Shown here piece by piece: positions 1-64,000 of a stretch of DNA of 64,000 nucleotides; position 1 is the first letter of the stretch, and each line of letters opens with the position of its first letter. The DNA is from Parvibium lacunae (lineage in GTDB: Bacteria; Pseudomonadota; Gammaproteobacteria; Burkholderiales; Burkholderiaceae_D). Location: NCBI RefSeq assembly GCF_003335215.1, contig NZ_QPGB01000001.1, positions 434,001 to 498,000 on the forward strand. The letters are read 5' to 3'. A model generated the notes under the pieces. That model did no database searches. It saw only the letters and a program-made list of their open reading frames with translations, and was not told the DNA's origin. A program made the position numbers and the translations under genes.

Positions 1-342
1 TTTCCAACCGAGCTCGAAGTAGGCATGCAGTTTGAAGGCGTGCCCAGTGATGCCGATGAAGTGGACAGCCACGTCTACACCGTGACCGATATTGCCGAAG
101 ATAAGGTGATATTAGACGGTAATCATCCCTATGCGGGTATGGCCTTACGTTTCGAGTTGCGTGTGCTCGCGGTACGAGAAGCGAGTGAGCAGGAAATTGA
201 GCAGGGTTTCGCCAGTGACGCCAGTGGTTTAACCATTGGCACAACCACGGAAATTTATCCCGATGATGACGAAGACGAGGAGGACGAGAACGACACCTCT
301 GCGCATAACGCTGCTCGCCAGCGCCCGCGGACGCTGCATTAA
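1..342 (+). CDS. slyD: SlyD-type FKBP peptidyl-prolyl isomerase, C-terminal part (partial)
   Basis: The reading frame is open from the first base, so the true start lies upstream of the window. The visible ~113 residues carry the insert-in-flap/FKBP C-terminal pattern of SlyD: the DSHVYTVTDI strand, then DGNHPYAGMALRFELRVLAVREASEQEIEQG, which closes the FKBP barrel. Family members are cytoplasmic prolyl isomerases and chaperones, often binding metal through a His-rich tail. Here the tail is instead acidic (a run of Asp/Glu around residues 90-100) and ends in a short basic segment, so the nickel-binding tail of E. coli SlyD is not present. The family call is secure; the symbol is by similarity. 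Confidence 0.85.
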   Translation, partial: FPTELEVGMQFEGVPSDADEVDSHVYTVTDIAEDKVILDGNHPYAGMALRFELRVLAVREASEQEIEQGFASDASGLTIGTTTEIYPDDDEDEEDENDTSAHNAARQRPRTLH

Positions 343-348
343 TGCCGC

Positions 349-369
349 CCTCAGCGCCAGTCGCTGAGG
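349..369. terminator. Perfect 8-bp hairpin between convergent genes
   Basis: CCTCAGCG and CGCTGAGG form a perfect 8-bp stem around a 5-base loop. It sits between the stop of the SlyD-like gene and the convergent stop of the phosphoesterase gene. There is no T-run on either side, so a classical intrinsic terminator is not proven. The position suggests a transcript-end structure. Confidence 0.45.
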
Positions 370-416
370 AAGCATGCGTCGTGTTGGCTATTCACCAAGC
401 TGATTCAGCGCTCGCT

Positions 417-1400
417 TTAGTCGGGGGAGTTAACTGATATTTGCTTGACTTCAACCGAAAAAGGATTGCTGCGGTTAAGGTCGACATTCACTTTCACCCA
501 GTTCAGGGCTGAGGGCGAGCCAAATACTTCTAAGCGACTGACGTGCGGCAGGCTCTTCTCTTTATTGCCGCTACCCCAATTCAGGGGTTGATTAAAGCGG
601 TAGCGGTGGGTGTCGCCATGAATCAGCAGCACATGCCCCTGGTATTGGCTGGCGAGCTGCCATAAAAGGCGCCGTAATTCCTGATAGCCATCACGATAGA
701 GGGCTTTGGGGTTTTCGTGGCGTTCAAAAAAAGGATTCGCCTGAAACGCGATAACGATGGCCGGCAGTTGCCGTTGCTGGGCTTGGGCAAATGCTCGTTG
801 CAGCCAATATTCATTGGCTAACAAGCGTTCTTCGAATTCGCCATTGCGCCCGGCCTCTTTACGGTAATTATTATTGCTGCCGGGGATATTCAGACCAACA
901 AACAAGACCCCATGCATTTCCCAGCGTACGTTTTCGCGATACTGACGAAATTTGGCGATCTCGCTCTGGCGTTGCAACCGGAATGGGGCCCCCCCGAGCG
1001 TCATCTCATCGGGATAAAACCACTCACGCAAGCGCTCAAGCCGTTCCTGCGGCGCAAAAGGCGGGTTCGATTTGAGTTCACAGTCAGTCCATTCATTATC
1101 ACCGGGCAGATAAACCAGCGCATGTCGGGTTGTGGTTAACAAGGCCTTACGCTGCAAGATCAACGCATCACTACAAGGTTCGCTGCTGCTTTTTAAGTCG
1201 CCGACATGCAAGACAAACTGCAATTCTTCCTGATCGATTTCTCGTAACACTTCTCGTGTCCAATGCGCATCGCGCGGGCCATAAGGCACATCGCCCAGGG
1301 CGGCAAAGCTGAAACGCTTGGGTGTCGCTCTTTCCTCGGCACCCACTTGGGTCAGCCAGCCGAGAAAGCAGAGGGTGAGGCAAACGGCAAAACGAATCAT
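417..1400 (-). CDS. Secreted calcineurin-like metallophosphoesterase
   Basis: A 327-residue protein starting with a clear signal peptide (hydrophobic residues 3-18, Ala cleavage near VGA-EE), so it is probably periplasmic. Metallophosphoesterase motifs follow in order: GDVPYG (Asp37), HVGDLK (Asp68), GDNEW (residues 100-104) and a late HGDTHRY motif near residue 265. These are the metal-binding signatures of the calcineurin-like superfamily. The substrate cannot be told from sequence. Its ATG overlaps the mutS stop as ATGA (1397-1400), so it is translationally coupled to mutS and is the last gene of that unit. Confidence 0.8.
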
Positions 1401-4042
1401 GCTAGTAATTTTCGGAGTTCATACAGCGCATCCAGCGCCTGCTTGGGGCTAAGTTCATCCAAGCGCAAATCGGCTAATTGAGTGAGGACGGGATGTTCGC
1501 CTGCTGGTGCCGCTTGTGCAGCGGCCGCAGTGTTAAATAAATCAAACTGTGGCGTTTGGACCTGCGCTTGCGCCAGTTGTTCCAGCTCGGCTAGCTTTTG
1601 CCGCGCTTGGCGGATCACCGAGCCGGGCACCCCCGCCAGTTTGGCCACCTGTAAACCATAGCTTTGGCTGGCCGCACCCGCCTGCACGCTATGCAAAAAC
1701 ACAATGCTGTCGCCATGCTCGACGGCGGCGAGATGCACATTGGCAAGCTGCGAATAACGCTCAGCCAGTTGCGTCAGTTCAAAATAATGCGTGGCAAAGA
1801 GGGTCAGGCTACGGTTGGTTTCTACCAACCGTCGCGCAATCGCCCAAGCCAGCGCTAAGCCATCAAAGGTCGAGGTGCCGCGCCCGATTTCATCCATGAG
1901 GACCAAACTATTCGGGGTGGCGCTATTCAAAATCAGTGCCGCTTCGGTCATTTCCACCATAAACGTCGAGCGCCCGCCGGCTAAATCGTCGGCCGCGCCA
2001 ATGCGGGTAAAGATGCGGTCGAGCGGGCCAATCTGCGCCCGCTGGGCCGGTACAAAACAGCCGACGTAAGCAAGCAGCGCAATCAGCGCCGTTTGCCGCA
2101 TGTAGGTGGATTTACCGCCCATGTTCGGGCCGGTAATCAGCAGCATTTGCCGCGTGGGGTTGAGCACGCAATCGTTGGCAATAAAGTTTTCGATTTGCGG
2201 TTCGACCACCGGGTGGCGGCCCGCTTCAATCTGTAAACCCAGTTGTGGGCTGAGCTGGGGCTGCACCCAGTTGTAGCGCGCTGCCCGTTCGGCAAAGGCG
2301 CACAGCACATCCAGCTCGGCAATACAGTGGGCGAGCTGCTGGAGGGCGCCGATGTGCGGCTGGAGTTGTTCCAGCACTTGCTCAAACAGGTATTTTTCCC
2401 GCGCTAGCGCCCGGTCTTGTGCCGATAACGCTTTGTCTTCAAAGGTTTTTAGCTCGGGCGTGATGTAGCGCTCGGCATTTTTCAGCGTTTGGCGGCGGCG
2501 GTAATCCTCCGGCACTTTATCGGCTTGGCCATTGGTGACTTCAATGTAAAAGCCATGCACCTTATTAAATTCCACCCGCAAATTGGCGATGCCGGTGCGG
2601 GTGCGTTCGCGGGTTTCGAGGTCCAGCAAAAACTCGCCGCAGTTAGTTTGAATCGCCCGCAGTTCGTCTAGCTCCGCATCAAAGCCAGTTGCGATCACGC
2701 CGCCATCACGCAGATTGGTGCTGGGTTCCGGGGCAATCGCCGCTTGCAGGAGCGCCAGCGTCGCGGGGGGCGCATGCAGATGGGTCATGAACGGTTGCAG
2801 GCTTTCTAGCGGCTGCCCACTGTTTTCGTAGTGGGCTTGGCGCGTGGCCAGAATCTGTTGCAGGTCGGGCAGGGCGTGCAGCGAATCGCGCAAGCCCGAC
2901 AAGTCACGCGGACGCGCTTGGCGCAAGGCAATGCGCGTGGCAATCCGCTCAATATCGGCTTGCTGGCGTAGTTCGCTGCGTAGCGGCTCATACAGTGGTC
3001 CGAGCGCTTGTGGTGTATCCAAGAGCTCGGCCACGGCGGCATGCCGTTGCTGTGGCACGCTTTGCTGGCGCGGCGGATGATGCAACCAATGCCGCAGGCG
3101 GCGGCTGCCCATGTGGGTGGCGCAGACATCCAGCAGCGAATACAGGGTAGGGGACTCGGTGCCGCGCAGGGTTTCGGTGATTTCTAAGTTGCGGCGCGTG
3201 GCCGGGTCGAGCGTAATGAAGGCGCTTTCGTCTTCCACCACCACACCCTGCACATGGCTCAGCGCTTGCCCCTGCATCTCCTGCGCATAGCGCAGCAGGG
3301 CGGCAGTGGCGGCCACGGCGGTGGGCAGGGCATCCAACCCCAAACCTTGTAAATTTTGCACGGCGAAGTGGCGCGCCACTTGCTCGTTCGCCGCAGGCTG
3401 GGCATAGTGCCACACCGGTAGGCGCACACAGCGCAGGGTCGCCGGCAACGCTTGGCTGATGCGCGCCGCCAACCCATCCGGCACCAATACTTCAGCGAGG
3501 TTGAGGCGGGCGAGTTGCGTGGGCAGGCTCTCCAAGCCACATTCCAGCACATGCAAAGCCCCGCTGGCGACGTTTAACCAGGCCAAACCCAGTTGCGTGG
3601 GTTGCTCAGCGTGAGGACACAAAGCGAGCAAGAGACTGTCGGATTTTTCAGGCAGCAGATTGCTATCGGTGAGCGTACCCGGCGTGACAATCCGCACCAC
3701 TTTACGCTCTACCGGGCCTTTACTGGTGGCGGGGTCGCCAATTTGCTCGCAAATCGCCACCGATTCACCTTGCTTAATCAGCTTGGCGAGGTATTGCTCC
3801 ATCGAATGAAACGGCACCCCGGCCATTTTGATCGGCTGGCCCGCGCTTTGCCCGCGCGTAGTCAGCGTAATGCCGAGCAGGCGCGCGGCGCGTTCGGCAT
3901 CTTCAAAAAACAGCTCGTAAAAATCCCCCATGCGATAAAACACCAACGTATTCGGGTGTTCGCGCTGCACCTGATCTTTGATGCGCAGGTACTGCTGCAT
4001 CATGGGCGTATGCGTGGCGGTGTTTTTATCGGCAGTACTCAT
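1397..4042 (-). CDS. mutS: DNA mismatch repair protein MutS
   Basis: An 881-residue protein, the normal MutS length, which recognises base mismatches and small loops. The N-terminal mismatch-binding motif [11 protein letters not shown] (around residues 35-45, with the Phe-x-Glu wedge) is intact. The lever/clamp region follows, then the ABC ATPase with Walker [14 protein letters not shown] (about residues 637-650), the Walker B segment [16 protein letters not shown] (about 710) and the downstream ATHYFEL motif. The start ATG is followed by a short non-conserved lead before MMQQYLRIK. It is transcribed away from moaC and its stop overlaps the phosphoesterase start. Confidence 0.98.
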
Positions 4043-4161
4043 GCAAATCAGGGTCGGTAAAGAAAGCTAGCCGCGTATGATAGCAAGCCAGCTTGCCGCT
4101 ATTGGCTGGATCTGCCTTTAGAATGTGAGAAATAGGAAATAGACGGAACGAGGAAATAGCA

Positions 4162-4638
4162 ATGTCCGAACTCACTCACTTCGATGCTCAAGGCCAAGCT
4201 CACATGGTGAATGTGGGGCAAAAAAACAGCACAGCGCGCCGCGCGATTGCGGGCGGACGCATCAGCATGCTACCAAACACGCTGGCCTTGATTGAGGCCG
4301 GGCAACATGCCAAAGGCGATGTGCTGGGTATTGCGCGGATTGCGGGCATTATGGCGGCCAAGCGTACCAGCGAGCTGATTCCGCTGTGCCATCCCATCCC
4401 GTTAACCCATGTCGCCGTTGAGTTTGCGCTGGAAGCCAGTGCCGTGACGGTACGGGCGACTGCCGAAACCGTCGGCCAAACTGGCGTGGAAATGGAAGCC
4501 CTTACCGCTGTACAGATCGCGTTGCTGACGATTTACGATATGTGCAAAGCCGTGGATAAGGGCATGGTGATGAGCGAGATTCAATTGCTGGAAAAGTACG
4601 GGGGCAAATCTGGGCATTGGGTCGCCCCGTCATGCTAG
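4162..4638 (+). CDS. moaC: Cyclic pyranopterin monophosphate synthase MoaC
   Basis: A 158-residue protein that converts the MoaA product to cyclic pyranopterin monophosphate in molybdenum cofactor synthesis. Family motifs are intact: the N-terminal [18 protein letters not shown], the [13 protein letters not shown] motif around residues 74-86, [27 protein letters not shown] and the KSGHW tail. The ribosome-binding site is GAGGAAAT about 7 bases before the ATG. No other mo genes are in the window. Its end overlaps the following DUF1853 gene by 7 bases, which implies cotranslation. Confidence 0.97.
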
Positions 4639-5747
4639 AAGCCCAGCAGCAGGCTGCGGCGTATCAGGCTGCCCTAGATTTGCAGTGGTTGCTGACCAGC
4701 CCCTGTTTATTAAACCCAGCACATTCAGCCTGGCAGTCGGTGTGCCTCACCCCTGCGGCAATCAGCCAATTAGCAAGCCAGCATGCGGTCGATTTATTTG
4801 CTTGGTTGGACGCACAGTTACGTGCCCCGACCGTGTTGTGGCAATGGTTGCAGTCAGATTGGCAGCGTTCAGCGCATGCACGCTCACTTGATAACGCCAT
4901 GCCGTGGCCAGCCCCCCGCCTCGGGCGTTACGCGGAGGCGCTGTTTGCCTATTTTTTGATAGAGGGCTTGGGCTTGCGGGTTGGGCGTAACCTGCCTTTG
5001 CGCGAGCCGGCTGGGAAAACGCTGGGCGAACTGGATCTTGTCTGGAGCTCACCGCCCACCCCTGAGGCGCCCACCCCCAACAGCGTGCAGCATACAGAGC
5101 TGGCGGTAAAGTTTTATGTGTATCGATCATCGGCAGTCGCTCCAAGCCCAGATTTTATTGGCCCGCGTGGCCAAGATCGTTTGCGTTATAAGTTACAGCG
5201 CTTAAAACAGCAATTGGGGTGGAGCACCACCCCGATTGGGCAAGCGGCGATTGAGGGTTGGATGGCGTCGGCTGCGCTACCGTTGACGTCGTTATCAATG
5301 CAACCCGCCCAGCTCAGGCTGCCGGGCCGGCTGTTCTATCCCTGGGGCCAGCAAGCCCCAGATGTAAGCCCGGCCTGGCAAAGCCTGCTCAATCCGGTGC
5401 ATCTGCGTGGTTTTTGGTATGTCTTACCGATGGCCCCCAACACTTCCTTCCACCCCGCTCCTTGGCATGCGACGTCGGTGGCTCGCTGTCCGATCTTAGC
5501 TGACTACCCTGACCTGCGCTGGGCCGTGTTAAGCCGAGCCCATTGGTTTGCCTCGATAGATCAGGCTCAGCCCGCCCATGCGGAACTGCTGACCTATGAC
5601 GGTGAGGCCATTGAGGCGGCGTTGCGCGCGGCGGCTTCTCAGGAATATCGGGGCCATGCGCAACCCGCTGAGGTGGTGTTGCTGGTCGCCGCCCTCGCTC
5701 AGGGGCGGGAAGTGCAGCGGGGCATTGTCTTTCTGTCGCACGCTTGA
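4632..5747 (+). CDS. DUF1853 family protein
   Basis: A 371-residue protein. I prefer the ATG at 4632, which overlaps the moaC stop, to the in-frame TTG at 4617. The DUF1853 core is recognisable: [16 protein letters not shown], then RNLPLRE...[10 protein letters not shown], then ELAVKFYVY. The spaced Asp (GELD) followed by E-x-x-x-K resembles the core of PD-(D/E)xK nuclease folds, but that is my inference and not a known activity. The biological role of the family is not established. It contains a Trp/Pro-rich middle segment and no signal peptide or membrane segment. Confidence 0.75.
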
Positions 5748-5773
5748 CTTGCCCTACGGGTTTGTTTTTAATT

Positions 5774-5794
5774 TATTTTGTCTAAGACAAAATA
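5774..5794. promoter_or_regulatory. Perfect 21-bp palindrome upstream of the photolyase operon
   Basis: The arms TATTTTGTCT and AGACAAAATA are exact reverse complements around a single central A. It is the only conspicuous operator-like site in the 105-base gap before the first gene of the operon. Its right half (AAGACA, 5784-5789) could serve as a -35 hexamer 18 bases ahead of TAGAAT at 5808-5813. A bound dimeric regulator would then block the promoter. The regulator is unknown and none is encoded nearby. Confidence 0.6.
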
Positions 5795-5813
5795 ATGGTT
5801 TTACCGCTAGAAT
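5784..5813 (+). promoter_or_regulatory. Candidate promoter of the photolyase operon
   Basis: AAGACA (5784-5789) and TAGAAT (5808-5813) are separated by 18 bases. Both match the sigma-70 consensus at several positions and lie about 40 bases before the first start codon. The -35 overlaps the palindrome at 5774-5794. The match is moderate only. Confidence 0.35.
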
Positions 5814-5852
5814 AGGATTATTGAGTTTTAATTTCCTTCTTCTATTCAGCGT

Positions 5853-7025
5853 ATGCGCAAGAAAATTATTGTGATTGGTGCCGGTCTGGCTGGCGCGGTC
5901 TGTGCCCAGACTTTGCACGCCGCAGGCCACCAAGTAGTGGTGCTGGAAAAGGCGCGTGGTGTGGGCGGCCGCATGAGCACTCGCCGCATTTCCACTGAAT
6001 TAAGCGGTTTAGGCTTGGTGCCCGTGACCTTTGATCATGGCGCTCAGTATTTTCGGGCGCGCCACCCGGAGTTTCAGCGTCGGGTGGCATTGGCGCAGCA
6101 GCAGGGTTTGGTGGCCCCATGGGCCGCCAGGCATGGCAAGGTAGAAGGGGCGGGGAACCTCGAACCGCTCACGCCCGACAATACAGAACCCGCAGCGCGC
6201 TGGGTCGCGGTGCCCGATATGCCAAACTGGATTCGTAGTTTGCTCAACCCGATGACGGTGCGGGTGAATACCCGTGCGGCGGCACTGACTATGGAGCGAA
6301 GTGCGGCAGGCGAACTTAGCTGGACGGTGCAAGATGAGCAGGGGGCTACCCTGGAGACGGCGGATGCCGTGGTGCTGGCGATGCCACCCGCACAAGCCGC
6401 TGTCTTGTGCGCCCCGTATCAACCCACATGGGCAAACCATCTTACCCAATGGCCGATGGACCCGTGCTGGACCTGGATGGCCCTGACGGATGAAATCAAA
6501 ATCGCGCCCAGTGACATTCACCGCAAAGGCTGGGCTAGCGTCGATAGCGTGCAGCTGTTGGATCATCCTCTGGCGTGGGTGGCCCGTAATCACCACAAAC
6601 CCAGTCGGCAATTGGCAAAGGGTAAAGAAGCGTGGGTCGTGCAAGCCAGCCCAGCGTGGACCACGGCCCACCTTGATCTCCCCGCCGCAGAGGCCGCCAG
6701 CGCCATGCAGGGATTGTGGCGTGATTTACTTGGCCCAGCGGCACGTGAGGTAACTGTCCATTATCAAGCCGCACATCGCTGGCTGTATGCGCGGGCCGGC
6801 TTGCCTGCTGCGGCGCTACCGGCTGAGTTACAGCAAGCAGCGTGGGTGGATGAAAAGCTAGGCTTGGCTTGTTGCGGCGATTATCTGGGCTATGCCCATC
6901 TAGCGTTACACGCGCAGCCTGAAGCGCCACCTGCTGCGTTAGCTCGGGGCAGTCGCATCGAAGATGCCTGGTGGAGTGGCTGGCAATGTGCGCAGCAATA
7001 TTTAGCGGCCTGGGGGCAAGCCTAG
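5853..7025 (+). CDS. FAD-dependent amine-oxidase/renalase-like oxidoreductase
   Basis: A 390-residue protein with an N-terminal Rossmann FAD-binding motif (IVIGAGLAGAVCA, residues 5-17, then VVLEKARGVGGRMSTRR, around residues 30-45). The GG-R-M-S-TR motif is typical of the flavin-containing amine-oxidase/renalase group (COG3380-like). The family is frequently found beside photolyase genes in proteobacteria; its reaction there is not established. It is the first gene of the operon, and only 4 bases separate its stop from the next ATG. A role in flavin redox or cofactor supply to the downstream photolyases is my inference. Confidence 0.8.
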   Translation: MRKKIIVIGAGLAGAVCAQTLHAAGHQVVVLEKARGVGGRMSTRRISTELSGLGLVPVTFDHGAQYFRARHPEFQRRVALAQQQGLVAPWAARHGKVEGAGNLEPLTPDNTEPAARWVAVPDMPNWIRSLLNPMTVRVNTRAAALTMERSAAGELSWTVQDEQGATLETADAVVLAMPPAQAAVLCAPYQPTWANHLTQWPMDPCWTWMALTDEIKIAPSDIHRKGWASVDSVQLLDHPLAWVARNHHKPSRQLAKGKEAWVVQASPAWTTAHLDLPAAEAASAMQGLWRDLLGPAAREVTVHYQAAHRWLYARAGLPAAALPAELQQAAWVDEKLGLACCGDYLGYAHLALHAQPEAPPAALARGSRIEDAWWSGWQCAQQYLAAWGQA

Positions 7026-7029
7026 GCCT

Positions 7030-8721
7030 ATGTCCGCCCACATCAGTGCGCCTCCCTCGTCGGTATCGCTGCCCGCTGCCATCGCTCAGCTGCCGAGTGA
7101 TTGGGTCTGGCAAATCGTCTGGTTCAAGCGTGATTTGCGGGTGGTGGATCATGCCCCGCTGTATCACGCCAGTCGCGCTGGCCCGGTGCTCGCCCTGTAT
7201 GTGTTTGAGCCGAGCTTACAAACCGCCCCCGACTATGCGGATCAGCATGGGCAGTTTGCTTACGAGTGTTTGCAAGATTTACAGCCCGCGCTGCACGCCT
7301 TGAATATTCCCCTGTGGGTGGTGCGCGCTGAGGTATTGCCAGTGCTGCAAACTCTGTATACACACTGGCCACAGCTAGCCCTGCACAGCCACGAAGAAAC
7401 GGGCAATGGCCTGACGTTTGAGCGTGATCGTGCGGTGGCTCGCTGGTGTCGTGATGTCGGCGTGACCTGGCACGAATATCCGCAGCATGGCGTGGTGCGT
7501 CGATTAGCTGCCCAGGGCGGTCGGGCGCAATGGACGGCACACTGGCAAGCACGCATGACCGCTGCGTCTTGGCCCACCCCGCAAATACAGCAAGGGCGTG
7601 CAGTTGCCAAACAACTACTACTGCCCAGCCGCAGCGCACTTGGTTTGGACCCAAAAGAAGGGAACCCGCTACGTCAGCGCGGTGGCCGTGAGCAGGGTTG
7701 GGCACGCTTTAATGCGTTTCTCGCCGATCACGTCCGTGAGTATCGGTATGGCCTCTCCAGCCCACGCACGGCACCGCGTGCTTGTTCGCGCCTGAGTCCG
7801 TATTTGGCCTACGGTGCCCTCTCCATGCGCGAAGTCCTGCAAGCTGGGTGGGAATGTCAGGCACAGTTACGCAGTATGCCCAATAGCCCTGACAGCAAGG
7901 CCCGGCTGGCGGGCTTGCGCGCGTTTGAAAGCCGCTTGCACTGGCACTGCCATTTCATGCAAAAGCTCGAATCCGAACCCGCGATTGAACACCGCAATAT
8001 GCATCCCGATTGGGTGGGCGTGCGCGAAGACCATCTCCGGCCTGATTGGCAAGCCGCATGGGCAGAAGGGGCGACAGGTTACCCTTTGATTGATGCGTGC
8101 ATGCAGATGCTACGGCAAACGGGCTGGCTGAATTTTCGGATGCGCGCGATGCTGATTAGCTTTTGTAGTTATCAGCTTTGGCAACCTTGGCAAGCGCCCG
8201 CCTGGCATCTCGCCCGCTGTTTTTTGGATTACGAACCGGGCATTCATTACCCGCAAATTCAAATGCAATCCGGTGTCACCGGCATCAACGCCGTGCGCAT
8301 GTATAACCCGATTAAACAGGCGCAAGACCATGATCCTGACGGGTATTTTGTGAAGCGCTGGTTGCCCGTTCTGCGCCGTGTGCCTGCACCGTATATGTTT
8401 CAGCCTTGGCTGATGCCCTCGGCCTTACAAGATAAATTAGGCGTGCGGATTGGTCGAGATTATCCCGCGCCGCTGGTTGACCTGACCCAAGCCACCCGGC
8501 TGGCACGCGCGCGTTACAGCGCATGGCGTGAACAGGTGCAACGCAGTCATAGCCTGGCGGTGCTGGAAAAACACGGCAGCCGCGCCGGACGCTGGACCCC
8601 GCAGCAACGGCGTCCTGATCACCCTTTGGACGATGCGCCACGTCGGCGTGCTTCTCGCGCAAGCTCCGCATCCCTATCTTCAGAACAACTGAGTTTTGAT
8701 TGGCAGGAGCCAATACCATGA
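7030..8721 (+). CDS. Cryptochrome/photolyase family protein, divergent FAD site
   Basis: A 563-residue protein with the N-terminal photolyase alpha/beta domain (IVWFKRDLRVVDHAPL, around residues 31-46) and the C-terminal FAD-binding domain (YPLIDACMQMLRQTGWLNFRMRAMLISF and DYPAPLVDL). It is clearly a photolyase homologue. However, the FAD-proximal segment reads DYEPGIHYPQIQMQSG, then VTGINAVRMYNP. Class I enzymes have NNGGWQW, then STG-DA-PYFRIFNP. By my alignment the two Trp that correspond to E. coli Trp382 and Trp384 are Ile410 and Met412. Its substrate or signalling role therefore cannot be assumed to be CPD repair. Its stop overlaps the next start as ATGA. Confidence 0.85.
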   Translation: MSAHISAPPSSVSLPAAIAQLPSDWVWQIVWFKRDLRVVDHAPLYHASRAGPVLALYVFEPSLQTAPDYADQHGQFAYECLQDLQPALHALNIPLWVVRAEVLPVLQTLYTHWPQLALHSHEETGNGLTFERDRAVARWCRDVGVTWHEYPQHGVVRRLAAQGGRAQWTAHWQARMTAASWPTPQIQQGRAVAKQLLLPSRSALGLDPKEGNPLRQRGGREQGWARFNAFLADHVREYRYGLSSPRTAPRACSRLSPYLAYGALSMREVLQAGWECQAQLRSMPNSPDSKARLAGLRAFESRLHWHCHFMQKLESEPAIEHRNMHPDWVGVREDHLRPDWQAAWAEGATGYPLIDACMQMLRQTGWLNFRMRAMLISFCSYQLWQPWQAPAWHLARCFLDYEPGIHYPQIQMQSGVTGINAVRMYNPIKQAQDHDPDGYFVKRWLPVLRRVPAPYMFQPWLMPSALQDKLGVRIGRDYPAPLVDLTQATRLARARYSAWREQVQRSHSLAVLEKHGSRAGRWTPQQRRPDHPLDDAPRRRASRASSASLSSEQLSFDWQEPIP

Positions 8722-10319
8722 ACACTTCCATGAGTGCCCCTAGCCATTTTGCCATCCCGGAACCGACGCGGCCAACGGGGGTGGCTTGCCGAAACTTGGT
8801 GGTGGTAACGGGCGACCAATTGAATCTCGATAGCGCCTTGTGGGAAGGCTTTGATCCCCAGCAAGATGTAGTGGTGCTAGCGGAAGTCCCCGCCGAAGCC
8901 ACCGAGGTTTGGAGCCACCGCGCCCGTATTGCCGTGTTTCTCAGTGCGATGCGGCACTTTGCGCTGACACTCGCCGCGCGGGGCTGGCCGGTTTGGTACT
9001 TGGCGCTCGGTCGCCATGCGTATCCCGATTTGACGAGTGTCTGGACGGCGGCCTTGGCCCGGTATCAGCCGCAGCAGGTGCGCGCACTCAGCATGGGGGA
9101 TTGGCGCGTCGAGCAGACCTTGATTCATACCTGTGCGGCGCAGGGCGTGGCGGTACAGTGGCTGGAGGATGATCATTTCCTGTGTTCGCGGGCGGATTTT
9201 GCGCGCTGGGCCAAGGGTAAACGCCAGTGGTTGATGGAGGGCTTTTACCGCGAGATGCGCAAACGCACGGGTTACTTGATGCTAGGTAATCAGCCGATTG
9301 GTGGTGCTTGGAATTTTGATGCAGAAAATCGCCAAGCCTTTGGTAAACAAGGCCCCGGTTTGCGTCCACCGCTGCCGGTGTTTACGCCAGATGCGATTAC
9401 CCAGGAGGTGTTAGCGCTGGTTGCTCGTGAGTTTCCGCAGCACCCCGGATCACTGGACCATTTCAATTGGCCAGTGACGCCCGCCCAGGCGGCGCTGGCA
9501 CTGGATGATTTTATTCAACATCGCTTGGTTGATTTTGGTCGTTATCAAGATGCGATGTGGACGGATGAGCCGTTTCTGTATCACTCGCTACTCGCGGTGC
9601 CGCTCAACCTCAAGCTGTTATCCCCCAAGCAAGTGCTGGATGCCGCACAAGCCGCGTATGAACGAGGCGTGGCGGATTTGGCAGCCACCGAGGGCTTTAT
9701 CCGGCAAATATTGGGCTGGCGCGAATTCATTCGAGGGGTGTATTGGCAAAGTATGCCCGCGCTGGACGAGGCGAATCATTTTGATCATCAGCATCCCTTG
9801 CCGGATTGGTACTGGACCGGCCAAACCCAGATGCAGTGCCTGCGCCAGAGTATTGGGCAAACCCTGCAACACGGTTATGCGCATCACATTCAGCGTTTGA
9901 TGGTGACGGGCAATTTTGCGCTACTCGCCGGGATTTTGCCGAGTGCCGTCAGCGCGTGGTACCGCGCAGTGTATGTGGATGCGGTGGCATGGGTAGAAAT
10001 GCCGAATACGCTGGGCATGGCGCTGTATGCCAATGGCGGGCGCTTTACGACCAAGCCCTACATTGCCAGTGGCGCGTACATCAAGCGCATGAGTAATTAT
10101 TGCGGCGGCTGTCGTTATCGGCCTGAACAAAAGACCGGGCCGCAGGCTTGTCCGTTCACCACGTTTTACTGGGATTTTTTAAACCGCCACCAAAGCCGTT
10201 TGCAGGGCAACCCGCGCATGGGCCTGATGCTGAAAAATTTAGAACGCTTGAGCGCCGCTGAACGCGCCGAGATCACGGCGTGCGCCGCCGATTACCGCGC
10301 CCGGCTGAATGAACTGTAA
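8718..10319 (+). CDS. Iron-sulfur bacterial cryptochrome/(6-4) photolyase (FeS-BCP, PhrB-like)
   Basis: A 533-residue protein from the ATG at 8718, which overlaps the preceding stop and has AGGAG 9 bases upstream. It has the photolyase-related N-terminal domain (VVTGDQLN) and the FeS-BCP C-terminal domain. Four Cys at residues 374, 462, 465 and 478 (spacings 88, 3 and 13) match the [4Fe-4S] ligand spacing I recall for Agrobacterium PhrB (350, 438, 441, 454). The YCGGCRY and ACPFT contexts support this. Characterised relatives are prokaryotic (6-4) photolyases. Predicted function: light-driven repair of (6-4) photoproducts in the cytoplasm. Confidence 0.9.
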   Translation: MNTSMSAPSHFAIPEPTRPTGVACRNLVVVTGDQLNLDSALWEGFDPQQDVVVLAEVPAEATEVWSHRARIAVFLSAMRHFALTLAARGWPVWYLALGRHAYPDLTSVWTAALARYQPQQVRALSMGDWRVEQTLIHTCAAQGVAVQWLEDDHFLCSRADFARWAKGKRQWLMEGFYREMRKRTGYLMLGNQPIGGAWNFDAENRQAFGKQGPGLRPPLPVFTPDAITQEVLALVAREFPQHPGSLDHFNWPVTPAQAALALDDFIQHRLVDFGRYQDAMWTDEPFLYHSLLAVPLNLKLLSPKQVLDAAQAAYERGVADLAATEGFIRQILGWREFIRGVYWQSMPALDEANHFDHQHPLPDWYWTGQTQMQCLRQSIGQTLQHGYAHHIQRLMVTGNFALLAGILPSAVSAWYRAVYVDAVAWVEMPNTLGMALYANGGRFTTKPYIASGAYIKRMSNYCGGCRYRPEQKTGPQACPFTTFYWDFLNRHQSRLQGNPRMGLMLKNLERLSAAERAEITACAADYRARLNEL

Positions 10320-10344
10320 GTCACTTGAGAGCAAAAAGGAAATC

Positions 10345-11133
10345 ATGATGCAAAGTATTTTAATCACAGGCGCGACTGGCGCGATTGGCAGTGCCCTGGC
10401 GCAACAAGTTTTACAGCAAGCCACTGCGCCCATTCATCTGCATCTCGTTGCACGGCAAGCCGAGCCGTTAGCCGCGCTTAGCGTGCAGTTAGCGGCGGTA
10501 CAGCCCGCCGCGCACATCGCCACCTACAGTGCCGACCTAACACAGGAGAGTGCGGTACAGTCGCTGTTCGACACGCTGGCCGCCAGTGCAGCGCCACCCA
10601 CGGCACTCGCGCACTGTGTGGGCAGCACGGTCATCAAGCCCTTGCACTTAACGGCCTTGGCCGATTTCATGGCGCAATATGAGCAAAATACGGTATCGGC
10701 TTTTTTAGTGCTGAAGGCGTTTGTGGCACAGCGGCTCAAAGCCAAACAAGGCGGCAGCGCGGCCTTGGTCAGTTCAGTCGTGGCGCATGCGGGTTTTGCT
10801 AACCATGAGGCCGTGGCGGCAGCCAAGGCGGGCGTGGCGGCTTTAGTGCAATCGGCGGCGGCTACCTATGCGGATCGCGGCATACGCGTCAATGCCGTCT
10901 CGCCTGCGCTGACCCGTTCCAACCTCACGGCGCGTTTTATTGCTACGCCCGAAGCCGAGGCCCGCTCAGCGAGTATGATTCCCCTCGGACGCATTGGCGA
11001 ACCGGCAGACATTGCCGCGCTGCTCGCATTTTTACTGAGCGACCACAGCGCGTTTATCACCGGGCAAGTGATTCCGGTTGACGGCGGGCAAGCCCAGCTA
11101 AAACCTCTGCCAAAAATGACCGTTAGTAAATAA
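10345..11133 (+). CDS. SDR-fold protein lacking the catalytic Tyr
   Basis: A 262-residue short-chain dehydrogenase/reductase-fold protein. The start at 10345 is chosen over 10309 because AAAGGA lies 4 bases upstream and the NAD(P) motif ITGATGAIGSA then starts normally. The catalytic Ser (S143/S144) and Lys (K161) are in place. The expected Tyr of Y-x-x-x-K is Val157 (V-A-A-A-K), so the usual proton-transfer residue is absent. The same Tyr-less motif (H-E/A-x-hydrophobic-A-A-A-K) occurs in a divergent SDR subgroup often seen near photolyases, as I recall. Function is unknown. Confidence 0.8.
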   Translation: MMQSILITGATGAIGSALAQQVLQQATAPIHLHLVARQAEPLAALSVQLAAVQPAAHIATYSADLTQESAVQSLFDTLAASAAPPTALAHCVGSTVIKPLHLTALADFMAQYEQNTVSAFLVLKAFVAQRLKAKQGGSAALVSSVVAHAGFANHEAVAAAKAGVAALVQSAAATYADRGIRVNAVSPALTRSNLTARFIATPEAEARSASMIPLGRIGEPADIAALLAFLLSDHSAFITGQVIPVDGGQAQLKPLPKMTVSK

Positions 11134-11168
11134 CACTGAGAAATAACACTCAATAAATAACACTGAAC
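11128..11168. repeat. Triplicated 13-14 bp tandem repeat
   Basis: Three successive units begin AAATAACACT (11128, 11141 and 11155), followed by GAG, CAAT and GAAC. The first unit contains the stop codon of the SDR gene and the last abuts the class I photolyase ATG. No ribosome-binding site is visible in the array. Confidence 0.85.
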
Positions 11169-11170
11169 AA

Positions 11171-12643
11171 ATGACCTCTTCGCAATCGACAACGAGCAAT
11201 CCCTATCCCCGCAGTCTGTTCTGGTTTCGCCGTGACCTGCGCCATACCGACAACGCGGGGCTGTATCGAGCGCTCACACAAAGCGCGCAAGTGCATTGCG
11301 TGTTTGTGTTTGATAAAACCATTTTGGATGCGCTGCCAAACAAGGCAGATCGCCGCGTGGAATTTATTTGGGAAAGCGTGCGTGAGCTGCAAACTGCGTT
11401 GCGTGAGGCAGGGGGCGATTTAATCGTGCTGCATGCGCATGCCGAGCAAGCCATTCCAGCGCTGGCCGCCAGCCTCGACGTGCAAGCCGTGTTTACGAAT
11501 GAAGACTATGAGCCAAGTGCGCTAGTGCGTGATGACAGTGTGGCAACCGCACTGGCCGCGCAGGGCAGGGCGTTTCATGCGTTTAAAGACCATGCGATTT
11601 TTGCGGCCGATGAAGTCATGAGTAAAACCGGGCAGCCGTATTCGGTGTTTACGCCCTACAAAAATGCCTGGCTACGTAAGCTGAATGAACACGGCTCAGA
11701 CTTTTATGTGCGCGCCTATCCCTGTGAGAACTATTGGCACAAGCTGGCTGCACCGACTAAGGGATTGGCGCAGACAGACGATTTACCTAGCTTAGAGGCC
11801 ATGGGTTTCGCCAGAACCAATTTGCTGTCGATCCCGATTCCCACTGGCATGCGCGGTGCACTGCAAGTCTTTGATGAATTTATGCCGCGCATGGATCGGT
11901 ATTTTGATCAGCGTAATTTCCCCGCGGTACGCGGGGTGTCGTACCTGTCGGTCCATAATCGTTTCGGCACTATCAGCCCGCGCTACTTGGCGCGCTTGGC
12001 GTGGCAACGTAATACCCATGGGGCGTCCGGTTGGTTAAATGAGCTGGTGTGGCGCGACTTTTATTTTCATATTCTCACGCACTATCCGCATGTGGTGGGC
12101 CATGCGTTTAAGCGCAAATATGAAAACTTGGCTTGGGAAAACGACGCCGAAAAATTTGCCGCTTGGTGTGAAGCGCGTACCGGTTACCCAATCGTAGATG
12201 CCGCCATGCAGCAGATTTTGCAAACTGGCTTCATGCACAATCGCCTCCGCATGATTGTGGCGAGCTTCCTCACCAAACATTTACTGATTGACTGGCGCTG
12301 GGGCGAACGCTTTTTTGCCGAGCATTTGAACGACTTTGATTTGGCCGCCAACAATGGGGGCTGGCAGTGGGCGGCTTCGACGGGCTGCGATGCGCAGCCG
12401 TATTTCCGTATTTTTAATCCGGTCATGCAATCTGAAAAATTTGATGCCGAGGGTAAATTTATTCGGCGCTATTTACCTGCACTGGAAAAGGTACCCAGCA
12501 AATTTATTCATGCACCGTGGACCATGCCGTCGCTGGAACAAAAGCTGGCGGGCTGTGTGATTGGCACCGATTATCCGGCACCGATTGTGGAGCATGCGGT
12601 GGCTAGGGAAAAGGCGTTGGCATTGTTTAAAGTGCTGGGTTAA
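11171..12643 (+). CDS. phrB: Class I CPD photolyase
   Basis: A 490-residue deoxyribodipyrimidine photolyase that splits cyclobutane pyrimidine dimers with blue or near-UV light. The N-terminal antenna domain starts SLFWFRRDLRHTDNAGLYRAL. The FAD domain contains TGYPIVDAAMQQILQTGFMHNRLRMIVASFLTK, then NNGGWQWAASTG with Asn394 and Trp398/Trp400 in the places of E. coli Asn378, Trp382 and Trp384, then PYFRIFNP. All canonical FAD and electron-transfer residues I can check are present. No Shine-Dalgarno sequence is visible; translation may rely on the preceding SDR gene. It is the last gene of the operon, followed by a terminator. Confidence 0.96.
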   Translation: MTSSQSTTSNPYPRSLFWFRRDLRHTDNAGLYRALTQSAQVHCVFVFDKTILDALPNKADRRVEFIWESVRELQTALREAGGDLIVLHAHAEQAIPALAASLDVQAVFTNEDYEPSALVRDDSVATALAAQGRAFHAFKDHAIFAADEVMSKTGQPYSVFTPYKNAWLRKLNEHGSDFYVRAYPCENYWHKLAAPTKGLAQTDDLPSLEAMGFARTNLLSIPIPTGMRGALQVFDEFMPRMDRYFDQRNFPAVRGVSYLSVHNRFGTISPRYLARLAWQRNTHGASGWLNELVWRDFYFHILTHYPHVVGHAFKRKYENLAWENDAEKFAAWCEARTGYPIVDAAMQQILQTGFMHNRLRMIVASFLTKHLLIDWRWGERFFAEHLNDFDLAANNGGWQWAASTGCDAQPYFRIFNPVMQSEKFDAEGKFIRRYLPALEKVPSKFIHAPWTMPSLEQKLAGCVIGTDYPAPIVEHAVAREKALALFKVLG

Positions 12644-12655
12644 ACGCTTAAAAAC

Positions 12656-12682
12656 AAAAAGGGTAGCTGAGCTACCCTTTTT
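12656..12682. terminator. Bidirectional intrinsic terminator
   Basis: GGGTAGC and GCTACCC form a perfect stem with a TGA loop. It is flanked by A5 on the left and T5 on the right, so it works in either direction. It ends the photolyase operon and the convergent suhB transcript. Confidence 0.93.
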
Positions 12683-12706
12683 GTTTGTAATCTGATTCAT
12701 GCCGAC

Positions 12707-13525
12707 TCAGATATTTTTATCCGCCGGAATCTGCCCCGCATTCTTTTCTAGCAGCTGCACTAACTGCCCGAAAATTTTAGGCGTGCCGGCCAGCACGTTA
12801 CCGTGTTCTAGGTAGCCACTGTTGCCAGAGAAATCGCCAATCAACCCGCCTGATTCTTGCACCAGCAAACTACCTGCGGCGATATCCCAGGGCATGAGGC
12901 CGATCTCAAAGAAGCCGTCAAAGCGACCACAAGCAACATAGGCTAAATCCAGCGCGGCGGCGCCAGGGCGGCGAATGCCTGCCGAATTAGCAGTAATCGT
13001 GCGGAACATGTCGAGGTAGAGGTCGAGCGTATCTAAATCGCGGAAGGGGAAGCCCGTACCGATCAAGGCTTCATTCATGCGGGTGCGGTTAGAGACGCGG
13101 ATGCGTTTGTTATTTAGATAGGCCCCCGCGCCTTTGCTGGCGGTAAAGAGTTCATCGCGGCTGGGATCGTAGACAACGGCTTGAGTCAGTTGCCCCCGGT
13201 GCTGTAGTCCAATGGAGATGCAATATTGTGGGAAACCATGAATGAAATTGGTGGTGCCATCGAGCGGGTCGATGATCCAGACATATTCTGAATCGGCTTG
13301 TCCGGAGCGGCTTTGACCAGACTCCTCTGCTAAAATCGCATGGTTTGGATAAGCTTGTAGCAGGGTGTCGATAATCGCAGCTTCAGCCGCTTGATCAACT
13401 TCTGTCACGAAGTCATTTTGTTGTTTGCGACTGACCTTGACGAGATCAATGTCCAGACTGGCGCGGTTAATAATTTTGCCAGCAAGGCGCGCGGCTTTGA
13501 CCGCAGTGTTAAGCATCGGGTGCAT
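12707..13525 (-). CDS. suhB: Inositol-1-monophosphatase family protein SuhB
   Basis: A 272-residue Mg-dependent phosphatase. Metal-site motifs are intact: AEESGQS (Glu/Glu around residue 68), [17 protein letters not shown] (around residues 83-99) and [16 protein letters not shown]. In E. coli, SuhB also acts with NusB/NusG in rRNA transcription antitermination. The sequence alone cannot separate that role from phosphatase activity. It is transcribed divergently from trmJ, the common betaproteobacterial arrangement. Confidence 0.95.
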
Positions 13526-13720
13526 GATAGAGACTCAGCGTGTGTAAAAGAAGCGAGGTGCTTGCCATGATAAACCGCAGGAAACCTGAGGAATCGCTAC
13601 GGGCAAACACGAAAAACGTGATTTTACCGCAAGCTGGCCAATTCGCCCAGCTTTCTGCGCCGGCTTCATGCGCATTGGGCCGGTCTTTCCTGAATATTTC
13701 CCTGATTGGGGTCGAAGGTA

Positions 13721-14611
13721 ATGAGTGATTTTTTGCAGGATGATGGGGCACCAGACGGCAATGCCAATATGTACCCTCAGGCATTAGCAGTGACCGCAAA
13801 TGGGCAGACGGGCATGGCTTGTTTAGCGCGGATTCGTTTGGTCTTGGTGGAAACCAGTCATCCCGGTAATGTGGGCGCGGTTGCCCGTGCGGCAAAAAAT
13901 ATGGGTCTTAGCCAAGTAGTGTTAGTTCAGCCGCGTTATGCCGATGTTTGTCAGCAAGCTGAGGCGATTGCGTTTGCCAGCGGCGCCACGGATGTTTTGG
14001 AAAAAATGCGTTGTCTGCCGTCTCTGGCAGAAGCGTTGGCGGATTGCGATTATGCGGTTGCATTGTCTGCCCGCCCGCGTGATTTGAGCCCTGCATTGGC
14101 AACGCCACGCGCGGTTGCCGAACAGGCGATTCAGCATTTGCAGGCACAGCCACAGGCTACCGTTGCCTTAGTTTTTGGGAGTGAACGCTATGGCTTGTCA
14201 AATGAACAAGTGATGCAGTGTCAGCGCTATTGCATGATTCCAACTGACGCGGCATACAGTTCGCTCAATTTGGCACAGGCTGTGCAGATTCTGACGTATG
14301 AGTGTCGTCTTGCCGCACAGCAACTCGTCCCTGCTGAACAGGCTACTGATGCGCAAGCGCGCTACGCGAGCCTGGCGCAGATGGAACAGTTTTATGCGCA
14401 TCTTGAGGCGGCGCTGATTGCGGTTCGATTTTTAAACCCCGCTCACCCCAAAAAACTAATGCCGCGTTTACGCCGGTTGTTTGGGCGGCTCCAACCTGAG
14501 CTGGAAGAATGGCAGTTATTGCGGGGCCTATGTACGGCGATGTTGGCGCAGTCTAACTCAACCGCGCTGACAACAGCCGAGGCGAATGGGGAGTCTCACA
14601 GCGATGGATAA
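13721..14611 (+). CDS. trmJ: tRNA (cytidine/uridine-2'-O-)-methyltransferase TrmJ
   Basis: A 296-residue SPOUT methyltransferase that 2'-O-methylates position 32 of tRNAs. SPOUT signatures: LVETSHPGNVGAVARAAKNMGLSQVVLV near residues 43-70, ALVFGSERYGLSNEQV and the knot motif CMIPTDAAYSSLNLAQAVQILTYE. The ATG at 13721 has GAAGG only 2 bases upstream, so the in-frame TTG at 13706 remains possible. The first ~30 residues are not conserved and look like a linker. It is divergent from suhB and overlaps the PrpF-family gene by 8 bases. Confidence 0.93.
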   Translation: MSDFLQDDGAPDGNANMYPQALAVTANGQTGMACLARIRLVLVETSHPGNVGAVARAAKNMGLSQVVLVQPRYADVCQQAEAIAFASGATDVLEKMRCLPSLAEALADCDYAVALSARPRDLSPALATPRAVAEQAIQHLQAQPQATVALVFGSERYGLSNEQVMQCQRYCMIPTDAAYSSLNLAQAVQILTYECRLAAQQLVPAEQATDAQARYASLAQMEQFYAHLEAALIAVRFLNPAHPKKLMPRLRRLFGRLQPELEEWQLLRGLCTAMLAQSNSTALTTAEANGESHSDG

Positions 14612-15827
14612 GCTTAAACCGCAGCCGCTTATGTTACCCCTCGCCTGGATGCGTGGTGGCACCAGTAAAGGCCTATTCTTATTGCAAGAAGCGCTGGCCG
14701 CCTGTGCGCCCCACCCAGCCGAGCGCGACCGCTTGTTGGCTCAGTTGCTTGGATCACCAGACCCTTATGGCAAGCAGATTAATGGCTTGGGGGGAGGCTA
14801 TTCAAGCACCAGCAAGGTGATGTTACTGGCGCGTAGCCAGCAAGCCGATTGCGATATTGATTATTGGTTTGGACAAGTCGATGTGGTGAGTGGGCGCATT
14901 GATTGGTCAGGTAATTGCGGCAACCTAACCGCAGCGATTGGGCCTTTTGCGCTGTTTAACCAAATGGTCACCGTGCAGCATGACCTATACAGCCAGGCTG
15001 CCAGCAGACAATGCGTGCGTTTGTATTGCGTGAATACAGCGCAACGGATTGATGCACAGGTGGCCCTACGCGATGGCCAAGTGCATTGGCAGGGGGTGGT
15101 GGGTGAAGATGGGGTCGCCCAGCTCCCCGTGCTGACGGCGGCGGGACATGATCCCACGCAGGGGGTTGCGGGGGTCGAGGTGATGCTAGATTTTCTGCAG
15201 CCCGCCGCGGAGGCGCCGCTATTACCAACTGGGCGCGCTTGTGATGAATTGAGTGTGCCCGAACTTGGTAAATTACCCGTCACTTTGCTGCAAGCGGGCA
15301 ATCCTATGGTCTTTGTCAGAGCAGAGAAATTCGGCCTCAAAGGCAAAGAAATGCCGGAAGAGCTAGCCAAGCAAGGCAAACTACTCGCCAAACTCGAACA
15401 AGTTCGTGCGCTCGCTGCAGTCAAAATGGGCTTGGCAGAAACAGCCAGCGAAGCAAGTCGAGTGCGACCTGCAACCCCGAAACTTTGCTTGGTGGCCCCA
15501 CCGGTAACGTACCGTAGCAGCGCAGGTAATGAGATTAGCCGCGAGAGTGTCGATATACTGGCACGCATGCTCTCTATGGGCAAGCCCCATCATGCAATCG
15601 CGGGAACAGCGTCGATTGCGCTGGCGGTGGCGGCAGCCTTGCCTGGCACGGTGGTGTCGGACGTCGCGCGTACGTTGCCAGGTTTGGCAACTCGCATTGG
15701 CCACCCCTCTGGTATTACGCCGGTAGAAGCCGAGGTGTTGCAAGAAGCGGGACAGTGGGTGGCAAAACGGGTGCGCTTGGCACGCAGTGCGCGACTCTTG
15801 ATGAGTGGACAAACTTTGGTGATGTGA
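14604..15827 (+). CDS. PrpF-family isomerase
   Basis: A 407-residue member of the PrpF/methylaconitate isomerase family (diaminopimelate-epimerase-like fold). Family motifs: [11 protein letters not shown] near the N-terminus, [14 protein letters not shown], the [17 protein letters not shown] motif and a C-terminal H-P-S-G segment. PrpF usually works with AcnD in the methylcitrate cycle, and other members are 4-oxalomesaconate tautomerases. No acnD, prpB, prpC or aromatic-degradation gene is nearby, so the substrate is uncertain. The ATG at 14604 has GGGGAG 10 bases upstream. Its stop overlaps the surE ATG (TGATG). Confidence 0.85.
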
Positions 15828-16606
15828 TGCGAATTTTAATTAGTAACGATGATGGGTATTTATCTCCGGGCATAGAGGCTCTGGCCAACGCCATGCGAGA
15901 TTTTGGCGAGGTAACGGTGGTGGCGCCGGACCGGGACCGTAGCGGGGCGTCTAACTCACTGACCTTAGACCGGCCTTTAACGGTACGCACCGCAGCGAAC
16001 GGCTTTATCTATATCAATGGCACCCCGACCGATTGTGTGCATGTGGCGCTAACGGGGTTGTTGGATAGCTTGCCAGACATTGTGGTATCAGGAATTAACC
16101 TGGGCTCGAACATGGGCGATGACACGATCTATTCCGGCACAGTCGCCGCGGCGACGGAAGGCTATCTCTTTGGCTTGCCGAGCTTTGCGATTTCGCTCAC
16201 CGGGCATCGAGGCCAGCATATTCAAACGGCGGCGGCGGTCGCGCATGAGGTTGTTTCGCGTTACTTGAGTCAGGCTGAAAACGATAAACAGGCGGTGTTG
16301 AAACCACCGTTTTTATTGAATGTGAATGTGCCTGATGTGCCGCTAGCCGCGTTGACAGGCTGGGAAATCACCCGCCTGGGCAAACGCCATCACGCCGAGC
16401 CCGTGGTTAAAACGACGAACCCACGCGGTGACACGATCTATTGGGTCGGGCCGGCAGGGAGCGCCCGCGATGCGGGGGAGGGGACTGATTTTCATGCGAT
16501 TTTGCAGCAGCGGGTGTCGATTACGCCCTTGCAAATGGATTTGACCCGGAATGAGTTGATTCCACGTTTGCAGACTTGGCTAACGGCTGATCCGTCACAA
16601 GCCTGA
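15827..16606 (+). CDS. surE: 5'/3'-nucleotidase SurE
   Basis: A 259-residue survival protein and metal-dependent nucleotidase. The start overlaps the previous stop, and the conserved [16 protein letters not shown] begins immediately (Asp8/Asp9 metal ligands). [18 protein letters not shown] follows, then the S-G-x-N motif [25 protein letters not shown]. It heads the surE-pcm-nlpD-rpoS stationary-phase block typical of beta- and gammaproteobacteria. Only 4 bases separate it from pcm. Confidence 0.97.
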
Positions 16607-16610
16607 TCAC

Positions 16611-17549
16611 ATGAAAAAAACCTCGCGTTCCCCTCACAGTGCTCGTGCAACACCCGCTAAACCAGCGGCCCTAGCTGGGGTGACCCCACGCTATGGAGTC
16701 GCCCAGCGCGTTGCCACTGAGCCCCTCAATAAAGGGGCTGGCCGTGTGGTTTCCGGTCATCGCAGCCCGGTGCAACCCGCGCCCTTGCAAGCGACAAATA
16801 AGCCGATAGGTTCCACCAGGCAGTCGGCTGTCAGGGAAAATCGTGAGGTGGCTACACCTTCACCGGGCCGGACGGTTGCGGCTTCAGCCATGCTACGGGT
16901 AGATGTTGGGATTGCATCGGAGCGAGCGCGCCAGCAGATGGTGCAACGGTTACAACAGCAGGGTATCCGCGATCCGCAAGTCCTGCAGGCCATGTTACAG
17001 GTGCCGCGCCATCACTTTGTCGAAGAGGGCTTGGCCAGCCGAGCCTATGAAGATACAGCCCTGCCGATTGGCCATGCGCAGACGATTTCTCAGCCCTACA
17101 TCGTGGCCCGCATGATCGAATATCTGCGTGCCGGCCAAGGAATCGAAAAAGTGCTGGAAATTGGCACCGGCTGCGGCTATCAGGCGGCAGTATTAGGCGG
17201 CGTGTTTACTGAGGTGTATTCAATTGAGCGGATTCGGGCTTTGCATGATTTGGCACGACAAAATTTACGCCCGCTACGCTTACCGAATGTCAGACTTTCA
17301 TTTGGGGATGGTATGCTTGGCTTACCGCAAGCAGCCCCCTTCGATGGCTTGATTTTGGCCGCAGCAGGCATGGCGCTCCCTGCGCCGTTGCTGGCGCAAA
17401 TTCGTCCTGGTGGCCGTATTTTGGCGCCAGTGCAGCATGCGGATGGTAAACAATATTTATGGTTATACGAACAGCCCCGACCGGGTGAGTGGGTACAACA
17501 GCAATTGGAAGCTGTACGCTTTGTGCCTCTATTGCATGGGGTTCTGTAA
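16611..17549 (+). CDS. pcm: Protein-L-isoaspartate O-methyltransferase with N-terminal extension
   Basis: A 312-residue protein; the family core is usually about 210 residues. It repairs damaged Asp/Asn residues with S-adenosylmethionine. The catalytic core begins near residue 102 (SERARQQMV), with ALPIGHAQTISQPYIVARM and the SAM motif VLEIGTGCGYQAAVLG at about residues 181-196. The first ~95 residues are basic and rich in Pro, Ala, Ser and Thr, without a recognisable domain; similar tails occur in some betaproteobacterial Pcm proteins, as I recall. Second gene of the rpoS block. Confidence 0.94.
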   Translation: MKKTSRSPHSARATPAKPAALAGVTPRYGVAQRVATEPLNKGAGRVVSGHRSPVQPAPLQATNKPIGSTRQSAVRENREVATPSPGRTVAASAMLRVDVGIASERARQQMVQRLQQQGIRDPQVLQAMLQVPRHHFVEEGLASRAYEDTALPIGHAQTISQPYIVARMIEYLRAGQGIEKVLEIGTGCGYQAAVLGGVFTEVYSIERIRALHDLARQNLRPLRLPNVRLSFGDGMLGLPQAAPFDGLILAAAGMALPAPLLAQIRPGGRILAPVQHADGKQYLWLYEQPRPGEWVQQQLEAVRFVPLLHGVL

Positions 17550-17579
17550 CCTGATGTGGGAAAATGGGAGTACTGATTC

Positions 17580-18785
17580 ATGACAGATCAAACAATTGGT
17601 GGCGACAAGATGCAGAATGCAGCGCTAACGTTCATACACAGCCGCGCACGTTGGCCATGGTTATTGCCCCTGTTATCAACGTTGGTTGCCTGCAGTTCTG
17701 TCTCGTTGAATCAAGCGCCAATCGAAGAACGCAAGGCGAATAGCACGCTGAGTCAGCCCGGCGGGCCTAAAATTATTCGCTTAAATGAAGACAAAGCGCC
17801 TGCCAGCCCTAGCGCCAGTCCCAGCCTTGACAAAGCGGTAAAAACTGATGCGTCCGTGAAACCTGAGATCAAACCCGGTTTTTATGAGGTCAAAAAAGGC
17901 GATACGCTATATTCAATCGCGCTGGAAAATGGACAAACCTATCGCGATCTGGCGGCCTGGAATAATCTGGCAGACCCAAACTTGATCAAAATTGGTCAGG
18001 TGTTACGGGTACAGCCTGAAACGGAGCTGGCGGGCAGCAGCGCTGGGGGGGATGGCAGTGCCGTGGTCGCGGTGAACACGGTTAAGTTACCAGGCATGAG
18101 CACGAGCATGAGTAGTGGCCCCTCCAGTAGTAGCGCTGCCGTACCGGCTTTACCGGCTGCTCCCGTCGCTCCCAGCGCCCCAGCGGTTGCTGGCGCCGCC
18201 ACACGAACCGAGCCAAGTGGTGTAAAACAGCCCTACAGCGAGGCGGCCTGGCAAAAAACGCAGGCAAATCCAGCAACGGCACCGTCGCCCAACCCTGCGG
18301 CTAGCCAAGCTGCGGCCAAGTCGCAGCCCAAAGCGGAGTCCATTCCCGCGGCTCTCCCTACTCCCACGGCAACCCCTAACGTGAGTGCCTCGTTGCCTGC
18401 CGCCAAAGTAGATGAGGAGGCGGGCATTACCTGGGCGTGGCCAACAGCGCAAAACAAAATCACGGAACCTTTCCAAGAGAGCCGTAACAAAGGAATTGAT
18501 ATTGAAGGCAAGCTAGGTGACAGTGTGCTGGCTGCTGCTGATGGTGAGGTTACCTATGTGGGTAATGCGCTACGTGGCTATGGCAATCTGGTGATTGTCC
18601 GGCACAACAAGCTATACCTCTCGGCTTATGCTCATAACGATAAAATTCTCGTGAAAGAGGGCCAAACCGTTAAGCGTGGCCAGAAAATTGCCGAAATGGG
18701 TAAAAGCGATAGTGAATCGCCAAAATTACATTTTGAAATCCGTCGCCAGGGTAAGCCCGTCGATCCGGCAAAGTTTTTGCCGTAA
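17580..18785 (+). CDS. nlpD: NlpD-like LysM/LytM lipoprotein
   Basis: A 401-residue envelope lipoprotein. The signal segment ends in a lipobox-like LVAC (Cys about residue 38). A LysM peptidoglycan-binding domain follows (YEVKKGDTLYSIA...IGQVLRV, residues 101-145), then a long Pro/Ala/Ser linker, then a LytM/M23 domain (about 281-400). As in E. coli NlpD, the first metal ligand is missing (NKGIDIEG in place of H-x-x-x-D), so it is probably an amidase activator in cell separation and not a peptidase. GGGAG lies 9 bases before the ATG. In related genomes the rpoS promoter lies inside nlpD. Confidence 0.93.
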   Translation: MTDQTIGGDKMQNAALTFIHSRARWPWLLPLLSTLVACSSVSLNQAPIEERKANSTLSQPGGPKIIRLNEDKAPASPSASPSLDKAVKTDASVKPEIKPGFYEVKKGDTLYSIALENGQTYRDLAAWNNLADPNLIKIGQVLRVQPETELAGSSAGGDGSAVVAVNTVKLPGMSTSMSSGPSSSSAAVPALPAAPVAPSAPAVAGAATRTEPSGVKQPYSEAAWQKTQANPATAPSPNPAASQAAAKSQPKAESIPAALPTPTATPNVSASLPAAKVDEEAGITWAWPTAQNKITEPFQESRNKGIDIEGKLGDSVLAAADGEVTYVGNALRGYGNLVIVRHNKLYLSAYAHNDKILVKEGQTVKRGQKIAEMGKSDSESPKLHFEIRRQGKPVDPAKFLP

Positions 18786-18830
18786 CGTGAGGCTCATGCT
18801 GGATCGATCCTCATCACATGAAGTGAGTTT

Positions 18831-19850
18831 ATGAATCATTCCAATTTAGAGGCTGCAGAGCCACAAGACGACTTTTCTGCTGCGGTAGACAACCAGGAAG
18901 GGGACTACGCCGAGCCTCTGGAGATTGATCTTGATGCGGCGGAAGGGCTGACTGGCAGCCCCGCTGCGGGTGAGCAGCTGCATGCGCTGGCAGAAGAAAT
19001 GGCGGTAGATACCACTCAGCATTACCTGCAAGAGATTGGGGCTAAGCCACTGCTGACTGCCGAGCAGGAAAAAACTTATACGCAGGCCGTAAAACGCGGC
19101 GACTTTAATGCCCGGCAAAAGATGATTGAGCACAATTTGCGCTTGGTTGTGTCGATTGCCAAGCACTATCTCAATCGTGGGGTGTCGTTATTGGATCTGA
19201 TTGAAGAAGGTAATCTGGGCTTGATTCATGCATTGGAAAAATTTGATCCCGATCGTGGTTTTCGTTTTTCTACCTATGCCACGTGGTGGATTCGCCAATC
19301 AATTGAGCGGGCCATCATCAATCAATCGCGCACCATTCGTTTACCCGTGCATGTGGTGCGCGAGTTGAATCAGGTGTTACGGGCGAAGCGCCATTTAGAA
19401 ACCCATTTATTACCTGAAAAAGGTCAGCACAATGCCGATGCCCGTTTGGAAGACATTGCTGAGCTAGTGCAACGTCCGGCTGACGAAGTGGCTGAATTAC
19501 TGGCGCTGGGTGAAAATACAACCTCACTGGATACGCCTCTGGATGCTGATCCTGGCTCTTCGCTGGTTGATTTGATTGCCGATGAAAGCGGACATTCGCC
19601 AGAAAACACGGTCACCCAACAAGAACTCAATGGCTTGGCGAGTGGCTGGCTGGAAAAACTCAGTGATAAGCAGCGCTATGTGGTGCAACGCCGCTTTGGT
19701 TTGAATAATTTCGATATTGCGACATTAGAAGAGTTGGCCGATGAATTGACGTTGACCCGTGAACGTGTCCGGCAAATTCAGCAAGAAGCCCTGGTTAAAC
19801 TGAAAAAGCAGCTCATCAGTAAAGGTGTCGGGCGCGATGCTGTGCTTTGA
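18831..19850 (+). CDS. rpoS: RNA polymerase sigma factor RpoS
   Basis: A 339-residue stationary-phase/general-stress sigma factor. An acidic N-terminal ~55 residues precede region 1.2 (DTTQHYLQEIGAKPLLTAEQE). Region 2 (RLVVSIAKHYLNRGVSLLDLIEEGNLGLIHALEKFDP and FSTYATWWIRQSIERAIINQ), region 3 (LPVHVVRELNQVLRAK) and region 4 (LEELADELTLTRERVRQIQQEALVKLKK) are complete. It directly follows nlpD, the diagnostic arrangement. It is slightly longer than the 330 residues of E. coli RpoS because of the acidic head. Confidence 0.97.
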   Translation: MNHSNLEAAEPQDDFSAAVDNQEGDYAEPLEIDLDAAEGLTGSPAAGEQLHALAEEMAVDTTQHYLQEIGAKPLLTAEQEKTYTQAVKRGDFNARQKMIEHNLRLVVSIAKHYLNRGVSLLDLIEEGNLGLIHALEKFDPDRGFRFSTYATWWIRQSIERAIINQSRTIRLPVHVVRELNQVLRAKRHLETHLLPEKGQHNADARLEDIAELVQRPADEVAELLALGENTTSLDTPLDADPGSSLVDLIADESGHSPENTVTQQELNGLASGWLEKLSDKQRYVVQRRFGLNNFDIATLEELADELTLTRERVRQIQQEALVKLKKQLISKGVGRDAVL

Positions 19851-19862
19851 TTGAACAGTATT

Positions 19863-19946
19863 CACCACTGAGTTCACTAAGATATATCAAAGCTCTAAAC
19901 GCTGTGAGAGTTTCCTCAGTGCTCTCTGTGCGTTCTGTGGTTTATT
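19863..19946. repeat. Degenerate CACAGAG/CTCTGTG-type intergenic palindrome
   Basis: A left arm beginning CACCACTGAG (about 19863-19880) and a right arm ending CTCTGTGCGTTCTGTGG (about 19924-19941) are imperfect inverted repeats; by hand 12 of 18 aligned positions match. CACTGAG (19866-19872) and CTCAGTG (19915-19921) also pair perfectly. It resembles the 'CTCTGTG...CTCTGTGG' repeats scattered in many proteobacterial intergenic regions. It occupies most of the gap between rpoS and the next gene. Confidence 0.5.
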
Positions 19947-19974
19947 TATTGCCTATCTCTTTTCTTATTAACGC

Positions 19975-20751
19975 ATGACTCCCATCCTTGTCTTTGATAT
20001 CGAAACGATTCCTGATGTAGCAGGGTTGCGTACCCTGAATCATTTGGGGGCCGAGGTAAGTGATGCCGAGGTGGCCGCCCAAGCCTTTGCGGCGCGCAAA
20101 GAAAAAACGGGTTCCGAGTTTTTGCAGCACCACGTGCAAAGGGTGGCGGCAATCTCTTGCGTGTTTCGCAATAGCGAAGGTTTCCAGGTGCGCTCGCTTG
20201 GTAGTCTTGAAGACGGTGAAGCCAAGCTAGTGCAGGATTTTTTCAAAATCATCGATAAATACACACCGCAGCTGGTGTCATGGAATGGTGGCGGTTTCGA
20301 TTTGCCGGTGCTGCACTATCGTGCTTTGGTTCATGGCTTGGTCGCCCCACGCTACTGGGAAATGGGCGATGATGACCGTGATTTCAAGTGGAACAACTAT
20401 CTCAGTCGCTACCATACGCGGCACATGGATTTAATGGATTTATTAGCCTTGTACACGGGCCGGGCGAATGCGCCCTTAGATGATTTGGCCAAACTCTGTG
20501 GCTTCCCCGGTAAATTGGGGATGGACGGTAGTAAGGTCTGGGAAGCCTATCAACAGGGGCAATTGCCCGAGATTCGCGCCTATTGTGAAACCGATGTGGT
20601 GAACACCTACCTGATGTACACCCGCTTTCAGTTATTGCGTGGCGCGTGGCAGCCGTCGCAATACGAGGCCGAAGTGCAATTGGTGCGGGACAGCCTAGCT
20701 GCTTTGCCAGATGCACACTGGCAAGAATATTTGGCCGCTTGGCCGCAATAA
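19975..20751 (+). CDS. DEDDy-type 3'-5' exonuclease (predicted)
   Basis: A 258-residue protein of the 'predicted 3'-5' exonuclease related to DNA polymerase B exonuclease' family (PF10108-like). Exo I is LVFDIETIPD (Asp and Glu at residues 8 and 10). Exo II is SWNGGGFDLPVLHYRAL (around residues 102-118). The exo III-like segment is AYCETDVVNTYLMYTRF near residue 203. These give the DEDD acidic set. Its cellular role is not established. No Shine-Dalgarno sequence is visible before the ATG. Confidence 0.82.
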   Translation: MTPILVFDIETIPDVAGLRTLNHLGAEVSDAEVAAQAFAARKEKTGSEFLQHHVQRVAAISCVFRNSEGFQVRSLGSLEDGEAKLVQDFFKIIDKYTPQLVSWNGGGFDLPVLHYRALVHGLVAPRYWEMGDDDRDFKWNNYLSRYHTRHMDLMDLLALYTGRANAPLDDLAKLCGFPGKLGMDGSKVWEAYQQGQLPEIRAYCETDVVNTYLMYTRFQLLRGAWQPSQYEAEVQLVRDSLAALPDAHWQEYLAAWPQ

Positions 20752-20787
20752 TTTTAAGACGCAACAATAATAATTTTTCAGATTAAA

Positions 20788-20966
20788 GGGCGTATTTAGA
20801 AATTCAGAATTTCGGGCTTAGTATTCAAAATGCGGTGCTAGGAGCCGCACAGCGAAAGGTGAGATAGTATGTGGTATACATCGAGATTTGAGCCGAATGT
20901 GTTAAACAAGCGCGGCAACGCCGAATGTTTAAATTAGGCCCGAAAAATGAATTTATAGATGCGCAC
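20788..20966 (+). repeat. Palindromic dispersed element, copy 1 (179 bp)
   Basis: Terminal inverted repeats of about 33 bases flank it (left 20788-20820, right 20934-20966); 25 of about 34 aligned positions match by hand, including CGGGC and AAATTCA blocks. Inside is a 35-base core (20835-20869) beginning GTGCTAGGAGCCGC. The same architecture occurs at 29367-29512. The right end runs into the rlmD start region. No open reading frame is present, so it is MITE-like or a structured intergenic repeat. Confidence 0.8.
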
Positions 20967-20976
20967 TAAAAGTATC

Positions 20977-22335
20977 ATGAGTAGAAAACAAAAACAGCAA
21001 GACATCCCTTTAGACCTTCTCCCCATTGCACAGATTGAATCGCTGGACATGGAAGCCCGTGGCGTGGCCCATGTGGAGGGAAAAGCCACTTTTATTGAAG
21101 GTGGCTTGCCCGGCGAGCGGGTGCGCTTTAAATCGTTTCGGAATAAACCTAGCTACGAAATTGCCGAGGCCAAGGCCATTCTGCGCGAGAGTGCGCAGCG
21201 CGTAAAGCCGGGGTGCCCGCATTTTGGCGTGTGCGGGGGATGCTCCATGCAGCACCTTGAAGCACGCGCCCAAGTGGCGGTGAAGCAGCGGGTGCTGGAA
21301 AACAATCTATGGCATATCGGTAAGCTCAAGTCAGAACAAATTTTGCCGCCGGTGTATGGCCCTACTTGGGGCTACCGTTTCCGTGCGCGTTTATCCGTGC
21401 GCTATGTGGAGAAAAAGGGCGGGGTACTGGTAGGCTTTCATGAGCGTAAATCCAGCTATGTGGCCGAACTACAAGAATGTCATGTGTTGCCACCGCATGT
21501 CTCCAACTTGATCATGCCTTTGCGCCACATGATTGCAGAATTATCCATTCGTGACCGATTGCCGCAGGTAGAGTTAGCGGTGGGCGATCAAGTTACTGTA
21601 CTGGTGTTACGCAATATGGAGCCGCTTACCGCAGCCGATGAGGCTATTCTGAAAGCCTTTGCGGATGAGCATAGCGTTCAATTCTGGTTGCAACCCAAAG
21701 GGCCGGATACCGTCTATCCTTTTTACCCATTAGAGCCTGAATTGGCGTATACCTTGCCCGAATTTAATGTGCGCATGCCGTTTAAACCGACTGATTTTAC
21801 ACAGGTCAATCACCAGATTAATAGTGTGCTCGTGAGCCGGGCGCTGCGTTTGCTGGATGTGCAGCCCGGTGAACGGGTGGTGGACTTATTTTGTGGCCTT
21901 GGTAACTTCACCCTGCCGCTCGCGACGCAAGCCGCGCAGGTGGTGGGCATAGAAGGTAGCACGGTGCTGACGACGCGCGCGCAGGAAAACGCGGTGAAGA
22001 ATGGCTTGGCGGATAAAACCCGCTTTGAATGCCGCAATTTATTTGAATTTACGCCAGACGATTGGTTAGCGCTTTGGCAGGATTTGGGTCAGATTGACCG
22101 CTTGTTAATTGATCCCCCGCGGGATGGCTCACAAGCGGTGGCCGAAGCCTTGGCGGCGGCCCCTGCCGATAAACGGCCAAAGCGGATTGTGTATGTGTCT
22201 TGTAATCCGGGGACACTGGCCCGCGATGCGGCCATTTTGCACCATCAAGGCGGTTATCGCATTTTGAAAGCGGGCGTGGTGAATATGTTCCCGCATACCT
22301 CTCATGTCGAGTCTATGGCGGTCTTTGCCGGTTGA
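20977..22335 (+). CDS. rlmD: 23S rRNA (uracil-C5)-methyltransferase RlmD
   Basis: A 452-residue enzyme that makes m5U1939 in 23S rRNA. An N-terminal TRAM domain ([30 protein letters not shown]) comes first. The Fe-S cluster follows: Cys80, Cys86 and Cys89 in [10 protein letters not shown], plus Cys168. The SAM motif is [22 protein letters not shown] precedes the catalytic Cys409 in [12 protein letters not shown]. The ATG at 20977 is preferred because the alternative ATG at 20959 lies inside the palindromic repeat; the extra 6 residues are not conserved. Neither start has a good ribosome-binding site. Confidence 0.95.
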
Positions 22336-22406
22336 GCGCTGTCAATAACGGCTTCTAGGTATACAGAATGAAAAGACGTAGGCTAGGTAGTTCTGTTTTG
22401 TAGGAT

Positions 22407-22464
22407 ATGGTTCACTGGGTACTGAAGCCAGTTTAGTTGGTGGCTAGTACGCCCAGTGAACCAT
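22407..22464. terminator. Long hairpin between convergent genes
   Basis: A perfect 13-bp outer stem (ATGGTTCACTGGG with CCCAGTGAACCAT) encloses inner stems TACT/AGTA and AGCCA/TGGCT, with small bulges and a 10-base loop: 22 pairs in 58 bases. It lies between the convergent rlmD and BI-1 genes, ending 13 bases before the BI-1 stop. No T-run follows on either strand, so the role as a terminator is inferred from position only. Confidence 0.55.
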
Positions 22465-22477
22465 GTAATGACAATCC

Positions 22478-23185
22478 TTACTCGCGATCCCCACCAAAGA
22501 TGCCTAGCAGGGCGAGTAGGTTGCTAAAGACGTTATAGATATCCAGATAAAGTGCCAACGTTGCGCTGATGTAGTTGGTCTCTCCACCATTAACAATTTG
22601 GTTGACGTCATACAGCATGTAAAGTGAGAAAATGGCAATTGCCAACACTGACATCGCAATCATCATCGCGCTGAGTTGAAAAACAACGCCGATAACACTG
22701 GCTACCAGTAAGACCAATGCGCCCACAAACAGCCATTTACCAAGACCAGAAAAATTACGTTTGCTGACCGTGGCGATGGTTGCCATCACACCAAAAATTG
22801 CTGCGGTGCCGCCAAATGCCATCATAATCAATTGCGCCCCATTTGCCAGGCCCAAGACACTGCCAACGAGGCGTGACAACATGATGCCCATGAAGAGGGT
22901 AAAGCCAAGGAGTAACACCACACCCAAAGAGCTGTTTTTATTTTTCTCAATGGCAAACATGAAACCGAATGCCCCTGCTAAAAAAACAATCAGCGATAAA
23001 ATCGGGCTACCGGACATGACTTGACGCAAGCCAGTTGCAATCCCCAGCCAAGCGCCCAATACGGTTGGAATTAAGGACAGCGCCAGCAACAGATAAGTGT
23101 TGCGTAGTACGCGGTTACGGACGAGTAGCGAATCGCGGGTTTGTGAGTAGCCATATTCCTGCATCTGACCAAAGGGTTGGTTCAT
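22478..23185 (-). CDS. Bax inhibitor-1/YccA family membrane protein
   Basis: A 235-residue inner-membrane protein with about seven hydrophobic segments. It ends in the family signature YLDIYNVFSNLLALLGIFGG, and the internal TLFMGIMLSRLVG is also typical. Bacterial relatives include YccA, which modulates the FtsH protease, and YbhL. Some BI-1 proteins are pH-dependent calcium-leak channels; none of this is shown here. The ATG at 23185 has GAGGAAA 5 bases upstream on its strand, so the longer 248-residue reading is rejected. Confidence 0.88.
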   Translation of the reverse strand: MNQPFGQMQEYGYSQTRDSLLVRNRVLRNTYLLLALSLIPTVLGAWLGIATGLRQVMSGSPILSLIVFLAGAFGFMFAIEKNKNSSLGVVLLLGFTLFMGIMLSRLVGSVLGLANGAQLIMMAFGGTAAIFGVMATIATVSKRNFSGLGKWLFVGALVLLVASVIGVVFQLSAMMIAMSVLAIAIFSLYMLYDVNQIVNGGETNYISATLALYLDIYNVFSNLLALLGIFGGDRE

Positions 23186-23353
23186 TGTTTTCCTCATCTG
23201 AAAATACCGTTTCCGGCATGACACTTAGAGTAAGGGTTAGCCTGAAAAGTTTCAAGGATTAGATTAATTTAGAAGGCTTCAACAGTGTGCATGTCTTTAG
23301 TCTGGCGCGTGACGGTAAAAAAATCGCTTCAGGGGCAATTATCGAGAGCGGTG

Positions 23354-23384
23354 CTGTCACCCCACGAATGCGATACGGTAGAAT
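23354..23384 (+). promoter_or_regulatory. Candidate lepA promoter
   Basis: TAGAAT at 23379-23384 is preceded by CTGTCA at 23354-23359 with a 19-base gap. Just downstream, GGTTAA-CTT-TTAACC (23389-23403) forms a perfect inverted repeat near the expected start of transcription. The -35 match and the spacing are weak. Confidence 0.35.
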
Positions 23385-23424
23385 AGCGGGTTAACTTTTA
23401 ACCGTTTCGTTTGCTTAATTCCCT

Positions 23425-23454
23425 ATGGCGAGAACTGCCATTCGCGCCGAGTAG
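23425..23454 (+). other. Possible 9-codon leader ORF before lepA
   Basis: ATG...TAG encodes M-A-R-T-A-I-R-A-E. It lies inside a small foldable leader: ATGGC (23425-23429) pairs with GCCAT (23437-23441), and CCCTA (23421-23425) with TAGGG (23452-23456). There is no good ribosome-binding site, so it may not be translated. Confidence 0.2.
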
Positions 23455-23480
23455 GGGAAATCGAGGACAACCCCACACCC

Positions 23481-25286
23481 ATGCAGCATATTCGTAATTT
23501 TTCCATTATTGCCCACATTGATCACGGTAAATCCACCTTGGCTGATCGCTTGATTCAACGTTGCGGGGGCCTGTCTGACCGTGAAATGGAAGCGCAAGTG
23601 CTGGATTCCATGGATTTAGAAAAAGAGCGCGGGATTACCATCAAAGCGCAAACGGCGGCGCTGCACTACAAGGCCAAAGACGGCAAGGTCTACAACCTGA
23701 ACCTGATTGATACCCCTGGTCACGTCGATTTCTCCTATGAAGTTAGCCGCTCGCTGTCTGCGTGCGAGGGGGCATTGCTGGTCGTGGATGCCTCGCAGGG
23801 GGTAGAAGCGCAGACCGTGGCGAACTGCTATACCGCGATTGAGTTAGGCGTGGAAGTCTTGCCCGTGCTCAATAAAATGGATTTGCCGCAGGCCAATCCC
23901 GATGGTGCCAAGCAGGAAATTGAGGATGTGATTGGGATTGACGCGATGGACGCAATTCCATGTAGCGCCAAAACCGGCATGGGCGTTGATGAAATTCTGG
24001 AGCTCGTGGTCAATAAAGTGCCACCGCCGGTGGGCAGTACTGAAGAACCCTTGCAAGCATTGATCATTGACTCCTGGTTTGATAATTACGTGGGCGTGGT
24101 GATGCTGGTGCGCGTGGTGAATGGCACCTTGCGCCCCAAAGAGCGCTTGCTGTTCATGGCGACCGGCGCCAATCACTTATGTGAGCAGGTCGGTGTGTTT
24201 ACGCCCAAGTCGGTGCAGCGTGATCATCTCTCCGCGGGGGAAGTGGGTTTCATTATCGCTGGGATTAAAGAGCTGAAAAGCGCGAAGGTGGGCGATACGA
24301 TTACCCACGCCGCCTTGGCCGGTAAAGTCTCCGCGAAAGCGCCGTTGCCCGGCTTTAAAGAAGTCAAACCCCAGGTGTTTGCAGGTTTGTATCCGGTTGA
24401 ATCCAATCAATACGACGCTTTGCGCGACTCCTTAGAAAAACTCCAGTTGAACGACGCCGCATTAATGTTTGAACCCGAAGTGTCTTCCGCACTGGGGTTT
24501 GGTTTCCGCTGCGGCTTCTTGGGCTTGTTGCACATGGATATCGTGCAAGAGCGCTTGGAGCGCGAATTCGACATGGACCTGATTACCACGGCGCCCTCGG
24601 TAGTGTACGAGGTGATTGAGCGGGATGGGTCGCTGACGCAGGTGGAAAATCCTTCCAAAATGCCGGACCCGGCCAAGATTGAAGAAATTCGCGAACCGAT
24701 AGTCACCGTGACAATCTTTACCCCGCAAGAATATGTGGGGTCTGTCATTACTCTCTGTACCCAGAAGCGGGGTATTCAAATCAACATGGCTTACCATGGT
24801 CGCCAAGTGGTGTTGACCTATGAGATCCCCTTGGGCGAGATTGTGCTGGATTTCTTTGATCGTTTGAAATCTACCTCACGTGGTTACGCCTCAATGGACT
24901 ATGAGTTTAAAGAATACCGAGCGGCCGATGTGGTTAAAGTCGATATGCTGATTAACAGCGAAAAGGTCGATGCCTTGTCCTTGATTTGCCACCGTAGCAA
25001 TTCGCAAAGCCGTGGCCGTGAAGTAGCCGCGAAAATGCGTGAATTGATTCCGCGGCAGATGTACGATGTGGCGATTCAGGCGGCGATTGGCTCGAATATT
25101 ATTGCCCGCGAAAACATTAAAGCATTACGCAAGAACGTATTGGCCAAGTGCTATGGTGGCGATATCACCCGTAAGAAAAAACTGCTTGAAAAGCAAAAGG
25201 CCGGTAAAAAACGCATGAAGCAGGTCGGGACGGTGGAAATTCCGCAAGAAGCTTTTTTAGCGATCTTGCAAGTTGATGATAAATAA
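23481..25286 (+). CDS. lepA: Elongation factor 4 (LepA)
   Basis: A 601-residue translational GTPase that acts on the ribosome (back-translocation and initiation quality roles are described). G1 is AHIDHGKST (around residues 11-19). The switch II motif is DTPGHVDF, and the NKMD motif follows. The C-terminal LepA-specific domain ends with [32 protein letters not shown]. The only ribosome-binding candidate, GAGGA, is 14 bases from the ATG, but the N-terminus [19 protein letters not shown] fits the family exactly. First gene of the lepA-lepB-DUF4845-rnc-era-recO run. Confidence 0.98.
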
Positions 25287-25294
25287 GGAAAAAC

Positions 25295-26197
25295 ATGGAT
25301 TTTAATTTTGCCCTGCTGTTATTTATATTAACGGTCTTCACCGGCATTTTTTGGGTTTTGGATAAGCTGATTTTTCGCCGCCAGCGTCAGCAGCAAGCGC
25401 GACAAGCGGTGCAAGATTTCGAACGCATCACGGCTGCCAGCGTGGAGACTGAATCCGGGCCGGCCGAGGTTGCGCGGCAAAAACAAGCGATTGAAATAGC
25501 CCGCTTACGCGAACCATGGTGGATTGAATGGACGGCTGGTTTTTTTCCGGTGATTTTGCTGGTTTTTTCGTTGCGATCGTTCATTGTGGAACCTTTCCAG
25601 ATTCCATCAGGCTCTATGATTCCTACTTTATTGGTGGGTGATTTTATTCTGGTGAATAAATTCACCTATGGCATTCGTTTGCCGGTGATCAATAAGAAAG
25701 TTATCTCGCTCAATGACCCTCAGCGTGGGGATGTAATGGTATTTAAACACCCCCCCAACCCGACTGTCGATTTTATCAAGCGCGTTGTTGGTGTGCCGGG
25801 TGATGTGGTGGAGTATCGGAACAAGAAGCTCACTATCAATGGCAAGCCGCTAGCCATGACACCCTTGCCAGATTTTTATGACAAAGAGCGCGTGAGTTAT
25901 GCCAAACATTTTTCCGAAAAATTAGGCAATGTCGAGCATCAGATATTAAATGATGACTATCGGCCCCCATATGTCGATCGGGTATTGGATTTCCCCTATC
26001 GCGATCATTGCGAATACAGCAATATCGGGTTTAAATGCAAAGTCCCGGCCGGACATTACTTTATGATGGGCGATAACCGCGATAATAGCGAAGACAGTCG
26101 GGTTTGGGGCTTTGTGCCTGATGCCAATATTGTCGGTAAAGCTTTTTTTGTCTGGATGAATTTTTCTGATATCACTCGTATTGGTCGTTTTCATTAA
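25295..26197 (+). CDS. lepB: Signal peptidase I
   Basis: A 300-residue inner-membrane serine protease that removes Sec and Tat signal peptides. Two N-terminal membrane segments (residues 3-22 and about 78-95) flank a basic cytoplasmic loop. The catalytic Ser107 lies in IPSGSMIPTLL and Lys162 in DFIKRVVGVPGD. Box E is GHYFMMGDNRDNSEDSRVWGFV. Residues 195-245 form the extended insertion with two Cys seen in Gram-negative enzymes. It starts 8 bases after lepA with AAGGAAA as ribosome-binding site. Confidence 0.97.
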   Translation: MDFNFALLLFILTVFTGIFWVLDKLIFRRQRQQQARQAVQDFERITAASVETESGPAEVARQKQAIEIARLREPWWIEWTAGFFPVILLVFSLRSFIVEPFQIPSGSMIPTLLVGDFILVNKFTYGIRLPVINKKVISLNDPQRGDVMVFKHPPNPTVDFIKRVVGVPGDVVEYRNKKLTINGKPLAMTPLPDFYDKERVSYAKHFSEKLGNVEHQILNDDYRPPYVDRVLDFPYRDHCEYSNIGFKCKVPAGHYFMMGDNRDNSEDSRVWGFVPDANIVGKAFFVWMNFSDITRIGRFH

Positions 26198-26245
26198 GCC
26201 GTCGATTCAGCTTACTAGTTCATTGATATTTTAGAGGGAGCGAGA

Positions 26246-26662
26246 ATGCATACAAGATCATCGATTCAGCAGCAGCGTGGGTTTTCCTTTCTGAAGTTAA
26301 TCATTATTTGCGCTCTGTTGATTTTTGGCAGTGTGTTTGTCATGAAGCTGTTTCCTGTCCTGAATGAATATTGGACGCTGCAGCGTGCCATCAAAGCAAC
26401 CCGAGACCTGAATCACAAAACACCCTCTGCCGTCAGAGACTCGCTAGGTAAGTTTTTATATATCAATGAAATTCGAACGTTTGATCCGGCGAAAGACTTC
26501 GTTGTCGAGCAGACCAAGAGCGGCGATGGTTATGAAATTTCTTTTGCCTATTCGCGTGAAATCAAGCTGATGGAGTGGAATAACGCACGCCTGGTTTTCG
26601 ACTTTACAGGCACCACAGATACCGCGGCTGAGGCAAAAAAATTAATTGAGAAACTGAAATAG
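26246..26662 (+). CDS. DUF4845 domain protein (prepilin-like membrane protein)
   Basis: A 138-residue protein always, in my experience, placed between lepB and rnc in betaproteobacteria. It has an N-terminal segment [31 protein letters not shown] with a type IV-pilin-like look (Gly-Phe followed by a hydrophobic helix) and a small soluble domain. The GFSFLKL context could be a prepilin peptidase site, but this is inference. AGAGGGAG 7 bases before the ATG is a strong ribosome-binding site. Confidence 0.8.
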
Positions 26663-26705
26663 TGATGCTTGCCAGCGGTGTGATGATGCACGCAACCTTC
26701 TCCCT

Positions 26706-27473
26706 ATGACTGCGTTGGCTGTTCTTGAGCAGCGTATTGGCTATTCTTTTCGCCAGCCTGCTTTGCTTCGCCAGGCAATGACCCATCGCAGTCACAGCCT
26801 GCCACACAATGAGCGACTCGAGTTTTTGGGTGACAGCGTGTTGAATTGTGCTGTAGCGCAGATTCTCTATGAAAAATTTGCGACCGAGACGGAGGGAGAT
26901 TTGTCTCGAATTCGGGCCAATCTTGTTCAGCAACAAACTCTGCATCAACTCAGCCAAACCTTACAACTGGAGATGTTTTTATGCCTTGGTGAGGGGGAGC
27001 TCCGCAGTGGTGGTTTGCAACGACCTTCCATTTTGGCTGATGCATTTGAGGCGCTACTTGGGGCAATGCTTCTGGACGGAGGCTTCGCTGCTGCAGAAAA
27101 GTTAGTGCGCGAACTCTATGCCCCGCTCTTAAGTGAAATCGCGCTAACTCAGATCACAGCGAAAGACCCGAAAACACAATTGCAAGAATTACTGCAAGGG
27201 CAAAAGAAACCGTTGCCGACTTATGCTGTGACGGAAATCAGTGGTGCTGCCCATGCCCAAGCGTTTCATGTCTTATGTGACATCCCTTCGCTGGGTATCC
27301 GTGTTCCTGGTGTAGGACAATCACGTCGTGCAGCGGAACAAGCAGCAGCACAGGCCGCACTTGCGCAATTACCGTCACCGTTAGCGCCAGCTGCTCGTGC
27401 GCTGGCGCAGCCCAAGTCTGCTCACCAAAAAAAAGCCTCTATTCCCGTGCGTAAAGCACGGCAGTCCCCTTAA
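26706..27473 (+). CDS. rnc: Ribonuclease III
   Basis: A 255-residue dsRNA endonuclease that processes rRNA precursors and structured mRNAs. The catalytic signature [13 protein letters not shown] (about residues 37-49) and the [15 protein letters not shown] motif are complete. The dsRNA-binding domain follows ([20 protein letters not shown]...[17 protein letters not shown]). A 30-residue Lys/Ala/Pro-rich tail extends beyond the 226-residue E. coli enzyme. It is followed closely by era, the classic rnc-era pair. Confidence 0.97.
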
Positions 27474-27502
27474 TGTGATTGTGCTAACGAGTCGATAACG
27501 CC

Positions 27503-28438
27503 ATGTCTAATTCACTGCCTGCCGACGTTACTGTATCTAATGAGATGCCTGCACATGGCCCGCGTCGGGTCGGCTATGTGGCCATCGTTGGGCGGCCCAA
27601 TGTGGGCAAATCGACATTACTGAATGCCATGATTGGCGCAAAAGTCAGCATTACTTCTCGCAAGGCACAGACGACGCGACATCGCATTCACGGGGTATTA
27701 ACGACAGCGTCTGCGCAGTTTGTCTTTGTTGACACCCCAGGCTTTCAAACCAAATACGGTGGCACTCTCAATCGCGTCATGAATCGGGTGGTGACTCAAA
27801 CACTTAGCGATATCGATGTGGTGTTATTGGTCTGTGAAGCGGGGAGGGTGACGCCAGCCGACCGCGAGGTCCTTAAACTGCTACCGCAACAGATTCCTGT
27901 TTTACTGGTCTTAAACAAGGTCGATTTAGTCGAACCCAAAGAAAAATTGCTGCCGCTTTTGGCTGAAATGCAGCAGCTTTACCCCTTTGCAGCGATCATT
28001 CCTGTCTCTGCCCACAAAGGCTTGCAACTGGATCACCTGCAAAATGAAATTGCAATGCATTTACCCTGGGGCGAATTACTTTTCGCCGAAGATGATCTTA
28101 CGGATCGCAATGAACGATTTATTGCAGCCGAGTTTGTGCGAGAAAAACTGTTCCGCCTGCTGGGGGAAGAGCTACCTTATGGTTGCACCGTGGTGGTCGA
28201 GAAATATGAACTTGAGGGTCAATTACGCCGCATCTATTGCGCCATCCTGATTGACAAAGACGCTCACAAGCCGATTATTTTGGGACGCCAAGGAGAGCGA
28301 ATCAAACGCATCGGTATGGAGGCCCGACAAGATCTTGAGCGTTTATTTAGTGGCTCTGTTTATCTCGAAATATTTGTCAAAACCCGCAGTGGTTGGGCGG
28401 ATAGTGAAGCCAGTTTACGTCAACTGGGTTATGAATAA
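27503..28438 (+). CDS. era: GTPase Era
   Basis: A 311-residue Ras-like GTPase needed for 30S ribosome assembly; it binds the 3' end of 16S rRNA. GTPase motifs: GRPNVGKSTLLN (G1, about residues 31-42), DTPGFQTKYG (G3) and LNKVDL (G4). The C-terminal KH domain contains ILGRQGERIKRIGMEARQDLERLF. The first ~20 residues precede the family's usual start. Cotranscribed with rnc and recO. Confidence 0.97.
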   Translation: MSNSLPADVTVSNEMPAHGPRRVGYVAIVGRPNVGKSTLLNAMIGAKVSITSRKAQTTRHRIHGVLTTASAQFVFVDTPGFQTKYGGTLNRVMNRVVTQTLSDIDVVLLVCEAGRVTPADREVLKLLPQQIPVLLVLNKVDLVEPKEKLLPLLAEMQQLYPFAAIIPVSAHKGLQLDHLQNEIAMHLPWGELLFAEDDLTDRNERFIAAEFVREKLFRLLGEELPYGCTVVVEKYELEGQLRRIYCAILIDKDAHKPIILGRQGERIKRIGMEARQDLERLFSGSVYLEIFVKTRSGWADSEASLRQLGYE

Positions 28439-28476
28439 ATGATCTCTGTTGTGATGTGGCGTGAATAGGATATGCA

Positions 28477-29355
28477 GTGAAAAGCCATTCAGCTCAGCCC
28501 TTACGATTCCTGTCACTCGCAGAAAGTCTCAACCCGCCGACCCCGGAAGCAGAGAGCGGGGTTATTGAGACACCCGGCAAACTTCAAGCATCTACAAAGA
28601 CCCAAGGCACGCGCCGTCTTGCACCTCGCTCGGAAACTCGAATCGAAGACGAAACCGTGGTGGTGCTCCATAGTTATCCCTACAGCGAAACGAGTTTAAT
28701 TCTAGATGTGCTAAGCCGTCAGCATGGTCGTGTGGCCCTTATTGCTAAAGGGGCCAAGCGTCCACGTTCAGCCCTGCGTGGTGTCCTCTCTAGCTTTCAG
28801 CCGCTTAGTTTGTCGTGGTCGGGTCGGGGCGAGGTGCGGACACTCACAAAAGCCGAATGGCTAGGGGGCTTTACCCCGTTGTGGGGGGATGCCTTATTAA
28901 TGGGGTTTTATTTAAATGAATTGCTGCTCAAACTATTACCCCGCGACGATGCCCATCCTGAGCTGTTTGATGCCTATCTAGCGACCCTTGGACAATTAAA
29001 TAATAGCCAAGCGGCCACCCTGGCATTGCGTCGATTTGAGCGCGCCTTGTTGGCCGAGCTGGGGTATGCCATTCATTACACGGAAGACATATACGGTAAC
29101 GCTGTTCAGCCTCATGCTGCTTATCGAATCGACCCAGAAGCGGGCGCGATACCGCTGCAGTCGGCTGAATCACAAGGCGATGCGTTGGTCGTGCCAGGGC
29201 AAGTGCTTTTAGATTTGGAGCATAATCATGCTGATACCCAAGACAAACTACGCACCCAACAAGCCAAGCTGGTGATGCGTGCCTTGATTAACCATTTACT
29301 GGCCGGGCAGCCTTTAAATACCCGTCAAATTTTGATTGATTTACAGAAATTGTGA
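28477..29355 (+). CDS. recO: DNA repair protein RecO with N-terminal extension
   Basis: A 292-residue recombination mediator that loads RecA in the RecFOR pathway. The OB-fold starts only at about residue 58 (ETVVVLHSYPYSETSLILDVLSR), followed by GVLSSFQPLSLSWSGRGEVRTLTKAEW and a C-terminal helical domain with a YAIHYT-type core. The first ~55 residues are extra relative to usual RecO (about 240 residues) and look unstructured. The start is GTG at 28477. An ATG-CAG-TGA triplet (28472-28480) overlaps it in another frame. A later start cannot be excluded. Confidence 0.9.
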   Translation: MKSHSAQPLRFLSLAESLNPPTPEAESGVIETPGKLQASTKTQGTRRLAPRSETRIEDETVVVLHSYPYSETSLILDVLSRQHGRVALIAKGAKRPRSALRGVLSSFQPLSLSWSGRGEVRTLTKAEWLGGFTPLWGDALLMGFYLNELLLKLLPRDDAHPELFDAYLATLGQLNNSQAATLALRRFERALLAELGYAIHYTEDIYGNAVQPHAAYRIDPEAGAIPLQSAESQGDALVVPGQVLLDLEHNHADTQDKLRTQQAKLVMRALINHLLAGQPLNTRQILIDLQKL

Positions 29356-29366
29356 TGAGGCTCTGA

Positions 29367-29512
29367 TGTGCACCTTTAGAAAATTAGAATTTCTGGTGAA
29401 GTGCTAGGAGCCGCGCAGCGAAAGCTGAGATAGTACAGAGAAGTACAGCGAAGGTTGAGCGAGCAAGCGACAACGCAATTCGCCACGAAAAATAAATTTA
29501 TAGAGGTGCATA
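29367..29512 (+). repeat. Palindromic dispersed element, copy 2 (146 bp)
   Basis: Terminal inverted repeats of about 34 bases (left 29367-29400, right 29479-29512) match at 26 of about 35 aligned positions by hand. The core 29401-29435 matches the 20835-20869 core at 33 of 35 positions. The right end shares a 25-base block with copy 1 at 22 of 25 positions (CGAAAAAT-AATTTATAGA...). The right end (TAGAGGTGCA) runs directly into the pdxJ start codon. Confidence 0.82.
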
Positions 29513-29514
29513 TG
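29502..29514 (+). promoter_or_regulatory. pdxJ ribosome-binding site inside the repeat end
   Basis: AGAGGT at 29502-29507 is the only Shine-Dalgarno-like sequence before the ATG at 29512 (or 29515). It is part of the right terminal repeat, so the mobile or repetitive element appears to supply the translation signal of pdxJ. Confidence 0.5.
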
Positions 29515-30276
29515 ATGTTTACTCAAACGACCCCCACCATTGACCTCGGCGTCAATGTCGATCACGTCGCCACGCTGCGCCAAGTACGTGGGACAACCTA
29601 TCCTGATCCAGTCCAAGCAGCATTGCTGGCGGAGCAATATGGTGCGGATGCGATCACGATGCATTTGCGTGAAGACCGCCGTCATATTCAAGATCACGAT
29701 TTGGAGCGTTTGCGGCCACAAATGCAAACACGCTTGAATTTTGAATGTGCCGTGACCGAAGAAATGATTGCCATCGCAATTCGTTTGCAGGCGCATGATG
29801 TGTGTCTTGTACCGGAAAATCGGCAGGAGCTCACGACGGAAGGCGGTTTGGATGTGCGCGGCCAATTCGACCGCGTACAACATGCCTGCCAGCGCTTACA
29901 AGCCGCTGGGTGTCGTGTGAGCTTGTTCGTGGATGCCGATGCCGAACAGATTCGTGCCGCGAAAGAAGCGGGTGCCCCCGTGATTGAGCTGCATACGGGC
30001 GCGTATGCCGATGCGCAAGGGCCCGCACAAGAAGCGGAGCTGGCGCGGATTCAAGCGGGGGTAAAAGTGGGTTTGCAGCAGGGCTTAAAAGTGAATGCGG
30101 GCCACGGTCTCCATTACACCAACGTACAAGCAATTGCGGCGATTCCCGGCATCAGCGAGCTGAATATTGGACATGCGGTTGTGGCGCATGCGGTCTTGGT
30201 CGGTTGGCAGCAAGCCGTGAGTGAGATGAAGGCGATCATGACCAAAGCGCGCCTGGACGCTTTGGCAAACAAGTAA
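29512..30276 (+). CDS. pdxJ: Pyridoxine 5'-phosphate synthase PdxJ
   Basis: A 254-residue TIM-barrel enzyme that joins 1-deoxyxylulose 5-phosphate and aminoacetone 3-phosphate into pyridoxine phosphate. Motifs: [51 protein letters not shown] and [11 protein letters not shown]. The ATG at 29512 (or 29515) is used; the longer upstream reading (from 29455) is encoded by the repeat and is rejected. It lies between recO and acpS, as usual in this group. Confidence 0.96.
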
Positions 30277-30294
30277 ACGCAGAGGGGCTCAGCG

Positions 30295-30675
30295 GTGATT
30301 ATTGGCATCGGTACCGATATTGTTGAGACTGCGAGAATTGCGCGTTTGCTCGAAAAGGACGATGCGTTTGCAGTGCGTATTTTGGGGCCAGAAGAGTTGC
30401 AGGAATTTCAGCGTCGTGCGGTGGCGAATGCTCAGCGTGGCATTAGTTATGTGGCAACCCGGTTTGCCGCCAAAGAGGCATTTGGTAAAGCCTTGGGTAC
30501 GGGCATTAGCGCACCCATGACATTTCAGAACATGCAAACCTTAAACCACAGCAGTGGTCAGCCTTACGTTAAAGTTACCGACGCCTTGGCAGATAGCCTG
30601 TCTGACTGCCGCTATCATGTCTCATTAAGCGATGAAACGCATTATGTTGTCGCGACCGTCATTCTGGAAAAATAA
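30295..30675 (+). CDS. acpS: Holo-[acyl-carrier-protein] synthase AcpS
   Basis: A 126-residue phosphopantetheinyl transferase that activates the acyl carrier protein. The Mg-binding [13 protein letters not shown] (Asp near residue 8) and the [20 protein letters not shown] motif (Glu near residue 62) are intact. The start is GTG with GAGGGG 6 bases upstream. It lies 18 bases after pdxJ and just before nagZ. Confidence 0.96.
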
Positions 30676-30692
30676 ATAACGAGACTCTAAAA

Positions 30693-31751
30693 ATGAAAAC
30701 ACACACTACGCCTAAAAAAATTCGTGCAACAAAATCGCTACCGGGTGCGGTCATGGTCGATGTGGCGGGCACGAGTTTGACTGCGCATGAAGTTAAACGC
30801 TTGCAGCACCCCAGCGTCGGTGGCGTGATTTTATTTTCACGCAACTATCAATCGCCGAAACAACTTCAAGCGCTCACCGCAGAAATTCACGCCTTGCGTA
30901 CCCCACCGCTATTGATTGCGGTGGACCATGAGGGCGGGCGCGTGCAGCGTTTCAAAAAAGGCTTCACGCATCTGCCCCCGATGCGTGTACTGGGTGAGTT
31001 GTACGATCAAGATCCTTTAGCAGCCAGCAAAGCTGCGACGGCTTGTGGTTTAGTGTTAGCCACTGAGTTACGGGCCTGTGGGGTGGACTTTAGCTTCACC
31101 CCCGTGCTTGATTTAGATTTTGGTCGTAGTGGGGTGATTGGTAACCGTGCCTTTCATCGCAAACCTAAAGTGGTGGCGCAACTCGCCCAAGCGCTGAATC
31201 ACGGACTGCTATTGGCGGGGATGAAAAATTGCGGCAAGCATTTCCCTGGTCACGGCCACGTCAAAGCCGATTCGCATGTCGCGATTCCCGTTGACAACCG
31301 TCCACTCGAAAAAATTTTGGTGGACGATATGCTGCCCTACGATTATTTGGCATCCCCCGCATTGGCATCAATCATGCCCGCCCATGTCATTTACCCTGAA
31401 GTGGATAAACATCCGGCTGGTTTTTCTAAAGTCTGGCTGCAAAAAATTCTGCGTAAGCAACTGAATTTCAATGGCGTGATCTTTAGTGATGATCTCAGCA
31501 TGGAAGGCGCGTCGGTCGCGGGCGATGTGGTGGCGCGTGCGAATGCGGCACTGCAAGCCGGTTGCGATATGGTGCTGGTTTGCAACGCGCCAGATCAGGC
31601 TGATTCCTTACTAGAACATTTAATTTGGGACACCCCTGCAACGTCAGTGAGCCGGATCCTGGGTTTGCAACCGAGTGAACTGAATGTGAGTGCGGCGGAT
31701 TACAAGGCGGCACTATCAATCGTCAAAAAGCTGTCTACAACGCTTGCCTAA
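30693..31751 (+). CDS. nagZ: Beta-N-acetylhexosaminidase NagZ
   Basis: A 352-residue cytoplasmic family 3 glycoside hydrolase that removes GlcNAc from anhydromuropeptides in peptidoglycan recycling. It has [24 protein letters not shown] near residue 70, [18 protein letters not shown] with the conserved His pair, and the catalytic Asp in [10 protein letters not shown]. About 15 extra basic residues precede the usual start. Its stop overlaps the stop of the convergent DUF3293 gene by 4 bases, with no terminator between them. Confidence 0.95.
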
Positions 31752-32209
31752 TTCTTTGATGATTCGATACACCAGTGCAATGTAATGGTTTCACGGTTCA
31801 GCCAAACAATCGCCGCTTGGCCTAATCTTTTTGCGAGTGCTGTGGCCTCTTCGAGGCTAATGCCGAGAATCATCCAGCCAATTTCGTCAGGCCAATCTCC
31901 TCGCTGCGCCACATGCTGACTCGCATACGCCCAGGCTTGCTGCTGCTCAAGGTAATGGGTTAGTTGCTGCTGCGCTTGCTTGTTTTCCTCTGGACTGCAG
32001 CGCTTACTCATGGGGTTATCTGCAGTAATGATAGCCGCCTGTTGAATAGTGTGTTCTCTGGCAAAGCGCTGCCAAGCCACATCAGCCTGACCAATTTGGA
32101 AACAGAGCACTGAGCCAGTGAAGCGAGGCGTTGAGTTTAAGAGTGGTCGATCCAGCCAAACCCAGTAGTCGGTAAGTTGATAGGCATTATGTTGTTCAGA
32201 ATTCAACAT
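31748..32209 (-). CDS. DUF3293 family protein
   Basis: A 153-residue protein from the ATG at 32209, inside the last codons of the upstream porin gene (14-base overlap). The longer reading to 32332 is a frame shadow of the porin. The DUF3293 pattern is visible: [25 protein letters not shown] in the middle and the C-terminal [29 protein letters not shown]. Function is unknown. It has no signal peptide or membrane segment. Translation is probably coupled to the porin gene. Confidence 0.75.
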
Positions 32210-33542
32210 GAGTGCGAAATGACCAGACGTTGACAGGGCCACGGTCAGCGTTATAGCCAGGATTCTGAATATGCTGCCAGTTAAGTGTGAGGGAAAAAGT
32301 GGGATGCGCTTGCCAGCGGTAATATGCTTCACTTATTTGTTCGGGCCGATAATTGAGTTTGCCATCACCCAGGAAAAATCCTTGTCCCCCAGCTGCTAAA
32401 TACTGTCGGTGACTGCTACTGAGTCCATTTTGATAGACTGCCAGGCCAAATGCATCGGCATGGCGTCGCCAGAAGCGACCTTGCCAGACCGATCCGAGTG
32501 CGAGAGAGCGGTCGATTTCAGTAAATGCGTAGGTTTCTGTTTTGCCATCGCTCTGGGCTAAGCGGAAATAGACCCCCCAGTCGGGAATGATTTGCTGTTG
32601 CACCCCGACACCAAGTCCCCGTTTGCTTTGGCGTTGGCGTACTTGACTGATATCTGGATTGATTGGTTGCGCGGTGAGCGCATTATCAAACGCACCGGCG
32701 AATACCCGGTTGTGAAAACCGAGAATGCGCCATGTTCCAGGTTGTCCGGCTAAATGATAAGGTTTCTCAAATTCGATAACGTCACCGTATTGACGATGTA
32801 GTTGCAAGTTGAGTGGCAGTCCGTTCGACTCTTTCGGCATCGCAAAGCGGCCGATTCGCAGAGACCAGTCAGGACGGATATATTCAAGGGCCGCGCCCCA
32901 GGTGTAGCCGCGAGCATCGGCTGCATAATCAAATGCACCGTACGTGAGACTGCTCCAGTTGCTGTATTGTGTGCGGGGATCTCGGCTGTAATCCATGGCG
33001 TCAAAGATGTCTAGCACACTCAGGTTTCCCATTGTGAAGACAATTCTTTCTGTCGCATATTGCGTTTTTACCTGATTCGCCTCGCTCGCGACTTGCTCAT
33101 ACTCTTGATTTAAATGCCAAGTTTTACGGGTAAACAAGCGCGCTCGATACCAAGTCAATGAGTTTCCTGCAGTGCGCTGTGATTCACCATTGGTAAATCC
33201 CCCTAATCCCTGCAAGTTGCTCATGGTGCGGCCTTCGGACGCTTCTGGATTCCAATAGATTTCCCAGTCGTTGGGGAGCCGCAGCCCTGCAAACAATGTC
33301 AGGGTAGTGCTGTAGGCCCACTCTTTGCCGCTGTCTAAACTTTTTGGGCCGCTGTAGGCGGCATTAAAACCCGCTTTCCGTTGGCGTACCCAGGTTGCTT
33401 GACCATGCAGTGATAGATAATCGGGCAGATCTACATTGAGGGGTTTGTCATCCGCCATGGCTGAGCTAGCTGGGCACAGACCAAGCACAAGTAGACTCAC
33501 CATCAACGCGAGCGTGGGAAAAAGGCGGGACAAAAAAAGCAT
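32196..33542 (-). CDS. OprB-type carbohydrate-selective porin
   Basis: A 448-residue outer-membrane protein with a signal peptide (hydrophobic residues 10-24, cleavage after SSAMA near residue 30). It shows alternating beta-strand sequence and ends in the OprB signature [32 protein letters not shown], with the terminal Phe that is typical for beta-barrel insertion. Characterised OprB proteins pass sugars such as glucose. No sugar transporter is adjacent, so the substrate is unknown. Confidence 0.85.
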   Translation of the reverse strand: MLFLSRLFPTLALMVSLLVLGLCPASSAMADDKPLNVDLPDYLSLHGQATWVRQRKAGFNAAYSGPKSLDSGKEWAYSTTLTLFAGLRLPNDWEIYWNPEASEGRTMSNLQGLGGFTNGESQRTAGNSLTWYRARLFTRKTWHLNQEYEQVASEANQVKTQYATERIVFTMGNLSVLDIFDAMDYSRDPRTQYSNWSSLTYGAFDYAADARGYTWGAALEYIRPDWSLRIGRFAMPKESNGLPLNLQLHRQYGDVIEFEKPYHLAGQPGTWRILGFHNRVFAGAFDNALTAQPINPDISQVRQRQSKRGLGVGVQQQIIPDWGVYFRLAQSDGKTETYAFTEIDRSLALGSVWQGRFWRRHADAFGLAVYQNGLSSSHRQYLAAGGQGFFLGDGKLNYRPEQISEAYYRWQAHPTFSLTLNWQHIQNPGYNADRGPVNVWSFRTHVEF

Positions 33543-33593
33543 GGCCGCTACTTTACTGCAAAACCATGACAGTTCAGTGAAATCTGTGTGGCA

Positions 33594-35549
33594 TTAGCCT
33601 AGGTTAATTGCCTCAAGTTGTTCCGCCACTTCGAGCCACTGCACTTCTAGCGCGTCAAGTTCAGCACGCAGTAGGCCATGCTGCTTGGCCCACTCCGCCA
33701 TTTTTTTGCCATCGGCCAGATGTTCGGGGGCAGCCATGTTGGCTTCTAATTCATGTAGTAGGGTTTGTTGTTGAGCAATCTTTTTGTCCAGTTGCGCCAT
33801 TGCCTTTTCGAGTGGTTTACGTTGCACGGCGAGTGCTTGGCGCTGCGCCGCAGTGGCCTGACGTTCGGCCCTGCGATTGCTTCTTTCCCCAGTGTCTTCG
33901 ATAGTCACCACTGCGTCAGTCGCAGTGGCATCGCCTGGGGTTGCTTGCAATTTGGCTTCTGCTTGCTTGAGTTGTTCTTGTCGCCAACGGCGGTAGTCGT
34001 CCAGATCCCCTTCAAAGGCTTGTAGTTTGCCATCTTGAATCACCCAGTATTCATCTACTGTGCTTTCGAGTAGCGCGCGATCATGGGATACCAGCACCAC
34101 GGTGCCTGCAAACTCGGCCAGTGCGGTCGCGAGAGCTTGACGCATGTCGAGGTCCAAGTGGTTGGTGGGTTCGTCCAGTACCAGCAAGTTCGGTTTTTGC
34201 CAGGCAATCAGGGCGAGGGCCAAACGTGCCCGTTCACCACCCGACATGGTTTCAATCGCCTGAAAGACGCTGTCATTACTGAAGCGAAAACGGCCTAAGA
34301 AGCTCCGTAAATCTTGCTCGCGCGCGGTCGGGGCGAGTCGTACCAGATGTTGCAGTGGCGTTTCATTGGCGCGGAGGGTATCGACTTGATGCTGTGCAAA
34401 ATAGCCAATCTGCAAGCCTTTGCCGCGTCGCATCTGGCCGCTGAGGGGGGCAATATCGCCAGTCAGCGTTTGAATAAACGTCGATTTACCTGCCCCGTTA
34501 ATCCCTAGCAAGCCAATCCGTTGTTCGGGAACGAGGCTGATGGAAAGCGGCTGCAAGATAGTGTGTACATGATCATCGACTGTATAACCGCAAGCCACGT
34601 CTTCCATCACCAGCATCGGACTGGGACTATTGGCCACATCAGCAAAACTAAAACTCGCGGCACTGTCTTCCTGAATGGGTGCGACGCGCTCTAATTTTTC
34701 TAGTGCTTTGACCCGGCTCTGGGCCTGCTTGGCTTTGGAGGCTTTAGCCTTGAATCGATCAATGAACCGATTGAGTTTGGCAATGTGTTCTTGCTGGCGT
34801 GAGTAGGCGGCTTGTTGTTGGGTTTGGCGTTCGGCACGTGCAGCCACAAAGTCCGTATAGTTGCCACGATATTCGGTGATGCGTTGTTGATCCAAATGCC
34901 AGACGCGCTCAATCACGGTATCCAAAAATTCGCGGTCATGCGAAATGACGAGGACCGTGCCAGGGTAGCGCTTGAGCCAGTCGCCTAGCCACAAAATGGC
35001 CTCAATATCTAAATGGTTGGTCGGTTCATCGAGCAAGAGCAAATCACTGGGGCAGAGTAGCGCCCGCGCTAAGTTCAGGCGCATGCGCCAACCGCCAGAA
35101 AAGCTCGCCACGGGGGCGCTAAGTTGCTCGACGCGAAAACCCAAGCCCAAGAGCAGGGTAGCGGCACGCGCATGGGCATCATAGGCTCCGGCATCGGCGA
35201 GTTGGCTGTGTAGTTCACCCATGGCGTGGCCATCATCCGCGGCTTCGGCATCGCTCAGCGCGGCTTGCAAGCGGCGCAACTCAACATCGCCATCCAAGAC
35301 ATAGTCAAGCGCCGGCTGCTCTACGCCGGGCGTTTCTTGCAGTACATGGCTAACGCGCCAGTGCGGGGGCAAGGTTGCATCGCCACCATCGGCGTGTATT
35401 TCATCGCGCAATAAAGCAAAGAGTGTGGACTTCCCCGCCCCATTCGCGCCCACTATCCCGACGCGTTCGCCAGGATTCAGGGTGGCATTGGTTTCTTGCA
35501 GCAATACTTTGGTGCCACGCCGTAGCGTGAGTTGAGTGAGACGGAGCAT
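33594..35549 (-). CDS. yheS: ABC-F ATPase YheS-like
   Basis: A 651-residue soluble protein with two ABC ATPase domains and no membrane segment, hence ABC-F. The first domain has Walker A GANGAGKST (around residue 36) and signature SGGWRMRLNLARALL. The second has GINGAGKST (around residue 348) and MSGGERARLALALIA. The linker (about 245-290) is Lys/Gln-rich and the C-terminal ~110 residues form a coiled coil of the YheS type. ABC-F proteins act on the ribosome; YheS is implicated in relieving stalled translation. Confidence 0.92.
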   Translation of the reverse strand: MLRLTQLTLRRGTKVLLQETNATLNPGERVGIVGANGAGKSTLFALLRDEIHADGGDATLPPHWRVSHVLQETPGVEQPALDYVLDGDVELRRLQAALSDAEAADDGHAMGELHSQLADAGAYDAHARAATLLLGLGFRVEQLSAPVASFSGGWRMRLNLARALLCPSDLLLLDEPTNHLDIEAILWLGDWLKRYPGTVLVISHDREFLDTVIERVWHLDQQRITEYRGNYTDFVAARAERQTQQQAAYSRQQEHIAKLNRFIDRFKAKASKAKQAQSRVKALEKLERVAPIQEDSAASFSFADVANSPSPMLVMEDVACGYTVDDHVHTILQPLSISLVPEQRIGLLGINGAGKSTFIQTLTGDIAPLSGQMRRGKGLQIGYFAQHQVDTLRANETPLQHLVRLAPTAREQDLRSFLGRFRFSNDSVFQAIETMSGGERARLALALIAWQKPNLLVLDEPTNHLDLDMRQALATALAEFAGTVVLVSHDRALLESTVDEYWVIQDGKLQAFEGDLDDYRRWRQEQLKQAEAKLQATPGDATATDAVVTIEDTGERSNRRAERQATAAQRQALAVQRKPLEKAMAQLDKKIAQQQTLLHELEANMAAPEHLADGKKMAEWAKQHGLLRAELDALEVQWLEVAEQLEAINLG

Positions 35550-35603
35550 GTTCGCGCTGATTCTTTATTTTTATGCGTTAAGGTTGTGGTTTGCGACAGG
35601 GGT

Positions 35604-37690
<2,087 letters not shown>

Positions 37691-37772
37691 TCATGGCACA
37701 GGGTGTCCGTGCCGTTTGGCCAAGCGGCTATCCACCATACTGGGCGGACGCCGGGGAGCGAATCAGAGACGG

Positions 37773-38126
37773 TTATTTTAAGATCGCAGCATACTCACTG
37801 TCATCAAACCCAACCAGGATTTTTTGACCCGTGACTAAAACAGGACGTTTAATGACGCTGGTGGCTTGTAGCATCAAGGCTCTAGCCCCAGCCAGTGTGT
37901 CGGCTTGGGCTTGCGTGGCGACATCTAGATTACGCCAAGTGGTGCCTTTTTTATTGAGTAAGCGGGTCCAGTCTACCTGTTTTAACCAAGCGTCTAAAGT
38001 TGCGCTATCAAGACCTTGTTTTTTGAAGTCATGAAACGTGTAGTCGAGTTGCCGCGCGTCGAGCCAGCTGCGGGCTTTTTTAACCGAGCCGCAGTTGGGA
38101 ATACCAAATAGTTGAATCGATGTCAT
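37773..38126 (-). CDS. ArsC/Spx-fold protein (YffB-like)
   Basis: A 117-residue thioredoxin-fold protein of the ArsC/Spx family. The N-terminal FGIPNCGSVKKARSWLD carries the single Cys (C-x-x-S arrangement near residue 12). The cis-Pro segment IKRPVLV (around residue 93) and GFDDSEYAAIL are typical of YffB. Relatives are glutathione-dependent thiol reductases of unclear substrate. The gene is often found next to dapE, so a link with lysine synthesis is by context only. Confidence 0.85.
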   Translation of the reverse strand: MTSIQLFGIPNCGSVKKARSWLDARQLDYTFHDFKKQGLDSATLDAWLKQVDWTRLLNKKGTTWRNLDVATQAQADTLAGARALMLQATSVIKRPVLVTGQKILVGFDDSEYAAILK

Positions 38127-38137
38127 GGGGGATCTGC

Positions 38138-39355
38138 TTATACATCCATCGTGAATTCTTCGTAGACTGCTTGGCCGGCTTGGTTCGGCACCACTTCGTT
38201 CTCATCTTGCGGGCCTGCGCTAGATGACTGACCAAACGCAGTATCTTGATGGCTGGTCCGGGTTGGGGCGACTTTGTTTTGGTTAAGTTTATTATCGTCT
38301 GCGTTTTGCAGCAGCCATAGTAAGTTGTTGGGTGAGTCGGAGGCCGCCAGCGCATCATCTTGATGAACCAGATCCTCTTTGACCATCCGATAGAGCGACT
38401 GTTCAAAGGTTTGTGACCCAGGAGCCAGACTTTTCTCAATCGCGTCACGGATATTATTCACGTCACCTTGCTCAATCAGCCCTGAAATGTGTTTGGTATT
38501 CAGCAAGATTTCACATGCGGCAACCCGTGCGCCTTTCTTCGAGCGCAAGAGGCGCTGGGAAACAATCGCTTTCAAACAGGCTGAGAGATCATTTAGCAGC
38601 GCGCCGCGAGTTTCGAGCGGGTACATGCTGAGAATCCTTCCCAGGGCATGATAGCTATTGTTGGCATGCATGGTCGAAATACACAGGTGGCCAGATTGGG
38701 CATAGGAAATCGCCGCCGTCATGGTTTCTTGATCGCGAATCTCGCCAATAAAAATCACGTCAGGTGCTTGGCGCATAGCATTTTTCAGGGCGACTTTGTA
38801 GTCCAGTGCATCAAAGCCCACTTCGCGCTGATTAATGATGGATTTTTTACTGCGGAAGGTAAACTCGATAGGGTCTTCTAACGTCAGAATATGGCCAGTT
38901 TTACTCTGATTACGAGCTTCTATCAGCGACGCAATGGTTGTTGATTTACCGGAGCCTGTTGCGCCCACGAACAGGAGCAACCCACGCTGTTCATTGATGA
39001 TATCGCGAAGCGTTTTGGGTAAACCCAAGCTCTCAAATTCTGGAATCTGGAAGGGAATAAAACGAATCACCAGACCAGGGGTGCCGCGTTGTTGAAAGAC
39101 GCTGACGCGGAAGCTCCCAATGCCTGGCACTGGGTAGCCATAGTTCAATTCATTGCTCTGTCTGAATTGCTGAATTTGCTCTGGTGTGGTGATTTCTTCG
39201 AGAAAACTCCACATGCCATCAGGGGTCATGAGTTGCTGGTTGACGGGTACATGAATGCCCCCGATTTTGATGGTGATCGGTGAACCAACCGAGGCAAATA
39301 AATCCGAGGCTTTTTTCTCCGCCATTAACTGAAACAGTTTTTCTGCTGCACCCAT
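38138..39355 (-). CDS. pilU: Type IV pilus retraction ATPase PilU
   Basis: A 405-residue hexameric AAA+ ATPase of the PilT/PilU group that powers pilus retraction and twitching. Walker A is FVGATGSGKSTTIASLIEARN (around residue 130), followed by the Asp box (GHILTLEDPIEF), Walker B (DVIFIGEIRDQETM) and His box (SGHLCISTMHANN). The residues after about 345 form an acidic Gln/Asn/Ser-rich tail. The N-terminal PAS-like domain has SDLFASVGSPITIKIGG, closer to PilU than to PilT. It sits alone among lysine genes, without pilT beside it. Confidence 0.93.
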   Translation of the reverse strand: MGAAEKLFQLMAEKKASDLFASVGSPITIKIGGIHVPVNQQLMTPDGMWSFLEEITTPEQIQQFRQSNELNYGYPVPGIGSFRVSVFQQRGTPGLVIRFIPFQIPEFESLGLPKTLRDIINEQRGLLLFVGATGSGKSTTIASLIEARNQSKTGHILTLEDPIEFTFRSKKSIINQREVGFDALDYKVALKNAMRQAPDVIFIGEIRDQETMTAAISYAQSGHLCISTMHANNSYHALGRILSMYPLETRGALLNDLSACLKAIVSQRLLRSKKGARVAACEILLNTKHISGLIEQGDVNNIRDAIEKSLAPGSQTFEQSLYRMVKEDLVHQDDALAASDSPNNLLWLLQNADDNKLNQNKVAPTRTSHQDTAFGQSSSAGPQDENEVVPNQAGQAVYEEFTMDV

Positions 39356-39413
39356 GACACCCCCCTAATGCGTAAAAACTCCCAGCGAGAGTTTGTTGGT
39401 CTGATGCGCGTGC

Positions 39414-40241
39414 TCAATCACCACGCAACAGTTCATTGATACCGGTTTTAGAGCGGGTTTGTGCATCTACCCGTTTGACAATTACCGCACAATACAAGCT
39501 GTATTTGCCATCCGCGCTGGGTAAGTTACCCGAAACCACCACCGAACCTTCAGGCACACGACCATACATGACTTCACCGGTTGTGCGGTCATAGATTTTG
39601 GTGGACTGACCAATGTAAACGCCCATCGAAATGACGCAGTTATCTTCCACAATCACACCCTCGACGACTTCTGAGCGTGCGCCGATAAAGCAATTATCAC
39701 CAATGATGGTGGGGTTGGCTTGCAGTGGTTCGAGTACGCCACCAATCCCAACACCGCCGCTCAAATGTACGTTCTTACCAATCTGCGCGCACGAGCCGAC
39801 GGTTGCCCAGGTGTCCACCATCGTGCCTTCATCCACGTACGCGCCGATATTGACGTAAGAGGGCATGAGTACAACATTCTTGCCAATAAAGGAGCCTCGA
39901 CGGGCAACCGCAGGCGGAACCACACGGAAACCGCCGCGCGCAAAGTCTTCTTGGGTGTAGTTCGCAAATTTGGTCGGCACCTTATCGTAAAACTGTGCGT
40001 AACCGCCGGCAGATTGGGGCACATTGTCTTCCAAGCGGAAGGACAACAAAACGGCTTTTTTGACCCACTGATGAACCGTCCAGTCACCATTGATTTTTTC
40101 GGCGACCCGTAATTTGCCGCTGTCCAGTTCATTGATAACATGGGCGACTGCTTCACCAATTTTGGCTGGGGCAGTATTGGGGGATAGGGTAGCCCGATCT
40201 TCCCAGGCTTGTTCAATAATTTGCTGTAGTTCAGTTGTCAT
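39414..40241 (-). CDS. dapD: Tetrahydrodipicolinate N-succinyltransferase DapD
   Basis: A 275-residue trimeric acyltransferase with a left-handed beta-helix, the first committed step of the succinylase branch of lysine synthesis. Hexapeptide repeats are clear from about residue 110 ([45 protein letters not shown]). [27 protein letters not shown] and [13 protein letters not shown] at the end are diagnostic. It is followed by pilU and preceded by dapC on the same strand. Confidence 0.98.
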
Positions 40242-40326
40242 AGCGTACTCTTGGTTAAAAATCGTTTATTCATTCAGGCAGCTAATGTTGCCTAAGGTTG
40301 TGTCAGTCGTCCTCGATTGACTGTTT

Positions 40327-41538
40327 TCAGCTTGTCTTGAGTGTCTTGATAAAATCAACGATGCGCTCGGCGGCTGTTTCACATTCTGTCGCTTCAGCGA
40401 CCAGGGCGATACGAATGTAGTTCTGACCAGGATTGGTGCCGTTGACGTCGCGGGCAAGGTAACTGCCTGGTAAAACAGTAACATTATATTGTTCTAACAA
40501 CTGGCGTGCGAATTGTGTGTCATCCAAACCAAATTGCGCGGGTAAACCGGCCCACAAATAAAATGCGGCATCGGGGAGTTGCACATTGAGCACCTCAGCC
40601 AAACGTGGCGTAACAGCGCTAAATTTTTTGCGATATTGCTCGCGATTGTCGATCACATGTGTTTCATCGTTCCATGCTGCAATACTGGCTGCCTGTACCG
40701 TCGGGCTCATGGCGCAACCATGATACGTTCGGTAGAGCAGGTAAGGTTTGATGAGATTGGCATCCCCCGCCACAAAACCAGAGCGCAAGCCTGGTACGTT
40801 CGAGCGCTTGGAAAGACTGGTAAACATTAAAAGCTGACGATAGTCATGGCGCCCCAGTTGCTGAGCGGCTTGTAATCCACCCAATGGGGCATCGGCGCGG
40901 AAGTAAATTTCTGAGTAGCACTCATCGGCGGCAATCACAAAACCGTACTGGTCGGCTTTATTAAAGAGTAACGCCCAATCATCAAGTGGCATCACGGCCC
41001 CTGTCGGATTGCCCGGTGAACAGACGAAAACGAGCTGGGTGCGTTGCCATATCTCCTCTGGAATGCTCGCGTAATCAACACGCCAGCCCTGCGCTGCCGT
41101 GGTCTGCAGGTAGTAAGGTTGAGCGCCGCCCAGCAAGGCGGCACCCTCATAAATCTGATAAAACGGATTGGGGCAAAGAACCAGGGGGGCGGGTTGCTGT
41201 CGATCTAGAACACATTGTGCGAAAGAAAATAGCGCTTCACGAGACCCATTCACCGGCAAAATTTGGGTTGCAGGATTGATGTCGACCAATCCATAGCGAC
41301 GTCTGAGCCATGCGGCAATCGCACTGCGTAACGCGTCGCTGCCCAGGGTCGTGGGATAGCTGGCTAAGCCATTTAAGTGATCAGTCAATGCGGCCTTGAT
41401 CAGCGCCGGGGTTGGGTGTTTGGGTTCACCAATCGAAAGGTTGATGGGAGCATAGTTTGGATTTGGCGTGACCCCGGCAAAGAGCTGACGCAGTTTTTCA
41501 AAGGGGTAAGGGTGCAGGGCAGCGAGGTCGGGATTCAA
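40327..41538 (-). CDS. dapC: Succinyldiaminopimelate transaminase DapC
   Basis: A 403-residue PLP aminotransferase. The start is taken as TTG at 41538 with GGAAG 5 bases upstream. It gives M-N-P-D-L-A-A-L-H-P-Y-P-F-E-K-L, the normal betaproteobacterial DapC N-terminus; the ~48 residues upstream look like untranslated sequence. PLP-binding motifs: SPGNPTGAVMP, ADECYSEIYF and the Lys motif TSLSKRSNVPGLRSGF (Schiff-base Lys). It is the first of the minus-strand dap genes and is divergent from the EamA transporter. Confidence 0.93.
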   Translation of the reverse strand: MNPDLAALHPYPFEKLRQLFAGVTPNPNYAPINLSIGEPKHPTPALIKAALTDHLNGLASYPTTLGSDALRSAIAAWLRRRYGLVDINPATQILPVNGSREALFSFAQCVLDRQQPAPLVLCPNPFYQIYEGAALLGGAQPYYLQTTAAQGWRVDYASIPEEIWQRTQLVFVCSPGNPTGAVMPLDDWALLFNKADQYGFVIAADECYSEIYFRADAPLGGLQAAQQLGRHDYRQLLMFTSLSKRSNVPGLRSGFVAGDANLIKPYLLYRTYHGCAMSPTVQAASIAAWNDETHVIDNREQYRKKFSAVTPRLAEVLNVQLPDAAFYLWAGLPAQFGLDDTQFARQLLEQYNVTVLPGSYLARDVNGTNPGQNYIRIALVAEATECETAAERIVDFIKTLKTS

Positions 41539-41711
41539 GGCGCTTCCAGTCCAAAATTGACAAAACAGGATTATAAAATGCGGCGTACAGCGCTTGCCAG
41601 GCATGTCTCGGTTAAATTTAAGCGGATCGAGGTGCCTGTCGGTGACGTGTGTAATGGGATAATCAAAAACCATCTCATACACACGGTACCGGCGTTTTTT
41701 GGTTGATTTTT

Positions 41712-42611
41712 ATGCAGAGACGTGAATATCTTAGCGCGATTGCGAGCTTACTGACCGGTGCAACGATTTGGGGCCTGATTTGGTTTCCCTATCGATTTTT
41801 AGCTCAGCAGGGTATCAGCGGCACGCTTGCATCGGCCCTGACATACAGTATTGGCCTGATGCTCGCGGCTTCGCTTTACACTTGCCTGTGTTGGCGTTTG
41901 CCCGCTTACCGCGCAGAACGTTTTTTTTCCTGGCCGTTGCTGGGGCTGGGATTGGCGGTCGGCTTAACTAATGTCAGCTTTGTTTGGGCAACGATTCATG
42001 GCGCAGTCTTACGGGTCGTGCTGCTGTTTTATTTATGTCCAGTATGGACCGCCTTCTTCGCACATTTTTTGCTGCGCGAGCCAATCACGCCGCGAGGTGT
42101 ATGGGTGATTCTGTTGGGCTTATTCGGCGCACTGGTGATGCTGTGGCAACCAGATCAAGGCTGGCCTTTTCCTCAAACTCTAGCAGAATGGGTTGGGCTA
42201 GGGGCAGGGATTATGTTCGCCTTATCTAATGTTTTGCTACGTAAAATCAGGCAGCCAACCCGAGAGCTAAAAACCTGCTGGGTCTTGCTAGGCTGTGCGC
42301 TGGTGGGTTTAGTGGGCGCCGCCGTTGAGGGGGGCGCCAAGCCAGCCTTATCGATTGCGATACCGCATTCAGTTACAGCCTTGGTGCTGGTTTGCTTGCT
42401 CCTGCTGGGCGGGGTGCTGGTGTTGGCCAATTGGGTCGTGCAATTTGGAATTGAGCGTTTGCCTGCCAATAAAGTCGCGGTGATTTACTTGTTTGAGTTA
42501 ATTGTGGCCGGGGCCAGTGGTTGGCTATTGGCAGCAGAGCATTTTGGTTGGCAAGAATTTGCGGGGGCGTGTTTAATCGCCTGTGCCAGTGTCTTGGCAG
42601 CCAGAGAATAA
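41712..42611 (+). CDS. EamA/DMT-family membrane transporter
   Basis: A 299-residue inner-membrane protein with about ten hydrophobic helices and two EamA repeats. ATIWGLIWFPYRFLA lies in helix 1, FYLCPVWTAFFAHFLLREPITPRGVWVILLGLFGALVML in the first half and AVIYLFELIVAGASGWLLAAEHFGWQEFAGACLIACASVL in the second. Family members export amino acids or other metabolites; the substrate is not predictable. The gene has no clear ribosome-binding site and is divergent from dapC. Confidence 0.88.
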   Translation: MQRREYLSAIASLLTGATIWGLIWFPYRFLAQQGISGTLASALTYSIGLMLAASLYTCLCWRLPAYRAERFFSWPLLGLGLAVGLTNVSFVWATIHGAVLRVVLLFYLCPVWTAFFAHFLLREPITPRGVWVILLGLFGALVMLWQPDQGWPFPQTLAEWVGLGAGIMFALSNVLLRKIRQPTRELKTCWVLLGCALVGLVGAAVEGGAKPALSIAIPHSVTALVLVCLLLLGGVLVLANWVVQFGIERLPANKVAVIYLFELIVAGASGWLLAAEHFGWQEFAGACLIACASVLAARE

Positions 42612-42612
42612 G

Positions 42613-42636
42613 TTGGCTATGGCGTGCCATAACCAA
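42613..42636. terminator. Hairpin after the EamA gene
   Basis: TTGGCTATGGC and GCCATAACCAA form an 11-bp stem with one mismatch and a 2-base GT loop, starting 2 bases after the stop codon. A weak A/T stretch follows, with no T-run. A transcript-end or processing structure is plausible. Confidence 0.45.
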
Positions 42637-42673
42637 TAATTCACACTAGATGGAATAAGCTTAGGAATTAATC

Positions 42674-43678
42674 ATGTCAGCGCCAGAAAAACCACGTAAA
42701 ACATTACGCTTACAGGGCCAACCTGCGCGCACAAAGCCTGCACAAACCGGCCACCAAGTCCGTGGCAGAGCATTACCGCACCAACGTCGCCGCGATGCTA
42801 TCGCTGCGCCACGCCAAACCGCCGTGCCAGAACGGCCCGCCATCGCCGGGCGTGCAGCCGTAACTGTGGCTGCGGCAGACGCAGCAGGTGATCTCGTCAC
42901 GCAGTCACCGCCCACGGTTGCGATAGACCAAGCGCCAGGCGTCTCTTTGCAGCGTTTGTCCAAGTTAATGGCGCAACGCGGTTTATGCTCGCGCCGGGAG
43001 GCCGATGAATATATCGAGAATGGCTGGGTCACTGTCAATGGCCTGGTGGTAAAGACGTTGGGAACAAAAGTGCCAGAGGCGGTCGAGATTGGTCTCCTGC
43101 CCGCAGCCCAACGGACACAAGGCGAGCGGGTCACGATTTTGTTGCATAAACCGATTGGGTATGTCTCTGGTCAGGCAGAGGATGGTTATGAGCCAGCTAG
43201 CGTGCTGATTGTGCCTGAACGGCTCTATCACCCTGGCACGGAGGCTCAGCGCCACTTCAAACCGCAGCATGCGCGGGGGCTGGCACCAGCAGGCCGGCTC
43301 GATATAGATTCAACCGGCTTATTGGTATTGACGCAAGATGGTCGAATTGCGCGGCAGTTGATTGATGCGGATTCAACCATTGATAAAGAATACCTGGTGC
43401 GGGTCAGTGGCCGGCTCTCTGCAGTAGGCTTGGCACAATTGAATCATGGTCTAAGCTTGGACGGCATTCGTCTCAAGCCGGCGCAGGTGAGTTGGCAAAA
43501 TGAAAATCAGCTTCGGTTCGTCTTGCAGGAAGGGCGTAAACGACAAATCCGCCGTATGTGCGAGCTGGTTGGACTGCGCGTGATTGGCTTAAAGCGTGTC
43601 CGTATCGGTAAGATCACGTTGGCCGACTTGCCACTGGGTGCATGGCGTTATCTGCGCCCAGAGGAGTCTTTCGGTTAG
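42674..43678 (+). CDS. 23S rRNA pseudouridine synthase, RluF-like
   Basis: A 334-residue RsuA/RluB/E/F-family enzyme. A basic, Ala/Pro-rich head of about 90 residues precedes the S4 RNA-binding domain ([32 protein letters not shown]). The catalytic Asp is in the [21 protein letters not shown] motif, and [31 protein letters not shown] is the typical C-terminal core. The insert with [14 protein letters not shown] favours RluF (23S position 2604), but RsuA or RluB cannot be excluded. Confidence 0.85.
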
Positions 43679-43762
43679 CAACGCTTGCAGCTTGGAAAAG
43701 GCCGACGCAAGGGTGTCAACAATACCGTGAGTGCGGCCCAACTCGCTACTGCTAGCGGGAGA

Positions 43763-44218
43763 TTACCCCCGTGTATTGGATTGCGGTGCAAACTGGCTGA
43801 ACTCAATATGGGGTAAGGGGGCCCAGCCTGCTTGCCGATGCTCGGCGACGACGTTAGTAAAAATACCGCCTCGCACATACCACTTTGCGGTTAGGCGCAT
43901 AAACCGAGGGGCGGTTGCCGCCACTAAATCAGTCAAGATCTGATTGGTCACCGCTTCATGAAAGGCTCCCTCATTGCGGTAACTCCACATGTAAAACTTG
44001 AGACTCTTCAATTCGACGTTTTTTTGATCAGGAATGTAGTCCAGAATCAGCGTGGCGAAATCGGGCTGCCCAGTTAATGGGCAGAGGCACGTAAACTCGG
44101 GAATTTCCATGTGAATGTGATAATCCCGCTCAGGATTCGGGTTGGGGAAGGTGTCAAGCTGCTTACTAGGACGATGTTTCGGGGTGGGCGGGGTAAATGT
44201 GGCAGTCGTATCGGTCAT
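43763..44218 (-). CDS. queF: NADPH-dependent 7-cyano-7-deazaguanine reductase QueF
   Basis: A 151-residue type I (short) QueF that reduces preQ0 to preQ1 in queuosine synthesis. The catalytic Cys46 and Asp53 are in [13 protein letters not shown], followed by [34 protein letters not shown]. The ATG at 44218 is used; the reading to 44236 begins at TTG without a ribosome-binding site. No other queuosine genes are in the window. A minus-strand TATAAT lies 43 bases upstream. Confidence 0.95.
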
Positions 44219-44260
44219 GATCAATGTCGAAATCAAAATAGAGGCTAAATCGCGGATGGT

Positions 44261-44289
44261 ATTATAGCGGCCTTACTAAATTGTGCCTT
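44261..44289 (-). promoter_or_regulatory. Candidate queF promoter
   Basis: On the minus strand a perfect TATAAT (44266-44261) lies 17 bases downstream of AAGGCA (44289-44284). The -10 is consensus and the -35 weak. It is in the short gap between queF and the divergent smc gene. Confidence 0.4.
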
Positions 44290-44301
44290 CATACTGCTGC
44301 C

Positions 44302-47300
44302 GTGAAACTGTCGCATATCAAATTAGCGGGCTTTAAATCTTTTGTTGACCCGACCCACTTCCAAATCCCTGGTCAACTGGTGGGGGTTGTTGGCCCGAAT
44401 GGTTGCGGTAAATCCAACATCATCGATGCCGTGCGCTGGGTTTTGGGCGAGTCCAAAGCCTCTGAATTGCGTGGCGAATCGATGCAAGATGTGATTTTTA
44501 ACGGCTCGACATCGCGTAAACCCGGTAACCGTGCAAGTGTCGAGCTGGTGTTCGACAATCAAGATGGGCGTGCCGGGGGGCAGTGGTCTCAATATGCCGA
44601 GATCGCGGTAAAGCGGGTATTAACCCGCGATGGAACGTCCAGTTACTACATCAATAATCAACAAGTACGTCGGCGTGATATTCAGGATATCTTTTTAGGA
44701 ACCGGGTTGGGGCCTCGTGCCTATGCGATTATTGGTCAAGGCATGATTTCTCGGATTATTGAGGCACGGCCTGAAGAGCTGCGGGTATTCCTCGAAGAAG
44801 CGGCTGGCGTCTCGAAATATAAAGAACGACGCCGCGAAACAGAAAACCGGCTTGCAGATACTCGTGAAAACTTGACCCGCGTGGATGACATTCTGCGTGA
44901 ATTAAATGCGCAAATTGAAAAGCTCGAAGGTCAGGCTGAGGTCGCACAACGGTTTCGGCAGCTGCAAGCTGATGGCGAAACCAAACAGCAGATGCTTTGG
45001 TATTTGCGGCGGCAAGAGGCGCAATCGGAGCAAGAACGGCTGCACCTGGCGATTGAGCGTGCTCAAACTGATCTGGAAGGGCAAGTCGCCGCGCTCCGGC
45101 ACGTTGAAGCTGAGCTTGAGCATATTCGGGCCAGTCAATATGAGGCGAATGAAACGCTGCATGCCGCTCAAGGGGCGGTCTTTGCTGCAAATGCGGAAGT
45201 GAGCAAGTTAGAAGCCGAAATTCGTTTTGTTGTCGATTCGCGCCAACGTATCCAACAACAGCTTGCCACGCTACAAGATCAGTTGGCCCATTGGCAAACC
45301 CTGCAGCAAGAGGCTGAACAGGGGCAAGCTCTGGCTGCTGAAGAGATTGCAATTGCCCAGGAAAAATTGGCCCTAAGCGAAGAGGCCCTCCACGAACGCC
45401 AAGCTGCGGTGCCGCAAGCAGAGCAAGCTTTGCGCAATGCTTTGCAACAGGTGAATGAAACCCGTGCCGCTTCTTTACAAGCTGAGCAAGCGATTGCCTT
45501 AGCGGCACAAACCCAAAGCAACACCAACCGGCAGTTACAGAACCTTGCTTTGCGCCGCGAGCGTCTACAAGCTGAATCGAATGCTTTGGAGCGTCCTGAC
45601 GAGGTTGCCCTGGAAGCGCTGCAGGCGACGCAAGCCGAACTGACCGCTCAGCGCGAAGACCTACTGGCCGAATTTACTGCCGCTGAAAGCGCGCAGCCCC
45701 TGGCTGCACAAGCCAGACAGCTGGCCTTTGAGCAGGTGCAAGCGGGGCAGCAAAAAATGACCCAAATTGAAGCCCGTCTATCAGCACTGCAGCAGCTTCA
45801 GGAAAGTGTACAAACCGAAGGAAAGCTTGTGCCATGGCTAACCAAGCATGAGTTAACCCAGCTTGAACGCTTGTGGCAGAAGTTACATATTCAGACCGGC
45901 TGGGAAAGTGCGTTGGAAGCGGCTCTGCAGGAAAGAATGGGGGCATTACCGCTGAGTCAGCTAGAATGGGTAAAAGCGTTTTTTAATGATGCCCCACCAG
46001 CGAAGTTAACCTTCTATGCACCACCTGCCAGTCAGCCCTCGCCAGCAGCAATATCTGGCTTAACGCCACTGTCCCACCTGTTGCAAGTCACGGACCCTGC
46101 TTTGCGGACCTTGCTGGATGATTGGCTGGCAAATATTTTTACCGCCGAGGACGCTGCACAGGCTTTGCAACAGCGCCACACCTTGCCGAATGGTGCTTGG
46201 TTTGTGTTGCCGAATGGCCATTTAGTTGGGCGTCATAGTGTGCGCTTTTATGCGCCGGATTCGGAGCAAGCTGGCCTGTTGGCCCGCCAGCAGGAAATGG
46301 AAAATTTGGAGCGCCAATTGCGTGCGGAGCGGATGCTGGCTGAGGAGGCACAATCCGCACTGACCCGTGCTGAAGCGCAATTGACGGCGGCCAATCAGCA
46401 GTTAGCGCAAACACGTCAGCGTCTGGAAGAGATCACGCAGCGTCAGCATCAGGGCCAAATGGGGCTGCTTAAACTCATGCAGGCAGCGGATAATTACCGT
46501 CAACGTAATAATCAGCTGATGGCTGAACTGGATGAATTGGCTGTGCAAGAGGAAGAGTTAAGAATTGTCTTGCAAGAGTCAGAAAGCCAATTTGAAACAC
46601 TAGACCTGGCGCTCGCAGAACAACAAACCGCCTACGAAGAGGCACAGTTACAGTACGAGGCTCTTGAGCGCGAAGTGGCACGGGTGCGTGATGCAGCGCG
46701 GGAGGCTGAACGTGCGGTTCAGGCGGCACAGTTTGCGCTGCAAACGGCACACCAGCGGGTTGCAGAATTGCAGCGCAATGCTGACAGCGCCGAGATGCAA
46801 CTTGCGCGTGTTTCAGAAAGTGTGGCTGCCGGTAAAGAGGAATTACTGATTTTGGATGATGAAGCGGCCCGCGCTGGCTTGCAAGATGCGCTGGCTTTGC
46901 GAGTGACTCAAGAAGAAGCCCTGGCGCGTGCGCGGACGGCGCTGGATGCGATCATCGGGCAATTGCGCGAGTATGAAGAAAAGCGGATGCAAGCGGAAAT
47001 GGGGCAGCAGCCATTACGCGACAAAATTACTGAATTGCAATTAAAAGAACAAGCGGCACGGTTGAATCGAGAGCAATACGATACACAGCTCACTCAGGTC
47101 ATGCCTGAGGGAGAGGCGATGACCCTGGCGTTATTCTTGGCGCAGTTGGCCGAGCAGATTGCGCCCGATACCAAACCCGCCTGGTTGCAAGCAGAAATTA
47201 CCCGAATCAACGCGCAGATTAATGCATTAGGTGCTGTGAATTTAGCGGCGCTGGAAGAATTACAGACTGCCCGTGAACGGAAAGATTTTCTCGATGCACA

Positions 47301-47865
47301 AATGGCGGATTTGAATGAAGCCATCACGACCTTAGAAGATGCTATTCGTAAAATCGATCGTGAGAGTCGTGATTTATTGCAAGATACGTTCAATACTGTC
47401 AATAAACATTTTGGTGAGCTGTTCCCGACGCTCTTTGGGGGTGGTGAGGCTAAATTAATTCTAACCGGGGAAGAAATTCTGGATTCCGGCGTGCAAGTGA
47501 TGGCCCAACCCCCAGGTAAGAAAAATAGTACGATTCATTTACTCTCTGGGGGTGAAAAAGCACTAACCGCCACGGCGCTGGTCTTTGCCTTATTTCAGTT
47601 GAATCCAGCCCCATTTTGCTTACTGGATGAAGTAGATGCACCATTAGATGATGCGAACACGGAGCGCTATGCCAAAATGGTTAAGCGGATGTCAACGCAA
47701 ACCCAGTTTATTTTCATCTCGCACAACAAGATTGCGATGGAAATGGCGGAGCAGTTGATCGGTGTTACCATGCAAGAACAAGGGGTGTCGCGTATCGTCG
47801 CCGTCGATATGGAGGCGGCGATTAAATTTGTTGACCCAATTGGTAAAGTCGCAGAAGCAGCCTGA
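44302..47865 (+). CDS. smc: Chromosome segregation ATPase SMC
   Basis: A 1187-residue condensin core protein. The start is GTG at 44302, so the protein begins with the conserved M-K-L-S-H-I-K-L-A-G-F-K-S-F. Walker A is VVGPNGCGKSNIIDA. Long coiled coils (about residues 165-510 and 660-1010) flank a hinge (around 520-640). The C-terminal head has signature HLLSGGEKALTATALVFALF and Walker B APFCLLDEVDAPLDDAN. It presumably works with ScpA/ScpB, which are not in this window. The organism therefore uses Smc and not MukB. Confidence 0.98.
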   Translation: MKLSHIKLAGFKSFVDPTHFQIPGQLVGVVGPNGCGKSNIIDAVRWVLGESKASELRGESMQDVIFNGSTSRKPGNRASVELVFDNQDGRAGGQWSQYAEIAVKRVLTRDGTSSYYINNQQVRRRDIQDIFLGTGLGPRAYAIIGQGMISRIIEARPEELRVFLEEAAGVSKYKERRRETENRLADTRENLTRVDDILRELNAQIEKLEGQAEVAQRFRQLQADGETKQQMLWYLRRQEAQSEQERLHLAIERAQTDLEGQVAALRHVEAELEHIRASQYEANETLHAAQGAVFAANAEVSKLEAEIRFVVDSRQRIQQQLATLQDQLAHWQTLQQEAEQGQALAAEEIAIAQEKLALSEEALHERQAAVPQAEQALRNALQQVNETRAASLQAEQAIALAAQTQSNTNRQLQNLALRRERLQAESNALERPDEVALEALQATQAELTAQREDLLAEFTAAESAQPLAAQARQLAFEQVQAGQQKMTQIEARLSALQQLQESVQTEGKLVPWLTKHELTQLERLWQKLHIQTGWESALEAALQERMGALPLSQLEWVKAFFNDAPPAKLTFYAPPASQPSPAAISGLTPLSHLLQVTDPALRTLLDDWLANIFTAEDAAQALQQRHTLPNGAWFVLPNGHLVGRHSVRFYAPDSEQAGLLARQQEMENLERQLRAERMLAEEAQSALTRAEAQLTAANQQLAQTRQRLEEITQRQHQGQMGLLKLMQAADNYRQRNNQLMAELDELAVQEEELRIVLQESESQFETLDLALAEQQTAYEEAQLQYEALEREVARVRDAAREAERAVQAAQFALQTAHQRVAELQRNADSAEMQLARVSESVAAGKEELLILDDEAARAGLQDALALRVTQEEALARARTALDAIIGQLREYEEKRMQAEMGQQPLRDKITELQLKEQAARLNREQYDTQLTQVMPEGEAMTLALFLAQLAEQIAPDTKPAWLQAEITRINAQINALGAVNLAALEELQTARERKDFLDAQMADLNEAITTLEDAIRKIDRESRDLLQDTFNTVNKHFGELFPTLFGGGEAKLILTGEEILDSGVQVMAQPPGKKNSTIHLLSGGEKALTATALVFALFQLNPAPFCLLDEVDAPLDDANTERYAKMVKRMSTQTQFIFISHNKIAMEMAEQLIGVTMQEQGVSRIVAVDMEAAIKFVDPIGKVAEAA

Positions 47866-47876
47866 ACGGAACGGTC

Positions 47877-49340
47877 ATGATGGAACTGCAATTGGTATTA
47901 CTGGGGGTTGGGCTGTTAGTTATCGCTGGGGTATGGGGCTATAACTGGTGGCAAGAGCGCAAGCTGCGTAAACAATTACAAACAGCATTTGGTGGTGCGG
48001 GTGCCGCCCACCATGATGCTTTGTTGGATGATGTCGCCGGTGGCCGCAAGCAGTTTGACTTGCATCCCAACACCTTTGGCAGCACAACGCCCGTTGATTA
48101 CGAGCAAATGGCTGAGGCCCCCGCCTATCGACGAACCGACAATACACTGCCAAGCCAAATTGCGGAAGAGCTTGCGATTGCTGGTGCTTTATCAGAACCT
48201 ATCGGGCCGCTCAAAACCATTAGTGAGCCGGATCTGCGTGAAAATAGCCCTGCTAGCGCCTCACTTTCTGACGTATTGCCTACAGTCACAGCAACCCAAG
48301 TGCTTGGTCCCAATACCTTGCAACGTGCCTATGCTGATACGGTTCCCATTGAGGATATGTCAAATCCCGATCTCGATGCCCTAGAAGCCGCGATTGCACA
48401 CGCGCATCATAGTCATGTGTCGAAGGTCGCTCGCACAGCGGGGGAGCTACGGAGCGAGCCACGGTTATCCGCTATCGACCAGGCTGATAAAGCTTTTACG
48501 CAGGATCACGTTGCGTCGAAAGCATCGGCTGAGCGTCGTGTTGCTACTGGTTCGGGTGTGCTGGATCCAATTATTGACTGTATTATTCAAGCAACGCCCG
48601 CACGTTCGATTTCGGGTGACCATTTGATTGTTCTTGCTCAACGCTATCGGCATGCGGGGTCTAAACCGATTGTGATGGAAGGGCTGCAAGCGCAGCCTGA
48701 TGGGACCGCGTGCTGGACCCGACCGCGTCCGGGAGATGTCTACACTGCCTTACGAATTGGGGTATTGCTCGCTAATCGTAATGGTCCACTGAATGCAATC
48801 GAGTTTTCAGATTTTATTCAGGTTGTTGATCGGCTCGGGGATGAGCTTGATTTTCTACCCCACCATCCGGATATGCAAGAAACGTTGAGCCTTGCCCAGG
48901 CAATGGATCAAATTTGTGCTCGCGTGGATATTCAGATGGGATTGAACATCATGATCCCCAACAATAATTTCAATTTAGCAACTCTGCAAAGCCTATTGGA
49001 AGGAGAGGGGTGTACGCCCCGCCCCGACGGCAAGTATGCTTGGCTTGATGAGCATGGCCGTGTTTTGTTTGTTATTGCCGTCAATGTTGTTGCACCTCAG
49101 TTTTCTTTCCAACTGGATCTGCCGCGCGTGCCAGCACACAGCCGGCCCTTTTCACGGATGACAGAAAAAGCTAAAGCGCTTGCAGCGAAAGTAGAAGGGG
49201 TGTTGGTGGATGATAACCAGCGTCCCCTCTCTGAATTGGCTTTGAATAATATTTCTCAGCAATTAGGACTCTTGTATGAGGAAATGGAGAAAGCTGCGAT
49301 TCCTGCGGGCTCTCCTTTAGCGACCCGGCTCTTCACTTAA
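47877..49340 (+). CDS. zipA: Cell division protein ZipA homologue
   Basis: A 487-residue inner-membrane protein with one N-terminal membrane helix (ELQLVLLGVGLLVIAGVWGYN, residues 3-23), a long variable linker rich in Pro, Ala and charged residues, and a C-terminal FtsZ-binding domain (about residues 330-487, including FSDFIQVVDRLGDELDF and LPRVPAHSRPFSRMTEKAKALA). The placement between smc and ligA is the usual one. It is longer than the E. coli protein (about 330 residues) because of the linker. Confidence 0.9.
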   Translation: MMELQLVLLGVGLLVIAGVWGYNWWQERKLRKQLQTAFGGAGAAHHDALLDDVAGGRKQFDLHPNTFGSTTPVDYEQMAEAPAYRRTDNTLPSQIAEELAIAGALSEPIGPLKTISEPDLRENSPASASLSDVLPTVTATQVLGPNTLQRAYADTVPIEDMSNPDLDALEAAIAHAHHSHVSKVARTAGELRSEPRLSAIDQADKAFTQDHVASKASAERRVATGSGVLDPIIDCIIQATPARSISGDHLIVLAQRYRHAGSKPIVMEGLQAQPDGTACWTRPRPGDVYTALRIGVLLANRNGPLNAIEFSDFIQVVDRLGDELDFLPHHPDMQETLSLAQAMDQICARVDIQMGLNIMIPNNNFNLATLQSLLEGEGCTPRPDGKYAWLDEHGRVLFVIAVNVVAPQFSFQLDLPRVPAHSRPFSRMTEKAKALAAKVEGVLVDDNQRPLSELALNNISQQLGLLYEEMEKAAIPAGSPLATRLFT

Positions 49341-51506
<2,166 letters not shown>

Positions 51507-51527
51507 TTGAATGAAGGGAGTGTCAGC

Positions 51528-52418
51528 ATGCTCAAAAAAGTTCGTAAAGCTGTTTTTCCGGTTGCCGGTATGGGGACTCGATTTTTGCCTGCAACCAAAG
51601 CATCAGCGAAAGAAATGATGTCCGTGGTTGATAAGCCGCTCATTCAATATGCGGTAGAGGAAGCGGTAGCCGCGGGTATTACCGAGATGATTTTTATTAC
51701 AGGTCGCCACAAACGTGCGATTGAAGACCATTTTGATAAGGCCTATGAGCTAGAAAATGAGCTTGAAGCAAAGGGAAAAACAGCGCTGCTTGAAATTGTA
51801 CGCAGTGTTGTTCCCAAAAATGTTAACTGCATTTATATTCGCCAGAACGAGCCATTGGGCTTGGGGCATGCTGTTTTGTGTGCAGAGCCGGTGGTGAATG
51901 ATGAGCCCTTTGCAGTGCTCCTGGCGGACGATTTGATGGATGTTGCCGCAGGCAAGCCCTCTGTTATGCAGCAGATGGTGGATGTGTATGATTTAGAGCA
52001 AGCGAGTGTGTTGGCGGTGCAAACGGTACCTCGCGAGGAAACGAAAAGCTATGGGATTGTCAGCACCCAGCCTTGGAATGCCAATTCGGAGCGCATCATC
52101 GGTATGGTAGAAAAACCAAAGCCAGAGGAGGCCCCTTCTAATTTGGCCGTGGTTGGCCGCTATGTCCTTTCACCTAGGGTTTTTCATCACTTAAAAAATA
52201 TTCCGCCCGGCTCTGGCGGCGAGATTCAACTGACGGATGGGATTGCCGCTTTGTTGGCCGAACAACCTGCCTTTGCGTTCAAGTTTGACGGGGTACGATA
52301 CGATTGTGGTTCAAAAATTGGATTTTTGAAAGCAACGGTTGATCTCGCTTTGAAACACCCAGAAGTGGCTGCAGAGTTTCAACAATTTCTAACACAACGA
52401 GCCGCGTCTTCTCATTAA
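51528..52418 (+). CDS. galU: UTP-glucose-1-phosphate uridylyltransferase GalU
   Basis: A 296-residue enzyme that makes UDP-glucose for envelope polysaccharides. The start is ATG at 51528, with AAGGGAG 7 bases upstream; the in-frame TTG at 51507 has none. Motifs: [54 protein letters not shown] and [22 protein letters not shown]. It is the common GalU/GtaB form. It lies between ligA and the phosphorylase gene, with no sugar cluster around it. Confidence 0.96.
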
Positions 52419-52432
52419 TCAGCGAGTGATCT

Positions 52433-53185
52433 ATGTTTGCAATTATTGGTGGTAGTGGTCTAGCAAAGTTAACCAATCTTGAGGTCAGCAAACGCCAAGT
52501 GATGCGGACCCCTTATGGCGAACCTTCTGGCGCCCTGACTTTTGGTCAGATTAATGGCGTTGATGTGGTCTTTTTTGCGCGCCATGGCTATGGTCACACC
52601 ATCGCGCCGCATGAAATTAATTACCGCGCTAATTTATGGGCACTGCATGCATTAGATGTCGATGGCATTATTTCGATTGCTTCCGTTGGGGGTATTCGTC
52701 AAGATATGCAACCTGGCACCCTGGTGATCCCCGATCAAATTATTGATTATACTTTTGGGCGCAAACACACCTTCTTTGAAGGCCCAGAGCAGCCGGTCAA
52801 CCATATTGATTTTACCCAACCCTACAGCGAGGAATTGCGCGCCCATTTGTTTGCGGCGGTGGATGGAGTCAGCGAAGCCTGTGTGTTGGGTGCTACGTAT
52901 GCCTGTACGCAAGGTCCCCGACTTGAAACAGCCGCTGAAATTCGCCGTTTGGAGCGCGATGGTGCCGATATCGTTGGCATGACTGGCATGCCAGAAGCCG
53001 CGCTAGCGCGAGAGTTGGGGTTGAAATATGCGACCTTGGCGATTGTGGCGAATTGGGCAGCAGGCAAGGGTGATTCGCGTGAGACTGTTTCAAAAGAGGG
53101 TATTCAACAAACGCTTGAACAGGCAATGCATCGCGTTCGTAAAATTCTTGTTGCTTTTGTGGCGCAACCCGTGAGTGTCGATTAG
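52433..53185 (+). CDS. S-methyl-5'-thioinosine phosphorylase
   Basis: A 250-residue purine-nucleoside phosphorylase-family protein of the MTAP/MTIP type. Strong markers: MFAIIGGSGLAKL, FFARHGYGHTIAPHEINYRANLWAL, the CTQGPRLETAAEIRRLERDGADIVGMTGMPEAALARELGL block. It resembles Pseudomonas PA3004, characterised as specific for methylthioinosine. It would then act after a methylthioadenosine deaminase in polyamine by-product salvage. Substrate specificity cannot be proven from sequence; adenosine-type MTAP is the alternative. Confidence 0.85.
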   Translation: MFAIIGGSGLAKLTNLEVSKRQVMRTPYGEPSGALTFGQINGVDVVFFARHGYGHTIAPHEINYRANLWALHALDVDGIISIASVGGIRQDMQPGTLVIPDQIIDYTFGRKHTFFEGPEQPVNHIDFTQPYSEELRAHLFAAVDGVSEACVLGATYACTQGPRLETAAEIRRLERDGADIVGMTGMPEAALARELGLKYATLAIVANWAAGKGDSRETVSKEGIQQTLEQAMHRVRKILVAFVAQPVSVD

Positions 53186-53212
53186 TCACTTAACACCCGT
53201 TATTGCCAACGT

Positions 53213-55792
53213 TTAGCGCTTTCCTGGCCCGGCCTCTTCCAATACGGCAAGTAGTTCTTGCTCGAATTTGATTTGCTGTTTTGGATGGCTGAAAAGGTCT
53301 CCTTCGAGCAAAAAGCTGTCTTCTACACGCTCCCCTAAGGTCAATATCTTAGCGCTACGTAATCTAACGCGATGCTGAACCAAGGTGTAAGCAATGGCAT
53401 ACAGTAACCCCGGACGATCCGTCGCGGTGAGGTCCATCAGGTGGTATTGCCCTTTGGAATCCGGTTGTAAAACAATATTGGCGGGAACGGGAAAATGCCT
53501 CGAAAGGCGAGAGAGTCTGCCTTTAATGGGTTGGTGTAAGGGCGTTTGCTCGCGTAGTCGCTGTTGTAATTCGCTTTCTACCAGAGCAATAATGTCTCGG
53601 TATTCGACGGCTAGTGTACGGTTAATAATTAAAAACGTATCAAAGGCATAACCTTGTTTTGTTGTGTAAATTTTCGCATCCAGAATACTGAAACTACGAC
53701 TTTCAAAGTAACCACAAATGCGCGCGAATAAATCTGGTTGGTCTGGTAGATAAACGGTAATCTGAAGCCCTTCGCCAATGGGTGCAAGGCGTGCCCGAAT
53801 AATCGGTTCTAGCGTGTCAAAGCGGCTATATAAAAACCGCGTCTGCCAGGCAATATCAGCGGGTTCATGGCGTAAAAAATAGCTGACATCCAGTTGCTGC
53901 CAAAAAGCATGATGCGCATCTGCACTCAGACCGTTCAGGCGCAATATCCGCTCAGCTTCGGCTTGGCGCTCTGAAAATGCCGATTGAATGTTACTGGGGC
54001 TGCCGCCTAAATGTCGCTGGGTAAGGCGAAAGAGGTCTTCTAATAATTTTGCTTTCCAGGCGTTCCACACCTTGGGGCTGGTCCCCCGAATATCTGCGAC
54101 AGTTAATAAATACAGGGCGGTCAGGGCGCGTTCGGTTTTTACGCAGTGGGCGAAGCGGGCAATGATGTCGGGGTCACTGATGTCCTGTTTTTGCGCTACC
54201 GTCGACATGGTTAAGTGGTGCTCTACCAGAAACACGACCAGATCGGTGTCAGCTTTGTCTAATCCATGTGCGCGGCAGAAACGTCGTGCATCTCCTTTAC
54301 CGAGCGCTGAATGGTCGCCACCTCGGCCCTTTGCAATATCATGAAACAGGGCCGCAATATACAAAAGCCAGGGTTTATCGAAGTGGGCCATGAGTTGGCT
54401 GCAAAACGGAAACTCATGAGCATGCTCGGGCATCGTAAAACGTCGCACGTTACGAACTACAAAGAGAATATGCTGATCAACCGTGTAAACATGAAATAAA
54501 TCATGCTGCATTTGACCCACGATACGTCGAAACGGGGGCAGATAGCGGCCCAAAACGCCCAGCTGATTCATGCGGCGCAGTTCGTGAACGATTCCTTTTT
54601 CTGCTTGTAATAGCGCTAAAAATAGCTGACGGTGATAGCGATCGTCTCTAAAGGCTCGATCAATCCGATGTTTGGCATGCCAGATACCGCGCAGGGTTGT
54701 GGTCGTCATGCCTCGTAAGCCGTGGATCTGCATCAATCGGAACGCTTCTAGGAGAGCGGCAGGGCGATGTTCAAAAAGATCTGGCTGACGAATCTCGAGC
54801 AATCCTTGGCGTTCTGCAAAATCGGTATCGAGGGGTGAGAGATTGGCATGCTCAATCGGGAATAGCTGCGCTTCTATATTCTGCAACAGCAGCGTGTTCA
54901 GCTGCATCACGATTTTGGCTGCTTTGTAATAGCGTTGCATCAATACTTCACTGACGCGCTTGCTACCGCTTGGCTTCAGGCCAAAGTGCTGTGCGATGGC
55001 TGTTTGTATATCAAACACCAGACGATCTTCGTGGCGACTAGATTGCAAGTGCAAGGCGATACGGATCTCTCGCAATTGCTTTTCTGTGCGGCGCAATTCT
55101 TTGAGTTCGGCTCGCGTTAGTAATCCTTTGCGTGCCAGCTCAGCCCAATTTTTACCGAGCTGAGCTGCCTTGGCTACCCATAGAATCACCTGTAAGTCAC
55201 GTAATCCGCCGGGGCTTTCTTTACAGTTCGGTTCTAAGCTGTAGGGCGTGTCTTGGTATTTGGCATAACGCTGGCGCTGTTCCAGTTCTTTTGCTCGAAA
55301 AAACTGTTGCGGGTTAAGTTGCTGGCGCAAGACTTTTTTTAGTTTTACATGTTGTTTTCGATCGCCCGCGAGTAAACGGGATTCAAGAAGGGCAGTTTGT
55401 ACAGAAATATCTTTACTCGCTTCAATTAAGCACTCGCTGATACTCCGAACGCTGTGGCCAATTTCTAAGCCTATGTCCCAAAAGCGACTGACCAAGTTGC
55501 TGAGTGCGGGATGGGGTAGGTTTTCTTCCCCCTCTGGCAAAAGAATCAATAAATCAACATCAGAATAGGGGTACATTTCCCCACGCCCATACCCGCCAAT
55601 AGCAATCAGGCTATATGTATTCGGCAGACCATGTTGTTCCCAGGCCAAGCACAGATGCCGATCAATGAGTAATGTGTGGCGATGCAGCAAAGCCACTGAA
55701 TTTGGTTTGGCTTGAGCCTGATACTCATTGAACAGCGCTTGGCGTTGCGCGCGCAGGGCATCACGCTGTTCTTGACTGGCGGGTGTGGTCAT
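53213..55792 (-). CDS. glnD: Bifunctional uridylyltransferase/uridylyl-removing enzyme GlnD
   Basis: An 859-residue nitrogen sensor that uridylylates and deuridylylates PII proteins in response to glutamine. The nucleotidyltransferase motif is IAIGGYGRGEMYPYSDVDLLILL (about residues 65-85). The HD domain contains LYIAALFHDIAKGRGGDHSALG. Two C-terminal ACT domains (starting near YLPDQPDLFARICGYF and LTATDRPGLLYAIAYTLV) sense glutamine. Cotranscribed with map, 4 bases upstream on the same strand. Confidence 0.97.
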   Translation of the reverse strand: MTTPASQEQRDALRAQRQALFNEYQAQAKPNSVALLHRHTLLIDRHLCLAWEQHGLPNTYSLIAIGGYGRGEMYPYSDVDLLILLPEGEENLPHPALSNLVSRFWDIGLEIGHSVRSISECLIEASKDISVQTALLESRLLAGDRKQHVKLKKVLRQQLNPQQFFRAKELEQRQRYAKYQDTPYSLEPNCKESPGGLRDLQVILWVAKAAQLGKNWAELARKGLLTRAELKELRRTEKQLREIRIALHLQSSRHEDRLVFDIQTAIAQHFGLKPSGSKRVSEVLMQRYYKAAKIVMQLNTLLLQNIEAQLFPIEHANLSPLDTDFAERQGLLEIRQPDLFEHRPAALLEAFRLMQIHGLRGMTTTTLRGIWHAKHRIDRAFRDDRYHRQLFLALLQAEKGIVHELRRMNQLGVLGRYLPPFRRIVGQMQHDLFHVYTVDQHILFVVRNVRRFTMPEHAHEFPFCSQLMAHFDKPWLLYIAALFHDIAKGRGGDHSALGKGDARRFCRAHGLDKADTDLVVFLVEHHLTMSTVAQKQDISDPDIIARFAHCVKTERALTALYLLTVADIRGTSPKVWNAWKAKLLEDLFRLTQRHLGGSPSNIQSAFSERQAEAERILRLNGLSADAHHAFWQQLDVSYFLRHEPADIAWQTRFLYSRFDTLEPIIRARLAPIGEGLQITVYLPDQPDLFARICGYFESRSFSILDAKIYTTKQGYAFDTFLIINRTLAVEYRDIIALVESELQQRLREQTPLHQPIKGRLSRLSRHFPVPANIVLQPDSKGQYHLMDLTATDRPGLLYAIAYTLVQHRVRLRSAKILTLGERVEDSFLLEGDLFSHPKQQIKFEQELLAVLEEAGPGKR

Positions 55793-55796
55793 GCAG

Positions 55797-56612
55797 TTAA
55801 TGTTGCGGTGATTGGAGGAGATGTATTGGCGGCATAGGGGAGCCAGCCGATACAGTCAACACCTCGTAGCCTGTTTCGGTGACTAAAACGGTATGTTCCC
55901 ACTGCGCTGACAAGCTGCGGTCGCGGGTAACAATTGTCCAGCCGTCACCCAGCTCTTTGATGTCACGTTTGCCTGCATTGACCATCGGTTCAATCGTGAA
56001 AATCATGCCTGCTTTGAGTTCTTCGAGTGTTCCGGGGCGGCCATAGTGTAAAACTTGTGGATCTTCATGAAACTTTTTGCCGATGCCGTGGCCACAAAAC
56101 TCGCGCACGATGCTGTAGCCTTGTGCTTCTGCATGTCGCTGAATCACGTGTCCGATGTCGCCTAGTCTAGCGCCAGGCTTGACTTGATCAATGCCCAGCC
56201 ACATGCACTCATAAGTTATTTCGCATAACCGTTTAGCGGCAATCGAGCCTTCCCCCACAATGAACATCCTGCTGGTATCGCCGTGGTAGCCATCTTTAAT
56301 GACTGTGATATCTAGATTTACAATATCCCCACTTTTAAGTACTTTTTCACCGGGAATGCCATGGCAAACTTGGTGATTTACCGAGGTACAAATCGATTTA
56401 GGATAAGGTTGATAGCCAGGGGGGCAATAGTTAAGTGGCGCGGGTATGCTTTGTTGGACATTAACCATGTAATCATGACACCGCTGATCTAGTTCATCAG
56501 TGGTCACACCGGGTTTGACGAAGGGCGTAATAAAATCAAGTACTTCCGAGGCAAGGCGTCCTGCTACACGCATTTTTTCAATATCGGTCGGGCTTTTTAT
56601 TGTGATGGCCAT
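55797..56612 (-). CDS. map: Type I methionine aminopeptidase
   Basis: A 271-residue metalloprotease that removes the initiator Met from nascent proteins. Metal ligands are in place: NLDITVIKDGYHGDTSRMF (two Asp), EFCGHGIGKKFHEDP (His), IFTIEPMVNAGK (Glu) and SAQWEHTVLVTETGYEVLT (Glu). The N-terminus has CHDYMVNVQQSIPAPLNYCPPGYQPYPKSICTSVNHQVCHGIP. It is divergent from rpsB and heads map-glnD. The C-terminal extension is about 10 residues. Confidence 0.97.
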   Translation of the reverse strand: MAITIKSPTDIEKMRVAGRLASEVLDFITPFVKPGVTTDELDQRCHDYMVNVQQSIPAPLNYCPPGYQPYPKSICTSVNHQVCHGIPGEKVLKSGDIVNLDITVIKDGYHGDTSRMFIVGEGSIAAKRLCEITYECMWLGIDQVKPGARLGDIGHVIQRHAEAQGYSIVREFCGHGIGKKFHEDPQVLHYGRPGTLEELKAGMIFTIEPMVNAGKRDIKELGDGWTIVTRDRSLSAQWEHTVLVTETGYEVLTVSAGSPMPPIHLLQSPQH

Positions 56613-56619
56613 AGTGGAC

Positions 56620-56649
56620 TTGTCTAAGTAGAAAGAAAAACGTTATAAT
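56620..56649 (+). promoter_or_regulatory. rpsB-tsf promoter
   Basis: TTGTCT (56620-56625) and a consensus TATAAT (56644-56649) are 18 bases apart, so transcription should start near 56656. This leaves a leader of about 200 bases before rpsB. It is the clearest sigma-70 promoter I see in the window. Confidence 0.75.
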
Positions 56650-56655
56650 TATAGG

Positions 56656-56859
56656 CTGTCTTGGTTCTTGCTGCGGGGTTGTTCGCTAGCCAGTACCAAG
56701 GCTAAACGGTAAAAGTTGGGTCCTACGCAGTATCAGGGTCGACTTATTTTTAATCCCTTGCTTATTTCATCTGGGTGTTGTGCTCGGTTTGTGCGCAATA
56801 TAAACGCTAAAAAAGAGGCGTTGTGAAACAAGCAACAGACTTAACCCAAGGAGTGTTTC
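56656..56859 (+). promoter_or_regulatory. rpsB 5' leader, possibly structured
   Basis: About 200 untranslated bases separate the promoter from rpsB. CTTGGT near 56661 can pair with ACCAAG near 56696, with the intervening ~30 bases forming a loop. The ribosome-binding site AAGGAG precedes the ATG by about 8 bases. In E. coli the rpsB leader is the target of S2 autoregulation; whether this leader does the same is inference. Confidence 0.4.
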
Positions 56860-57603
56860 ATGTCTGTGACCATGCGTCAAATGCTGGAAGCCGGTGTGCA
56901 TTTTGGCCACCAAACGCGTTTCTGGAATCCCAAGATGGCCCCTTTCATTTTCGGTCATCGCAATAAAATTCACATTGTTAACCTCGAAAAAACGCTTGCC
57001 AACTTCTTGGATGCAGCGAAATACGCCAAACAATTGGCGGCTAACCGGGGGACGATTCTGTTTGTCGGCACCAAGCGTCAAGCCCGTGAGATTATGGCTG
57101 AAGAAGCGCAGCGTGCAGGTATGCCTTACGTTGACCAGCGCTGGTTGGGTGGCATGCTGACCAATTTCAAAACTGTTAAACAATCGATCAAGCGTCTGAA
57201 AGAAATGCAGACGTTGGTCGAAGAGGGTGGGTTGGAGCGTTTGTCTAAAAAAGAAGCGCTACAATTTTCCCGTGAGCTCGAGAAGCTCGAGAAGTCTATT
57301 GGGGGTATTCAAGAAATGGGTGGCGTGCCCGATGCCATCTTTGTTGTTGATGTTGGCTACCACAAGGGGGCGATCACAGAGGCTAACAAGCTGGGTATTC
57401 CAGTGATCGGCGTGGTTGATACCAACCATTCGCCAGAAGGCGTTACTTACGTTGTTCCTGGTAATGATGACTCAAGCCGTGCGATCCGTCTTTATGCGCG
57501 TGGTATTGCCGATGCGATTCTCGAGGGCAAAGTTAATGCGGTCGAGCAAGTGGTTGAGGCCATCAAGGCAGGGGAAGAAGAGTTCGTTGAGGTTTCAGCC
57601 TAA
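56860..57603 (+). CDS. rpsB: 30S ribosomal protein S2
   Basis: A 247-residue ribosomal protein of normal length. Motifs: [89 protein letters not shown] and [29 protein letters not shown]. It heads the rpsB-tsf-pyrH-frr run and is preceded by a strong promoter and AAGGAG. Confidence 0.99.
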
Positions 57604-57618
57604 GCGCTTTAATTTTGT

Positions 57619-57667
57619 CTAGAGGGCGGTGCTTGTGGTCACTCAGTCGAACCGCATCTGCCCCTAG
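57619..57667 (+). other. Structured rpsB-tsf intergenic region
   Basis: CTAG...GG at 57619-57625 can pair with CC...CTAG at 57661-57667, and GCGGT (57626-57630) with ACCGC (57651-57655), giving an imperfect stem-loop between the genes. It may modulate the ratio of the two proteins or RNA processing; no T-run follows, so it is not an intrinsic terminator. Confidence 0.35.
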
Positions 57668-57699
57668 TGCATTAAACGTAGATAATCAAGGAGTTTGCA

Positions 57700-58581
57700 A
57701 TGGCGGAAATTACCGCAAGCATGGTAAAAGACCTGCGCGAAAAAACTGACGCGCCCATGATGGAATGTAAAAAAGCGCTGACCGAAGCTGGCGGCGATAT
57801 GGCGAAAGCAGAAGAAATTCTGCGTGTAAAACTCGGCAGCAAAGCGAGCAAAGCCGCCACCCGTGTGACCGCCGAAGGCATCGTCGGTACTTTTATCAGC
57901 GCGGATGGCAAGTTGGCTGCGATGGTTGAGGTGAACTGTGAAACTGACTTCGTGGCTAAAAACGAAGACTTCATTGGTTTTGCGCGTAATTTGGCACAAC
58001 TCGTGGCTGAACAAAACCCGACTGATGTGGCCGCTCTGTCGGCATTGAACCTGAATGGTGAGCCAGTCGAAACAGTCCGTACGGCGCTGATCGGTAAAAT
58101 TGGTGAAAATATGGCTATCCGCCGCTTCGTGCGTATTGCCGCACAAGGTCAGGTCACACAATATGTTCACGGTGGTGCCAAAGTGGGTGTGCTGGTGGAT
58201 ATCGCTGGTGGTGATGTCGAGTTTGCTAAAGATTTGGCGATGCACATTGCGGCATTCAAGCCGGTGGCTTTGTCCAAAGAGCAAGTGGCAGCCGAGTTGA
58301 TCGAAAAAGAACGCGCTGTTGCGGCGGCTAAAGCGGCTGAGTCGGGCAAACCGGCTGATATCGTGGCCAAAATGGTTGAGGGTGCTGTGACTAAATATCT
58401 CAAGGAAGTCACCCTGTTAGGCCAGGCCTTTGTTAAAGATGACAAGCAGACGGTTGAGCAGGTGCTCAAGTCTAAAGGCGCGACTGTTTCTGCCTTTACG
58501 CTGTATGTCGTCGGTGAGGGCATTGAGAAAAAAGTGGAGAATTTTGCTGAAGAGGTTGCGGCTGCAGCAGCGGCACGCTAA
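57700..58581 (+). CDS. tsf: Elongation factor Ts
   Basis: A 293-residue nucleotide-exchange factor for EF-Tu. The N-terminal UBA-like domain has [31 protein letters not shown] and the core has [25 protein letters not shown] (TDFV contact motif). [11 protein letters not shown] and the C-terminal module with [23 protein letters not shown] follow. The AAGGAG ribosome-binding site lies 8 bases upstream. It ends before an intrinsic terminator. Confidence 0.99.
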
Positions 58582-58634
58582 TTGGCAGTAAATATCCATT
58601 GATTGCCTGTAATACTAGGTAGATAGCGTAAAAT

Positions 58635-58667
58635 AAGCCTGACGTAAACTTACGTCAGGCTTTTTTA
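58635..58667 (+). terminator. Intrinsic terminator after tsf
   Basis: AAGCCTGACGT and ACGTCAGGCTT form a perfect 11-bp stem around AACT, followed by TTTT. It ends rpsB-tsf transcripts, so pyrH probably has its own promoter or depends on read-through. Confidence 0.93.
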
Positions 58668-58684
58668 TAGGGAGTAAAGATACC

Positions 58685-58741
58685 CTCGGTCGCGCTAGCG
58701 TTTGCGATCGTGCTAGTGGGCTATCTGCTTCAGATACCGAG
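58685..58741 (+). other. Foldable pyrH leader
   Basis: CTCGGT (58685-58690) can pair with ACCGAG (58736-58741), and TATCTG-CTT-CAGATA inside the segment forms a small hairpin. It lies between the terminator and the pyrH ribosome-binding site AAGGAG. Function unknown; it could be a leader RNA element. Confidence 0.35.
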
Positions 58742-58798
58742 TTGAAGTCGTGATGGGTAGTTCTATCATCGTCATTTAGAAAATAAGGAGAACAATCA

Positions 58799-59521
58799 AT
58801 GACCGTGTCTAACTTGGCATACAAGCGTGTGCTGCTAAAGCTTTCTGGCGAAGCGTTAATGGGCGATGATGCCTATGGTATCAATCGAATCACCATAGAG
58901 CGCATGATCACAGAAATTGCAGATGTCGTGCGTATGGGCGTCGAATTAGCAATTGTAATTGGCGGGGGGAACATTTTTCGTGGCGTTGCGCCTGGCGCTG
59001 CAGGTATGGACCGTGCGACTGCCGATTACATGGGGATGTTGGCAACGATTATGAACGCGCTGGCTCTACAAGATGCTTTTCGGCAGGTTGGTGTGACTGC
59101 GCGTACCATGTCCGCTCTGAATATCGAACAAGTCGTAGAGCCCTATATTCGACCCAAAGCGATGCGTTACTTGGAAGAGGGCAAGGTTGTTATTTTTGCG
59201 GCTGGCACCGGTAACCCCTTCTTTACGACTGATACTGCTGCGGCACTGCGTGGTTCTGAAATTGGTGCAGAAATAGTACTGAAAGCCACTAAAGTGGATG
59301 GGGTGTATACCGCTGATCCCAAAAAAGATCCCAATGCAGTTCGCTATGCGACGATTAGTTTTGATGAGGCGATCAGTAAAAATTTACAAGTTATGGATGC
59401 AACTGCCTTTGCCTTATGTCGCGACCAAAAATTACCAATCAAGGTATTTTCGATTGTTAAGCCAGGGGCTCTCAAGCAGATTATTGAAGGTGCCAATGAG
59501 GGTACACTGGTTCATGTGTGA
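58799..59521 (+). CDS. pyrH: UMP kinase PyrH
   Basis: A 240-residue hexameric kinase that phosphorylates UMP, an essential step of pyrimidine nucleotide synthesis. Motifs: [87 protein letters not shown] and [22 protein letters not shown] lies 9 bases upstream of the ATG. frr follows 14 bases after the stop. Confidence 0.98.
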
Positions 59522-59535
59522 AAGGATTCTGAATC

Positions 59536-60096
59536 ATGTCAGTAGCGGAAATTAAAAAAACAGCGGAACAAAAAATGCAAAAGGCGATTGATGCCTTAAA
59601 GCATGATTATCAAAAAGTTCGGACCGGTCGTGCGCACATTGGCCTGCTAGACCACATTCAAGTCGATTATTACGGCTCCCCTGTTCCCATCAGTCAGGTT
59701 GCTAACTTAACATTGGTTGATGCTCGAACCATTGGCGTGCAGCCCTGGGAAAAGAAAATGGTTGCAGTAGTTGAAAAGGCAATCCGCGAATCAGACCTAG
59801 GCCTAAACCCGGCAACGCAAGGGGACTTGATTCGTGTGCCAATGCCTGCACTCACGGAAGAGCGTCGCCGTGAACTATGTAAAGTGGTAAAAAGCGAAGG
59901 TGAAAATGCGAAAGTAGCGGTGCGAAACATTCGCCGTGAGGCGAACGAGCAGCTCAAGAAATTAGTCAAGGAAAAACTAATTTCTGAGGATGACGAGCGC
60001 CGTGCGCAAGATGATGTACAGAAGTTAACCGATAAGCATATTGCCGAGGTTGATAAATTAGCGCAGCAAAAAGAAGCTGAAATTATGACAGTGTAG
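59536..60096 (+). CDS. frr: Ribosome recycling factor
   Basis: A 186-residue tRNA-mimicking protein that, with EF-G, splits post-termination ribosomes. It has [58 protein letters not shown] and the C-terminal [58 protein letters not shown]. The length is standard. It is the last of the translation genes before the lipid/isoprenoid genes. Confidence 0.99.
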
Positions 60097-60133
60097 TTTG
60101 CACTGTCTTTATTGATTATTGCGCCTCTCAAAT

Positions 60134-60925
60134 ATGGGCTTTTTCCTGCGTCGTCGAGTCAATAAAACAGGGCCTCTCGCACTGTCGCCTGACTTATCCA
60201 CGCCTAACCATCTGCCTCGGCACATCGCTATCATTATGGATGGTAATGGGCGTTGGGCGAAGGCGCGCCTGCTTCCCCGTGTTGCGGGGCATAAAAAAGG
60301 GGTCGATGCGGTTCGTGAGATTGTCCGTGCTTGTAATGATTTAGGCATTCCCTATCTGACACTGTTTGCCTTTAGCTCAGAGAACTGGCGGCGTCCTGCT
60401 GAAGAAGTGTCATTACTGATGAAATTATTCATCACTGTCCTAGAAAGTGAAGCCGATAAGATGCATCAGCACGGCATTCGGCTTAAGGTGGTAGGCGACA
60501 TACAGGCGTTTGATGCGCGGTTGCAAGCGTTAATCCGTTCAGTCGAGGAAAAAACGGCCGCTAACGAACAGCTGACCTTAACTATCTGCGCAAACTACGG
60601 TGGCCGCTGGGATATTTTGCAGGCAGCACAAGCTTGGGTAAAAGCAAACCCAGATTCCGATTGCTCAGCGCTGACGGAGACTGCTTTAGAGCAATATCTT
60701 TCTATGGCTTATGCGCCCCCCCCTGATCTCTTCATCCGCACTGGAGGGGAGGAACGGATCAGTAATTTTCTACTTTGGCAAATGGCGTACACCGAGTTGT
60801 ACTTTACCCAAACCTATTGGCCTGAATTTAATCGTAAGGCGCTTGAGCGTGCAATTAATTCATATCAATCGAGAGAGCGTCGCTTTGGCCGGACGAGTGA
60901 GCAGATTCAAACCGCATCGACATAG
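60134..60925 (+). CDS. uppS: Undecaprenyl diphosphate synthase UppS
   Basis: A 263-residue cis-prenyltransferase that makes the C55 lipid carrier for peptidoglycan and O-antigen. The ATG at 60134 is preferred to the TTG at 60119. The catalytic Asp is in [16 protein letters not shown] (about residue 36). [15 protein letters not shown] and [28 protein letters not shown] follow. A basic N-terminal 25 residues precede the core. It sits in the usual frr-uppS-cdsA-dxr-rseP order. Confidence 0.97.
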
Positions 60926-60987
60926 TCTATGACGGTGTTTTCTGAATTAACTATATGGGATACGCTGATCCTGTCATCGGAGAAACG

Positions 60988-61830
60988 ATGTTAATCCGCC
61001 GTTTATTCACCGCCGCCGCACTCGCTGCCGTACTACTCCCCATTTTATTTTTAGGGAGTGCCTGGTGGTGGGCTAGTGTTACCCTAATTTTCTTACTTGC
61101 GGCAAGTTGGGAATGGCAACGTTTAATTAAACCAATGCCTTTTCAGCTATCTCGTGTTATGACATGGCCCAGAGGCGTGGTTGTCATGGCTGTTATTGGT
61201 GGGCTGACCTTGTATGGTCTTTTCTCCAATATCACCCCCGCCTATTTTGATCTCTTCCTTTACTGTGCCGTGAGTCTTTTTTGGATTGTCGCTGCGATTC
61301 CGCTAATGCGTTATCAGCAGGTCCATCGATTATCACTCTGGGTTGTCCTTTTTTTATTACTTGCCGCATGGTGGGCGGTCATTGCTGCGCGTGCAATTGG
61401 GATTGGTTATTTGCTCTCCATCATTTTTCTGGTGATCGCTGCAGATAGTTTTGCCTACTTTGTTGGACGCGCAATAGGGCGGCATAAGCTTGCTCCAACG
61501 ATTAGCCCTGGTAAAACCATCGAAGGTGTATTGGGAGGGGCTGTCGGGGTGCTACTGACTGCTGCTATTTTCATCCAGTATGTTCCCTGGGACAATTTCT
61601 TTCGCCTAAGCTGGCAGAAGTTAGGCTACTTTGCCTGTTTACCCTGGCTGACACTACTCTTCTTTTCTGTCGTAGGCGATTTATTTGAATCCGCATTGAA
61701 GCGTGCCGTCAATGTAAAAGATAGCAGTCAATTATTGCCGGGGCACGGTGGGGTACTTGATCGAATTGATGCGCTATTGCCAACCTTGCCGCTAGCGATG
61801 TTAATAACTTATTTTTTAAATCAACTTTAA
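60988..61830 (+). CDS. cdsA: Phosphatidate cytidylyltransferase CdsA
   Basis: A 280-residue inner-membrane enzyme that makes CDP-diacylglycerol from phosphatidate. The ATG at 60988 has GGAG 5 bases upstream, so the longer reading from 60955 is rejected. It has about eight membrane segments and the C-terminal signature VVGDLFESALKRAVNVKDSSQLLPGHGGVLDRIDAL. SFAYFVGRAIGRHKLAPTISPGKTIEG is also typical. The gene lies between uppS and dxr. Confidence 0.96.
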   Translation: MLIRRLFTAAALAAVLLPILFLGSAWWWASVTLIFLLAASWEWQRLIKPMPFQLSRVMTWPRGVVVMAVIGGLTLYGLFSNITPAYFDLFLYCAVSLFWIVAAIPLMRYQQVHRLSLWVVLFLLLAAWWAVIAARAIGIGYLLSIIFLVIAADSFAYFVGRAIGRHKLAPTISPGKTIEGVLGGAVGVLLTAAIFIQYVPWDNFFRLSWQKLGYFACLPWLTLLFFSVVGDLFESALKRAVNVKDSSQLLPGHGGVLDRIDALLPTLPLAMLITYFLNQL

Positions 61831-61844
61831 TACCAAGGTGAGAT

Positions 61845-63023
61845 ATGGCCGAGAGCACCATGCAGTCGCTCACTATTCTGGGTGCGACGGGTTCGATTGG
61901 CGGCAGCACGCTAGAGGTAATTCGCCGCCATCCTGAACGCTTTCGAGTTTATGCAGTGACCGCGTTTCAGCGTTGGCAAGCTCTATTACCGATCTGCCTT
62001 GAGTTTAAGCCTGACTATGCGGTTGTCGGCACAGAAGAGGATGCGACACAACTCCGCCTAAAACTTAAAGAGCAGCATTGCCTGACGCAGGTTTTGTCGG
62101 GTCCAGACTCATTGGTTGCCGTTGCGAGTGCCGCGGAGGTTGACATTGTGATGGCTGCCATTGTTGGTGCGGCGGGTTTGCCCCCAACCCTTGCGGCGGC
62201 GCGCGCGGGGAAACGTATCCTCCTTGCGAATAAAGAAGCGCTGGTGATGGCGGGGCCATTATTCATGACGGCGGTCAGAGAAGGCAAAGCCTGTTTGTTA
62301 CCGATCGATAGCGAGCATAACGCGATTTTCCAGTGTTTGCCTTCAGAAGGCGCGACTGCTGCAAATGGCGTACGACGATTATTGTTAACTGCGTCTGGAG
62401 GACCCTTTCGAGGTTGGGATACGGCAGCGCTTCGCACCGTTACCCCCGAACAGGCATGTGCTCATCCTAATTGGGTGATGGGGCGCAAAATTTCGGTGGA
62501 CTCCGCAACGCTCATGAATAAAGGCTTGGAAGTCATTGAAGCACACTGGCTGTTTGGGATGGAACCTGCTCGAATTGAAGTGGTGGTTCATCCACAGTCG
62601 GTGATTCATTCTATGGTTGAGTATGCCGATGGTTCAGTACTTGCACAATTGGGCCAGCCCGATATGCGCACCCCGATTGCGAACGGTCTTGCATGGCCCC
62701 AGCGCATTGACTCCGGGGTGACATCGCTGGATTTTACACGTCTGGCAGCGTTGACGTTTGAACCTGCTGATCAAGTTACCTTTCCTTGCTTACGCCTGGC
62801 CTATGCTGCTTTGGCAGCCGGAGGCAGTGCCCCGGCTATATTGAATGCCGCCAATGAAGTTGCTGTCGCAGCCTTTTTATCGGGGCATTCAACTTTTACT
62901 GGCATTGCCAAGACTGTCGCGGCTGTGCTGAACCGGTTGCCTACGGTTGCGTTGGAGAGCGTTGCGCATTTGCTGGAAATCGATCGTGAATCGCGAGAGT
63001 TGGCCACGCAGTTATTATCTTGA
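61845..63023 (+). CDS. dxr: 1-deoxy-D-xylulose 5-phosphate reductoisomerase
   Basis: A 392-residue enzyme of the MEP pathway that makes 2-C-methylerythritol 4-phosphate with NADPH. The Rossmann motif is [19 protein letters not shown] near residue 12. [24 protein letters not shown] (metal site Glu/Asp), [38 protein letters not shown] and [17 protein letters not shown] are all present. Together with uppS it supplies isoprenoid carriers. Confidence 0.98.
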
Positions 63024-63053
63024 AATACAGAAGAGGCATTGGGAATCGCAGAT

Positions 63054-64000
63054 ATGTCTACGTTGATCGCTTTTCTACTCGCACTGGCAATCTTGATTAC
63101 CTTTCATGAGTTGGGTCATTATTGGATTGCCCGTTATTGCGGCGTCAAGGTATTGCGTTTCTCGTTTGGCTTTGGTCGGGTACTATGGCGTTATCAAGCC
63201 AGCCCAGATGCAACAGAATGGGTAATTAGTCTTATCCCTTTGGGGGGCTATGTCAAAATGCTCGATGAACGAGATCCTTCTCAATCGATTGCGACACCAG
63301 ACTTGCCCTATGCCTTTAATCGGCAGTCTTTGGGAAAGCGTGCGGCAATTGTAGCTGCTGGTCCATTGGCTAATTTTTTACTGGCTATTCTGTTATTGTG
63401 GCTGGCATTCTGGCAGGGAACCGAAGAGCCAACAGCGATTGTAGCCGCGCCGCCACCTCAAACGATCGCAGCTCAGCTAGGTTTGCAACGGGGTGATCAA
63501 ATCAGTGAAATCAACGGTCAAGCAGTCGTGAGTTGGGGCAGCTTTAGTGAATCGCTGTTGGCGGCCTGGATTAGCCAAGAGGAGATTGAGTTGCGCTGGC
63601 AGCGTCAATCTGATTCGCCTGCTCAATCAACAATGTTATTCAGTGGGCGTTGGCAACCCGAATCCTCATCAGTACCTTTGCAAGTCGAGCCAGATACACT
63701 GAAGAAATTAGGGTTTGTGCTGGCCTTGCCGGCGGCGAGGGTGACGCAGGTGCAGGCGGATAGTGCAGCCAGTTCCGCGGGATTGGCAGTGGGGGATCGT
63801 ATCTTAAAGGTTGCTGACAGGGTCCCTGATGCAGAACAGCCTTTGCCACAACTGATCGCGCCTTTGGCAAATCGGGCCGTCACACTCACGCTTGAGCGGA
63901 TGGAGGGAAAAGAGTGGGTCAAGCGCGAGCTTACCGCAGTTCCGCGCCTCGATGAAAAGACTCAGCAAGGGCGTTTGGGTATTGGCATTGCCTATGATTT
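63054..64000 (+). CDS. rseP: Intramembrane site-2 protease RseP (partial)
   Basis: The frame is open from the ATG at 63054 to the window end (about 315 residues), so the C-terminus is missing. The zinc motif HELGH (His18, Glu19, His22) lies in the first membrane segment, followed by the SLIPLGGYVKMLDERD loop and a second membrane segment (AGPLANFLLAILLLWLAFW). Two periplasmic PDZ domains begin near GLQRGDQISEINGQAV and GLAVGDRILKVAD. RseP cleaves the anti-sigma factor RseA in the envelope stress response and also removes remnant signal peptides. Confidence 0.95.
   Translation, partial: MSTLIAFLLALAILITFHELGHYWIARYCGVKVLRFSFGFGRVLWRYQASPDATEWVISLIPLGGYVKMLDERDPSQSIATPDLPYAFNRQSLGKRAAIVAAGPLANFLLAILLLWLAFWQGTEEPTAIVAAPPPQTIAAQLGLQRGDQISEINGQAVVSWGSFSESLLAAWISQEEIELRWQRQSDSPAQSTMLFSGRWQPESSSVPLQVEPDTLKKLGFVLALPAARVTQVQADSAASSAGLAVGDRILKVADRVPDAEQPLPQLIAPLANRAVTLTLERMEGKEWVKRELTAVPRLDEKTQQGRLGIGIAYD

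Follow-up and report, generated by a model that had tools for sequence, protein, structure and literature searches.

The gene at 7030–8721 of the window, the whole stretch of 64 000 nucleotides that was analysed, encodes a 563-residue protein that we assign to a distinct and widespread branch of the photolyase/cryptochrome superfamily, and not to class I. We propose that the protein is a light-driven repair photolyase that would keep its FAD reduced without a Trp triad and, docked on the sliding clamp by its tail, would work at replication forks. We give this reading a probability slightly above one half (about 0.53); it rests on sequence evidence, namely the family, the residue changes, the operon, the co-occurrence with other photolyases, and the tail motifs. 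The gene, its domains, and its neighbours are as follows.

5853–7025, forward strand: NAD(P)/FAD-dependent amine-oxidase-like protein, upstream, ending 4 bp before the photolyase gene
7030–8721, forward strand: Phr1-type photolyase-like protein, 563 aa, with PF00875 and PF03441
7114–7497, forward strand: DNA_photolyase (antenna-type) N-terminal domain, PF00875, residues 29–156
7924–8520, forward strand: FAD_binding_7 domain, PF03441, residues 299–497
8718–10319, forward strand: FeS-BCP/DPRP-type (prokaryotic 6-4) photolyase, PF04244
10309–11133, forward strand: short-chain dehydrogenase, belonging to the same gene run
11171–12643, forward strand: class I-type photolyase (sister gene) with intact NNGGWQW, by sequence alignment

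Both domains of the 563-residue protein score well above the curated cut-offs (PF00875, 79.2 bits against 26.6; PF03441, 214.3 bits against 27), and its AF2 model has the full PHR fold with a mean pLDDT of 85.4, residues 531–563 being below 50. Together, the two domains and the predicted fold place it in the photolyase/cryptochrome superfamily. The best 50 VIA structure matches, with Z of 33.2–36.9 and identities of 22–26%, include class I, class III, plant, animal, 6-4, and DASH structures. No class II or FeS-BCP structure is among these 50, which excludes nothing. The gene lies in a co-directional run (operon) with the FeS-BCP and class I photolyases, and its stop codon overlaps the probable ATG of the FeS-BCP gene (8718) in the sequence ATGA. 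A scan for promoters and terminators was uninformative, giving 1 promoter-like site where 4.0 were expected and 8 terminator-like sites where 8.8 were expected.

In a quick IQ-TREE analysis with SH-aLRT support only, which holds no eukaryotic cryptochromes and no class II, FeS-BCP, or NewPHL proteins, the class I/III rows form one group (SH-aLRT 97), and class I/III together with DASH are split from the protein's family and its intermediates (SH-aLRT 99). The protein lies outside the DASH clade, and it scores 126.8 bits with TIGR02765, where more than 317 are required for CRY-DASH. Among the residues that define class I (the W306-W359-W382 triad, W384, and E274), W359 is the only one of the triad present. 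No match to PF04244, the FeS-BCP domain, was found in the 563-residue protein, and in place of the inverted NewPHL topology, with its N-terminal FAD domain, PF00875 precedes PF03441. The family was found in 34 of the 398 genomes sampled from the phylum. Four tree rows are intermediate. Those from Halomicrobium, Tolypothrix, and Nostoc retain the proximal Trp. The Marinobacter row, a long branch within the family clade, carries Ile at that position, ends in QLGLL, and no longer has Trp387 or Met412. In Deinococcus, a family member is fused to a uracil-DNA glycosylase (UDG), while Pfam found PF00875 and PF03441 alone, and no extra fused domain, in the long or atypical frames L078, L086, and L083. 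Ten phage records have identities of 25–29%, none near the 35–55% seen within the family.

The first-pass annotation had set HYPQIQM opposite NNGGWQW, with Ile410 and Met412 at the positions of E. coli Trp382 and Trp384, and this alignment holds, since the site aligns free of gaps both with MAFFT and by profile–profile hhalign against 13 class I/III proteins. The motif VTGINAVRMY, also named there, occupies residues 416–425, and the sister gene at 11171 does keep Asn394, Trp398, and Trp400 (NNGGWQW at 394–400). The MAFFT equivalents in NP_415236 are W383 for I410, W385 for M412, N379 for H406, W360 for W387, R345 for R372, D373 for D400, E275 for R302, W278 for W305, N342 for F369, and M346 for A373. 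We take the numbers of the E. coli literature, used below, to be those of NP_415236 minus one, that is W382, W384, N378, W359, R344, D372, E274, W277, N341, and M345, respectively. The sites concerned are the following.

7933–7965, forward strand: RLHWHCHFMQK, residues 302–312, corresponding to the E. coli E274-W277-R278 helix, with Arg in place of E274 and W277 retained
8134–8151, forward strand: FRMRAM, residues 369–374 (E. coli NRLRMI), with Phe in place of N341, Ala in place of M345, and R344 retained
8188–8190, forward strand: Trp387, the middle triad Trp359, kept in 30/30 unbiased and 96/96 fetched rows
8245–8265, forward strand: HYPQIQM, residues 406–412, the family signature in place of NNGGWQW
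8254–8284, forward strand: the stretch named in the first-pass annotation, residues 409–419

Because the patterns used to fetch the 80 named loci contain part of this signature, the invariance of these loci is partly selected, and the count was therefore repeated on an unbiased set of 30 rows, fetched by profile and chosen without the motif. The two sets share the window protein, L004 (which is L150), and L012 (which is L152). In the unbiased rows, H406, M412, and W387 are each found in 30/30, as are R302, W305, H308, F309, Q311, and K312; residue 373 is Ala in 29/30 and Ser in 1/30. Trp or Tyr at position 410 occurs in 0/30 unbiased and 0/96 fetched rows, whereas 29/29 class I/III and DASH tree rows have Trp there. 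The outer triad Trp (literature W306) is replaced as well in the 563-residue protein. On this alignment, W387, in the middle of the triad, is retained, and the other two of the three Trp residues are lost. Furthermore, the pocket equivalents of E274, N341, M345, and W384 are all altered, and they are fixed, or nearly so, across the family.

From these losses, the first-pass annotation concluded that other residues must carry electrons to FAD, or else that the protein has another role; the ‘must’ is not supported. Photolyase repair begins from FADH−, and Kavakli and Sancar reportedly found in 2004 that E. coli photoreactivation can do without photoreduction through the Trp triad. The protein might still be a photolyase in which photoreduction persists over another relay to FAD, for example Trp/Tyr407, Tyr425, Trp384, and Trp387. 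Alternative electron relays do exist in other photolyase classes, and in the unbiased rows W387, Y425, and Tyr or Trp at 407 are each present in 30/30 and W384 in 19/30. However, residue conservation alone shows no path, and in 7/7 motif strings the haloarchaeal sisters of the family combine the aromatic residue at 407 with the proximal Trp, so that it did not evolve as a replacement. We regard such a relay as unlikely, though worth keeping in mind.

The proposed docking of the photolyase on the clamp is based on its C-terminus, which lies beyond the coordinates of the first-pass annotation and bears a peptide that the annotation does not mention.

8686–8703, forward strand: QLSFDW, beta-clamp-binding-like hexapeptide, residues 553–558, in the low-confidence C-terminal tail

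In many members, a basic linker leads to a terminal peptide such as QLSLF or QLGFDF. QLSFDW departs from the published consensus, as given in the available parts of PMC13254535 and PMC9690074, by Phe at position 4 (consensus L/M) and Trp at position 6 (F/L). The clamp motif was tested as QL(S/D)LF or Q-phi-x-(L/M)(-x)-(F/L). The strict and loose patterns were composed after the tails had been seen, and the published consensus serves as the independent test. The strict pattern is present in 15/30 unbiased tails (shuffled mean 0.07, maximum 1) and 49/97 tails of the fetched set (shuffled mean 0.18, maximum 2), against 0/118 tails of class I/III, DASH, DPRP, and NewPHL-like proteins and 5/558 background ORFs. 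The published consensus is present in 9/30 and 30/97 tails, against 0.16 and 0.46 after shuffling, and in 1/118 of the other photolyase tails; the background gives 8/558 against 8.3 shuffled. These background ORFs, like the haloarchaeal controls below, are mechanical frames, some of which are not real genes. The 97 tails include four plasmid members (L116, L117, L146, and L148) and leave out L013 and L035, whose frames run off the contig, and L067, which stops before the tail (with L067, 49/98). A broad pattern fits 91/120 tails, a few of them doubtful (e.g. L080). Conversely, the strict pattern is missing from 15/30 unbiased members and the published one from 21/30, and no tail motif was found in a marine gammaproteobacterial subclade that probably includes V. 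cholerae Cry2, in both Nostocales sisters, or in Natronomonas. A tail resembling a beta-clamp-binding peptide is a feature at the level of the family, part of which is without it.

In 6/7 haloarchaeal sisters, the C-terminus is instead a PIP box of the PCNA type (shuffled mean 0.03), which occurs in 1/83 other haloarchaeal ORFs and 1/93 bacterial members. The tail motif tracks the clamp of each domain of life. This replacement by a PIP box in haloarchaea argues against the idea that QLx(L/F)x(F/L) is some other short motif, such as a degradation signal or a partner-docking site, that happens to resemble a clamp hook, and so do the enrichment over shuffled tails and over the 118 other photolyase tails, also by the published consensus, and the similar peptides in the host's MutS (QFDLF) and at the N-terminus of its Hda-like protein (QLLLDL). 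We consider this idea improbable, although it would account for the variation of the broad pattern (Phe at position 4 in 30/91), for the missing tail in the marine subclade, and for the frame of the host's IMS-family (DinB/UmuC-type) polymerase, in which no clamp-type motif was seen. No paper pairing ‘photolyase’ with ‘clamp-binding’ was found in the accessible open-licence PMC literature.

The family gene also keeps company with other photolyases. FeS-BCP photolyase is present in 31/34 genomes with the family and 77/364 without it (Fisher p 2e-16, a value that ignores the relatedness of the genomes), and its gene is within 6 kb of the family gene in 12/31. Another photolyase type occurs at 49/80 named loci, and by score and length criteria NewPHL-like proteins adjoin the family gene at 13/80. 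The first-pass annotation had offered another role or another substrate as possibilities. Both are plausible, given the four changed pocket residues, but a pure sensor is disfavoured. Such a bacterial cryptochrome would sense light or redox state and regulate partners without repairing DNA, with an altered photocycle and a His beside flavin N5. It would fit the replacement of the equivalents of E274, N341, M345, and W384, the assignment of the V. cholerae phr1-like gene to MTHF-type cryptochromes in the available text of Haney et al. (PMC9426592), and the lack of a blue-light survival phenotype in the V. cholerae cry2 mutant, as stated in the accessible part of PMC11976125. Against it stand the photolyases in the operon, genomes, and loci, the UDG fusion in Deinococcus, the clamp and PIP tail motifs, and the light-dependent rescue of E. 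coli from UV-C by the probable orthologue Phr1 (PMC9426592, available text), and we think it quite improbable. Its 25% identity to class I and the lost canonical residues might suggest that the gene arose as a paralogue of the class I sister and is now decaying and without function. This can be dismissed, since H406, M412, and W387 are invariant in the 30 unbiased rows, the branch is separate (99% SH-aLRT, quick tree), the frame is open, and the family recurs in 34/398 genomes.

For the clamp-docked repair photolyase that we favour, the mechanism would be as follows. The protein would bind FAD, which chemical reductants, and not the Trp triad, would maintain in the reduced state; in blue or UV-A light, FADH− would inject an electron into the UV lesion. 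The flexible basic tail, with Q-L-x-(L/F)-x-(F/L/W), would dock on the bacterial sliding clamp, with PCNA as the docking ring for the archaeal sisters, and docking would place the enzyme at or behind replication forks, beside the co-encoded FeS-BCP 6-4 photolyase. His406 would lie by flavin N5. The lesion pocket would be re-modelled, with Arg, Phe, Ala, and Met at the positions of E274, N341, M345, and W384, respectively, and the substrate would then probably differ from the usual thymine CPD in double-stranded DNA on which the sister class I enzyme acts. Alternatively, a protein without the equivalents of E274, N341, and M345 may no longer bind lesions at all. More tentatively, and at somewhat less than even odds, the unnamed class as a whole may be one of replication-clamp clients, tied to the beta clamp in bacteria by the clamp-binding motif, to PCNA in haloarchaea by the PIP box, and fused to UDG in Deinococcus, that repair UV lesions at forks (perhaps 6-4-derived, deaminated, or single-stranded), the bacterial members having a His-gated flavin and no Trp wire. 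Photolyases are usually viewed as free-roaming enzymes that find lesions unaided. If the proposal is true, a domain-specific clamp peptide ties photoreactivation directly to the replisome, and it is explained why many bacteria carry this gene besides class I, DASH, NewPHL, and 6-4 photolyases. The natural loss of two of the three triad Trp residues, with a fixed His beside flavin N5, would moreover be an evolved test of the importance of the triad for repair in vivo.

The family is most likely that of Phr1 from marine Synechococcus. Phr1 of Synechococcus, Cyanobium, and Prochlorococcus likewise has an N-terminal photolyase domain and an FAD domain, and the identification was reached by elimination within a single Cyanobium genome (FACHB-13342), which has a class I photolyase, a Phr4-like gene about 3 kb away, and a member of the 563-residue protein's family. 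In the available text of Haney et al. (2022, PMC9426592), E. coli carrying Phr1 survives UV-C in a light-dependent manner, disruption of phr1 in Synechococcus has no effect under UV-B and the mildest effect of the four under UV-C, and phr1 of RS9916 lies away from other repair genes, unlike the gene studied here in its run with two photolyases; the Trp loss, the His/Met signature, and the clamp motif are not discussed there. No description of a Trp-less photolyase class was found in the accessible open-licence PMC literature. The ‘uncharacterized CPF-related family’ (PMC9239080, in its available part) was considered and set aside, because its FAD domain and unrecognisable C-terminal region bring it closer to NewPHL.

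Vibrio cholerae Cry2 (VC1392) probably belongs to the same branch, of which V. campbellii has a member, although the marine subclade that probably includes it, unlike many family members, is without the C-terminal motif. VC1814 is the DASH cryptochrome of V. cholerae. In the parts available of the respective papers, VC1392 is induced by blue light (PMC5241685), cry2 mutants have no blue-light survival phenotype (PMC11976125), the function of VC1392 is called unknown (PMC4019646), both V. cholerae Crys are called DASH or ssDNA photolyases (PMC5241685 and PMC11976125), and the phr1-like gene is said to encode an MTHF-type cryptochrome (Haney et al., PMC9426592).

Class I photolyases (E. coli PhrB and the sister at 11171–12643) share the fold (VIA Z 36.5 to 1dnp_A), the R344-D372 pair of the FAD site, W277, and W359. 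They differ in W306, W382, W384, E274, N341, M345, and N378, all replaced in the 563-residue protein, and form a separate branch with 25% identity and the clamp motif in 0/26 class I/III tails. NewPHL and Prochlorococcus Phr7, which are ssDNA CPD photolyases, have PF03441 in common with it, but in the six NewPHL-like neighbours that were scanned the FAD domain sits close to the N-terminus and PF00875, which is N-terminal in the 563-residue protein, is absent. The FeS-BCP prokaryotic (6-4) photolyase, its co-occurring next-door neighbour, differs by its N-terminal domain, PF04244. Finally, the beta-clamp clients MutS, Hda, and RecB are not photolyases, but they carry a short peptide of the same type as the tails seen in many members of the family.

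The window protein is encoded by the second gene of a five-gene co-directional run, which is composed as follows.

5853-7025, first gene: FAD/NAD(P) amine-oxidase-like protein
7030-8721, + strand, second gene: Phr1-type photolyase-like protein, 563 residues, with PF00875 at residues 29-156 and PF03441 at residues 299-497 (both far over the Pfam cut-off) and the peptide QLSFDW at residues 553-558, where the surrounding stretch has pLDDT values below 50
8718 (likely ATG, in an ATGA overlap with the window-protein stop), third gene: FeS-BCP/DPRP-type photolyase
10309-11133, fourth gene: short-chain dehydrogenase
11171-12643, fifth gene: class I-type photolyase (sister gene)

The P. lacunae genome encodes two PF00875 proteins, both inside the window, and one PF04244 protein, the FeS-BCP neighbour of the window protein. 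An NAD(P)/FAD amine-oxidase-like protein, found here at 5853-7025, recurs near the photolyase in 6 of 80 named loci fetched with patterns that included part of the signature (L045, L049, L065, L073, L080, and L093). This neighbour may serve to reduce the flavin, or may belong to a gene set induced by light.

The first-pass annotation had the window protein without the canonical FAD-proximal Trp residues (8254-8284), and its residue listing is borne out: HYPQIQM occupies residues 406-412, and the sister gene product has NNGGWQW at 394-400. The site is gap-free in the alignment with E. coli PhrB and twelve other class I/III proteins. Residue numbers and roles for E. coli photolyase are those of the literature, to which NP_415236 numbering adds 1. 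W382, W384, and N378 become Ile410, Met412, and His406, the outer W306 is likewise replaced, and E274, N341, and M345 become Arg302, Phe369, and Ala373. W359 (Trp387), W277 (Trp305), and the R344-D372 pair (Arg372 and Asp400) are retained.

Decay of the window protein was considered and rejected, as the altered residues are a fixed family signature. When 274 genomes of the class were searched in BLAST fashion, 16 complete or nearly complete matches, window included, scored ≥235 bits, versus ≤138 bits for other photolyases, and the signature is fixed in the alignment of 15 family sequences. A motif-aided scan of named genomes, from which the best 80 of at least 582 relatives were kept, has record titles naming Pseudomonadota, Cyanobacteria, Planctomycetota, Verrucomicrobia, and others. 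His406, Gln409, Gln411, Met412, and Trp387 are each present in 96 of 96 rows, which are partly selected, since a piece of the motif was among the scan patterns; at position 410 these rows carry M, V, L, F, C, I, A, or S, with Trp or Tyr in 0 of 96. Because of this selection, 398 genomes of the phylum were searched with a profile of the 15-sequence alignment. A family member was found in 34 of them, scoring 423-738 bits; the next score below was 266 bits. In the 30 profile-fetched rows, window included, His406, Met412, Trp387, Arg302, Trp305, and Tyr425 are invariant, Tyr or Trp always fills position 407, and V, I, F, A, L, M, T, or S fills position 410. The proximal Trp is kept in 29/29 class I/III and DASH rows of the tree set.

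In a quick tree of 79 rows, the family and its intermediates split from class I/III and DASH with 99% SH-aLRT, and the family clade, a long-branched Marinobacter protein included, has a support of 100. The predicted structure (mean pLDDT 85.4) is about equally near solved class I, class III, plant, animal, 6-4, and DASH structures among the best 50 matches listed (Z 33.2-36.9, 22-26% identity), and Foldseek agrees. Arg302, Trp305, and FRMRAM are common to the family and to the sister rows from Halomicrobium, Tolypothrix, and Nostoc, yet these sisters keep the proximal Trp, as do 7/7 haloarchaeal motif strings; thus, on this sample of sequences, loss of the Trp probably took place on the stem leading to the bacterial family. 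The Tolypothrix and Nostoc plasmid sisters (L140 and L141) retain the proximal Trp alongside a QMQSG motif, and their flavin-N5 position is Asp, as in plant cryptochromes; no clamp-like tail was found in these two.

FeS-BCP photolyases occur in 31/34 genomes with the family versus 77/364 without (p 2e-16, relatedness ignored), and 12 of these 31 have the two genes ≤6 kb apart. Of the 34 family genomes, 32 have one or more further profile matches at E ≤ 1e-30; among the 364 others, 189 have any. Another photolyase type is nearby in 49 of the 80 named loci (mean 9.7 kb per locus): FeS-BCP in 28, DASH in 15, NewPHL-like in 13, and class I/III in 1. DUF2256, a small Cys-rich protein, is in 20/80; six NewPHL-like and two DUF2256 neighbours were Pfam-checked. 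The tiny, zinc-ribbon-like DUF2256 proteins lie beside the family in L037 (6549-6713), L010 (3052-3210), and 25 further loci. NewPHL-like proteins, with the FAD domain near the N-terminus and no PF00875, adjoin it in L033, L036, L044, L053, L066, and L103 (Pfam-checked) and, by score, in L070, L079, L094, L106, L110, and L146. On Deinococcus plasmids, the family member is fused to a PF03167 uracil-DNA glycosylase (UDG), and seven Deinococcus records have a UDG annotation under the family match. In-frame fusions annotated only as UDG are L114 (D. gobiensis plasmid P2, where the annotated start falls inside the photolyase part), L115 (D. proteolyticus), and L149 (D. radiophilus), the first two Pfam-checked. 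A QPNLF peptide between the two domains may be the UDG's own N-terminal motif.

Many family members end with a KHGSR-like last conserved block, a basic linker, and a peptide such as QLSLF, QLGFDF, QLSLDL, QGELF, or QISFDF, often as the final residues. A broad pattern finds this in 91/120 tails, a few doubtful. Our strict pattern, Q[LMI]x([LM]F or [LFM]x[FLWM]) within the C-terminal 30 residues, and our loose pattern were composed after the tails had been seen; the strict one matches 49/97 fetched members (mean 0.18 and max 2 after shuffling) and 15/30 unbiased, profile-fetched members (mean 0.07 and max 1 after shuffling), and the loose one 19/30 unbiased tails. The strict pattern is absent from other photolyase tails (0/26 class I/III, 0/29 DASH, 0/46 DPRP, and 0/17 NewPHL-like) and matches 5/558 background ORFs, four being one repeated frame; the loose pattern matches 5/46 DPRP tails, near the shuffled 2.7. 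The beta-clamp consensus given in the available part of PMC13254535, Q-phi-x-[L/M][F/L] or Q-phi-x-[L/M]-x-[F/L], matches 30/97 fetched and 9/30 unbiased tails versus 0.46 and 0.16 shuffled, 1/118 other photolyases, and 8/558 background ORFs, equal to the shuffled 8.3. P. lacunae MutS has a clean clamp-binding-like QFDLF (residues 832-836; window 1535-1549, -), and an Hda-like protein (158 bits, below the Hda cut-off) starts QLLLDL; none was found in the IMS-family polymerase frame.

Clamp docking predicts that the hook changes with the clamp of the domain of life. The accessible text of PMC9690074 gives QL(S/D)LF for beta and Qxx[I/L]xxFF for PCNA of archaea and eukaryotes. Among seven distinct haloarchaeal plasmid relatives within the best 12 matches, six tails (mean 0.03 and max 2 after shuffling) end QSSLDAF, QASLDAF, QASLSDY, QRGLDAY, or QQQLADY, which have a single aromatic instead of two; the PIP-like tail was not found in the Natronomonas relative, and the bacterial-type motif is in none of the seven. 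PIP-like tails occur in 1/83 other haloarchaeal ORFs and 1/93 bacterial family members. In L187 (Halorubrum sp. BOL3-1 plasmid), the annotation splits the archaeal homologue into two pieces, and it may be broken.

Picocyanobacterial Phr1 to Phr8 are described in the available part of Haney et al. (mBio 2022, PMC9426592), where phr3 is several genes from phr4/5. Of the three PF03441 proteins in Cyanobium FACHB-13342, one is a class I enzyme, another occupies a 323-aa frame about 3 kb away, and the third belongs to our family. By elimination, the family is probably Phr1. In V. cholerae, we take VC1814 to be the DASH cryptochrome, so the phr1-like gene would be Cry2 (VC1392). That gene is termed a cryptochrome in the part of PMC9426592 available, in which phr1 disruption lowers UV-C survival six-fold, and phr1 in E. 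coli lexA3 delta-phr raises it 10-20-fold in light, a gain that is 5-20-fold smaller in the dark; neither experiment showed a UV-B effect. Elsewhere, in sources available in part, VC1392 is blue-light induced, of function called unknown, or labelled an ssDNA photolyase, and a cry2 mutant has no blue-light phenotype.

We put the probability at about 0.53 that the window protein is a flavoprotein that repairs DNA with light and docks on the sliding clamp, based on sequence facts, the gene run, co-occurrence, and motif statistics. Its C-terminal peptide would bind DnaN, and repair would draw on FADH- maintained by chemical reduction, which would make the triad unnecessary; triad mutants of E. coli photolyase are still active in vivo. 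His406 would lie beside flavin N5, and, since the pocket is re-cut, the lesion would be other than an ordinary CPD. As speculation, a 6-4-related or fork-specific lesion would be in keeping with the UV-C-only effect of Phr1 and with the association with 6-4 photolyases. The gene family is already in print as Phr1 and probably as VcCry2. In the open-licence literature searched, we found no report of the missing triad together with the GIHxxQxQM signature, nor of any photolyase with a clamp motif.
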